Source: Methanosphaera sp. (GTDB lineage Archaea > Methanobacteriota > Methanobacteria > Methanobacteriales > Methanobacteriaceae). Taken from it: 45,281 bases of DNA. The notes under the pieces were generated by a model that worked only from the letters and a program-made list of their open reading frames with translations, had not been told where the DNA came from and ran no database searches. This document shows, piece after piece, positions 1 through 45,281 of the stretch (the stretch's first letter is position 1; every line of letters starts with the position of its first letter). The stretch lies in assembly GCA_017431845.1 (NCBI GenBank), contig JAFRKG010000021.1, forward strand, positions 1-45,281, written 5' to 3'. The translations under genes and the position numbers were made by a program.

Positions 1-229
1 ACCCATATTTCTGGTTAAGATAATTAATTTCGTCATCAATTTGATCAATAGCAGTAACATTAATATTTTTTTCTGCAAAAAATACACTATCCCTTCCATT
101 TCCACAACCTAACTCAATTAAATTTTTACCTTCTCTTAAAAAACCTATACTAAATTGTGCAAAGGTTGATGCTTCTATGGGATTTGGATTTTTTTTATAA
201 TATTCTTTCCAAAATAATTTAGATTCCAT
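1..229 (-). CDS. Class I SAM-dependent methyltransferase, N-terminal part (runs off left edge)
   Basis: Reading the minus strand from the ATG at 229 gives an open frame to the window edge, about 76 residues. It contains ELGCGNGRDS followed some 17 residues later by an acidic DQIDDE stretch. ELGCGNGR is the glycine-rich motif I that binds S-adenosylmethionine in class I methyltransferases, and the start MESKLFWKEYY resembles small-molecule methyltransferases of this fold. The substrate cannot be told because the C-terminal part lies outside the window. It is divergent from the LicC-LicA-like gene, with a 222-base AT-rich intergenic region between them that should hold both promoters; I could not pick a single convincing TATA box there. 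It may belong to the same surface-polymer locus, but that is inference from position only. Confidence 0.75.
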   Translation of the reverse strand, partial: MESKLFWKEYYKKNPNPIEASTFAQFSIGFLREGKNLIELGCGNGRDSVFFAEKNINVTAIDQIDDEINYLNQKYG

Positions 230-451
230 AATTATATATTATTTAGTACTTCGGTATATGTTTTACTCAAATATTGTTTTTACTCATTATTATAAAAGTT
301 TAATTGGGTGTATTCATACAATAACACTTTTTTGTATTATTTTTAAAATATTCTAATAAAATATTTTTATTAATTATAATAAATATTATTATAATAGACT
401 AATTTTAGTAATTGTTTTAATCTAAAAAATATTATGTAAGGAAATGATATC

Positions 452-2050
452 ATGGAAAAAAATGCTATAATTATGGCTGCAGGCAAGTCAGAAAAATTTG
501 CACCATTTAGTTATGAAAAACCAAAAGGACTGTTTATAGTACGTGAAGAAATACTTATCGAAAGACAAATAGAACAACTATTAGAAGCAGGTGTTAATGA
601 GATTATTGTTGTTATAGGTTATATGAAAGAAAAATTCTTCTATTTGGAACAAAAATATCCTCAAGTGAAATTAATAGTAAACAATACCTATGGAAAGTAT
701 GGGAATATATACTCATTGTATGTTGCACGAAAATATCTTAAAAATACATTCATATGTTACGCCGATCATTATTTCTTAAAAAATCCATTTTTGGAAGAAA
801 ACAATGAAAACAAATCATACAGATCATGTGCATTTTATCGAGGAAAATTCAAACAATTTTCAATTGAATATTCTGATGCAGATGTAATTACAAGTTGTTA
901 TTTAGGTGGTTATAATACAATGGCTATGGTAGGGCCAGCATATGTTAATGAAAAATTCTCCAAATTATTTAGACAATTCCTTGAAGATGAAATAAATAAT
1001 TTCGGAATAGCAAATATGTATTGGGAAGAATACTTTGCTACACATATTAAGGACTTGACATTATTCATGAAAAAGTTTAATGTTGATGAACTTGTAGAAT
1101 TTGATGATATTGATGATCTTAGACAATTTGATTCTGACTTCTTATTAAATGTAGATTCAGAAATTATAGGAAATATATGTGAGGTACTTGAATGTCATCC
1201 AAATGATATAAAAGATATTGAAGTTATACAAGCAGGTTTAACAAATGTTTCATTTAAATTCTCAATTAAAGGTCATGGCTATGTTTATAGACATCCTGGT
1301 GGAACAGCAGAACTCATTGTTAATAGAAAATCAGAATATTATGCCCAGTACAAGGCTAAAGAATATGGGCTTGATAAGTCTTTAATATATATTGATGAAA
1401 GTGGATGGAAAATTTCACATTTTATAGAGAATATAGTACCATGTAATTTTTTATCAGATAAAAAACAATTACAAAATTTAATGGATGCACTTAAGAAAAC
1501 ACATGAAATTCCAATATCTGATGAAGTAAAACTATTTGACAATGTAGTGGAAGCTAAAAAATTAATAACACATGCATGTAAAACGAAAGGTAATTTATTC
1601 AAAGAATTTGAGGAGTTATTTGCAAAAATTGACATGGTTGATGATTTTGTTAAGCAAGAACGGGAAAAATATGGTATTGAATTAGTTGTAAGTCATCATG
1701 ATGTTTATGAACCTAATTTAATAACAACTGCAGACGGAGATTTCTACCTAATTGACTGGGAATTTGCAGGAATAAATGATCCAATTAATGATGTGTGTAG
1801 TATATTAACACGTTATGAATATTCTGATGAAGAAAGATTATATTTACTTGAAGCATATTATGGAAGGAAATTAACACAACTAGAATACAGGCATGCAATG
1901 GGCCAATCAATATTAAATGCATTATACTGGATTAGTTGGGGCTTAGTTAAAGGAAGTATCGGCGAAGAAGATGGTTTCTTCTTCTTAACATCATATAGGT
2001 ATATAGTTAACCATATTGATGAAGTAATAGCAAGTTATGAGGAGATTTAA
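452..2050 (+). CDS. Bifunctional nucleotidyltransferase / choline kinase-like protein (LicC-LicA type fusion)
   Basis: 532 residues with two domains. Residues about 5-230 are a sugar-phosphate-type nucleotidyltransferase: MAAGKSEKFAPFSYEKPKGL is the nucleotide-binding loop with the PKGL lysine, as in LicC CTP:phosphocholine cytidylyltransferases. Residues about 240-525 are an aminoglycoside-phosphotransferase/choline-kinase fold: HHDVYEPN (about 414) is the Brenner catalytic loop HxDxxxxN, and IDWEFAG (about 434) supplies the metal-binding aspartate. In bacteria these activities make CDP-choline for decorating surface polymers; CDP-ethanolamine or another amino alcohol is possible here. The start ATG has a good ribosome site (AAGGAAATGAT) just upstream. 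Its stop shares one base with the start of the downstream cytidylyltransferase, so the two are translationally coupled. The two domains are clear; the exact substrate is inferred. Confidence 0.82.
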   Translation: MEKNAIIMAAGKSEKFAPFSYEKPKGLFIVREEILIERQIEQLLEAGVNEIIVVIGYMKEKFFYLEQKYPQVKLIVNNTYGKYGNIYSLYVARKYLKNTFICYADHYFLKNPFLEENNENKSYRSCAFYRGKFKQFSIEYSDADVITSCYLGGYNTMAMVGPAYVNEKFSKLFRQFLEDEINNFGIANMYWEEYFATHIKDLTLFMKKFNVDELVEFDDIDDLRQFDSDFLLNVDSEIIGNICEVLECHPNDIKDIEVIQAGLTNVSFKFSIKGHGYVYRHPGGTAELIVNRKSEYYAQYKAKEYGLDKSLIYIDESGWKISHFIENIVPCNFLSDKKQLQNLMDALKKTHEIPISDEVKLFDNVVEAKKLITHACKTKGNLFKEFEELFAKIDMVDDFVKQEREKYGIELVVSHHDVYEPNLITTADGDFYLIDWEFAGINDPINDVCSILTRYEYSDEERLYLLEAYYGRKLTQLEYRHAMGQSILNALYWISWGLVKGSIGEEDGFFFLTSYRYIVNHIDEVIASYEEI

Positions 2051-2763
2051 TGAATATACCCATAATTTTAGCAGGAGGAGTAGGTTCAAGAGTAGGAGCA
2101 GACAGACCAAAACAATTCATAGAAATACAAGGAAAACCTGTTCTAGTATATACTATCGAAGCATTTCAAAATCATCCAGAAATAGATGCTATAGAAGTAG
2201 TATGTATCGAAAGCCATATTGAATACCTTAAAGAATTAGTGGAAAAATATGAACTTACTAAGGTAAAATGGATTACAAAAGGTGGAGAAGACTTTCAGCA
2301 CTCAGTAATGAATGGAATTAATAATCTTAGGGATAAAATTGATGATGATGATATTGTAATGGTTCATTATGGTGCATCTCCATTTGTAACAAGTGATGTA
2401 ATAAGTGATGCTATAAGAGTATGTGAAGAAAAAGGAAATTCATCACCCGCTATGGCATCAGTATTACTGCTTGGAAGTAATGATGGAGAAAAATCCACAC
2501 AGTGGATTGACCGAGATAAAGTTGTAATATTTAATTCTCCTCAATGTTTCAAGTATTCATATGTAACAAGTTTATATGAAGAAGCAATAGAAACAGGGGC
2601 AATAGATAAGGTTGAACCACATACTACTACTTTGATGTTCTATTTGGGTCATGAGATATACTTTTCAAAATCCAATCAATTAAATATTAAAATTACAACA
2701 AAAGAAGATTTGGATTTATTTGATGCTTACGTTATGATGAAAAATTCACGTAAAAACTCATAA
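2050..2763 (+). CDS. IspD/TarI-family cytidylyltransferase (probable polyol-phosphate CTP transferase)
   Basis: 237 residues covering the whole IspD/TarI fold. AGGVGSRVGADRPKQF (residues 8-23) is the CTP-binding loop with the essential PKQ lysine, and KITTKEDLDLFDAY near the C terminus is the typical closing motif. Where IspD normally has HDAVRPF this protein has HYGASPF, so the conserved arginine is replaced. Archaea make isoprenoids from mevalonate and do not use IspD in the MEP route, so a TarI-like job (CDP-ribitol or CDP-glycerol formation) or a related CDP-alcohol reaction is more likely. That fits the TagF/TarL-like polymerases a few kilobases downstream. The ATG overlaps the stop of the upstream LicC-LicA-like gene by one base and GAGGAG lies just before it. 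A TarJ-like reductase is not seen in the window. The family call is firm; the substrate is inference. Confidence 0.8.
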   Translation: MNIPIILAGGVGSRVGADRPKQFIEIQGKPVLVYTIEAFQNHPEIDAIEVVCIESHIEYLKELVEKYELTKVKWITKGGEDFQHSVMNGINNLRDKIDDDDIVMVHYGASPFVTSDVISDAIRVCEEKGNSSPAMASVLLLGSNDGEKSTQWIDRDKVVIFNSPQCFKYSYVTSLYEEAIETGAIDKVEPHTTTLMFYLGHEIYFSKSNQLNIKITTKEDLDLFDAYVMMKNSRKNS

Positions 2764-2775
2764 TTTCTTTTTTTT
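2764..2775 (+). terminator. Oligo-T terminator after the cytidylyltransferase gene
   Basis: A run of eight T (2768-2775) begins a few bases after the stop codon, as expected for archaeal U-tract termination. The rest of the 177-base gap to 2941 is AT-rich with no reading frame of note. Confidence 0.5.
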
Positions 2776-2940
2776 AAAATAATTATCATATTATATTAAT
2801 AAAATAAGATAAGTTACGATTAACATTATCGTATGGTTAAATTAATCTTTAATTATTTGAATAAAAATTAAATATTTGAATAAAAAAATATTAATTATAA
2901 TCTATAATAATCATAAAAATAGTTTACTCCATTTAAGATA

Positions 2941-3894
2941 ATGATAAATACATTGGACCAAGATAAAATGTTACTTGATTTACTAAAAAATAAAAATTCA
3001 GAAAAAAATCATGAATATGATCAATCCATCTACAAAATCAAACTAAATTCCCCTGAATTCAGGATATCCTATGAAATAACAAAAATACAAAAAGGATACT
3101 ACCCACAAGTAGGAATAACAGCTAGACAAGGGATATTAATATTATACAAGTATCCTGATAATAACACATGGCATAACCTGGATAGTTACAGCAGACGAAA
3201 GAACATTAACATTAACATGAAAACATATAACATTGACAAACATGTAAAAGACAATGAAACCTATGAACTAATGATAATAAGTCCAATACTCAGTCAACTA
3301 AAAACATTAACAATAGAAGTACCAGAGGACAAAACAGTTCAACTAGACACAACGATATCAGATAAAAAAATAGTGGTAGCAGGGGGAATACACTCCTATG
3401 GAATAGGATGCACAACAGTAGGACTAAAATTCTCAAACATTTTGTCACGAAACATGAATTTATCCATAATGGACTTAACATATAACAATAGGACAAGCTA
3501 CCTTGAAAACATAAACAATTACTATGAAGAAAATCCATTAGCCTCAGATGCAAATGTTGGAATACTGGAATTAGACTATGCCTTACAAGACGATGAAATA
3601 GTAAATGAATACCTTAAAAATGTAGTAAATCATATGTTGAGACAATGTGACCATTTAATATGCTGGTACTGCCTACCAAAACAGAAATTATACAAAAGAG
3701 CATTAATATTCGACAATTTAATGGAAGAGATTACAGAAAAGAAAATAACAATTCTTGACCTTTCATACATATATGATGAAGACCACGAAGACATGTGCAC
3801 TGCCAGTATGAACTTTATTAATGATGCAGCAAACGTATTAATATACAAAAAGCTTAAAGAGACAATAATGGAGGTAACAAAATGGAATATCTGA
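2941..3894 (+). CDS. SGNH/GDSL-hydrolase-like protein lacking the catalytic serine (probable pseudo-enzyme)
   Basis: 317 residues. The N-terminal half (about 1-135) is beta-rich. From about 140 the sequence lines up with the next gene's SGNH domain: VAGGIHSYGIGCTTVGLKFS aligns with IFYGNSVTQGAAASRSGNTF, and ILSRNMNLSIMDLTYNN with IISRKLNNEIINLSSSS. At the block I serine position (GNS in the neighbour) this protein has GGI, so the nucleophile is missing, and the C-terminal DxxH motif (DSAH next door) is replaced by CTASMNF. It is therefore likely inactive and may act as a partner or scaffold of the active neighbour. The gene's last 13 bases overlap the start of that neighbour. There is no clear ribosome site before the ATG, so a leaderless transcript is possible. 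The homology is by eye and moderately sure. Confidence 0.65.
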   Translation: MINTLDQDKMLLDLLKNKNSEKNHEYDQSIYKIKLNSPEFRISYEITKIQKGYYPQVGITARQGILILYKYPDNNTWHNLDSYSRRKNININMKTYNIDKHVKDNETYELMIISPILSQLKTLTIEVPEDKTVQLDTTISDKKIVVAGGIHSYGIGCTTVGLKFSNILSRNMNLSIMDLTYNNRTSYLENINNYYEENPLASDANVGILELDYALQDDEIVNEYLKNVVNHMLRQCDHLICWYCLPKQKLYKRALIFDNLMEEITEKKITILDLSYIYDEDHEDMCTASMNFINDAANVLIYKKLKETIMEVTKWNI

Positions 3895-4943
3895 AATCCA
3901 TTAACAATAAATTAAATAAAATATCAGAAAACAACATAGAATATTTTGATTTATTTGACCGACCAGACCTTGTCTATGGAAACATTAACGCATTCCAGGA
4001 AAGAGTAAATTTCTGCAAAATACCAATTGAATCACAGGAAGAAATAAGAAACAATTGGAAAACATGTACTCATTCACTTGATTTGTTTAAAAATGCTAGT
4101 TGTGGAAATGTTATAAGATTACATACCAACTCAAAAAAACTAATACTCAAAGCCAATATTCAAAGAGATGAAAGTTTTGAAAAAGCATTAAACTGGAATT
4201 CCATGGGTTTTGACATATACAATATAGAAAATGATGGAAAATACAAGCATAACAATATATTTGCACCAATGGATGGTCATAATATATTTGCCAACACAAT
4301 AAGAGTACCTGAACATGGAAACATATGTATATACCTACCAAACTTCACGGAAATAAAAGAAATGCAGATAGGTGTTCTTAAAGGAAAAACAGTGGAAGCA
4401 TACAAGTACCCAGAAAACAAGTTACCTATAATCTTTTATGGAAACTCAGTAACACAGGGAGCCGCAGCATCACGAAGTGGAAACACTTTTCCTAACATTA
4501 TAAGCAGAAAACTGAACAATGAAATAATAAATTTATCTAGTTCCTCCTGTTGTAAGGGAATAAAAAGTATGGCTGATATGATAGGTAGAATCAACTGTCA
4601 ATGCATAGTAATAGACTATACTAGAAGTGCAACAAGTGCAAAAATGCTTCAAGATACACACGAAACTTTTTATAAAACTATACGAAAATATCATCCAGAC
4701 AAGAAAATAATTCTTTTAACCACAGAAGGATTTAATGACTGGAGATTATCTAACTCATTTGATAAAATAGTATCAAGAACATACAAAAATGCTAAATTAA
4801 ATGGTGAAAATACTGAGATAATATACCAAAGAAAATTATTCTCCGAAGAGGAATATAGTTATGTGGGTATAGATTCAGCACACTATACAGATTATGGTAT
4901 GTACAAAATAGCAGATGCAATATGTGATAAAATAGTAGAATAA
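3882..4943 (+). CDS. SGNH/GDSL-family esterase with N-terminal GxDLY-like domain
   Basis: 353 residues. The N-terminal half contains MGFDIY (about residue 110), which resembles the GxDLY domain that precedes SGNH esterase domains in some sialate or carbohydrate O-acetylesterases. The SGNH domain starts at about 180: YGNSVTQG carries the block I serine (about 188), TEGFND is the block III-like segment, and DSAHYTDYG (about 330) is block V with the catalytic DxxH pair. This predicts hydrolysis of an O-acyl ester, probably on a surface glycan, or an acyl transfer. No signal peptide or membrane segment is visible, so it appears cytoplasmic. GGAGGTAA sits five bases before the ATG, inside the end of the upstream pseudo-SGNH gene, which indicates coupled expression. 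A GT2 gene follows 18 bases later. Confidence 0.75.
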   Translation: MEYLKSINNKLNKISENNIEYFDLFDRPDLVYGNINAFQERVNFCKIPIESQEEIRNNWKTCTHSLDLFKNASCGNVIRLHTNSKKLILKANIQRDESFEKALNWNSMGFDIYNIENDGKYKHNNIFAPMDGHNIFANTIRVPEHGNICIYLPNFTEIKEMQIGVLKGKTVEAYKYPENKLPIIFYGNSVTQGAAASRSGNTFPNIISRKLNNEIINLSSSSCCKGIKSMADMIGRINCQCIVIDYTRSATSAKMLQDTHETFYKTIRKYHPDKKIILLTTEGFNDWRLSNSFDKIVSRTYKNAKLNGENTEIIYQRKLFSEEEYSYVGIDSAHYTDYGMYKIADAICDKIVE

Positions 4944-4961
4944 AACATTTGTTGAATAAAA

Positions 4962-6014
4962 ATGTCTAACATTGAAATATCTATAATTATACCAGTATTT
5001 AATTCTGAAAAATACTTGGATGAGTGTTTAAAATCAGTAATTCATCAGACATTCACTAGATATGAAATAATATGTGTAAATGATGGATCAACTGATAGCT
5101 CACTTATTATTCTTGAAAAATACTTGCAAAAATATGATAATCTAAAAGTACACAATAAAGAAAATGAAGGCCCTGGTTCTGCAAGAAATTATGGACTTAA
5201 GCATGCAAAAGGAAAATATGTGCTATTTCTTGATTCTGATGACTGGCTAGAAGAAAACACTTTGGAAACTTTATATGAAACAGCAATGGAAAACGATTCC
5301 GAACTTGTAATGTTTAATGCTTTGGAACATTATAAAAACAACAAAACCAAGAACAGGACGTATCATGTTATAAAAGAAGATAATAATTTTAGAAAATTCT
5401 CTTTTGATTATAACAATAACATCAATCTAGTGATGAATGGATATCATATTGTATGCACAAAATTACATAAACTTGATTTTATAAAAAATTATTCGTTATC
5501 TTTTGCTGAAAAGGATCAATTCGAGGATGTTTTATTTCATATTAAAAGCATGATATATGCTAAAAGAATATCATACACTCCAGAGGTATTATATCATTAT
5601 CGAAGAACCGGGGATAATAGTAGGCAAAACAATGCATTAAATGGTAAAAAAAGTTTACAATTCTTTGAAATTTTTGAGGAAGTTAAAGAATTCTTATATG
5701 ATGAATGTCTCTATGAAAAGTTTAAAATAAATTATTATAAATTTGTTATTAATGAAACAAGAAATATTGAACAAAATATTGATAATAAATTTTATGATGA
5801 CTTTTTCATAAAAGCAAAAAAAACATTCAATAAATTATGTATAAGTACAAATGATATAATGAGATTACCTTTGGATTATCAGTACTTTTATAAAGCACTT
5901 ATTGAATCAGATAACTCTTTAATGTTTAGAAAGAATCTGAAAAAAAGTAATAAGAAGTTATTAATAACAAAAAAAGTATTAAAAGTTAAGCAATGGATTA
6001 AACAAATCATTTAG
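4962..6014 (+). CDS. Family 2 glycosyltransferase (GT-A fold)
   Basis: 350 residues. The N-terminal ~110 residues hold the complete GT2 signature: SIIIPVFNSEKYLDECLKS, CVNDGSTD for nucleotide binding, GPGSARNYGL, and LFLDSDDW as the metal-binding DxD. The C-terminal 240 residues are less conserved, with NGYHIVCTKLHKLDF and HYRRTGDNSRQNN, as in many capsule and teichoic-acid glycosyltransferases. It ends in a lysine-rich tail (KKSNKKLLITKK) that could lie against the membrane. It is 18 bases behind the SGNH esterase gene and probably in the same operon, although no strong ribosome site is seen. It converges with the next minus-strand gene, the two stop codons overlapping by four bases. The sugar transferred cannot be predicted. 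Confidence 0.88.
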   Translation: MSNIEISIIIPVFNSEKYLDECLKSVIHQTFTRYEIICVNDGSTDSSLIILEKYLQKYDNLKVHNKENEGPGSARNYGLKHAKGKYVLFLDSDDWLEENTLETLYETAMENDSELVMFNALEHYKNNKTKNRTYHVIKEDNNFRKFSFDYNNNINLVMNGYHIVCTKLHKLDFIKNYSLSFAEKDQFEDVLFHIKSMIYAKRISYTPEVLYHYRRTGDNSRQNNALNGKKSLQFFEIFEEVKEFLYDECLYEKFKINYYKFVINETRNIEQNIDNKFYDDFFIKAKKTFNKLCISTNDIMRLPLDYQYFYKALIESDNSLMFRKNLKKSNKKLLITKKVLKVKQWIKQII

Positions 6015-8638
6015 TTATCATCATTTAATATCCATTCATAAACTCTTTTTGAATTGTTTCTGTCATTGTATTTGAAGAAATCATTTATTCGTTCCACATA
6101 TTTATCTTCTATCATACAATCATTTTCAATGTATTTCTTAATTAATTTGATTAATTCATGTTCATCATGGACAATTTTTCCAAAACCCATATTTTCATAG
6201 TTAAAATAGCCCTCTTTGTAATGATAATCATTATTCTGATAATATATTACAGGCTTTTTGATATAAGCAAAATCAAAGAATACTGAAGAATAATCAGTTA
6301 TCAGTAATGATGATTTTTTGAACAATTCCTGGTATGATTCGCTTTCTGAAATTTCAATGTAATCAGGTATGTTTAGTAAATGAATATATTTAACTATTTC
6401 AGGGTGTGGCTTAAAAACAAACTTATACTTGTTTTCTTTTAAGATCTTATGTAATTTCTTATTATTTAGGAAAGAATTTAATCTTTTATAGTAATCTGAT
6501 GTTACAAATAGTGTTTCATTTTCTAATTCTATACGCCATGTTGGAACAAATAGTATTTGTTTTATTCTTTCATCTTCAAGTTTATCAAATCTTGGAAATC
6601 CTAATGTTTGAATAATATTCTTATCATAATTGTATCCTGGTTCTAGGAACGAATCATGTTCATGGTCTGATACAGTGACTATTAATGACAAGTTTTTATC
6701 ATATTTTTTAATGAATTCGGATATGTTGTCTTTGGTTACTCCATGTTGTAGGAAGTATTTTTTTGCTGTTTTAAGTCCGTTGTATAATGATGGTGTTTTA
6801 TAGTAATAAGGGTTTATAAAGTTTTCATTAACATATGATGATATTATTTTTTCTGATAATAGGTAGTAGATTTTATGTTTGTATGATCCAAATTTAAGAA
6901 TATTTTTACTAATCTTTTTCATTTCATTAAAATCATTACTTGATTCATTTAAAACATAGTATTTAATAATACCATCATTTTTATTAATTGAATATTCAAA
7001 TAAATGTCTTGCATTGTCATCTGAAAATTCTGGTCTGTCATGATATAGCCAAATCCTCCTATTTCTATAAAAAGGGTAAATTATGAAATAAAGAAAACTA
7101 ATCAAAACAGCTTCTTTATATCCTGTCGGCTTATCTTTAACTATCTGCTTAATATTACTAACCTCAAAACGTAGCATTGACAAATAAGAATAAGGTAATA
7201 CTACAAACTTATTAAATTTAAACAAAACAATCAAATCATCAGCAACAAAAAATGCACTATGAGTAGACAAACCACAATTATCCCTAAAACTCACATGAGG
7301 AATCATTGAATAATCACATGAACTATCATTATATTCAATTTTAAAATAAAATTCATCATCTACAGAAACTCTGGATTTTACATCAAAACTGAAACGATAC
7401 TTCCATTCAATATCAAGAAAAGTTAAAGTTCCACGATTCACATCATTATAAAAAATAGGAACACTATCAATACAAACAGTTGAATCACCACTCTTCCTAA
7501 CAAGAACAATCCTCAGGTTCTCACTTCTAAAGGAAGACTCAATGTTACCAGAAAAATATATAAAACCATTACTTAACTCAACAATATCCAACCATAATCG
7601 GATAGAATTAAAATCGTCAACAACATAACCATCAGAAACAACAGTTAACTCAGAATCTTCAACTAATTCTAATTGCCCCTTATTTTTCAAATAAACAAAA
7701 AACGATTCAATATTGGAATTAACAAATTCATTACCTATAATACAATCCAAATCAATAAAATCTAAAACCTGGTTTAGTTTCTTCCAAAAGTCAACCTTCT
7801 TCTGTGCATCTTCAAAAATGTCTAACTTATTAACTGATAACATCCACTGAAGATCATAAACAAACAAATATTGAATAAACTTAGGAATAAAACCTTCATA
7901 TTTCAAACAAATATCACATAATTTAAGATAAAAACGTTCTAGACGATTAGTATAATATTCTTTCTTTCTTTGCATCAAATCAACAGTACTGCTATTATCA
8001 CTTCTTTGACGATAATAATATTCAACACCATTAACTAAACCATAAACCTTTTTATCCAATAAAATCTCATTAATAACAAGTGCATCTTCAAGATTAGCTA
8101 ATTTGGTGTCAAAAGAATAATTTTTCATAACATTTAACTTAATAAAGCTAGATGAAGCAGATAACTGGGGATTATTTGGTTCAACATTCAAGTCAACTAT
8201 TCTAGTTTCCTTAAACTTGGAATTTAAACGATGTGGCTTATTAACACGTTCAAATAATATCATAGGAATAGCAACAATATCAACTTCATCAAAGTGTTTT
8301 TCAAAAAAAGTATAAACAACATCTAACGTGTTTTTGGAAAAATAATCATCACTATCTAAAAAATTAACATATTTGCCAGTAGCATACTTTAAACCATAAT
8401 TACGTGCACTGGATTGTCCACCATTACTCTTAGTTAATGCAACAACATTCTCAGGATACTTCTCATAAAATTCTGATATAATTTCAGCTGATTTATCCGT
8501 ACTTCCATCATCAACCAGAATCAATTGAACATTATCTCTAAATCCAATGCTCTGATTAATAACACTATTAATAGTTTCTCTAAGATACTTGTCCACATTA
8601 TAGACTGCAATGATGATAGAAAACTTAAATGAACTCAT
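6011..8638 (-). CDS. GT2 glycosyltransferase fused to CDP-glycerol/ribitol glycerophosphotransferase (TagF/TarL-like)
   Basis: 875 residues. An intact GT2 module lies at 1-240: SIIIAVYNVDKYLRETINS, LVDDGSTD (about 41), GQSSARNYGL and NFLDSDDY (about 93). A beta-rich middle region follows (about 320-500). The C-terminal third matches the Glyphos_transf family (PF04464): FLQHGV (about 629), GFPRFDKL, FVPTWR, FKPHPE (about 739) and LITDYSSVFFDFAY (about 778) with KPVIYYQ. The family transfers polyol phosphates from CDP-glycerol or CDP-ribitol to build teichoic acid. Fusion to a GT2 suggests a polymer of alternating sugar and polyol phosphate. AGGAG lies ten bases before the ATG. It is 30 bases downstream of the minus-strand gene ending at 8669, so the two form an operon. 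Coding-strand composition shifts near 7000, from GT-rich in the 5' half to A-rich in the 3' part. Confidence 0.88.
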   Translation of the reverse strand: MSSFKFSIIIAVYNVDKYLRETINSVINQSIGFRDNVQLILVDDGSTDKSAEIISEFYEKYPENVVALTKSNGGQSSARNYGLKYATGKYVNFLDSDDYFSKNTLDVVYTFFEKHFDEVDIVAIPMILFERVNKPHRLNSKFKETRIVDLNVEPNNPQLSASSSFIKLNVMKNYSFDTKLANLEDALVINEILLDKKVYGLVNGVEYYYRQRSDNSSTVDLMQRKKEYYTNRLERFYLKLCDICLKYEGFIPKFIQYLFVYDLQWMLSVNKLDIFEDAQKKVDFWKKLNQVLDFIDLDCIIGNEFVNSNIESFFVYLKNKGQLELVEDSELTVVSDGYVVDDFNSIRLWLDIVELSNGFIYFSGNIESSFRSENLRIVLVRKSGDSTVCIDSVPIFYNDVNRGTLTFLDIEWKYRFSFDVKSRVSVDDEFYFKIEYNDSSCDYSMIPHVSFRDNCGLSTHSAFFVADDLIVLFKFNKFVVLPYSYLSMLRFEVSNIKQIVKDKPTGYKEAVLISFLYFIIYPFYRNRRIWLYHDRPEFSDDNARHLFEYSINKNDGIIKYYVLNESSNDFNEMKKISKNILKFGSYKHKIYYLLSEKIISSYVNENFINPYYYKTPSLYNGLKTAKKYFLQHGVTKDNISEFIKKYDKNLSLIVTVSDHEHDSFLEPGYNYDKNIIQTLGFPRFDKLEDERIKQILFVPTWRIELENETLFVTSDYYKRLNSFLNNKKLHKILKENKYKFVFKPHPEIVKYIHLLNIPDYIEISESESYQELFKKSSLLITDYSSVFFDFAYIKKPVIYYQNNDYHYKEGYFNYENMGFGKIVHDEHELIKLIKKYIENDCMIEDKYVERINDFFKYNDRNNSKRVYEWILNDDN

Positions 8639-8668
8639 AGCAAATATGCTCCTAATCCTAAACTATAA

Positions 8669-10132
8669 CTATTTTTCTAAGTCATCATGTATAATCTTTA
8701 ATATTTCAGGATATTTCTTAATAACATCCCGTATATGCTTATCATTAATACCCTTTCTATTAGTTAACCATAAAGTTGTTTCATTCAATAAATTTAATTC
8801 ACGGGCAGGATTAATATAAATCAAGTCATGATAACAATCATAAGCAATTTTAAATTTGCTTCCATTAAGCACAGCCATAGCCCAAAACCAAATATCATCA
8901 CCATACTTACATAATTTTAAAAACTTATCCTCATCAAAAACATCCTTATACAATGCATGTGGTGGATATAATATGCCCCCAGCACCAGTCATGAAAGTTA
9001 AGAAAGATGCTTCCCGATTATCTGTAATTAATTCCCATGAATTGTATTCTTTAAATTTTTCTTCGGACTCTAAAATCATCTTACGTGCCCTATGGACAAT
9101 AATATTGTTTGGAAAATCAATGTAAGTTGAATACAATTTAAATAGCCAATCTTTTGGATAGAATATATCATCATCAGCTGTAACAATAATCTCCTCGGAG
9201 AATTCTTTAAGTACAGGTATTAATTTTTTATAAGAATAAATATTATGATACCATCTAATATCCAATCCATAACGTGTTAAATTTAACAAGTCCTTAGGAA
9301 TATCTTTCTCACGGTTTGGAAATTCTTCTTTAGCTAACCATAAAATCAGTTTATCTGGCTTGAACTCCTGATTAAGTAAGGAATAAACAGCATATTTCGC
9401 ATCATTTATCCTTAAAGGATAAGATGTTAAAGACACAACCACCTTTTTATCACGTGGCTTATTATTTAAACCATAACTGCTAAGAGTACTAAGTTTGTCT
9501 TTAAAATATAATCTGTTAATAGCTTTTGGCTGATAAAAAGAGGGATTAAGCTTAACCATACCTTCATCCATACCTTTTAAAACAAGGTATACTAAAGGAT
9601 TAACCTCAGATTTTCTTGCATTTACATTATACTCCTTGTAAAACGATGCATCAAAATATGAACTAGGATTTTTTCCTTCATAATATCCATGATACAAGTA
9701 ATGAAAAATAGGTGGAACACTTAAATTATAATTATATTCCTTCTCATAATATTTTTTATCAAAAAAATTCAGTAATAAAATCTTCTTAAAACCATTGAAA
9801 TAAACTTCATTAGAGAATAAATCAATAATAATCTCTTTATATAAATTATTTTCAAATTCTAATTTTTTAAGACCATAACTAAAATGAGCACTATCCTGCT
9901 TGGCCTTATCATTAATATATTTAAGCTTATAATCTTCAGATAATTCCAAATCTAATAAAGGGTCTTCTTCAATTTTAATAATACTATGAGTCTTAAATGT
10001 CTCATGATCCATGTTTTTAGTGTAAATATTTGTTAATAATTTCTTAAATTCCTTGTTTGAATAAATTAACTTCTGCAATAAGTGAACTTTCGAAAAAACC
10101 TTATTTTTATCATATAAATTACTAAAAAACAT
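8669..10132 (-). CDS. Glycosyltransferase, GT-A-like with TADDD motif
   Basis: 487 residues. Residues about 225-480 resemble a family of putative polysaccharide glycosyltransferases with a VSLTSYPLRINDAKY start, a SLLNQEFKPDKLILWLA segment, SYKKLIPVLKEF, and a TADDDIFYP motif that would serve as the acidic metal-binding site. The N-terminal part (about 120-215) has two copies of a short pattern, FFDKKYYEKEYN...HYLYHGYYEGKNP and YFDASFYKEYNV...YLVLKGMDEGM, often seen as an accessory repeat in surface-glycan glycosyltransferases. No signal peptide or membrane segment is visible. AAGGAT lies six bases before the ATG. It is the first gene of a two-gene minus-strand operon with the GT2-TagF-like gene, and is divergent from the giant gene across 198 bases. 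The fold is fairly sure; the substrate is unknown. Confidence 0.75.
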   Translation of the reverse strand: MFFSNLYDKNKVFSKVHLLQKLIYSNKEFKKLLTNIYTKNMDHETFKTHSIIKIEEDPLLDLELSEDYKLKYINDKAKQDSAHFSYGLKKLEFENNLYKEIIIDLFSNEVYFNGFKKILLLNFFDKKYYEKEYNYNLSVPPIFHYLYHGYYEGKNPSSYFDASFYKEYNVNARKSEVNPLVYLVLKGMDEGMVKLNPSFYQPKAINRLYFKDKLSTLSSYGLNNKPRDKKVVVSLTSYPLRINDAKYAVYSLLNQEFKPDKLILWLAKEEFPNREKDIPKDLLNLTRYGLDIRWYHNIYSYKKLIPVLKEFSEEIIVTADDDIFYPKDWLFKLYSTYIDFPNNIIVHRARKMILESEEKFKEYNSWELITDNREASFLTFMTGAGGILYPPHALYKDVFDEDKFLKLCKYGDDIWFWAMAVLNGSKFKIAYDCYHDLIYINPARELNLLNETTLWLTNRKGINDKHIRDVIKKYPEILKIIHDDLEK

Positions 10133-10330
10133 AGAATAATCCTTAATATTACTTACTATGATATATGTTGTAGTTTAAATAAATACTTTAGTACTTATCA
10201 TAATTACTTGTATGATTCACTTACAATTAATATTTATAAGATATTTTAAAGTAGTTAAATCAACATAAATATAAATTAATATTTTAATGTAAAAAAAAAT
10301 TATACCAATATAAAACATGAGGGGAAAGCA
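10133..10330. promoter_or_regulatory. Divergent intergenic region with promoters for both operons
   Basis: 198 bases of AT-rich sequence lie between the divergent starts at 10132 (minus) and 10331 (plus). It holds several TATA-like stretches, for example TATTTATAAG near 10231, but none can be assigned with confidence. A strong ribosome site, GAGGGGAA, lies just before the TTG start at 10331. No reading frame or repeat was seen. Confidence 0.4.
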
Positions 10331-13300
10331 TTGAACAATACATGTAACTTTACAATAATAATATCATACAAAAACACAGAAATGCACATAGAAGAAACAA
10401 TATTATCAATAACCGAACAAAAACTATCATTCAAAGCAAACGTTCAATTAATATTATTAAACAACAATTCAAAGGACAACTCAACACTAATAGCCAGACA
10501 CTTCCAAAGAACATACCCAAAAAACATAAGCATAATCAACGAGTCAAACATAAACAAATCCAAAAACATTGCACTAAAACAAGCTAAAGGAAAATACATA
10601 GCATTCATAAACAGTAACGACTACTTATCCAAAGAAGTATTAGCAAATGTGTTAACACAATTTAAACAAAACCCCGAATGTAACATAGTTAAAGTACCCT
10701 TCAACGAAATAGGTGTAAATCAGGAAATAAAAGAACAACTCGGACAAACAATAATAAACCTAGAAAAAACAAACAACATCCCCACAACATTAGAATCTTT
10801 ATTTATAAAAAAAGAACTACTTCAAAACCAACAATATGACGAAACACAAACAGACTCCGAAAACCTACAATTAATAAACAATATTTTCACCACTAACAAA
10901 ACAATCAACATCGCAGAAGGAACATATAACAAAAGATTAACAAATCAAACAATTAAAACAAAACAACAATATGAAAACAAGATAACAACATATAAACAAC
11001 TACTAAAAACAGAAAACAACAATCCAAATTATGTTCAAAACCTAATTTTAAAAGATTTAAACAAAACAATAACAGTACCACACATACATCTATTCAAAAC
11101 AACAGAAGAAAAAGAAAGCTATGTCAACTCAATACAGGAAATACTACAAGAAATAGACACACAAAAAATATTAAAACAAAAATTCACAAAAAACATAAAA
11201 AAACTATTAATACACTTAAAAGAAAACAAAGAACAAAAAACCACACAAAATAACTTACAATTATATGAAATATTTAACAATTACTACCTAGAAAGAAATG
11301 AAATAAAATTCACAATAATACTAGAAACAATAGAAACACCAAAATACTTGGAAGAAAGCATAAAATCAATAATAAACCAGACAATACCCTTCAAAGAAAA
11401 CATCCAAATAATAATAATCAACAATAACACCAACAATGAAACAACAAGTATATCAGAACACTACCAGAAAATATACCCTCAAAACATAAGAATAATAACA
11501 GAAGATTCACAAAATGCTAAAAACAATGCAATACAACAAGCAAAAGGAACATACATAAGTTTCCTGAACGAATCAGACTACTACTCATGGAATGTAATGG
11601 AAAATGTATACAACGCATTTAAGGAAAATCCACAAACAAACATAATAAAAATAGGATATAAAGAAGTAGGAATCAAAGAACAAAATACTGGACAAGAAAA
11701 TACAATCATAAACATCAATAACATAATAAACAAAGATTACTCATACAAAACATTATTCATAAAAAAAGACACACTCACACAATACAATTTCAATCAAGAC
11801 AAACATGACACAGAAAATCTGTACATACTGGCAGATCTAATACAAAACAATCCAGAAATATTTCTAACTAAAGGATGGTATAATCATAGAACAATCAACA
11901 CATTAAAAACAGAACACCACTTCCAAAAAATAAAAGTATGCCAAGAATTACTAAACAAGACCAATAATAATTACACACAAAACCTAGTAATATCAGTCAT
12001 AGATGAATTATTCACAACAGAATATATAGAAAATTTAGATGATAACAACGAGAAAAAAGATATCATTACTACGATACAAGAAATAACAAAGCATTTAACT
12101 AAAGAACAAATAATTAATCACCAATACACTAACAACAAGACAAAAAGATTATTAATATACCTAAAAGAACAAATATCAGAAAATACAACAAATCTAGAAG
12201 TTTATAATATAATAAACACCATATTTCTCAAGGAAAACGAGATAGACTATTATCAATCAGGATCATTCAATTTCTCAATAATAATACAATACTCAAACTC
12301 AGAAAGGCTAATAGAAAAAACAATAACCTCCATAACTGAAGACCAAACACTACCATTCAAACAAAACACTCAACTAATATTTATCAATAACCAAAGCACA
12401 GACAATTCAACAACAATAATTAAACACTACCAAAACCAATACCCCGAAAACATATCCATAATCAATGAATCAAACATAAATAAAGCCAAAAACAGAGCAC
12501 TCAAATATGCAACAGGTAAATATATTGCAATAATCAACGGAACAGATTACATATCACCACATACACTAGAAAACGTACTTGAAATGTTCCCAGAAAACAA
12601 TGAAATAAACATAATCAAAATGCCAGTAAAACATATAGGACTACACAATATCAAAGACCCCATACTACAAGAAGATTCAATAGTAGACCTAAGGGAACAT
12701 CCAAGCAAAACTCAAACATACGAATCCCTATTTATAAAAAACAAAATAATTAAACAAGAACAATTCGATGAAACACAAACAGATATAGATAACATAGAAT
12801 TACTAAACAAAATCATACTAGAAAACCCAGTATTAGGAATAGCAAAAGGACAATACTATCAAAGAGTAACATATGATAATCTAAGAATACAAAACCAAAA
12901 TCAAAGCACAAAAGAACATTATCAAAACAAAATAAAAACCTACCAAAAAATAATAAAAGAATCCACCAATAACGAAAATAAAATCAATGATTACACACAA
13001 TACATGATATCCGATGATTTAGAACAACTAATCAGCAAAGCACATTTACATCTTTTCGAAACAGAACAAGAAAAAACAGAATACCTTAACAATCTAGAAA
13101 ATATAATACAACAATTAGATGAAAACAAGATAATTAACCAAAAACACACATATACAAATATTAAACGTTTACAAAAATCATATAACAAGAAAAAAAACTA
13201 TGAAGAAGATAATTTAACAATAAACAACATCACAGAAAAAGATAACAACATATACATTAAAGGAAACTACACATCAATACGAAACAACAAACACATACCA

Positions 13301-16273
13301 ATCAACATAATACTAAACGAAAAAACAGAAATTCCATGCAACATCATCAAAACAGAAAACACAAACTATGATCCAGTAACACTAGCCGATGAAATAGAAT
13401 TCACAGACCACTTCGAAACAACAATACCTAAAAACAATACAACAAAATTCGAATTTCAAATAACAGAAAACAACACACAATACACCCCACAAATAAAACT
13501 ACAAGAAAATAAAAAAACAAAAAACTCAGTAAACATAAACAAAGAACTAATAGCATACAACAATACCAGAGACATAATACTTCAGGAAACAAAAAAAGAC
13601 AAACATTACACATTCTCAATAATAATAGCAGTATACAACACAGAAAGATTCATAGAAGAATCAATAAATTCAATCATCAACCAGACACTAAGTTTCAAAG
13701 AAAACACCGAAATAATCATAGTAGATGATGGAAGCACAGACAATTCAATAAACATAATAAAAGGATACAAAGAACAATACCCTGAAAACATAACAATCAT
13801 AGAAAAAACACATAGTGGACAAGCAAGTGCAAGAGACCTGGGACTAAAAATAGCAACAGGACAATATGTTAACTTCCTAGACAGTGATGACTACCTTGAA
13901 AAAGACACACTAGAAAAAGTAAAAGAGTATATTGACACAATAAACAATAAAACAGATGTTATAACAATCCCAATGAATTATGTAGATCGACTGGAAAAAG
14001 AACACCCACTAAATTACAAATATGATCAAACAAGAATAATAAACCTCGAAGAAGAATATGAAAACCCACAGTTGTCCCTATCCTCAGCTTTCATAAACAC
14101 AGAAACTATACAAAAATATGAATTTGACACATCATTAATAAGCTCAGAAGATACATTAATACTAAACAAAGTTCTACTCGAAAAAAGGACAATGGGCGTA
14201 CTAAATAACACACATTATAATTACAGGTTACGATTTAGTGAAGACAACCTCACAGAAAGTCTAACAACAGATAAACAGTATTACACACACAGATTAGAAC
14301 ACTTCCACAAACACCTATTAAACTACTGCCTGGAAGAATATGATGAAATACCATTATTCATACAATACATGATAGCAACAGACCTAAACAAATTGTTCAG
14401 CATACGAAAATTAGATGTATTTGAAGACAAAGACGAAATAGACGAGTTCTGGGAATACATTAAAAGTAATGATGGAAAATATGACATATTAACACACATA
14501 TCCGATGAATGCATAAAAAATAATAATAACATTAAACAACCACTAAAATCCCTGATGATGTACCATAAAAACAGAGAATACAAAGTGTCCGTATCAAAAA
14601 ACGGTATAGTAAAATTATCAACAAAGAATCATACAATAGACACACTAAATAATCATGGATTATGGTTTGACATAATAGAAGTCCGCTTTAACAAATTAAA
14701 CCTATCCGGACACTTCGTATCCAACTTCTACCCAGAAACAATCACACTAAAAATTATCAAAACAAACGAAAACGGACGAGAACAAGCATATCCATGCGAA
14801 TACTTCGAATATGCTACAGAAGACCGCAGTCACCTAGAATCATTATCATTCCCATGGAGGTATGATTACAACTTCAATGTACAAGTACCATTAGATAATG
14901 TTAGCATAGCAGACTTCAGATTTGAATTAACATATAAGGAAAACGGAAAAACCATAACAATAACGCCAACAATAGGATTCAGAGTACCATCCGGATTAAC
15001 AGAATTCAACAAATACTTCGTACAAGAATCCAGAATAGTATTCTACCAAGACAAAAAAATATACGTCTATCCATACTCCTATAAAATGATGTTAAAACGA
15101 GAATTCAGAACATTACAACTAATAACACAAGACAAACAAGACGGATACAAGAAAATAATATTCTACAGAATACTCTACATGCTATTATACCCATTCATGA
15201 AAAACAAGAGAATATGGTTTATAAATGATAGATTAGACCGTGCAGACGAAAACGGAATACATTTATTCAAATATGCATACCAACAAAATGATGGAATAAA
15301 AAAATATTACATACTAGACAAGCACTGTGATGACTACAAAAAACTTAAAAAAAGATATGGTGGAAGCATACTTGCACATAACTCATTCAAACATAAACTA
15401 TTATACTTCTTCACAGAAAAAAGAATAGCCTCATTTTTAAATGAAGCATTCTTCAACCCATTCTGGATTGATGGAAACTATGATATAAGAAAAATCTACT
15501 GTAACCTAGTAACATCGCCATGGTATTTCCTTCAACATGGAATAATCTACAGAGACTTAACTAGTCACATCAAACGATACAAATACAACCTAGCACTAGT
15601 AGTAACATCAACAGAACGTGAAAGACAATCTTTCTTCGACCTAAAATATGGATTCCCTGAAGAAGTTGTACAAATACTAGGACTACCAAGATACGATAAC
15701 CTCATCAAAGACAATGAAGTCAAAAAACAGATACTGTTCACGCCAACATGGCGACTACAACTAGAAAAAGACGAATCATTATTCTTAAATTCGGATTATT
15801 ATCATATGTTAAACAGTTTCTTAAGTAATGATGAACTCTTCAAATTATTGGATGAGTATGGTTATAAGTTTATATTTAAACCTCATCCTCAGTTAATTAA
15901 ACATTTAGATTCGTTTGAGATGAATGATGCAGTTATTGTATCTACGGAGGAGTCTTATCAGGAGTTAATTAGGGATTCTGCGTTGATGATTAGTGATGTT
16001 TCTTCTGTGATTTCGGATTTTGCTTATCTTAAGAAGCCTATTATTTATTATCAGAAAAATGATGATCATCATTTTGAACCGTTCTTTGATTATGTGAGTG
16101 AAGGATTTGGTGATGTGTTTAAGACTGAAGAAGATGTAATTGATAAGGTTCGGTTTTATCTTGAAAATGGTTGTGTGATGGAAGATAAATATAAAGAGAG
16201 GGTTTCAAACTTTTTCAAGTATAATGATAAGAATAATTGTAAACGTGTGTATGAGTGGATTTTAAAGCATTAA
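10331..16273 (+). CDS. Giant multimodular protein: three degenerate GT2 modules, one intact GT2, and a TagF/TarL-like domain
   Basis: 1980 residues, TTG start with GAGGGGAA upstream. GT2-like modules begin near residues 6, 325, 650 and 1093. The first three have lost the acidic motifs. The DDGS position reads LNNNSKDNS (about 43), NNNTNNETT (about 364) and NNQSTDNS (about 685), an exact 321-residue period. The DSDD position reads NSNDY (94), NESDY (413) and NGTDY (736). A partial beta-domain copy (about 960-1060) precedes module 4, which has VDDGSTD (about 1131) and LDSDDY (about 1184). A second beta-domain precedes the glycerophosphotransferase module: FLQHGI (about 1735), FTPTWR, FKPHPQ (about 1849) and ISDVSSVISDFAYLKKP. 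The reading frame is open throughout. It probably polymerises or extends a sugar/polyol-phosphate chain, with the inactive modules binding acceptor or nucleotide. From about 15780 the codon use switches from A/C-rich to G/T-rich. Confidence 0.87.
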   Translation: MNNTCNFTIIISYKNTEMHIEETILSITEQKLSFKANVQLILLNNNSKDNSTLIARHFQRTYPKNISIINESNINKSKNIALKQAKGKYIAFINSNDYLSKEVLANVLTQFKQNPECNIVKVPFNEIGVNQEIKEQLGQTIINLEKTNNIPTTLESLFIKKELLQNQQYDETQTDSENLQLINNIFTTNKTINIAEGTYNKRLTNQTIKTKQQYENKITTYKQLLKTENNNPNYVQNLILKDLNKTITVPHIHLFKTTEEKESYVNSIQEILQEIDTQKILKQKFTKNIKKLLIHLKENKEQKTTQNNLQLYEIFNNYYLERNEIKFTIILETIETPKYLEESIKSIINQTIPFKENIQIIIINNNTNNETTSISEHYQKIYPQNIRIITEDSQNAKNNAIQQAKGTYISFLNESDYYSWNVMENVYNAFKENPQTNIIKIGYKEVGIKEQNTGQENTIININNIINKDYSYKTLFIKKDTLTQYNFNQDKHDTENLYILADLIQNNPEIFLTKGWYNHRTINTLKTEHHFQKIKVCQELLNKTNNNYTQNLVISVIDELFTTEYIENLDDNNEKKDIITTIQEITKHLTKEQIINHQYTNNKTKRLLIYLKEQISENTTNLEVYNIINTIFLKENEIDYYQSGSFNFSIIIQYSNSERLIEKTITSITEDQTLPFKQNTQLIFINNQSTDNSTTIIKHYQNQYPENISIINESNINKAKNRALKYATGKYIAIINGTDYISPHTLENVLEMFPENNEINIIKMPVKHIGLHNIKDPILQEDSIVDLREHPSKTQTYESLFIKNKIIKQEQFDETQTDIDNIELLNKIILENPVLGIAKGQYYQRVTYDNLRIQNQNQSTKEHYQNKIKTYQKIIKESTNNENKINDYTQYMISDDLEQLISKAHLHLFETEQEKTEYLNNLENIIQQLDENKIINQKHTYTNIKRLQKSYNKKKNYEEDNLTINNITEKDNNIYIKGNYTSIRNNKHIPINIILNEKTEIPCNIIKTENTNYDPVTLADEIEFTDHFETTIPKNNTTKFEFQITENNTQYTPQIKLQENKKTKNSVNINKELIAYNNTRDIILQETKKDKHYTFSIIIAVYNTERFIEESINSIINQTLSFKENTEIIIVDDGSTDNSINIIKGYKEQYPENITIIEKTHSGQASARDLGLKIATGQYVNFLDSDDYLEKDTLEKVKEYIDTINNKTDVITIPMNYVDRLEKEHPLNYKYDQTRIINLEEEYENPQLSLSSAFINTETIQKYEFDTSLISSEDTLILNKVLLEKRTMGVLNNTHYNYRLRFSEDNLTESLTTDKQYYTHRLEHFHKHLLNYCLEEYDEIPLFIQYMIATDLNKLFSIRKLDVFEDKDEIDEFWEYIKSNDGKYDILTHISDECIKNNNNIKQPLKSLMMYHKNREYKVSVSKNGIVKLSTKNHTIDTLNNHGLWFDIIEVRFNKLNLSGHFVSNFYPETITLKIIKTNENGREQAYPCEYFEYATEDRSHLESLSFPWRYDYNFNVQVPLDNVSIADFRFELTYKENGKTITITPTIGFRVPSGLTEFNKYFVQESRIVFYQDKKIYVYPYSYKMMLKREFRTLQLITQDKQDGYKKIIFYRILYMLLYPFMKNKRIWFINDRLDRADENGIHLFKYAYQQNDGIKKYYILDKHCDDYKKLKKRYGGSILAHNSFKHKLLYFFTEKRIASFLNEAFFNPFWIDGNYDIRKIYCNLVTSPWYFLQHGIIYRDLTSHIKRYKYNLALVVTSTERERQSFFDLKYGFPEEVVQILGLPRYDNLIKDNEVKKQILFTPTWRLQLEKDESLFLNSDYYHMLNSFLSNDELFKLLDEYGYKFIFKPHPQLIKHLDSFEMNDAVIVSTEESYQELIRDSALMISDVSSVISDFAYLKKPIIYYQKNDDHHFEPFFDYVSEGFGDVFKTEEDVIDKVRFYLENGCVMEDKYKERVSNFFKYNDKNNCKRVYEWILKH

Positions 16274-16628
16274 GTTGATTATTATGAGTGATAAAAAAGG
16301 TTTTATGTTTTCTGTGATATTGACTGTGTCTGATAATCCTGGTTATTTGGAGCAATCTATTAGTTCTGTGTTGGATCAGACATTGGATTTTAAGGAGAAT
16401 GTTCAGATAATTTTTATAGATTATGGGGGATGTGTTGAGTCAACAAAGCTTATAAAGCGTGTTGGTCGTGTGTATCCTGATAATGTTGTTATTTTGTCAA
16501 AGGATTATCTGGGTCAGCCTTATGCTGAAAATAATGTTTACAAAGTACCTGCAGGGGAATATGTTACATTCCTTGAAGGAAATGATTACTTCTCAATAAA
16601 CACATTCGAACAAGTAAAAAACTTCTTA
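15781..16628 (+). repeat. Direct repeat, copy 1: 3' end of giant gene plus junction plus 5' end of next gene
   Basis: This segment is nearly identical by eye to 18434-19281, offset about 2653 bases, and spans a stop codon, the intergene bases and the next start codon. It marks a tandem duplication or repeated gene conversion and is an obvious substrate for unequal crossing-over. Confidence 0.8.
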
Positions 16629-18926
16629 AACAAGCTCAACAACAAAACAAACATAATAACAATTCCCATAGAAAACATTAACAATAAAAAACAAGAATTA
16701 AACTACAAATTCGAACAAACAAGAATAATAAATCTGGAAGAAGAGGCTAATAATCCACAACTACACATAAAATCATGTTTTATCAAAAAATCAGCATTAC
16801 ACAACTACAAATACAATAGAAAAACATTATTTGAAGAAGAAACCATACTAATAAACCAATTACTCTTAGATCTTCCACGAATAGGCATAATAAACAACGC
16901 CAAATACAATATACGAGAAAAATTCAACATAAACACATCACAAAACAAACCTACACAAGAAAAACAAATAATAAAAAAAATTAACACATACAAAAAATTA
17001 ATAACAACATCTAAACCAAAACTAGAAAAAATACCTAAATTCATAGGATACACAATAGCCTATGACATACAAGACATACTTAAACTACCTGATTTAGGTT
17101 TTCTAGATAAAGAAGAAAAAAATAGTTTGTTTGAAGAAATTAGGAGTATTATTGGTATTCTTGATGATGATATGATTTATGATAATGAGAATATTGATTA
17201 TGCTTTGAGGGGTTTCTTTATTTATCTTAAAAAGGGTGTATATTCTATTGTTGGTGAGGATGATAATGTTGTGATGTGGTCTGGTGATTATTATATTGAT
17301 GATCTTAAGAAACATAGGATATGGTTGGATATTGTTGATATTAAGGATGATTGCTTGGTAATCTCTGGGGTATATACTACAAACTTTGATAATGATTCGC
17401 TTAGAATAAATCTGATTAAAGAAGATGCAGGAAATAATAGGGAAACTTTTTCATGTGATTATTTTACTTATCCTCAAAGGGATAGAAGTAATGTTGAATA
17501 TTTGGGCATTCCATGGAAGTTTGTTTATAATTTCGAAGTGTCATTAAAATTAAAAGATGTAATTCAGGATAAATTCTCATTTGAGGTTTTATTTGAAGAT
17601 AAAGATATTACTGCAAAGTACACTCCTCGGATAGAGTTCAGGATATCTTCCTATTTTTCTAGTGTATCAATTTATGCAGTTATTGGGGAGTATATTTTAT
17701 TTAAGGATAGTTCTTCTATTTCGGTTATTCCTTATTCTTTTAGGAAACTTTTTAACTTTGAAGTTAAGAATATTTTTAAAATCATTAAAAGTTCTGAAAA
17801 AGGTAAGGTGGGAGCTGCATTTATGCATTTCCTATATCTTTTATTGTATAAGTTAATGGATAATAAGAAGATTTGGTTATTGAATGATAGGCTTGATATT
17901 GTTGATGATAATGCAAAACATTTATTTGAGTATGCACTTAAACAAGATGATAGAATAACAAAGTATCTTATCGTAGATAAAGATTCTGAAGATTATAAAA
18001 AACTTAAAAAGAATTATAAGAACATCATAACATATGGATCATTCAAACATAGAATATTATACCTATTCTCTGAGAAAAGAATATCATCTCTCCTAAATGA
18101 AAAATTTTTCAATCCCTTCTATAATGACGAAGAAGATAAACGTAAACTCTACTGTAATTTAGTAACAGCACCAAGATACTTCATACAACACGGAGTAATC
18201 TACAGAAACTTAACAGAACACATAAAACGATATAATCATAATCTAAGATTAATAGTTACCTCAGCAGAACGTGAAAGACAATCATTCTTTGACCTAAACT
18301 ATAGATTCCCTGAGGAAGTTGTTCAAATACTGGGACTTCCACGTTTTGACAACCTTATAAAAGATAACAAAATAAAAAAACAAATATTATTCACGCCAAC
18401 ATGGAGATTACAACTAGACAAAAATGAATCATTGTTCTTAAATTCGGATTATTATCATATGTTGAATAGTTTTTTAAGTAATGGTGAGCTTTTTAAATTG
18501 TTGGATGAGTATGGTTATAAGTTTATATTTAAGCCTCATCCTCAGTTGATTAAGCATTTGGATTCTTTTGAGATGAATGATGCTGTTGTTGTTTCTACGG
18601 AGGAGTCTTATCAGGAGTTGATTCGTGATTCTGCGTTGATGATTAGTGATGTTTCTTCTGTGATTTCGGATTTTGCTTATCTTAAGAAGCCTATTATTTA
18701 TTATCAGAAGAATGAGGATCATCATTTTGAGCCGTTTTTTGATTATGTGAGTGAAGGTTTTGGTGATGTGCTTAAGAGTGAGGATGATGTTATTGGTAAG
18801 TTGAGGTTTTATCTTGAAAATGGTTGTGTGATGGAGGATAAGTATAAAGAGAGGGTTTCAAACTTTTTCAAGTATAATGATAAGAATAATTGTAAACGTG
18901 TGTATGAGTGGATTTTAAAGCATTAA
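16284..18926 (+). CDS. GT2-like (degenerate) module fused to TagF/TarL-like glycerophosphotransferase
   Basis: 880 residues from the ATG at 16284; an in-frame TTG at 16275, two bases after the upstream stop, is possible but less likely. The GT2-like module (1-230) keeps the fold (FSVILTVSDNPGYLEQSISS) but has FIDYGGC where DDGS is expected and LEGNDYF where DSDD is expected, so catalysis is doubtful. A beta-rich domain (about 325-500, HRIWLDIVDIKDD, YTPRIEFR) precedes the glycerophosphotransferase module, which is intact: FIQHGV, LGLPRFDNL, FTPTWR, FKPHPQ, ISDVSSVISDFAY, KPIIYYQ. The polyol-phosphate transferase activity is therefore likely retained. It follows the giant gene directly and shares its 3' ~500 bases with it and much of its length with the next gene. 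It is probably co-transcribed with both. Confidence 0.85.
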   Translation: MSDKKGFMFSVILTVSDNPGYLEQSISSVLDQTLDFKENVQIIFIDYGGCVESTKLIKRVGRVYPDNVVILSKDYLGQPYAENNVYKVPAGEYVTFLEGNDYFSINTFEQVKNFLNKLNNKTNIITIPIENINNKKQELNYKFEQTRIINLEEEANNPQLHIKSCFIKKSALHNYKYNRKTLFEEETILINQLLLDLPRIGIINNAKYNIREKFNINTSQNKPTQEKQIIKKINTYKKLITTSKPKLEKIPKFIGYTIAYDIQDILKLPDLGFLDKEEKNSLFEEIRSIIGILDDDMIYDNENIDYALRGFFIYLKKGVYSIVGEDDNVVMWSGDYYIDDLKKHRIWLDIVDIKDDCLVISGVYTTNFDNDSLRINLIKEDAGNNRETFSCDYFTYPQRDRSNVEYLGIPWKFVYNFEVSLKLKDVIQDKFSFEVLFEDKDITAKYTPRIEFRISSYFSSVSIYAVIGEYILFKDSSSISVIPYSFRKLFNFEVKNIFKIIKSSEKGKVGAAFMHFLYLLLYKLMDNKKIWLLNDRLDIVDDNAKHLFEYALKQDDRITKYLIVDKDSEDYKKLKKNYKNIITYGSFKHRILYLFSEKRISSLLNEKFFNPFYNDEEDKRKLYCNLVTAPRYFIQHGVIYRNLTEHIKRYNHNLRLIVTSAERERQSFFDLNYRFPEEVVQILGLPRFDNLIKDNKIKKQILFTPTWRLQLDKNESLFLNSDYYHMLNSFLSNGELFKLLDEYGYKFIFKPHPQLIKHLDSFEMNDAVVVSTEESYQELIRDSALMISDVSSVISDFAYLKKPIIYYQKNEDHHFEPFFDYVSEGFGDVLKSEDDVIGKLRFYLENGCVMEDKYKERVSNFFKYNDKNNCKRVYEWILKH
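17062..18190 (+). repeat. Intragenic direct repeat, copy 1 (mosaic)
   Basis: Nearly identical by eye to 19712-20840, apart from a short diverged patch near 17565-17630 and another near 17830-17870. The matching and non-matching blocks have sharp edges, as left by gene conversion between the two tandem paralogues. Confidence 0.7.
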
Positions 18927-19281
18927 GTTGATTATTATGAGTGATAAAAAAGGTTTTATGTTTTCTGTGGTATTGGTTGTGTCTGATAATCCTGGTTATT
19001 TGGAGCAATCGATTAATTCTGTGTTGGATCAGTCATTGGATTTTAAGGAGAATGTTCAGATAATTTTTATAGATTATGGGGGATGTGTTGAGTCAACAGA
19101 GCTTATAAGGCGTGTTGGTCGTGTGTATCCTGATAATGTTGTTGTTTTGTCAAAGGATTATCTTGGTCAGCCTTATGCTGAAAATAATGTTTATAAAGTT
19201 CCTGGTGGAGAATATGTTACATTCCTTGACGGTGATGATTACTTCTCAAAAAACACATTCGAACAAGTAAAAAACTTCTTT
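18434..19281 (+). repeat. Direct repeat, copy 2: gene junction
   Basis: Partner of 15781-16628. Both copies contain the gene-end segment with KPHPQ and ISDVSSV, the stop codon, the spacer and the start of the next GT2-like module. Sequence beyond the right edge (19282 on) differs from copy 1. Confidence 0.8.
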
Positions 19282-21576
19282 GATAAACATTCTGAAGAGA
19301 GTAATATTGTATCAATTCCAGTAATTAATGGAAATGTAGAAGATGGATTAAACTACAAATTTGAACAAACAAGAATAATAAATCTGGAAGAAGAGGCTAA
19401 TAATCCACAACTACACCTAAAATCATGTTTTATCAAAAAATCAGCACTACACGACTACAAATTCAATAGAAAAACATTATTTGAAGAAGAAACCATACTA
19501 ATAAACCAATTACTCTTAGAGCTTCCACGAATAGGTGTGATAAAAAATGTTAAATATTATATTAGACAAATATTCGACCCTAAACTCTTTAAAAACAAAA
19601 CAATCCAAGAAAAAAAATATATTCAAAGAATAATTTTTATTAAAAAATTATTCTCCACATCAATCACAAAAAATAGTATTGTACCTGATTTTATCAAATA
19701 TACAATCACATATTACATACAAGACATACTTAAAATACCTGATTTAGGTTTTCTAGATAAAGAAGAAAAAAATAGTTTGTTTGAAGAAATTAGGAGTATC
19801 ATTGGTATTCTTGATGATGATATGATTTATGATAATGAGAATATTGATTATGCTTTGAGGGGTTTCTTTATTTATCTTAAAAAGGGTGTATATTCTATTG
19901 TTGGTGAGGATGATAATGTTGTGATGCGTTCTGGTGATTATTATATTGATGATCTTAAGAAACATAGGATATGGTTGGATATAGTTGATATTAAGAATGA
20001 TCACTTGGTAATCTCTGGGGTATATACTACAAACTTTGATAATGATTCACTTAGAATAAATCTGATTAAAGAAGATGCAGGAAATAATAGGGAAACTTTT
20101 TCATGCGATTATTTCACTTATCCTCAGAAGGATAGAAGCAATGTTGAATATTTGGGCATTCCATGGAAGTTTGTTTATAATTTCGAAGTGTCATTAAAAT
20201 TAAAAGATGTAATTCATAACAAATATACTTTCGAAGTAACATTTGAAGAAAATAATATTCAAATGGACTATACTCCTCGGATAGAGTTCAGGATATCCTC
20301 TTATTTTTCTAGTGTATCAATTTATGCGGTTATTGGGGAGTATATTTTATTTAAGGATAGTTCTTCTATTTCGGTTATTCCTTATTCTTTTAGGAAACTT
20401 TTTAACTTTGAAGTTAAGAATATTTTTAAAATTATTAAAAGTTCTGAAAAAGGTAAGGTGGGAGCTGCATTTATGCATTTGCTCTACCTTATATTATATC
20501 GGTATATGGATAATAAGAGGATTTGGTTATTGAATGATAGGCTTGATATTGTTGATGATAATGCAAAACATTTATTTGAGTATGCACTTAAACAAGATGA
20601 TGGAATAACTAAGTACCTTATCGTGGACAAAGATTCTGAAGATTATAAGGAACTTAAAAAGAATTATAAGAACATCATAACTTATGGATCATTCAAACAT
20701 AAAATATTATACCTATTCAGTGAAAAAAGAATATCTTCATTTTTGAATGAAAATTTTTTCAATACATTCTATAATGACGAAGAGGATAAACGTAATCTCT
20801 ACTGTAATTTAGTAACAGCACCAAGATATTTCCTCCAACATGGAGTAATATCCTGTGATTTAACAGAACAAATCAGACGATATGATCATAACTTATCTTT
20901 AATACTCACATCATCAGATCTTGAATGCCAATCATTCTTTGACTTGGACTATAATTTTCCGAGGCAATCTATTCAGGTATTAGGACTTCCAAGATATGAT
21001 AAATTAACAAATAAAGAAAAAAAGAAACAAATATTATTCATACCTTCCTGGAGATCATACCTTGATAATGATGGGGAACTTTTAAAACAATCTGATTATT
21101 ATAAGTCAATTGAAAGCTTAATTAATAATAATAAACTAGCAAAACTATTAGATTCTACTGGTTATCAATTAATATTTAAGCCACATCCTGAACTAATTAA
21201 ACATGCCGAAAAGTTCAACATAGGTAGTAATGTAAAGTTATCAATTAATAATTCATTCCAGGAATTATTTAACAATTCTTCATTATTAATCACAGATTTC
21301 TCATCAGTAATATTTGATTTTTCTTATCTAAAAAAGCCTGTAATATACTATCAACCAAATGATGATTACCATTACAAAGAAGGCTACTTTAACTATGAAG
21401 ATATGGGATTTGGTGAAGTAATTAGGAATGAAGAAGATTTAATACTGAAAATAAGGGAATACATCGAAAACAATTGTATTATGGAAGAAAAATACCAAGA
21501 AAGAGTAACTTCCTTTTTTAAGTATAATGATAAAAATAATTCGAAAAGAGTTTATGATTGGATTAAAAAAAATTAG
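18937..21576 (+). CDS. GT2-like module fused to TagF/TarL-like glycerophosphotransferase (tandem paralogue)
   Basis: 879 residues from the ATG at 18937 (in-frame TTG at 18928 less likely). The same layout as the gene before it, and mostly the same sequence to about residue 640. The GT2-like module again has DYGG for DDGS but keeps LDGDDYF, close to a normal DxD, so activity is less clearly lost than in its twin. The C-terminal quarter is a different version: FLQHGV, LGLPRYDKL, FIPSWR, FKPHPE, LITDFSSVIFDFSYLKKP and YHYKEGYFNYE. This is much closer to the minus-strand protein ending at 6011 than to its neighbour. It looks like a recombinant of two TagF-like lineages. It probably ends the operon starting at 10331, because 162 non-coding bases follow before the next gene. 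Confidence 0.85.
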   Translation: MSDKKGFMFSVVLVVSDNPGYLEQSINSVLDQSLDFKENVQIIFIDYGGCVESTELIRRVGRVYPDNVVVLSKDYLGQPYAENNVYKVPGGEYVTFLDGDDYFSKNTFEQVKNFFDKHSEESNIVSIPVINGNVEDGLNYKFEQTRIINLEEEANNPQLHLKSCFIKKSALHDYKFNRKTLFEEETILINQLLLELPRIGVIKNVKYYIRQIFDPKLFKNKTIQEKKYIQRIIFIKKLFSTSITKNSIVPDFIKYTITYYIQDILKIPDLGFLDKEEKNSLFEEIRSIIGILDDDMIYDNENIDYALRGFFIYLKKGVYSIVGEDDNVVMRSGDYYIDDLKKHRIWLDIVDIKNDHLVISGVYTTNFDNDSLRINLIKEDAGNNRETFSCDYFTYPQKDRSNVEYLGIPWKFVYNFEVSLKLKDVIHNKYTFEVTFEENNIQMDYTPRIEFRISSYFSSVSIYAVIGEYILFKDSSSISVIPYSFRKLFNFEVKNIFKIIKSSEKGKVGAAFMHLLYLILYRYMDNKRIWLLNDRLDIVDDNAKHLFEYALKQDDGITKYLIVDKDSEDYKELKKNYKNIITYGSFKHKILYLFSEKRISSFLNENFFNTFYNDEEDKRNLYCNLVTAPRYFLQHGVISCDLTEQIRRYDHNLSLILTSSDLECQSFFDLDYNFPRQSIQVLGLPRYDKLTNKEKKKQILFIPSWRSYLDNDGELLKQSDYYKSIESLINNNKLAKLLDSTGYQLIFKPHPELIKHAEKFNIGSNVKLSINNSFQELFNNSSLLITDFSSVIFDFSYLKKPVIYYQPNDDYHYKEGYFNYEDMGFGEVIRNEEDLILKIREYIENNCIMEEKYQERVTSFFKYNDKNNSKRVYDWIKKN
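19712..20840 (+). repeat. Intragenic direct repeat, copy 2 (mosaic)
   Basis: Partner of 17062-18190. Similarity drops soon after 20840, where the QHGV segment begins to follow a different TagF-like lineage. Confidence 0.7.
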
Positions 21577-21738
21577 TAACACATTACTTCCATAAAAAAT
21601 CTATTTAATGTCTTTATCATATAATTTAAGCATTAATCAATAAAATATAACTAAAAACTATATACTAAGTTAATCAAATAATTATTTAATTAGAACTGGG
21701 ATAAAATATTAGTTTAATATTTTTTGGGGATTAAAAAA

Positions 21739-22971
21739 ATGAAGAAAATATCTGTAATAATACCTGTCTATAATGCATCAGATTCTATTGAAACAACATT
21801 AAATAGTGTTATAAATCAAAGTATTGATAAAATGGAAGTAATATGTATAAATGATGGGTCAACTGATAAATCCTCAGAAATATTGAACAAATATTCATCA
21901 AAACATGATTTTATAAAAATAATTAATCAAGAAAACATGGGACCAGCCGGAGCAAGAAATAACGGAATACTTGAAGCTGAAGGAGAATATATAGCATTTC
22001 TAGATGCAGATGACATATACCTTGACAATGAAGCTCTAGGTAAGATGCATAAAATAGCTGTCAATAATGATGCTGACATGGTATCAGCAAATCTAAGAAA
22101 AATTAAACAGAATGGCGATTTAGAAGATAGTTATGACTATAAAAATGCACAGTTTACTTATTTTACAAAAGAAACTATTATTAAAGCATCAGAATATGGA
22201 ATACCATGGGCTTTCTATAAAAACATATATAAGAAAGAATTTTTAATCAAAAATAATATTACTTTTCCTGATTTACTAAGAGGACAGGATCCCGTCTTTT
22301 TGGCAGAAGTATTAACTCATATAGAACAGATTTACACAGTACCCCTAGATTTTTATGGATATAACTATTCTATTGGTGGCGGATTAAACATAAAATTGGA
22401 CTCACATGCTAAAATAAAGGATTACATGTCCCATTATAAAAAAGTATTTAACATATTAAAAGATGAAGAATTCCAGGACACAGTATACAATTATAAAAAA
22501 GAATTCATAGACTACCTAAATTTCAGACAAAACATCAACAATGAAACTATTAAAAAGATATTGTCAGAAGAATTTGGTGACTATAAATACTTCCAAGAAT
22601 CAGATTATGGTTATTTAATCATCAAGACATTAATAGATGATTATGATGAGAATGATGAAGAATATGATTTAATTAAATATTGTCTATTTGAAGAAAGTAT
22701 GCTGGAAGACACTTTCATAGACATTGAACGTTTACAAGATTTTGTAAAAATATCCAAAGATAATGATATAACAAAGAGGGAATCATCATTCAAACAACTA
22801 AAAAATATAGACAATTACACATTTGAAGAAAAAAGAAAAATAAATGGAAAAGTGGATAAATTAAAGATAGATATTGCACGATTCATAAAATCAAATAATG
22901 ATATATTAACATCAAATATTTGGAAAATAACAGGATTTTTACGATCTATAAAAAATAACTCTGGGGAATAA
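21739..22971 (+). CDS. Family 2 glycosyltransferase with SNxWKIT tail
   Basis: 410 residues from the ATG at 21739, chosen because GGGGA lies eight bases upstream; an in-frame TTG at 21724 overlaps that site. The GT2 core is intact: SVIIPVYNASDSIETTLNS, CINDGSTD, GPAGARNNGI and AFLDADDIY. The central part contains YGIPWAFYKNIYKKEFL and RGQDPVFLAEVL, also found in the gene at 32783 (YGIPFAFYKNIFKKEFL, GEDPIFMANVL), so the two are close paralogues. The C terminus ends SNIWKITGFLRSIK, a tail shared by several GT2 proteins here and common in bacterial surface-glycan glycosyltransferases. It is first in a tightly packed four-gene operon to 26058. The donor sugar is unknown. Confidence 0.87.
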   Translation: MKKISVIIPVYNASDSIETTLNSVINQSIDKMEVICINDGSTDKSSEILNKYSSKHDFIKIINQENMGPAGARNNGILEAEGEYIAFLDADDIYLDNEALGKMHKIAVNNDADMVSANLRKIKQNGDLEDSYDYKNAQFTYFTKETIIKASEYGIPWAFYKNIYKKEFLIKNNITFPDLLRGQDPVFLAEVLTHIEQIYTVPLDFYGYNYSIGGGLNIKLDSHAKIKDYMSHYKKVFNILKDEEFQDTVYNYKKEFIDYLNFRQNINNETIKKILSEEFGDYKYFQESDYGYLIIKTLIDDYDENDEEYDLIKYCLFEESMLEDTFIDIERLQDFVKISKDNDITKRESSFKQLKNIDNYTFEEKRKINGKVDKLKIDIARFIKSNNDILTSNIWKITGFLRSIKNNSGE

Positions 22972-22975
22972 TTAC

Positions 22976-24034
22976 ATGACAAAAGTAACATTAATAATGA
23001 TAATAAACTCGGAAAATTATCACGAAAAAAAAATTCAAAACATATTAAAATACTCGGTATATGATTTTGAATTAATATGGATAAAAAATTATTCCAAACA
23101 AGGGGAAAACATCGCAATCAATGATTCAAGGATAAAAATAAAAGAATCAGAAGAAAATAATCTGATGAAAACATTAAACCTATCAATAAATGAAGCACAA
23201 GGAAAATACATAATATTCACAAACACACTAAACATATTATTGGATGATACATTAAAAAGAGGATATAACAAATTGGAAGAAAATAATGCAGATATGATAA
23301 TATTCTCAGGAAAAACAAAAGAATCAACATTAATATCTAGGATAACACAAGGAAAACCATTCAACATAGAAAAAATAAGAGAACACATATTTTCAACAAA
23401 CTTTCAATTACAAGATTGCCTGTACAACAAACAATTTCTATTGAACAAAAATATACAATTCAATACACATAATAACAATGACTCGGATGTATTCGTATTT
23501 AAAAGCCTGATAAAATCAGATAAAATATTATTATACGAAAAAAGATTAAATAATCCCAACAAAGAACAAATAACAATACAAGAATATAAACAATACCTTG
23601 AACATCTCGAATATCTCCAGGAAATGTTCTACCAAAAAGATAATCGTATAATAGAACAAGCAGTAACCAATTATGCAATCAATCAAGCAATCAAAGCATA
23701 CAATAAAATAGGAATAAAAAATAAAAAAGCAGCATATAATTTACTTAGAACAAATTTCATAGAAAAATTAAATACAAAAACAATAGAACAATACATAAAA
23801 ACACTTACAAGCAGAAACAAGAAACAATTTGAACAAGTAATCATAACAGAAAGTGTAGAAGAATACGAACTACTAAAAAAAGTCTATGAAGATAAAAAGC
23901 ATATAAACTACATGAAAAGATACGAACAAATACTACAAACAGAATACAAGAAAATACGAGAATTTAATCATAGTTTAATATCATCAAACAGTTGGAAAAT
24001 AACCAAATTTTTAAGAATAAGAAACAAGTTGTGA
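22976..24034 (+). CDS. Degenerate GT2-like protein (probable pseudo-glycosyltransferase)
   Basis: 352 residues. The outline of a GT2 is visible (VTLIMIINSENYHEKKIQN, INEAQGKYIIFTNTLNI) but DDGS is replaced by IKNYSKQG and DSDD by TNTLN, so no catalytic acid remains at either place. The middle has LQDCLYNKQFLLNKNIQF, the usual 'KLYNRQFL' region of this subfamily. The C terminus carries ESVEEYELLKKVYEDK and SSNSWKITKFLR, matching the tails of neighbouring active GT2 proteins. The frame is intact with coding-type composition, so it appears maintained rather than decayed. It lies four bases behind the previous gene, which ends in a GGGGAATAA that supplies the ribosome site, and two bases ahead of the next. 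It may form a complex with one of them; that is inference. Confidence 0.75.
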   Translation: MTKVTLIMIINSENYHEKKIQNILKYSVYDFELIWIKNYSKQGENIAINDSRIKIKESEENNLMKTLNLSINEAQGKYIIFTNTLNILLDDTLKRGYNKLEENNADMIIFSGKTKESTLISRITQGKPFNIEKIREHIFSTNFQLQDCLYNKQFLLNKNIQFNTHNNNDSDVFVFKSLIKSDKILLYEKRLNNPNKEQITIQEYKQYLEHLEYLQEMFYQKDNRIIEQAVTNYAINQAIKAYNKIGIKNKKAAYNLLRTNFIEKLNTKTIEQYIKTLTSRNKKQFEQVIITESVEEYELLKKVYEDKKHINYMKRYEQILQTEYKKIREFNHSLISSNSWKITKFLRIRNKL

Positions 24035-24036
24035 TA

Positions 24037-25056
24037 ATGATGGTAAAAGTATCTGTTGTAATACCAGTATACAATGTTGAAAAATATTTGGATGAAAGTT
24101 TAAAATCTATAATAAACCAAACATTAACTGATATTGAAATTATATGCATAAATGATGGATCAACCGATAAATCATTGGACATCCTACAAAAATACGAAAA
24201 ACAAGATAACAGGATAAAAATAATTAACCAAGAAAATCAGGGACACGCAGTAGCAACAAACATTGGAATGTCACAAGCAATCGGAGAATACTTATTTTTA
24301 ATGGATTCTGATGATATCTTAGAACATAAAGCACTAGAACTCACATACAACAGAGCAAAAGAAACCAATGTGGACTTTGTAATATTTAAGGCATTAAACT
24401 ATAATCACGACCAACAAAAATACTATGAAACACCATCATACAGTATGAACGAAATATATGGAAGAGTACAAGACACCATATTCAGTTACAAAGACGTACA
24501 AGATTTAATATTTACCATGTCAGTAACACCATGGAGTAAACTATACAACAGACAATTCATCCAAGACAACAACATAATATTTCCAGAAGGATTAATATTT
24601 GATGACAACATATTCTTTTGGGAAGTACTATTCAATGCCAAAAAAATAGTATTCCTAAATGAATTCCTATTCATCAGAAGATTTTACTCCACATCATCAA
24701 CAAATAATGGAGACCTAAGATTTCTAGATTCAATAGAAATAAATAACATGATATGGGAAACATTCAAGAAACATAACCATTTCAAAACACACAAAAAAGA
24801 ATTATATAATAATAAAGTACTGTCAGCATACAATAGATTCACAAAAATTAAGGAAATCCACAAAGAAACATTTTTCCAAGAAATGAAAAAATCATACATG
24901 AAAATACTCGAAGATGAAGAACTATTTGATGACTTCATAAAAAATTTGAATGAAAACAATAAACAGATATTCATACAAGTATTAAGCACACAAAACAGTA
25001 ACGACTTTGAACTTCTAAGACTAACTTACAGCTCAATAATAAAAAATACAAAATAA
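24037..25056 (+). CDS. Family 2 glycosyltransferase
   Basis: 339 residues from the first of two adjacent ATG codons at 24037, just after the upstream stop; a longer in-frame start at 23992 would lie inside the previous gene and adds no conserved sequence. The GT2 core is intact: SVVIPVYNVEKYLDESLKS, CINDGSTDKS, GHAVATNIGM and LFLMDSDDIL. The central VTPWSKLYNRQFI and GLIFDDNIFFWEVLF segments are typical of teichoic-acid and capsule GT2 enzymes. The C-terminal STQNSNDFELLRLTYSS corresponds to ESVEEYELLKKVYED in the preceding pseudo-GT2, so the two are related along their whole length and the pair arose by duplication followed by loss of catalytic residues in one. Confidence 0.87.
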   Translation: MMVKVSVVIPVYNVEKYLDESLKSIINQTLTDIEIICINDGSTDKSLDILQKYEKQDNRIKIINQENQGHAVATNIGMSQAIGEYLFLMDSDDILEHKALELTYNRAKETNVDFVIFKALNYNHDQQKYYETPSYSMNEIYGRVQDTIFSYKDVQDLIFTMSVTPWSKLYNRQFIQDNNIIFPEGLIFDDNIFFWEVLFNAKKIVFLNEFLFIRRFYSTSSTNNGDLRFLDSIEINNMIWETFKKHNHFKTHKKELYNNKVLSAYNRFTKIKEIHKETFFQEMKKSYMKILEDEELFDDFIKNLNENNKQIFIQVLSTQNSNDFELLRLTYSSIIKNTK

Positions 25057-25074
25057 AAGGTGGTGAATAATACA

Positions 25075-26058
25075 ATGGAAGAAAAACAACCAAAAATATC
25101 TGTAATAATGCCATCATTAAACATGAAAAAATACATTACACAATCCATAGAAAGCGTAATCAACCAAACACTAACAGATATAGAAATATTATGTATAGAT
25201 GCGGGCAGTGATGATGGAACACTAGAAATACTTAAAAAATATGCTGAAGAAGATGAACGAGTGCACGTATTCTTATCTAATAAGAAAAGTTATGGAGCAC
25301 AAGTAAATCAAGGATTAAACAATGCAAAAGGAGAATATGTTTCAATAATTGAAACAGATGACTACATCCAAGAAAACATGCTGGAATCATTATATAACTT
25401 GACACAAATAGGATATATTGACATAGTAAAAGGAAACTTCTACCATGTATATGATAATGTAGAAAACATCATTAAAGCAGACACTGCAAAAAGGTCTCTA
25501 GCAAATCTGGATAAAGCATTCAAAATAAACAATCAACCAATATTTCTCGAAGGACATCCATCAATATGGTCAGCAATATATAAGAGAAGCTTTCTACTAA
25601 ACAATGAAATCATGTTCCTGGAAGAAGAAGGAGGAGCATGGGTAGATAACCCATTCTTCTATGAAACTGCATTAAAAGCACAAACAATAAGATATACGGA
25701 CACTCCCTACTATTATTATAGAGAATCCAATGAAAATTCATCAACAAACAACTTAACAAACTTAAGCATACCAGCAAAAAGAATAAAAGATATATTTGAA
25801 GTATTAAAAGATAATGAATGGGACAACCCAGAAATAAAAATATTATTTTATAACAGGATATTCCGTTATATTGAAATCATAATCGAAAACCAAGAAAAAA
25901 GTGGAGAAAAACTAGATTATGAAGCAACAAAAGATATTCATGAAATACTAAGAAATGTTGATATAACTTATGTACAAGAAAATTTATCCACCAAAAATAA
26001 AAGAATCTATTATAAATTTGCCTCCCCATTAATCTTAGCAAAATTTGAAAATAATTAA
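25075..26058 (+). CDS. Family 2 glycosyltransferase, DAGS/ETDD subtype
   Basis: 327 residues from the ATG at 25075; AAGGTGGTGA eight bases upstream fits the archaeal anti-SD well, so the in-frame GTG at 25060 is not used as the start. The GT2 core is a recognisable variant: SVIMPSLNMKKYITQSIES, CIDAGSDDGT, KKSYGAQVNQGLNNAKGEY and SIIETDDYI. EGHPSIWSAIYKRSFL, WVDNPFFYETALKAQ and YYYRESNENSSTNN complete it. The sequence is closely matched by the gene at 36078. It is the last gene of this four-gene operon, after which a 189-base AT-rich gap leads to valS. The sugar is unknown. Confidence 0.87.
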   Translation: MEEKQPKISVIMPSLNMKKYITQSIESVINQTLTDIEILCIDAGSDDGTLEILKKYAEEDERVHVFLSNKKSYGAQVNQGLNNAKGEYVSIIETDDYIQENMLESLYNLTQIGYIDIVKGNFYHVYDNVENIIKADTAKRSLANLDKAFKINNQPIFLEGHPSIWSAIYKRSFLLNNEIMFLEEEGGAWVDNPFFYETALKAQTIRYTDTPYYYYRESNENSSTNNLTNLSIPAKRIKDIFEVLKDNEWDNPEIKILFYNRIFRYIEIIIENQEKSGEKLDYEATKDIHEILRNVDITYVQENLSTKNKRIYYKFASPLILAKFENN

Positions 26059-26247
26059 GCTAAGAAAACTACATTTTTCCACACTTTTTGAAATGAAATT
26101 AATTAAAAATATATTCTATTTCTTACATATATTATATTATTATCGAGAATTACTGAGAAAAATAGATAAAAAAATTTTTTATCAACACAATCAATAATTC
26201 AAGGAAAAAAATAATTATAATCATGAATTATGGGAGATATTTTTTAA

Positions 26248-28884
26248 ATGAGTAGTAATGAAATTCCAAAAGATTATGATCATACAAAAGAAGAAGAATT
26301 ACAAACACTATGGCAGAACGATAACACTTACCGGTTCATAGGTGATGGAACAAGACCAACATACATCATAGACACACCACCACCATACCCAACAGGAAAA
26401 TTGCACATGGGACACGTATTAAACTGGGTGTACATGGATATAATTGCCAGATACAAACGTATGAACAATTTTGATGTATTGTTCCCACAAGGCTGGGACT
26501 GTCATGGACTACCAACAGAAGTAAAAGTAGAAGAAATCCATGAAATCAAGAAAAACGATGTACCAAGAGAAACATTCCGTGATTATTGTATAGACCTAAC
26601 CCATGAAAACATAGAAAAAATGAGAAAACAAATGCGTAGCATGGGATACTCACAGGACTGGGACCATGAATACATCACAATGCTACCAGAAAACAAGAAA
26701 AGAACACAATTATCATTCCTCAAACTATACAATGATGACATGATCTATCAGGACATTCACCCAATCAACTGGTGTCCACGTTGTGAAACAGCAATTGCGT
26801 TTGCAGAAGTAGAATACAAGGATAACACAACAAAACTAAACTATGTGAACTTCCCTGCAACTGACGGTTCAGGAAATGCAACAATCGCAACCACCCGACC
26901 AGAATTATTATGTGCATGTGTAGCAGTAGTAGTACACCCAGAAGATGAAAGATACACAAATCTACATGGAAAAACAGTAACACTACCCATCTACAACAGA
27001 GAAGTAACAATCATAACCGATGAATCAGTAGACCCAGAATATGGTACCGGGGTCGTAATGATCTGTACCTTCGGGGATAAAACAGACGTTGAATGGGTAA
27101 CCAAATACGATCTTGACGTAATTGATGCAATAAGTGAAAACGGGTTAATGCTACCAGTAGCAGGAAAATATGAAGGAATGCAAATAAAAGAATGCAGAAA
27201 AGCAATCATAGATGACCTAAAAAATGAAGGATTCCTCATAAAACAAGAAGATGTAGAACAGAATGTGGGACTCTGCTGGAGATGTAAAACACCAATAGAA
27301 ATCATGACAAAAAAACAATGGTTCGTAGCAGTAAATAAAATGCAGGAAGAAATCATTGAACAAGCAAAAAATATGAGATGGATACCAGGACACATGTACC
27401 AGAGACTAGAAAACTGGGCAAACAGTATGGACTGGGACTGGTGTATCTCAAGACAAAGACTATTTGCAACACCAATACCAGTATGGTACTGTGATGAATG
27501 CCATGAAGTAGTACTTCCAAGCGAAGAACAATTACCTGTAGACCCAACACTAGACAAGCCAGACCATGCATGTAAATGTGGATGCGAATCATTCACACCT
27601 GAAGAGGACGTGCTGGACACATGGATGGACAGTTCAATAACACCACTAACCATAGCTGACTGGCCAAATCCTGGATGGGAAAAAGTATATCCATCAACAC
27701 TAAGACCACAGGGACATGACATCATCAGAACATGGGCATACTACACAATAATGCGTTGCTATGCACTAACAGGAGAAAAACCATTCGATGAACTAGTTAT
27801 CAATGGTATGGTATTTGGTGAAGACGGACATAAAATGAGTAAATCCTTAGGTAACGTTATAGCACCAGAAGAAGTAATCACAGAATACGGAGCAGATGCA
27901 CTAAGACTATGGAGTGCAAACAGTGTACCTGGATCTGATGTGCCATTCGGATGGAAAGACATAAAACATGCATATAAATTCCTACGAAAATTCTGGAACG
28001 CTTTCAGATTCATTAACATGCACCTTGATGAAAACATACCTGATCAATTAACAGAAAATAATATCATAGACCAATGGATATTATCAAAACTTAACAGACT
28101 AAATCAGACAGTTACCGAAGCATTTGAGGAATACAACTTTGCAAATGCAGAACAAGCAATCTATGACTTTGTATGGCATGATTTCTGTGATGAATACATT
28201 GAAGCAGTTAAATACAGGTTATATGAAGACACAACATCTACTCAGGATGCTAAGTTCACACTTAAGAAAGTTATAGAAACAGTACTAAAACTAATGGCAC
28301 CTATCACACCATTCTTTGCTGACCAGGTAAATGGTTATCTTGGAAACAAATCATATGACTTACATAATGGTGGATGGCCTGAAATAGAGGAAGAATTAAT
28401 AAGCGATGAAATAGAATTAACTGGTAGTTATGCAATTGATGTAATAGATGAGCTACGAAGATACAAGTCATCACATGGAATACCATTAAATCAACTACTT
28501 AACACGGTGAACATATACACGGAGGATGCTGAAAAAGTCAACTCCACAATAGATGATATTAAAAACACAAACAAGGTTGATAATATCACAGTTCAAAATG
28601 GAAAACCTGACTTACATGAAAAGGTAAATCAAGTAGAACCAATCATGAGCAAAATAGGACCAGTCTTCAAACAAAATGCAAAGAAAATTATAGACTACAT
28701 AGCAAACACAGACCCACAACAAATCATGAAAGAACTAGAAGAAAACGGAGAAGTAAAAGTAGAAGATGTAGCATTCACAAAAGAACATATAACAACAGAA
28801 TCAGACCTTGTAAGTAAAACAGGAGAAATAGTAGACATCATAAAAACCGAAAACTATGAAATATTACTAGAAGTACAACAATAA
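26248..28884 (+). CDS. valS: Valyl-tRNA synthetase
   Basis: 878 residues, usual length for archaeal ValRS. Class I signatures are present: [13 protein letters not shown] (HIGH-type motif, about 48-60) and KMSKSLGN (about 528). [10 protein letters not shown] is the valine form (isoleucyl enzymes have LPVE). The editing (CP1) domain is present with ATTRPELL, and several Cys pairs (WCPRC, CWRC, YCDEC, CKCGC) are likely zinc sites. The C-terminal anticodon-binding part (about 610-878) includes [12 protein letters not shown]. It charges tRNA-Val in the cytoplasm and edits threonine. GGGAGAT lies ten bases before the ATG. Housekeeping genes aroA and nth follow on the same strand, while glycosyltransferase operons lie on both sides. 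Confidence 0.97.
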
Positions 28885-28916
28885 ACAGTACTTCAAACAC
28901 TACTCATTTTAAACAA

Positions 28917-28925
28917 TTTTTTTTT
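28917..28925 (+). terminator. Oligo-T tract between valS and aroA
   Basis: Nine consecutive T about 30 bases after the valS stop suggest a terminator or attenuating site. aroA begins only 28 bases further on, so read-through is likely. Confidence 0.4.
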
Positions 28926-28953
28926 ATAATAATAAACATTGGAGACTCTTTTT

Positions 28954-30231
28954 ATGGACTTAAAAATAGAAAAAGTAGAAAAAATCACAGGAACAATAAA
29001 AGCACCCGCATCAAAAAGCTACTCACACAGAGCATTCATAGCAGCAGCACTAGCAGAAGGAGAATCAATACTAAGAGACCCACTATACTCCGAAGACACA
29101 CTAGCAACACTAGAAGCATGCGAACAATTAGGAGCACTATTCCAAAGATACCCTGATAAATGCATAGTACAAGGAACAGCAGGATACATAAGAACACCAG
29201 ACAACATAATAGACGTAAAAAACAGTGGAACAAGCGTCAGAATACTAAGCAGCATAGCAGCAATAGCACCAAGAGCAAACTACACAATATTCACAGGAGA
29301 CGAATCACTACGAAAAAGGCCAATGCAAGACCTGATAGATGCACTAGAAAACTTGGGAGTAAACATACACTCATCACAAAGCAACGGAACACCACCAATC
29401 ATAGTAAAAGGAGGATTCGATGGAGGCGAAACAGACATCAAGGGCGATGTTAGCAGCCAATTCATATCCTCAATCATAATGGCAGCACCATACTCCAAAA
29501 AACCAGTAACACTAAACGTAAGAGGAACATTCGTATCAAAACCATACGTAAACATGACACTATCAGTCATAAGCAAATTCGGAATAGAATTCGAATACGA
29601 CACAACAAACCAGCCAGAATACTCATCATACTACATAGAACCACAAAAATATGAATGCACAGACTACACAATAGAAGGAGACTACTCATCAGCATCATAC
29701 ATCCTAGCCGTTGCAAGCATGATCCCATCAGACATAACAATCCAAAACCTCTACAAAGACTCAATGCAGGGAGACAAAATCATAGTAGATATAATACAAA
29801 AAATGGGAGCCAACGTAACAATCAATGAAACAGACATACACATAAAAAGTGATGGAAAACTCAAAGCATTTGACATAGACTTATCAGACGCACCAGACCT
29901 TCTACCAACAGTAGCAGTACTAATGGCACAAGCAGAAGGAACATCCAAGATAACAGGAGTAGAACATGCACGATATAAAGAAACAGACAGAGTACATAAC
30001 TGTGCAATAGAACTAGAAAACGTCGGAGTAGAAGTGGAAGAACTACGGGATGGACTAATAATTAAGGGAAAACCAACAGGTGGCCTAGTGGACTCACATA
30101 TGGACCATCGTATGGTAATGGCATTCTATGTATTGGGACTGAAAATAGGAAACATCAGCATAAAAGATGCATCCTGTTATGACATATCATTCCCCAACTT
30201 TATAGATGTAATGAACAAAATTTCAAACTAA
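28954..30231 (+). CDS. aroA: 3-phosphoshikimate 1-carboxyvinyltransferase (EPSP synthase)
   Basis: 425 residues from the ATG at 28954; GGAGACT lies just upstream, so the in-frame TTG at 28939 is rejected. Family motifs in order: APASKSYSHRAF near the N terminus (Lys, Ser and Arg that bind shikimate-3-phosphate and PEP), NSGTSVRILS, RKRPMQDLIDAL, EGDYSSASY, LPTVAVLMA, and RYKETDRVHN with DHRMVMAF at the C-terminal end. It adds the enolpyruvyl group of PEP to shikimate-3-phosphate, the sixth step of aromatic amino-acid synthesis. It lies downstream of valS and 12 bases upstream of nth. The gene is strongly A/C-rich on the coding strand, unlike the G/T-rich stretches in the polymer locus. Confidence 0.97.
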   Translation: MDLKIEKVEKITGTIKAPASKSYSHRAFIAAALAEGESILRDPLYSEDTLATLEACEQLGALFQRYPDKCIVQGTAGYIRTPDNIIDVKNSGTSVRILSSIAAIAPRANYTIFTGDESLRKRPMQDLIDALENLGVNIHSSQSNGTPPIIVKGGFDGGETDIKGDVSSQFISSIIMAAPYSKKPVTLNVRGTFVSKPYVNMTLSVISKFGIEFEYDTTNQPEYSSYYIEPQKYECTDYTIEGDYSSASYILAVASMIPSDITIQNLYKDSMQGDKIIVDIIQKMGANVTINETDIHIKSDGKLKAFDIDLSDAPDLLPTVAVLMAQAEGTSKITGVEHARYKETDRVHNCAIELENVGVEVEELRDGLIIKGKPTGGLVDSHMDHRMVMAFYVLGLKIGNISIKDASCYDISFPNFIDVMNKISN

Positions 30232-30243
30232 GGAATCAAGAAA

Positions 30244-30897
30244 ATGGATGAAAATATGAAAGGAAACTTCTCAACAGATGAAATAAAATTCATAGTTGAT
30301 GAACTGGAATCAATATTTGAAAGAAGAACATTCGAAGACCAAACACCTTACCAGGTACTTGTAAGAACAATACTCTCCCAACGAACAAGGGACGAAAACA
30401 CTGACAAGGCAACAGAAAGCCTATTTAATGTATATCCCACAATGGAAGAAGTAGCGGAAGCACCCGTAGAAGAAATAGCACAACTAGTACGACAAGCTGG
30501 ATTCTATAATGTGAAAGCAGCAAGAATAAAAGAAGTGTCAAACATACTACTCGATGAATATGGGGGAATCGTTCCTGATAATATTAAGGAACTAATGAAA
30601 TTACCTGGTGTTGGCAGAAAAACTGCAAACTGTGTACTAGTATTTGGCTTCCAAAAGGATGCAATACCTGTAGATGTGCATGTTCACAGAATATCCAACC
30701 GTTTAGGACTTGTTCATACAAAAGAACCCGAGGAAACAGAAGATGTTCTACGTGAAATAGTGCCACAAGAATACTGGTTACCCATTAATGATTTAATGGT
30801 ACAGTTTGGTCAAAACATATGTAAACCAATCAACCCACAACACATGGAATGCCCATTCACAGACTTATGTGAATTATACAATACAGAAATTGAATAA
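30244..30897 (+). CDS. nth: Endonuclease III (DNA glycosylase/AP lyase) with a Cys-to-His change in the iron-sulfur motif
   Basis: 217 residues. The helix-hairpin-helix [12 protein letters not shown] contains the catalytic lysine and [13 protein letters not shown] the catalytic aspartate of the EndoIII family, which removes oxidised pyrimidines and cleaves the abasic site. The C-terminal [4Fe-4S] loop normally reads C-x6-C-x2-C-x5-C. Here it is [17 protein letters not shown]: spacing is conserved but the second ligand is histidine. The cluster could still form with a His ligand, or be unstable. The gene is 12 bases after aroA, with AAGGAA before its ATG. T-rich tracts at 30911-30930 follow the stop and can terminate transcription. 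The family call is certain; the cluster state is inference. Confidence 0.93.
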
Positions 30898-30910
30898 ACG
30901 AAGACTATTA

Positions 30911-30930
30911 TTTTTTCATTTAATTTTTTT
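30911..30930 (+). terminator. Double T-tract terminator after nth
   Basis: T6 and T7 runs begin about 14 bases past the nth stop. The remaining sequence to 31098 is AT-rich with no reading frame. Confidence 0.45.
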
Positions 30931-31098
30931 AAAAATATGAAATACTAATATACTATGAGGGATATTATTGTTTTTCGTATATCTTTTTTCAATTCAAAAA
31001 AATAATATTCTACTGGACATATTTTTAATATAAAGAATTAAATTTAAATAATATTAAAATTAAACTTTTAAACATAATAATTTGTAGGGGAATAATTT

Positions 31099-32598
31099 TT
31101 GTCAAACAATTCTGAAAATAATATTAAAAAAGAAATGTTAACTGAATACGAAGAACATTTAGACATAATATTCAATAATTTTAAAGAAAAAAAGATTGAT
31201 CAAGAACGCTTCAAAAATAGTTTACATTGGTTAAATCAAGTTTGGAAATATTCACGTATAGATATAAAAAATAAGGGTAACTCTTCAAATGATATTAAAT
31301 TCTTTGAAAGAGATATAAGATATGATAAGGATTTATCAATAGAAGCTCCAGACTGGTTCCAAAATGAAAATGGTAAAGGAGTAAAAATAGAATTTAAAGG
31401 TAGAAAAAAACATTTACACTTTCAATGTAAAAACAATGGCCATTTAGAAATAGCAATCCGAGGATTAGATTACAGAAACATACATAATGAAAGAAAACCA
31501 GTATACATAAATTGTATAACTCTCACATTAAACGGAAAAAGCTTCATCTCTAAAGACATGTTAATAAATCATGACAATCCATTCCTATTCTCAAAAAGAT
31601 GCCATAACCTTGAAAGAATAAACTTAGAAATAGAAACAAAAACTATTTACTATTATTATCCCGAATTAGATAACTTCTTTAACACAGATGATGTCAACAT
31701 ATTAACTAAAGATTGTGAAGAAGCCAAAAAATATATTAACACACAAATAACCGCTTTAAACAACAACAATAACATAATAAATTTAAATATCACAAACAAA
31801 GAAGAAAAAGCAGAAACCACGAAAACTAACATAGCAATATTTGGGTCATGTGTCAGTGTAGATCCATTCAGAACATGTTATAACGATTATAAAAAAGATT
31901 TTAACAAGATGTATGAACATCAAAGAAGCACAATAATCAGCTTAATGAACCCAAAAATAAACTATGCAGAAGAGGATATAAAATACTTGATCAATGCTCC
32001 TGATAAACTATTCATAGATTCGGATATAAGAAGAGATTTTGAAAAGGAAATATTCAAACACCTTGATAACATTGATTACCTTGTGATAAACATGGTTCAT
32101 GATATCAGGTGGGGAGTATTTGCATTTGAAGATACATATATTACAAGAAGTGACTACATCTATAAAACAAAATTCTATGAAAACAATCAATCAAAGCTAC
32201 GGCCTATCACAATATTTGATAATGAACATGAATACTTTGAATTATGGAAGAACAATTGTGACAAATTCTTCGAATACTTATCCAAAAACTATCCGAAACT
32301 AAAAGTAATCCTACAAAAAATAGAACTAAAAGACCATTACATAAAATATGATGGAACTTATGGATATAGAAAAGACTTCCATGAACAAGCACAAAAATTA
32401 AACCCTTATTTCAAAAAGTTAGAACAGTACATTGAAGATAATCATGATACAATAGTAATACCATTCCCATCAGACACGTCTCTTGATGAAGGAAATATAT
32501 GGGGATTATATTCCACTCATTATTCTAGAAGTTATTATGAGAATGTTTTCAATAAACTTAAGATTCATGTTTTAGAAGATAAATTACATGGATTCTAA
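31099..32598 (+). CDS. DUF6270-like SGNH protein with an N-terminal unrecognised domain
   Basis: 499 residues, TTG start with AGGGGAA upstream. Residues 1-70 look helical. Residues about 70-210 form a domain also found twice in the protein at 32783: RIDIKN, PDWFQNENGKG, LHFQCKNNG, IRGLDYRN and NHDNPFLF. The C-terminal half (about 245-495) resembles DUF6270, an SGNH-type family often found in surface-polysaccharide loci: AIFGSCVSVDPFRTC contains the expected GSC/S block I (about 248), and HYSRSYY near the end supplies a late His. It may add or remove an acyl group or act on the phosphodiester polymer; the reaction is not known. T-tracts at 32612-32632 follow it. It stands alone between nth and the second GT2 operon. 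Confidence 0.7.
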   Translation: MSNNSENNIKKEMLTEYEEHLDIIFNNFKEKKIDQERFKNSLHWLNQVWKYSRIDIKNKGNSSNDIKFFERDIRYDKDLSIEAPDWFQNENGKGVKIEFKGRKKHLHFQCKNNGHLEIAIRGLDYRNIHNERKPVYINCITLTLNGKSFISKDMLINHDNPFLFSKRCHNLERINLEIETKTIYYYYPELDNFFNTDDVNILTKDCEEAKKYINTQITALNNNNNIINLNITNKEEKAETTKTNIAIFGSCVSVDPFRTCYNDYKKDFNKMYEHQRSTIISLMNPKINYAEEDIKYLINAPDKLFIDSDIRRDFEKEIFKHLDNIDYLVINMVHDIRWGVFAFEDTYITRSDYIYKTKFYENNQSKLRPITIFDNEHEYFELWKNNCDKFFEYLSKNYPKLKVILQKIELKDHYIKYDGTYGYRKDFHEQAQKLNPYFKKLEQYIEDNHDTIVIPFPSDTSLDEGNIWGLYSTHYSRSYYENVFNKLKIHVLEDKLHGF

Positions 32599-32611
32599 TA
32601 ACTAATATTTC

Positions 32612-32632
32612 TTTTTTTTTAAACATTTTTTT
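32612..32632 (+). terminator. Double T-tract terminator after the DUF6270-like gene
   Basis: T9 (32612-32620) and T7 (32626-32632) lie 13 bases beyond the stop. The rest of the 184-base gap is AT-rich. Confidence 0.5.
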
Positions 32633-32782
32633 CAGTCTTAAAAAATATATGGGTAAAATATAAACTTTTTAAATAACATACTAAATATATTAATGAATTT
32701 TTTTTTCATAATTCTATAATATTTTCAACAATAATAAATAACTAAGTTACTAGAACAAGTTACAGGTTAATGGGAGATTTTT

Positions 32783-34987
32783 ATGGTAGGAATATCAATA
32801 ATAATGCCAGTTTATAATGTATCTAATTATTTACAAAACGCTATCAACAGTATTGAAAATCAAACCTTTGAAGATGTAGAAGTAATATGTGTAAATGATG
32901 GATCAACAGATAATTCTCTAGAAGTATTAAATAAATTAAAAAAAGATTATGATAAACTAGTAATAGTAAACCAGGAAAATGCAGGTCCGGGAATAGCAAG
33001 GAACACTGGAATAGATTATGCTACTGGTGAATACATAGCTTTTCTGGATTCTGATGACATCTTTCTTGATGAGGATGCATTAGAAAAAATGTACAATTCT
33101 GCTAAAGAAAACAATGCGGACCTGGTCTGCGGTAACCTTAAATGGATAAATCAAGATTACACCGTAGACAAGTACTATGATTATGTGAACACAAAATATG
33201 CATATGCATTTAAAGAAGAAGAAAAAACTACACAGGAATATGGTATTCCTTTCGCATTCTATAAAAACATTTTTAAAAAAGAATTTTTAAACCAATATAA
33301 TATTCGTTTTCCTAACATGCGTGCAGGTGAAGACCCTATATTCATGGCTAATGTATTAACCAACACAGATAAATGTTATATGGTGCCTGTAGACTTGTAT
33401 GGATATAATCATTCCATTGGTGGAGGAGTTAACGAGAAAATTGACTCCTATGATAAAAAATATTCTTATATCATTCATTTCAAGGAAATTTTTGACATAT
33501 TTAAGAAAAACAATTTTAACTCCTCATTGTCATTATACAAGAATGAATTCATTCGTTATTATCTAATTTACTCTGATAATATGCAGGACTCTGAAATCAT
33601 TGAAATAATAAGAAATAACTTCAATAATTATGAAGATTACTTTAATAAAGAAGATTTCGGATACTTTATAATGGATTATATTGTTAATGAAGATATTAGC
33701 ACGTCCTCTGATGAGTATAATTTAATCAAGAAATGTTTATTTGAAGAGGCATGCCTAAACAATAACCTCATTGAATTAGATGAACTGAAAGAATATGTTA
33801 AACTAATGGATGAGGACAAATACTCTTCTGATAAAAATAATCTGGCTAAATCTTCATATCATGAATTAAACACAATCAAAACAGTAACAGATAAGAATAT
33901 GGACAGTGTAACTGAAGAATTACAAGGCTTAAAGGATGAATTAACTTCACAATACTATGATAATAATGCAGAATTCCTTAGAAAATACTATGAATCAAGA
34001 TTTGACATTAAAAATGTTGGAGAAGAAGATAATGACGTAACCTTACTTGAATGTGATGATGTTATGTGTACTCCATCCAAGCCATCATGGTTTACTGATG
34101 AGGAAGGAAAAGGTATGGTATTAAATAGTATTAAAGGTGACATAAACTTTACTTTCCAGTGTGTAAATGATGGTCTTCTAAGAATTAACTTTAAAGGATT
34201 AGATTATAGGGATAAAAAAGACAACCGTATTCCAATATTCATAGATTTCTCTGAAGTAATAGTTGATGGAGTTAATTATGTGAATAGAAGTAGGGTAGCA
34301 TGGCATGATAATCCAATCATTGTTGAAAAAGAAGTGCAGGATGGTCAAACTGTTAATGTACGAGCAAAATGGGCTCCATTAAATTATAGTAGTAACTTAG
34401 AATTGTTCAGTAACTATGATGAATTATCATATCTTGTTTCAGAGGGTAGAATGGACATAAAGAACTTTGGAAGCAAGGATAATAATGTTAAAATATTGAA
34501 TCAAGATGAGCTGGAATGTGAAATTACCCAACCTGAATGGTTTGTTGATGAAGAAGGTAAAGGATTAATAATAGAATCTAATGAAGGAAAAATTAAATTA
34601 CAAGTTGAATGTGAGGGTGATGGTGATTTCCTCATAGAATTCCGCAGTATAGATTATCGAGATGAAAAAGACAATAGAATTCCAGTTTTAATCAAGTATA
34701 ATAGTATCATAGTTGATGGGAAAACAATATTGGATACAGAAAGAGTCTCATGGCATGATGATCCTATACTTTATGAGCAAAAAGTAAAAGATGGGCAGGT
34801 GCTGAATATTGAAGCAAAATGGTCATTATTTAATGATAAGTATTATGAAGTCGAAGAGTTACTTGACTTAAAATATAGATTATATTATGAAAATATGGAA
34901 TTAAGAAAGTTCAGAGACACAGTAATTAACTCAAATTCTTGGAAAATAACAAGTCCTTTACGTTTACTTAAAAGGATAATACGATAA
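32783..34987 (+). CDS. GT2 glycosyltransferase with two copies of an unrecognised C-terminal domain
   Basis: 734 residues. Residues 1-~330 are an intact GT2: SIIMPVYNVSNYLQNAINS, CVNDGSTD (about 39), GPGIARNTGI, AFLDSDDIF (about 89), then YGIPFAFYKNIFKKEFL. A likely coiled coil lies at about 345-400. Two homologous repeats follow, at about 404-535 and 556-685: each has DIKN-x-G, a PxWFxDEEGKG motif, a FQC or VEC strand, LDYRD or IDYRDEKDNRIP, and a WHDNP or WHDDP motif. The same domain occurs once in the upstream DUF6270-like protein. The C terminus carries SNSWKITSPLRLLKR. The repeats may bind the polymer or its acceptor. GGGAGA precedes the ATG. It starts a three-gene operon to 37058 and is a longer paralogue of the gene at 21739. 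Confidence 0.83.
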   Translation: MVGISIIMPVYNVSNYLQNAINSIENQTFEDVEVICVNDGSTDNSLEVLNKLKKDYDKLVIVNQENAGPGIARNTGIDYATGEYIAFLDSDDIFLDEDALEKMYNSAKENNADLVCGNLKWINQDYTVDKYYDYVNTKYAYAFKEEEKTTQEYGIPFAFYKNIFKKEFLNQYNIRFPNMRAGEDPIFMANVLTNTDKCYMVPVDLYGYNHSIGGGVNEKIDSYDKKYSYIIHFKEIFDIFKKNNFNSSLSLYKNEFIRYYLIYSDNMQDSEIIEIIRNNFNNYEDYFNKEDFGYFIMDYIVNEDISTSSDEYNLIKKCLFEEACLNNNLIELDELKEYVKLMDEDKYSSDKNNLAKSSYHELNTIKTVTDKNMDSVTEELQGLKDELTSQYYDNNAEFLRKYYESRFDIKNVGEEDNDVTLLECDDVMCTPSKPSWFTDEEGKGMVLNSIKGDINFTFQCVNDGLLRINFKGLDYRDKKDNRIPIFIDFSEVIVDGVNYVNRSRVAWHDNPIIVEKEVQDGQTVNVRAKWAPLNYSSNLELFSNYDELSYLVSEGRMDIKNFGSKDNNVKILNQDELECEITQPEWFVDEEGKGLIIESNEGKIKLQVECEGDGDFLIEFRSIDYRDEKDNRIPVLIKYNSIIVDGKTILDTERVSWHDDPILYEQKVKDGQVLNIEAKWSLFNDKYYEVEELLDLKYRLYYENMELRKFRDTVINSNSWKITSPLRLLKRIIR

Positions 34988-35005
34988 TGTGGGGGATTGA
35001 TTAAA

Positions 35006-36049
35006 ATGGTAGAAATTTCTGTAATAATGTATGTTTACAATAATCAAATCTTCTTAAAGGAATCATTGGATAGCATAGTTAATCAAACATTGGATGACAT
35101 TGAAATAATATGTATTGATGATGCATCAAATGATTCTTCACTAGAAATACTCAGAGAATATCAGCAAAAATATGATAATTTAAAAATAAATTCCTATGAA
35201 CATATTGGTTTAGCCGATGCTTTAAACAGTACTTTTGATAAAATTAATGGAAAATATGTTTATATAACAAATCCTGGATGTATACTAAGTGAAGATGCTT
35301 TAAAAATATTATTTGAAAAATCTGAAGAAAATATTTCTCAAGTAACTGTATCTAACAAGAATATTTTAGATGAAAATGATCATGTTGAAGAAGAAAAAGC
35401 ATTCAATAAAGTAGTTGGGCAGGTATTCGACTATGAATCTATTGATGATTTAACAAAAATGGATGTTTCAATAGAAAATAAATTATTCAATACCAATTTT
35501 ATTAAAGAAAATAATATAAATTTTATGAATGATGATGTAAAATCATTTGTATATAATTCCATATTCCAATCTGAAAGAATTTTATACATTAAAAAGGCGT
35601 TATTCACAATTAAACAGTATTATCAAAAATTAAATAATAATAATGATAATCAACTGTTTAACACTATACTCATACAGAACAGTATCATAGATATATTCAG
35701 GCAATTCAATAAATTGGATGCTAATAATAATAAATTATATGATAATAAAATGTGGACAACCCTGGATGCATTGAATAAAATTTCTCCAGAGTATAAGGAG
35801 GATTATTTTAATGCTATTCGTGAAGATTTAAAACAAATATTATTAGATGATAATTTTTGCAACGAATTCTTGGATAATATATCATTACATTATAGGAAAT
35901 TCTTTGAAATGATTATAATCTCAGAGACTTATTATGAATATGAGTTATTGAAGAAAACATACTATAAAATGAATGATTACTATGGATTATTAATTGATAG
36001 AAATTATTATAGGAATGTTCAAGAAAAGAAAAAAGAGATGGAGTCATAA
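35006..36049 (+). CDS. Degenerate GT2-like protein (pseudo-glycosyltransferase)
   Basis: 347 residues from the ATG at 35006; GGGGGAT nine bases upstream favours it over the in-frame TTG at 34997. The N-terminal fold is clear (SVIMYVYNNQIFLKESLDS) and CIDDASNDSS is close to the nucleotide-binding motif, but the DxD site is replaced by YITNPGCIL, and GPGSARN-type sequence by GLADALN. SETYYEYELLKKTYYK near the C terminus matches the pseudo-GT2 at 22976 (ESVEEYELLKKVYED). It occupies the same relative place in this operon as that gene does in its own, between an active GT2 and a DAGS/ETDD-type GT2. This points to a conserved non-catalytic partner role or an altered chemistry. The frame is intact. 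Confidence 0.75.
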   Translation: MVEISVIMYVYNNQIFLKESLDSIVNQTLDDIEIICIDDASNDSSLEILREYQQKYDNLKINSYEHIGLADALNSTFDKINGKYVYITNPGCILSEDALKILFEKSEENISQVTVSNKNILDENDHVEEEKAFNKVVGQVFDYESIDDLTKMDVSIENKLFNTNFIKENNINFMNDDVKSFVYNSIFQSERILYIKKALFTIKQYYQKLNNNNDNQLFNTILIQNSIIDIFRQFNKLDANNNKLYDNKMWTTLDALNKISPEYKEDYFNAIREDLKQILLDDNFCNEFLDNISLHYRKFFEMIIISETYYEYELLKKTYYKMNDYYGLLIDRNYYRNVQEKKKEMES

Positions 36050-36077
36050 AAAAAAATATGATGTGGAGGATAATATA

Positions 36078-37058
36078 ATGAATACATCACCCATAATTTC
36101 TGTAATCATGCCGTCATTAAATGTTGAAGATTATATGAGGCAGTGTTTAAAAAGTGTTCTTAATCAATCATTAACTGATATTGAAGTTATTTGTATAGAT
36201 GCAGGATCCACAGACAAAACAGTAGATATTATAAAAGAATGTCAAAAAGATGATGATAGGATAAAATTTTTAACTTCTGATAAGAAAAGTTATGGATATC
36301 AAGTAAACATGGGACTTAAGGAAGCTAAGGGAAAATATATTAGTATTATTGAAACTGATGATTATATTAGCAGTAACATGTTTGAAACATTGTATTCTCT
36401 TTCAGAAGATGATACTATTGATATTATTAAAAGTAATTTCTTCTATCTGAATGATTATGATGAAAATGATGTTCAAATAAAAATTGATGTAGCCAAAAGA
36501 AATCTGGTTAATGATGGCGTATTTACTTTAAAAGAAGAACCATTAATTGTGGAGGGTCATCCATCAATATGGGCAGGTATTTATCGTAGAGATTTTTTAA
36601 TTGATAATAATATTAAATTCCTTGAAGTTCCTAAGGGTGGATGGGTTGATAATCCATTTTTCTATGAAACTGCTATTAAGGCTGAGAAGATACGTTACAT
36701 TAATGATGCATTTTATTATTATAGAATCACTAATCCTAACTCTTCTACTAATGATTTTGGTGATAATAAATTACCAATGCAGAGAATACTGGATATTTAT
36801 GATGTTTTTGAACGATGTGGTGAAGATGATTTAAATGTTGTTTTAATGTTTTATATTCGTATTTTCAGGTATGTTGAAATTATATTGGAGAATACTGATG
36901 GTGGTTTGGATAGTTTAGATTATGATACTTGTGCTATTATTCAAAAAGTTTTGTCTAAGGTTGATGAATCATTAGTTAAGGAATATATGAATAAGAATTT
37001 TAAGGCATTGTATTATAAGTTTATGTCACCTCTTGTGTTACTAAAATTTAACACTTAG
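36078..37058 (+). CDS. Family 2 glycosyltransferase, DAGS/ETDD subtype
   Basis: 326 residues from the ATG at 36078, preceded by GTGGAGGATAA; a longer frame open from 35994 overlaps the previous gene's end and adds only a lysine-rich, non-conserved stretch. GT2 variant core: SVIMPSLNVEDYMRQCLKS, CIDAGSTDKT, KKSYGYQVNMGLKEAKGKY and SIIETDDYI, then EGHPSIWAGIYRRDFL and WVDNPFFYETAIKAEK. It is a close paralogue of the gene at 25075 over its whole length. It is the last gene of the second GT2 operon. Weak T-rich tracts follow over the next 80 bases, then an AT-rich gap up to the SRP RNA promoter. Confidence 0.87.
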   Translation: MNTSPIISVIMPSLNVEDYMRQCLKSVLNQSLTDIEVICIDAGSTDKTVDIIKECQKDDDRIKFLTSDKKSYGYQVNMGLKEAKGKYISIIETDDYISSNMFETLYSLSEDDTIDIIKSNFFYLNDYDENDVQIKIDVAKRNLVNDGVFTLKEEPLIVEGHPSIWAGIYRRDFLIDNNIKFLEVPKGGWVDNPFFYETAIKAEKIRYINDAFYYYRITNPNSSTNDFGDNKLPMQRILDIYDVFERCGEDDLNVVLMFYIRIFRYVEIILENTDGGLDSLDYDTCAIIQKVLSKVDESLVKEYMNKNFKALYYKFMSPLVLLKFNT

Positions 37059-37262
37059 TTATTAATTTTCTAAAAAGAATATAGGTTATCTATATTCAAA
37101 AATTATTTTTACTATTTTTGTTGTTTGAATTTTTTATATACTTTTTATTCTAAATAATTTACATAGTTATTATTAGTAACTACATAATTATCAATCATTT
37201 ATTTTAAAATATTCATGATTCAATTAAACTATTTTTTTCTATAATGCGCTCAATACAAAACA

Positions 37263-37272
37263 TTTATTAATA
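37263..37272 (+). promoter_or_regulatory. TATA-like box of the SRP RNA gene
   Basis: TTTATTAATA lies 23-32 bases before the estimated 5' end of the SRP RNA, the spacing expected for an archaeal TATA box. The stretch 37059-37262 is otherwise AT-rich non-coding sequence with nothing recognisable. Confidence 0.5.
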
Positions 37273-37294
37273 CCTTAAAACATAAATTATAATA

Positions 37295-37606
37295 GGCTAG
37301 GTTGGGAGGTTAGTGGTCTCTTGTAAGCTCAAATCCTCTATACGGAGCAACCGAAGTTTTTGGAGAGGCATATTAAATATTAATAAGCCTATTTCTGTGA
37401 TGTCGAAGTCTCGTCCCATAGGATTAGCGGTAATAGGAGTTCAACTGGAGGGTTGGATTAAACTATTTTAATTAATTGAATGGGTCAGGTCTGGAAAGAA
37501 GCAGCTCTGTTTTAGACAACTGATGTTTATGGATCAGCGGGGTGGAGTTACGGAATTAGATCACTTATTTCTATGAGGTATGTCCATCCAATTACATGCC
37601 GCTCTG
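37295..37606 (+). ncRNA. ffs: Signal recognition particle (7S) RNA
   Basis: The 5' part (GGCTAGGTTGGGAGG, then GGTCTCTTGTAAGCTCAAAT and GGAGAGGCAT) matches the archaeal SRP RNA Alu domain. GGTCAGGTCTGGAAAGAAGC at 37483-37502 is the near-universal helix 8 with its GGAA tetraloop, where SRP54 binds, and a matching return strand follows. Length of about 310 bases is standard for archaea. It assembles with SRP19 and SRP54 to target proteins to the membrane. It stands out as GC-richer than its surroundings. Ends are estimated to within a few bases. Confidence 0.93.
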
Positions 37607-37654
37607 AAACAATAACATAAAAATCGTAAACTATAAATGTAATAAACAATATAC

Positions 37655-37663
37655 TTTTATATA
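37655..37663 (+). promoter_or_regulatory. TATA box upstream of tRNA-Ser
   Basis: TTTTATATA lies about 16-24 bases before the mature tRNA 5' end and fits the archaeal TATA consensus, implying a very short or absent 5' leader. Confidence 0.55.
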
Positions 37664-37678
37664 GTCTTATTTTAACAA

Positions 37679-37762
37679 GTCGAGATGGCCCAGCCTGGTA
37701 CGGCGGTGGCCTGCTAAGCCACTGGACAGATGTCCACCCGGGTTCGAATCCCGGTCTCGGCG
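37679..37762 (+). tRNA. tRNA-Ser (anticodon GCU)
   Basis: The acceptor strands GTCGAGA and TCTCGGC pair, with discriminator G. The anticodon stem GTGGC/GCCAC encloses loop CTGCTAA, giving anticodon GCT, which reads AGC and AGU serine codons. The long variable arm TGGAC-AGAT-GTCCA is the serine-type class II feature. The T arm is CCGGG-TTCGAAT-CCCGG. No CCA is encoded and there is no intron. A TTTATTTTTAAC tract follows and can terminate transcription. Confidence 0.97.
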
Positions 37763-37863
37763 CTTACTTTATTTTTAACAAAAATTATACTAAAAAATCT
37801 AATAATATTATAACCTATTTTTAACAAATATAATAAACAATTAACATAATAAGTGGTAATTCT

Positions 37864-38382
37864 ATGACAAACAATGCTCAAAACGAATTTATTTCTAAAG
37901 CAAAAAAAGAAATAGAACAAAGAATCAAAACAGAAACCAAAGCATTAAAACAACTAAACATAGAAAAAGAAGAATTAACAAATGCAATACAAGGATACAA
38001 AAATTACCATCACGAACTCGAACATTTCATACAAGACAATGCAAAAGACTTCAAAACAACACCAGAAGAATTACCCGAATACTTTAAAAGCAACATAAAT
38101 GACGTATACCAAAGCTATGTTCAAATAAAACAAGACGCAAAAGAAGAAATACAAACACTACAAAAATACATCACCCACTGCAAAAAAGAAACAAATACCA
38201 ACCAACGAACACTAAAATTCTACCGATCACAATACATGGACAGTGACTTCTTCGATGAATGCCTACCACTAGTACAACTATACCAAGAAAAAATAGAATT
38301 ATACCAAGAAAACATAACACTAACAGAAAAAACAATAAAAGAATTAGAAAAAATAGAAAAAGAACTAGAAAAATGGAAATAA
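37864..38382 (+). CDS. Coiled-coil protein of unknown function
   Basis: 172 residues, not recognised as a named family. It is highly charged, with long stretches rich in Lys, Glu, Gln and Leu at about 10-60 and 125-172 (for example KEIEQRIKTETKALKQLNIE and EKTIKELEKIEKELEKW) that predict coiled coils, split by a mid-region with QYMDSDFFDEC. There is no signal peptide or membrane segment, so it should be cytoplasmic. The ATG is the first good start after the tRNA, with a weak GTGG site upstream. It converges on the aminotransferase gene, only four bases apart. Strong A-ending codon use supports real coding. Confidence 0.7.
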   Translation: MTNNAQNEFISKAKKEIEQRIKTETKALKQLNIEKEELTNAIQGYKNYHHELEHFIQDNAKDFKTTPEELPEYFKSNINDVYQSYVQIKQDAKEEIQTLQKYITHCKKETNTNQRTLKFYRSQYMDSDFFDECLPLVQLYQEKIELYQENITLTEKTIKELEKIEKELEKWK

Positions 38383-38386
38383 AGTA

Positions 38387-39499
38387 TTAAACAATTTTTT
38401 CCAACCTTCTCATAGCCTCCTCAAGATTCTCATAACTCTGAGCATAAGACAACCTAATAAATTCCTCACCCATACTACCAAAAGCACCACCAGGAACCAT
38501 AATAACATCCTCTTTTACAGCTTCCTGAACAAAATCAACTGGATTATCATGATGGAAGAACACATAAAAAGCACCATCAGGCATTACACAATCAAGACCC
38601 ATATCATTAAGACTACCAACAACAAGATCCCTTCTTCTTCTAAACTCACTAGTCATCTCACTCACACAATCCTGACTACCCGTTAAAGCAGTATTACAGG
38701 CAACCTGAGTAGCAGTATCAATACAAGCAACATTATACTGATGAACCTTAAGAATTTCCTCAATAATCTCAGGACTAGAAGCACAATAACCAACACGTAA
38801 ACCAGTCATAGCATAAGCCTTACTAAAACCATTTATCGTCACAGCATTATCAGTAAAACTCTGGAAACTATAATGTTTCTTACCATAAATAATCTTCTCA
38901 TAAATTTCATCAGAAAAAATAATAAATTCCTTATCAGTAGCAAGATCACTAATAGCCTTAATATCCTCTTTTTCCATAACAGCACCAGTAGGATTACAAG
39001 GAGAATTAATTACAATAGCCTTAGTGTCCGGAGTAAGAGCATCCTCAACATCAGATACTGTAGTTTTAAACCCATTTTCACTACTTGACTTAACAGGAAC
39101 ACTATTTGCACCAGCAAGACGTACACACTCAGCATAAGATAAAAAACCAGGATCTGGAATTAAAACATCATCACCTGGATTAACAAGTGCCTGAATACTA
39201 GAATATAAAGCTTCACTAGCACCAACAGTAACAATCACATCATCACTGGAAACTCTGATATCATTATCTTTATTTAATTTACGAGCAATACTTTCACGTA
39301 ACTCCGGTTCACCCTTATTCTGTGAATAATGAGTAAAATTATTATCCAATGCATTCTTCAATGATTCAATAATATGCTTAGGACAATCAAAATCAGGTTC
39401 ACCAAGTGCTAGATTAATAGCAGTAGGACTGGCCTGTTCAAACATTTTACGTACCTGTGATAAATTAATGTCTTTAACTCTATCTGCTCCAATATTCAT
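38387..39499 (-). CDS. Class I/II pyridoxal-phosphate aminotransferase
   Basis: 370 residues, full length for fold-type I aminotransferases. NSPCNPTGAVM binds the cofactor, SDEIYEKIIYG supplies the Asp and Tyr, GFSKAYAMTGLRVGY (Lys about 224) is the Schiff-base lysine, and the conserved C-terminal substrate-binding Arg lies in EEFIRLSYAQ. LALGEPDFDCPKHI near the N terminus is typical of aspartate/aromatic aminotransferases. It is likely an aspartate or related amino-acid transaminase; the exact substrate is not fixed by sequence. GAGGTAG lies just before the ATG. It lies 29 bases downstream of the radical SAM gene, so the two are an operon. Confidence 0.92.
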   Translation of the reverse strand: MNIGADRVKDINLSQVRKMFEQASPTAINLALGEPDFDCPKHIIESLKNALDNNFTHYSQNKGEPELRESIARKLNKDNDIRVSSDDVIVTVGASEALYSSIQALVNPGDDVLIPDPGFLSYAECVRLAGANSVPVKSSSENGFKTTVSDVEDALTPDTKAIVINSPCNPTGAVMEKEDIKAISDLATDKEFIIFSDEIYEKIIYGKKHYSFQSFTDNAVTINGFSKAYAMTGLRVGYCASSPEIIEEILKVHQYNVACIDTATQVACNTALTGSQDCVSEMTSEFRRRRDLVVGSLNDMGLDCVMPDGAFYVFFHHDNPVDFVQEAVKEDVIMVPGGAFGSMGEEFIRLSYAQSYENLEEAMRRLEKIV

Positions 39500-39528
39500 A
39501 ATAAACTACCTCAAATCAAATTAAAACT

Positions 39529-41088
39529 CTAATTACAACTTCCACAATTATAACAACCATCACTTTCACACCATGGAGTTACAATAGCATCATTTACCTT
39601 TTCATACTCTTTTACCAGGAATTTTTCATTAATACCAACATCAATTTCATGCCAAGGAACATGATAATCATCATTCAACTTAGCTTTATTAATACTATAT
39701 GCAAGCTTATACCAATCCTTAAATGAAATCTTATCTCCAACTTTTAACAAATCATTTAATTCAACACCACTATTAGTAAGAACATACTGTATAGTAGCTT
39801 TTTTCAAGTTTTCTTGTTTATTTCTATGTCTTAGACGAACACTGTACTTCTTAAACCTATCAAACAGGGTATCATAATCAAAACCCATAAACTGTAAAGG
39901 AGTATGAGGTTTAGGAATCAGAGGATTAACACTAGTTGTAATGGCATTATAACGAACACCACGACTAGTTATTGCTCTAAGAAAATTAACTAACTCTAAA
40001 ACGTCATCATTAGTTTCACCGGGAGTACCTAAAAGAAGATACATTTTAACTTTTAACTTCAAGTCAAGAGCCCGGTCAATAGTACTGACAATATCCTTAT
40101 CAGTCATTGGCTTATTAAGCTTAAGACGTTGCTTATATGTGGTTTCAGGTGCAATGGTAATAGTTTTCATACCACTTGTCTTAAAAATCTCTAAAAGTTC
40201 ATCACTAACAGATTCAACACGAAGTGATGGAGTAGCAATCTGAAATCCATCCTCATATAAATTCCAACATAACTCCTCAATCTTACTATAATCACTAACA
40301 GCCTCACCAATAAGTGCAACCTTGTTATGACCAGTTGCATGACGAGTTTTAACAGCAGTGTCCAATAGAATATCTAGTGGCACTTCACGTCGGGGCCTGT
40401 ACATACAACCACTCATACAAAACCTACATCCACGGGTACAACCTCGTGAAACTTCCATAAGGAATGCATCAGTACCAAATGCAGGAACAAACTTCTTATT
40501 ATCAGTTTTGGTTACAATCTGGTAAATAGGTCTCCAAGCATCCTTCATATTCTTAACTTGTTGTATTTTCACTGGTTCACCAGGTTTATAAACACCAGGT
40601 ATGTCCAGGAAATCATAAATGTCTTCACGGGGGTTATTTGTATCACTCCTGACATCAATGATATCATCAATAATCATCTCAGCATCACCTATTACAAACA
40701 AGTCAATAAACTTGGAAATAGGAAGAGGATTGGATGCTGCACAAGGGCCCCCGGCAATTACTAGGGGGTCGCTTGGACGTCTATTCTTGCTTTCTAATGG
40801 AATATTACTACGTTTTAACATGTCAATCATGTTAAAATAGTCCTGTTCAAATTGTAAAGTAAATCCCACAATATCAAAATCAGCAAGGTCACTCCTGGTT
40901 TCAATACTCTTGGTTTGTGGATAAATAACTCTTTCACAATAAATATCCTCACGAGCATTAAGATAATCATAGATAATCTGATAACCTAACGAAGTCATTG
41001 CAACCCTATAAACATTAGGATAACATGAAGCAAAACGTGTTATCACTTTTCTAGGATTTTTAATTACTGTGTTATATTCTTCAATCAT
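39529..41088 (-). CDS. Radical SAM protein with N-terminal B12-binding-like region
   Basis: 519 residues. SRGCTRGCRFCMSGC (about 215-229) contains the CxxxCxxC motif that binds the [4Fe-4S] cluster and S-adenosylmethionine. The N-terminal ~190 residues include VGFTLQFEQDYFNM and AGGPCAASNPLPISKFIDLF, as in the cobalamin-binding-like region of archaeal and bacterial B12/radical SAM proteins. GEAVSDY, SLRVES, ITIAPETT and YLLLGTPGET follow as core-strand motifs. The C terminus ends in a Cys cluster (CESDGCYNCGSCN) that could hold another cluster. Substrate unknown. Some homologous families act in tRNA or cofactor modification. It is first in an operon with the aminotransferase. Confidence 0.87.
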   Translation of the reverse strand: MIEEYNTVIKNPRKVITRFASCYPNVYRVAMTSLGYQIIYDYLNAREDIYCERVIYPQTKSIETRSDLADFDIVGFTLQFEQDYFNMIDMLKRSNIPLESKNRRPSDPLVIAGGPCAASNPLPISKFIDLFVIGDAEMIIDDIIDVRSDTNNPREDIYDFLDIPGVYKPGEPVKIQQVKNMKDAWRPIYQIVTKTDNKKFVPAFGTDAFLMEVSRGCTRGCRFCMSGCMYRPRREVPLDILLDTAVKTRHATGHNKVALIGEAVSDYSKIEELCWNLYEDGFQIATPSLRVESVSDELLEIFKTSGMKTITIAPETTYKQRLKLNKPMTDKDIVSTIDRALDLKLKVKMYLLLGTPGETNDDVLELVNFLRAITSRGVRYNAITTSVNPLIPKPHTPLQFMGFDYDTLFDRFKKYSVRLRHRNKQENLKKATIQYVLTNSGVELNDLLKVGDKISFKDWYKLAYSINKAKLNDDYHVPWHEIDVGINEKFLVKEYEKVNDAIVTPWCESDGCYNCGSCN

Positions 41089-41396
41089 TTTAATATTCCA
41101 TTATAAATCAGTAAATTATATTTATGTAATTTTAATTTATTATTTTTATTCATTATTATAAAATAAATATTTAAAAAATTATAGGGTAATCCCATTTAAC
41201 AAAGAAAAACATGGAATATAATTGGAAAATTTTATTGTTATTGTAAATTATTGTTTAACATTATTTAATTATTTCTTTTAAATTTTAACATGTGTTTATC
41301 TATCCTAAAATTTAGGGAGAATGGTTTTACATTATTTTAAATATTATATTAAACAAAGAGTTATAATATTATTTAATTAATTTTGAGGATATTATT
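41089..41396. other. AT-rich divergent intergenic region
   Basis: 308 bases between the radical SAM gene (minus) and coaD (plus). It must hold promoters for both, but no reading frame, RNA or convincing repeat is visible. TGAGGAT near 41383 is the coaD ribosome site. Confidence 0.5.
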
Positions 41397-41855
41397 TTGA
41401 ATAAAAAATATAAAAAGATAGCAGTTGGTGGAACTTTTGATAAGTTCCATAGGGGTCATGAAAAACTACTTGGTACTGCTTTTGAATTGGGTGATGAAGT
41501 TTTAATTGGGGTTTCTTCTGATGTTTTTGCAAGTAGTAAAAGTCATGAAATTGAACCATTGGATAAGAGGGTTTGTAAAATTATTTCCTTCTTGGAACAA
41601 TTTGATAATACTTATGAAATAAAGGAGATTTTTGATTCTTGTGGTACTGCTGATGTTGACTCTGATCTTGATGCTATTGTTGTCAGTGAAGAAACTGAAA
41701 AGTCTGCTGAGTATATTAATAGTTTACGTTATGAACGTAATCTTGAATTACTGGATATTATTGTTATTGAATGGATAATGGCTGATGATGGGACTCCTAT
41801 TTCTTCTACACGTATACGTAAGGGGGAGATAAATAAGAAAGGTAAGTTATTATAA
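41397..41855 (+). CDS. coaD: Phosphopantetheine adenylyltransferase, archaeal type
   Basis: 152 residues. VGGTFDKFHRGHEKLL carries the HxGH nucleotidyltransferase motif and SSTRIRKGEI the C-terminal ATP-binding signature; both and the length match archaeal/eukaryotic-type PPAT rather than bacterial CoaD. It joins ATP and 4'-phosphopantetheine to make dephospho-CoA. TTG start, with TGAGGAT seven bases upstream; the N-terminal KKYKKIAVGGTFD leaves no room for a later start. The coding strand is G/T-rich, unlike most plus-strand genes nearby. Its end overlaps by six bases the end of the small minus-strand class III gene. Confidence 0.93.
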   Translation: MNKKYKKIAVGGTFDKFHRGHEKLLGTAFELGDEVLIGVSSDVFASSKSHEIEPLDKRVCKIISFLEQFDNTYEIKEIFDSCGTADVDSDLDAIVVSEETEKSAEYINSLRYERNLELLDIIVIEWIMADDGTPISSTRIRKGEINKKGKLL

Positions 41856-42029
41856 TTTGTTAAGTATATTATCTCTTCCGGTTATTATTACTTCTTTTGT
41901 TTGGTTTGTTATCTCATGGAGTGTATTTGTTGTGTAGTATGCTGTTATCAGTACTATCATGCTCATTATTGAAAGAATTAATATTAGTTCTGCACTTACT
42001 TGTCCTTTGCTATCTAGTTTTATTTTCAT
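41850..42029 (-). CDS. Small class III signal peptide protein (pilin-like)
   Basis: 59 residues. The N terminus MKIKLDSKGQVSAELILILS fits the archaeal class III signal: charged start, then KGQxxAE directly before a hydrophobic helix. The helix runs to about residue 32 and a short polar tail (YYTTNTLHEITNQTKEV) follows. EppA-like peptidase would cut before the Gln, leaving a small pilin-like subunit on the outer face of the membrane. It starts eight bases after the stop of the other class III gene, so the two are co-expressed. No strong ribosome site is seen and translation may be coupled. It resembles its partner in layout but not in helix sequence, so they may be major and minor subunits. 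Confidence 0.8.
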   Translation of the reverse strand: MKIKLDSKGQVSAELILILSIMSMIVLITAYYTTNTLHEITNQTKEVIITGRDNILNKL

Positions 42030-42036
42030 ATTTTTT

Positions 42037-42225
42037 CTAGGTTTTTGTTAGGTTTTGTCTTATTTGTTCGGCATCATCTTTGGCATTGAATGTTTCTCCG
42101 TTTGAGAAGTAGTTTGAATATATTTGTAGTGCTACTAATGCTATTATTATCACTCCTCCGAAGAGTAGTATGTATTCTGCTGCTCCTTGTCCTTTTTCGT
42201 CTTTTATGATGTTTATTATGTTCAC
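42037..42225 (-). CDS. Class III signal peptide protein (pilin-like), GTG or non-AUG start
   Basis: 62 residues. DEKGQGAAEYILLFGG is the classic methanogen class III signal, followed by a hydrophobic helix to about residue 30 and a short polar tail ending in NAKDDAEQIRQNLTKT. After EppA-type cleavage it should become a pilin or surface-filament subunit. The only in-frame ATG/GTG is the GTG at 42225, but it lies inside a perfect AGGAGGTGA ribosome site (42230-42222); a start at a downstream AUA or AUC would have normal spacing. It is first of two genes reading left. Upstream is a TATA box covered by an ATTACT-type palindrome. Confidence 0.88.
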   Translation of the reverse strand: MNIINIIKDEKGQGAAEYILLFGGVIIIALVALQIYSNYFSNGETFNAKDDAEQIRQNLTKT

Positions 42226-42254
42226 CTCCTAATGTATTACTATTTACACTTTTT

Positions 42255-42280
42255 AGTAATAATATTATATAAGTATTACT
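42255..42280 (-). promoter_or_regulatory. Promoter of the class III genes with palindromic AGTAAT/ATTACT operator
   Basis: TTATATAA (42265-42272) is a good TATA box about 40-47 bases upstream of the GTG. It is centred in an imperfect 26-base palindrome with ends AGTAAT and ATTACT. Further copies of the hexamer lie at 42236-42241, 42281-42286 and 42294-42299, five in about 65 bases. A dimeric repressor bound here would block TBP. Regulation is inference. Confidence 0.5.
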
Positions 42281-42399
42281 ATTACTCTAATAAAGTAATA
42301 ATTTTTTAAGAAAAAAGTATAACATATAACAAAAAACATAATAATAACAAATAAACCAAAAACATCCAAACAAACAAAACCTTCAAAGGAAAAGAAAAA

Positions 42400-43548
42400 A
42401 TGAAAATACTAATAACAACATGTGGAGTAGGAATAGGACACGCATCCAGAGACATAGCACTAGCACAATACCTGGAACAAAACCAACACCAAATAGAATT
42501 CGCAAGCTATGGATCAGGACTAAACTACCTAAAAAAATACAAATACAAAACACACAACCTACCCCCAATGAACTTTGAAGGAAAAGAAGGAGAAATAAAC
42601 ATCGAAGAATCAATAAAACAATCCAAAGATATACCATTCACATTCATAAAAAGCATGTACAAAGAATCAAGAATCATAAAAAAATCAAAACCAGACATAA
42701 TAATATCCGACTCACACTACTCCATGCCAATAACAGCAAAATTCCTAAACATACCATGCTACATAATAACAAACGACCTAACATTCGGATTCTCAAAAAG
42801 CACAGAACAAAAAAGCATAAAATACTTTGAAAAAGGAATAAGAAAATTCATAATAGAAATAACAAAAGGATGCCAAAAAATACTCATACCAGACATACCA
42901 GGAAACATACAAATACCAGAAGAACTACAAAACAAAACATCACACATCGGACCACTACTACACAACAACTACAAAGAAATAGACACAAAAGAAAACCTAA
43001 GAAAAAAACACAAATTTACAAACAACGAAAAAATAATAGTAGTAACCATAGGAGGAAGTGAATTCGGAAAAATCCTAATAAAAAACATCTGCACAATATC
43101 AGAACAAATAAAAGCAGATAAAATAATAATATTCACGGGACTAGAAGTAAAATCAGAATCATTCCACAACTTCAACAAAGAAAAACTAATAATCAAAGAC
43201 TTCACACACAACCTAGTAGAATGGATGAAACTATCCGACCTAACAATAACACTCGCAGGACACACAACAAGCATGGAACTAATATCAATACAAAAACCAA
43301 ACATAATGATACCAATAACAAACCACATAGAACAAGAAAGAAACGCAAAACGAATGAAACAATGCGGAATAACAATAACAACAGAAATAAACAATCCACC
43401 AGAACTACTAAAACAAATAAACAAAACACTAGACAACATAGAAAACATAAAAATAAACAGAGAATACTACAATACATTCATAGAATATGATGGACGAAAG
43501 AATGCACATAACATAATAACAAATTTTAATCAAATAAAACAAATATAA
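42400..43548 (+). CDS. MurG/GT28-like glycosyltransferase (GT-B fold)
   Basis: 382 residues. The N-terminal TTCGVGIGHASRD is the Gly-rich acceptor-domain loop of GT-B enzymes like MurG. The C-terminal domain has VVTIGGSEFGK and the donor-binding region LAGHTTSMELISIQKPNIMI with NHIEQERNAKRM, matching UDP-sugar binding in the UDP-glucuronosyl/MurG superfamily. Related conserved proteins are common in methanogens. It probably transfers a sugar from UDP to a lipid or polymer acceptor on the inner membrane face; no membrane helix is seen. AAAGGAAAAG precedes the ATG. The UPF0173 hydrolase gene follows 24 bases later. Codon use is very strongly A-ending. Confidence 0.8.
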   Translation: MKILITTCGVGIGHASRDIALAQYLEQNQHQIEFASYGSGLNYLKKYKYKTHNLPPMNFEGKEGEINIEESIKQSKDIPFTFIKSMYKESRIIKKSKPDIIISDSHYSMPITAKFLNIPCYIITNDLTFGFSKSTEQKSIKYFEKGIRKFIIEITKGCQKILIPDIPGNIQIPEELQNKTSHIGPLLHNNYKEIDTKENLRKKHKFTNNEKIIVVTIGGSEFGKILIKNICTISEQIKADKIIIFTGLEVKSESFHNFNKEKLIIKDFTHNLVEWMKLSDLTITLAGHTTSMELISIQKPNIMIPITNHIEQERNAKRMKQCGITITTEINNPPELLKQINKTLDNIENIKINREYYNTFIEYDGRKNAHNIITNFNQIKQI

Positions 43549-43572
43549 CAATAACAAATGAAGGTGATTAGA

Positions 43573-44277
43573 GTGAAAATAGAATACTTGGGACATTCAG
43601 CATTTGAAATAACAACAGAAGAAGGAATGAAAATATTAATAGACCCATTCATAAGTGCAAACCCATCATGCACAAAACCAGTCGAATTATTTAAACCAGA
43701 CATAATACTAGTAACACACGGACACATGGACCACTTCGGAGACACACTAGAAATAGCAAACAATACAGGAGCAACAGTAATATCAACACATGAAATAGCA
43801 ACATTCATACAAAAACAAGGACTAAACGCCATAGGTATGAACATTGGAGGATCAATATCAGTAAACAACCTAATAAACATAACAATGACAGATGCAAGGC
43901 ACTCATCCGGCCTAGACTTCCTAGAAAACATGGAAGAAGGAGGAGTATCCACAGGATTTGTAATAACCCTAGAAAACGGCAAAAAAATATACCATGCAGG
44001 AGACACAGGGCTCTTCGGAGACATGAAAATGGTCATAGGAGACATATACCAACCAGATATAGCACTATTGCCAATAGGTGACAAATTCACAATGGGAATC
44101 GAAGACGCAGCAATAGCAGCATCATGGCTACAATCCAGAATAGTAATACCAATGCACTATGATACATTCGAAGAAATAGAACAAGACACAAACCTCTTTG
44201 CAAAATATGTGGAAGAAGCAAGTCTTGGAACAATCACAGTAGTACTTCAACCAGGAGAAAACTACCAAGAAGAATAA
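43573..44277 (+). CDS. UPF0173-type metallo-beta-lactamase-fold hydrolase
   Basis: 234 residues from the GTG at 43573; AAGGTGA five bases upstream and the family start (MKIxxLGHSAFEI) favour it over the in-frame ATG at 43558. THGHMDHFGD is the HxHxDH metal site, with DARHSSG and YHAGDTGLFGDM giving further ligands and PMHYDTF a C-terminal His. The family is annotated as a metal-dependent hydrolase of unknown substrate. Length is typical. It is in an operon behind the MurG-like glycosyltransferase, although the pairing does not fix a function. A 107-base AT-rich gap separates it from the convergent Rqc2-like gene. Confidence 0.9.
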   Translation: MKIEYLGHSAFEITTEEGMKILIDPFISANPSCTKPVELFKPDIILVTHGHMDHFGDTLEIANNTGATVISTHEIATFIQKQGLNAIGMNIGGSISVNNLINITMTDARHSSGLDFLENMEEGGVSTGFVITLENGKKIYHAGDTGLFGDMKMVIGDIYQPDIALLPIGDKFTMGIEDAAIAASWLQSRIVIPMHYDTFEEIEQDTNLFAKYVEEASLGTITVVLQPGENYQEE

Positions 44278-44384
44278 ATTATAATAAATAACATAAAAAA
44301 TAAAAATAGAACTAGGAAAGATTAAACAAAAAAACTAAAATTATATCCTAAAAAAAATAATACATAAGAAAATAATCATTTTTC

Positions 44385-45281
44385 TTATAAAATCTTTCCA
44401 TATTTTTGTTTATACTCACGTACATCAAGTAAATCACATTTACCGCTAGGTAAACTACGTACGATATCATCAACACCAAACATTTTTTCTGAATCAATCT
44501 TACTCAAAATTTCCTTACTTATACGCTCTTTTTTAGTAAAACCTGGCTTGACAATAACAAAATTATCAGTTAAACGTTCAACACACTGAACAGGACCAGC
44601 CATGACACGTTTATCACCATCATAATCAACTATGCCAATAGCAATCAATACAGGAACATTACGAATAAAATTCTTACGACCACGAATAACAAAAGCACCC
44701 TTCTTCAAGAACTCACCAGACTGAGGAGTCTTAGAAACCTGATCCAAATTAACCCAATAACTATCATAACTACTAAAACCCTCACTCCAAGCACTACTAT
44801 AACTACTAGCAAAACAAGCAGCATCATAAAGAGTACTTTCAGGAATTACTTCATCACCATCATTCTGGACAATAGTGGAAGGAGCACCATGAATATCACA
44901 ATGTAAATAAATATCATTATTCTTAGAGTATTTCTTCACAACCTGTTCATTACTATTTGCATCACGACCACCAATGACAAGATAACCGTCACGACTAATA
45001 AACCATCTGAGTTTCTCATACCATTTAAGTTCACGTTTAACCTTAGGCTTCTGCTTTTCTTTAAGCTCCGCGATAGCAACTTCCTTCTTATCCTGTAAAC
45101 GTTTAATCTCTTTCTTAGTATTTTCAATAGCTTCCTTCACACCACTAATCTTTCGTTTAGCCTTCTTACCCTTATTATAATATTTTTCAGTACTCTCAGG
45201 AATACCAATATTACTATCAACCTGAACAACAACATCATCCAATTTCAATGTAAGAACACCCATCTTATCAACAGATTCAAG
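44385..45281 (-). CDS. Rqc2/RqcH (NFACT) ribosome-quality-control protein, C-terminal part
   Basis: About 299 residues; the frame stays open through the right edge upstream of the first in-window ATG at 45263, so the N-terminal NFACT-N and most of the middle are missing. What is seen is the end of the middle domain, a coiled coil (VKEAIENTKKEIKRLQDKKE), and the NFACT-R domain: GYLVIGGRDANSNEQVVKKY, DIYLHCDIHGAPSTIV and GAFVIRGRKNF. Homologues (NEMF, Rqc2, RqcH) bind the large ribosomal subunit with stalled peptidyl-tRNA and add C-terminal tails. Archaea usually have one copy. The stop is followed by an AT-rich convergent spacer. Confidence 0.9.
   Translation of the reverse strand, partial: LESVDKMGVLTLKLDDVVVQVDSNIGIPESTEKYYNKGKKAKRKISGVKEAIENTKKEIKRLQDKKEVAIAELKEKQKPKVKRELKWYEKLRWFISRDGYLVIGGRDANSNEQVVKKYSKNNDIYLHCDIHGAPSTIVQNDGDEVIPESTLYDAACFASSYSSAWSEGFSSYDSYWVNLDQVSKTPQSGEFLKKGAFVIRGRKNFIRNVPVLIAIGIVDYDGDKRVMAGPVQCVERLTDNFVIVKPGFTKKERISKEILSKIDSEKMFGVDDIVRSLPSGKCDLLDVREYKQKYGKIL

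Follow-up and report, generated by a model that had tools for sequence, protein, structure and literature searches.

Why does a putative polymer synthase of a gut archaeon carry three GT2 modules without their catalytic acids in front of one that has kept them? The question is raised by a gene in Methanosphaera sp., found in the window, the whole stretch of 45,281 nucleotides that was analysed and that makes up a complete contig; the genome, of 2.48 Mb, is assembled in 203 contigs. The reading frame at 10331–16273 on the + strand is open over 1980 codons, as the first-pass annotation had stated, and begins with TTG shortly 3' of a purine-rich GAGGGG, while the reverse strand of the same interval, read in a single frame, contains abundant stops. 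Pfam places GT2 in four stretches of the protein and TagF (PF04464) once, at aa 1621–1979 (E = 1.4e-35); modules 1, 2 and 3 match the GT2 profile (PF00535) with E values of 2.6e-17, 1.0e-15 and 6.3e-18, all above the cut-off. In the survey of related proteins described below, a module is called dead when the second Asp of DDGS or both Asp of DxD are lost, a rule on sequence only in which gaps are scored as lost. The parts of the protein are as follows.

10331–16273, + strand: the 1980-aa protein, four GT2 modules and TagF (Pfam; 97% identical ortholog)
10331–11305, + strand: module 1, aa 1–325, dead GT2 with NNNS / NSND / EN (motif alignment; AF2)
11306–12268, + strand: module 2, aa 326–646, dead GT2 with NNNT / NESD / EN, the least constrained (alignment, selection tests, AF2)
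12269–13240, + strand: module 3, aa 647–970, dead GT2 with NNQS / NGTD / DN, under purifying selection (alignment, selection tests, AF2)
13241–13600, + strand: beta-rich domain 3' of module 3, aa 971–1090 (AF2 strands; alignment)
13601–14650, + strand: module 4, aa 1091–1440, GT2 with DDGS, DSDD and ED intact (Pfam; motifs)
14651–15130, + strand: linker between module 4 and TagF, aa 1441–1600 (aligned to the beta-rich domain that follows module 3)
15131–16270, + strand: TagF (PF04464) domain, in which the HG and HP histidines at aa 1736 and 1852 are conserved (Pfam; alignment)

In a genome of 203 contigs, such a layout could be suspected of being an assembly or annotation artefact. Another genome of this species, assembled in 2 contigs, carries a 97% identical ortholog without stops, in which the 1980-aa layout and the motifs are unchanged; the gene is therefore no assembly fusion, and an artefact is hardly credible.

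By their motifs, module 4 and TagF appear intact. The TagF-like domain appears to contain both catalytic-histidine motifs, with the HG and HP histidines invariant in 9/9 aligned sequences; on the strength of the motif match, we take these to be the counterparts of H444 and H584 of TagF. Judging from family membership and intact motifs, the TagF domain would transfer polyol phosphate from CDP-polyol and module 4 would transfer a sugar, and together they probably make a teichoic-acid-like surface polymer. The neighbourhood includes the following genes, among which the product of 2050–2763 could possibly supply the CDP-polyol donor.

452–2050, + strand: fusion of a nucleotidyltransferase and a choline-kinase-like domain (Pfam/NCBIfam)
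2050–2763, + strand: IspD/TarI-like cytidylyltransferase (Pfam IspD above cut-off; NCBIfam IspD and TarI below their cut-offs)
2941–3894, + strand: 317-aa protein near the polymer genes, no Pfam/NCBIfam match
6011–8638, − strand: 875-aa GT2-TagF protein, GT2 motifs intact (Pfam; motifs)
8669–10132, − strand: 487-aa protein between the 875-aa and 1980-aa genes, no Pfam/NCBIfam match
16275–18926, + strand: downstream paralog, 883 aa, degenerate GT2 (DYGG / EGND / EE) and TagF (Pfam; motifs)
18928–21576, + strand: second downstream paralog, 882 aa, degenerate GT2 (DYGG / DGDD / EE) and TagF (Pfam; motifs)

At the DDGS position, modules 1 to 4 read NNNS (aa 44), NNNT (aa 364), NNQS (aa 686) and DDGS (aa 1132), and at the DSDD position NSND (aa 94), NESD (aa 413), NGTD (aa 736) and DSDD (aa 1184). 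The absence of these acids from modules 1–3 and their retention in module 4 had been recognized in the first-pass annotation, whose letters hold throughout except in module 2, where NNTN is corrected to NNNT. The catalytic-base position reads EN, EN and DN in modules 1–3 and ED in module 4, and the loss of the base is an addition to that account. In the alignment, the SGQxxAR loop is altered and 2–3 residues shorter in modules 1, 2 and 3. Only the last Asp of DSDD is retained in the three, as it is in most other surveyed dead modules, and it therefore carries little information on catalysis. Inspected by eye, the same alignment reveals neither an acid at a shifted position, an outcome named earlier as one that would refute the observation, nor a common new replacement acid in modules 1–3. 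For TarS, passages of PMC5156392 describe D93 as binding the metal, D91 and D94 as acting via water, and D178 as the base; these roles were transferred to the modules through profile alignment. Judged by the second DDGS Asp, the DxD pair and the base Asp, modules 1–3 would be non-catalytic and module 4 catalytic.

Across 42 intact modules, 14 active-site columns are conserved, and of these modules 1, 2 and 3 retain 5, 4 and 4, compared with 41, 32 and 40 of 68 other conserved columns (Fisher P = 0.14, 0.25 and 0.045, respectively); the bias toward active-site loss is consistent, weak per module and nominally significant in module 3 only. Live modules also conserve HxLNxK columns, which are changed or gapped in modules 1–3, and a substrate surface may thus be lost as well. 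Asn stands at most of the lost acids, as had been noted in support of a possibly preserved geometry. Yet at seven non-catalytic columns that are mostly Asp in live modules, Asn occurs in at least one of modules 1–3 at four and in all three at two. Since the sequence of modules 1–3 is AT-rich and Asn-rich (GC 0.270 vs 0.316 from module 4 onward), mutation bias may account for some of the pattern, and the Asp-to-Asn changes are weaker evidence for kept geometry than they had seemed.

Structure prediction by AF2 of aa 647–1090, with 37 aligned sequences, gave a mean pLDDT of 82.7 and a pTM of 0.78; block-mean pLDDT is 92–98 in the first 120 residues of module 3 and mostly 69–93 in the remaining GT2 and helical part. 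For aa 1–970, the mean pLDDT is 71.7 and the pTM 0.42, on account of which the placement of one module relative to another was set aside. In this model, module 1 has block values of 77–95 over aa 1–120, and modules 1 and 3 mostly exceed 80 at their starts, while module 2 lies mostly at 55–80 and falls to 24–60 over aa 441–520. Foldseek against the PDB, using the module 3 model, returned TarS (5tz8) as the best match, followed by RmlT and TarP, all of them wall-teichoic-acid glycosyltransferases. The TarS match has an E value of 1.4e-19, a TM score of 0.51 by query length and an rmsd of 9.7 over a long multi-domain alignment; with TarS 1–349, the TM score is 0.64 by target length. Ranking of PDB entries by sequence profile puts GalT1 (5hea) and 3bcv first and TarS next. 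TarS and module 4 share the same DxDD and ED layout; TarS, RmlT and TarP are active GT2 enzymes, whereas modules 1–3 lack the acids. TarS and TarP are trimeric and transfer GlcNAc to polyribitol phosphate, and the likeness of module 3 to them is one of fold. The earlier proposal of a kept fold with lost chemistry is borne out by the model of module 3, and the models and alignments support the view that modules 1–3 retain a GT-A fold without nucleotide, metal and base chemistry.

The exact 321-residue period described earlier gives way to motif-to-motif spacings of 318–325 residues among modules 1–3 (320/322, 319/323 and 318/325). From module 3 to module 4 the spacing is 446–453 residues, longer because of the beta-rich domain after module 3, the sole copy retained among modules 1–3 according to the alignment and AF2. 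In a tree of 46 modules, modules 1–3 are monophyletic (support 100/100) and sister to one dead module (NNNS / NADD / QE) of Methanosphaera G008 (98/92), the next branch outward being a live module of G017 (99/93). A tree of 71 modules, built from selected loci with L085, L121 and matches scoring below 50 excluded (those of R. bromii excepted), concurs on both points (96/89 and 98/97). Extra N-terminal modules separate from TagF-adjacent ones in 14 of 19 cases in the smaller tree (97/96) and in 18 of 24 in the larger (support only 86/68), and in neither tree does a TagF-adjacent module fall inside the group of N-terminal modules. Modules 1–3 sit on long branches and have an unusual letter make-up, which calls for caution with both trees and makes the six changes between dead and live states in the 71-module tree a rough figure.

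Modules 1–3 and the dead G008 module have in common Asn at both DDGS acids and at the first DSDD acid. Given these shared changes and the tree, catalysis was probably lost before the split from the G008 lineage and before the multiplication to three, with parallel loss as an alternative. The ancestor would have been a two-GT2 protein with a once-active N-terminal GT2 ahead of the TagF-adjacent one; the former would have lost catalysis and then, in the present species, been tripled, with the beta domain dropped between copies. The triple array is present in 2 of 20 genomes of the genus, both of one species, several of the others being incomplete genomes.

Between the two genomes of this species, omega (NG86) is 0.40 in module 1, 0.69 in module 2, 0.08–0.10 in module 3 and 0.15 in module 4, in a small comparison with 18, 26 and 8 changes in modules 1, 2 and 3, respectively. 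The corresponding P values against neutrality for modules 1–3 are 0.057, 0.27 and 0.0014, or 0.13, 0.42–0.43 and 0.003 when transition bias is taken into account, and pooling the three gives 0.002 and 0.015. Neutral evolution, which had been named beforehand as the outcome that would speak against a function, is rejected for module 3 and for the pooled set (P = 0.002–0.015) but not for module 1 (0.06–0.13) or module 2 (0.27–0.43). Recent purifying selection is thus clear in module 3 alone of the three, and this module combines fold, lost residues and selection in the manner of a maintained pseudoenzyme.

Over a longer span, differences between modules 1–3 amount to 0.62–0.67 at fourfold third positions (0.61–0.69 predicted by base use; 15–21 sites per pair) and 0.66–0.69 at twofold third positions (0.70 predicted; 59–81 sites). 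With silent sites apparently saturated, on few sites, the amino-acid identity of 34–49% among the copies points to long-term constraint on the amino acids, beyond the frame alone. The saturation also speaks against recent exchange among modules 1–3, and with it against their suggested role as donor sequence for recombination. Simulated free drift to the divergence seen here produced at least 12 stops per copy pair (three divergences, 60 runs each). The open frame as such was considered as evidence that modules 1–3 function and was dropped, since an upstream stop would silence module 4 and TagF, and the frame would be kept whatever the three modules do.

Related TagF proteins were surveyed in the window and in loci L062–L160, which were chosen around TagF genes of the genus with the best matches of one scan added; the scan of genome contigs covered 80 of 535 relatives. 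The sample is thus not a census and includes near-duplicate ORFs, and absence of GT2 means no match to the survey's own profile. Of 149 TagF ORFs, 59 have no GT2 match, 74 have one and 16 have two or more; in a sample centred on the genus, these 16 comprise 15 from Methanobacteriaceae (12 in Methanosphaera) and one from Streptomyces. The TagF-adjacent GT2 is intact in 16/16 multi-GT2 proteins, while the extra GT2 modules are dead in 13/27. With near-duplicates removed, the figures are 13/13 and 10/22 (Fisher P = 0.005), and when a weak extra match (score 26) at the start of a 2553-aa protein is omitted, 9/21 extras are dead (P = 0.006); the second GT2 of a 1372-aa G008 protein is scored intact in these counts despite a DDGS reading of NDCK. 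Module number does vary, as a check set in advance had asked, from 1 to about 5 GT2 per TagF protein in the genus. Dead GT2 modules are also found in single-GT2 TagF proteins, among them those of both directly downstream genes and of Ruminococcus bromii, so that loss of GT2 chemistry next to TagF reaches beyond the extra modules. A polyanion clamp might be expected to be basic, but a comparison of net charge showed no significant excess of basic character in dead over intact modules (14 vs 43, P = 0.14; 12 near-duplicate rows had been removed in advance and 2 partly intact rows were excluded), which lends a clamp no support. Two further loci deserve mention. The 2553-aa TagF protein of G008 (L068:4200–11861) contains four motif-intact GT2 modules in addition to the weak degenerate match at its start. 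L083 is a contig that bears the label uncultured Bacillales, yet its GT2-TagF module is almost the same as one of Methanosphaera G002 (branches 0 and 0.0058); the contig probably comes from a mislabelled or contaminated MAG.

The TagF end of the gene may have a history of its own. Between the orthologs, dS is 0.25 in TagF vs 0.01–0.05 elsewhere in the gene, and it is 0.06 and 0.10 in neighbouring genes. In G010, the TagF part and the ortholog of the downstream 883-aa gene share exact tracts of 202 and 146 bp, and in the window the longest such tracts between the two are 84 and 83 bp. These comparisons suggest that sequence passes between the TagF domain (15131–16270) and the neighbouring paralog at 16275–18926, gene conversion being the best reading. 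The G010 ortholog of the 882-aa gene (L062:16411–18864) has 817 aa and lacks the first part, a separate short match lying just upstream; it looks frame-broken near its start.

In chondroitin synthase, both GT2 domains are active. Two GT2 stretches per chain of its structure (2z86) match the module profile, and the record names no TagF. Staphylococcus epidermidis TagF (3l7i) has a GT2-like stretch N-terminal to TagF (chain residues 3–360), a single such domain with the aligned letters NDGS and DADD. The capsule polymerases of the Cps1B type (Litschko 2018, PMC5974469) likewise unite a GT-A and a TagF-like domain in one polypeptide and make a polymer of sugar and polyol phosphate; in the passages drawn on, they consist of GT-A and TagF with TPR in the majority, whereas the present protein has four GT2 modules, three of them dead, in an archaeal host, and Pfam, at an E-value limit of 0.01, detects no TPR family in it. 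The accessory (AC) domain of LH3/PLOD3, as passages of PMC6082870 describe it, has a GT fold, is possibly non-catalytic and adjoins an active GT domain; unlike modules 1–3, it is present in a single copy and belongs to an unrelated pathway. Processivity in such enzymes has been assigned to other kinds of domain: according to passages of PMC5156392, the CBM-like trimerization domain of TarS raises intrinsic processivity to an estimated 2400 from 133 without the domain, and the TPR domain of Cps3D/Cps7D is described, in the sections consulted, as required for processive elongation. Passages of PMC11666461 and PMC3445992 were drawn on as well. No description of tandem dead GT2 modules fused to TagF was found in the literature searched, a weak negative given that most subscription journals lie outside its coverage, nor was one found there of teichoic-acid-type polymers of gut archaea themselves.

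We favour, at about even confidence, a teichoic-acid-like synthase in which modules 1–3 are pseudo-glycosyltransferases, most likely forming a non-catalytic arm. By analogy, this arm would keep the acceptor chain or partner subunits close to both active sites, and could raise processivity or assemble a complex; such a clamp or acceptor scaffold is plausible from the analogy and from the resemblance in fold to glycosyltransferases of teichoic acids. Counting against this reading are modules 1 and 2, neither of which departs singly from neutrality, the net-charge result, the altered HxLNxK columns, an active-site bias that is nominally significant in module 3 only, the restriction of the triple array to one species, the low pTM of the joint model of modules 1–3, and the dead GT2 modules of single-GT2 TagF proteins. 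The chief rival, which has its best case in modules 1 and 2, is that the three are a passive relic in decay, persisting only as the upstream part of a protein whose module 4 and TagF are needed, which we consider unlikely on balance and still a serious contender. It accords with the behaviour of modules 1 and 2, neither of which singly differs from neutral, with the lower GC, the Asn-rich sequence and the low-confidence region in module 2, and with a frame that would be retained regardless, since a stop would silence the enzyme; it is at odds with the selection on module 3 and the pooled test, with the identity kept between copies despite silent-site saturation, with the high-confidence model of module 3, and with the existence of three copies, whose duplication probably followed the loss of catalysis.

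Two other readings grant the modules a more specific role. A retooled active site, with other chemistry or metal-free binding of nucleotide sugars, would suit a well-formed and constrained module 3, and metal-independent enzymes do exist in GT6 (PMC3961637); it is improbable given Asn at the base position in all three modules, a shortened SGQxxAR loop and, by eye, no common new acidic residue in the alignment. A ruler, in which the number of pseudo-modules sets polymer length, had been suggested before, and the near-periodic array and the differing GT2 number among related TagF proteins, 1 to about 5, are in its favour. With an inexact period and the same module number in both genomes of the species, it is more improbable still. 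Overall, the earlier observation of three dead modules before an intact GT2-TagF is partly confirmed, and its interpretation partly supported.

Returning to the non-catalytic arm, we offer tentatively a wider version: extra GT2 modules in Methanosphaera may repeatedly become polymer-holding units, and here an already-dead module would have been amplified to three as a processivity clamp, so that the genus would present a natural gradation, from live to dead modules, ahead of one intact GT2-TagF core. Known processivity parts of polymer synthases are TPR or CBM-like domains; if the proposal is true, an array of dead transferases would supply them from a new source. Related proteins differing in module count and state provide material with which the role of dead modules can be tested, and the locus illustrates the diversification of teichoic-acid-type enzymes in gut archaea.
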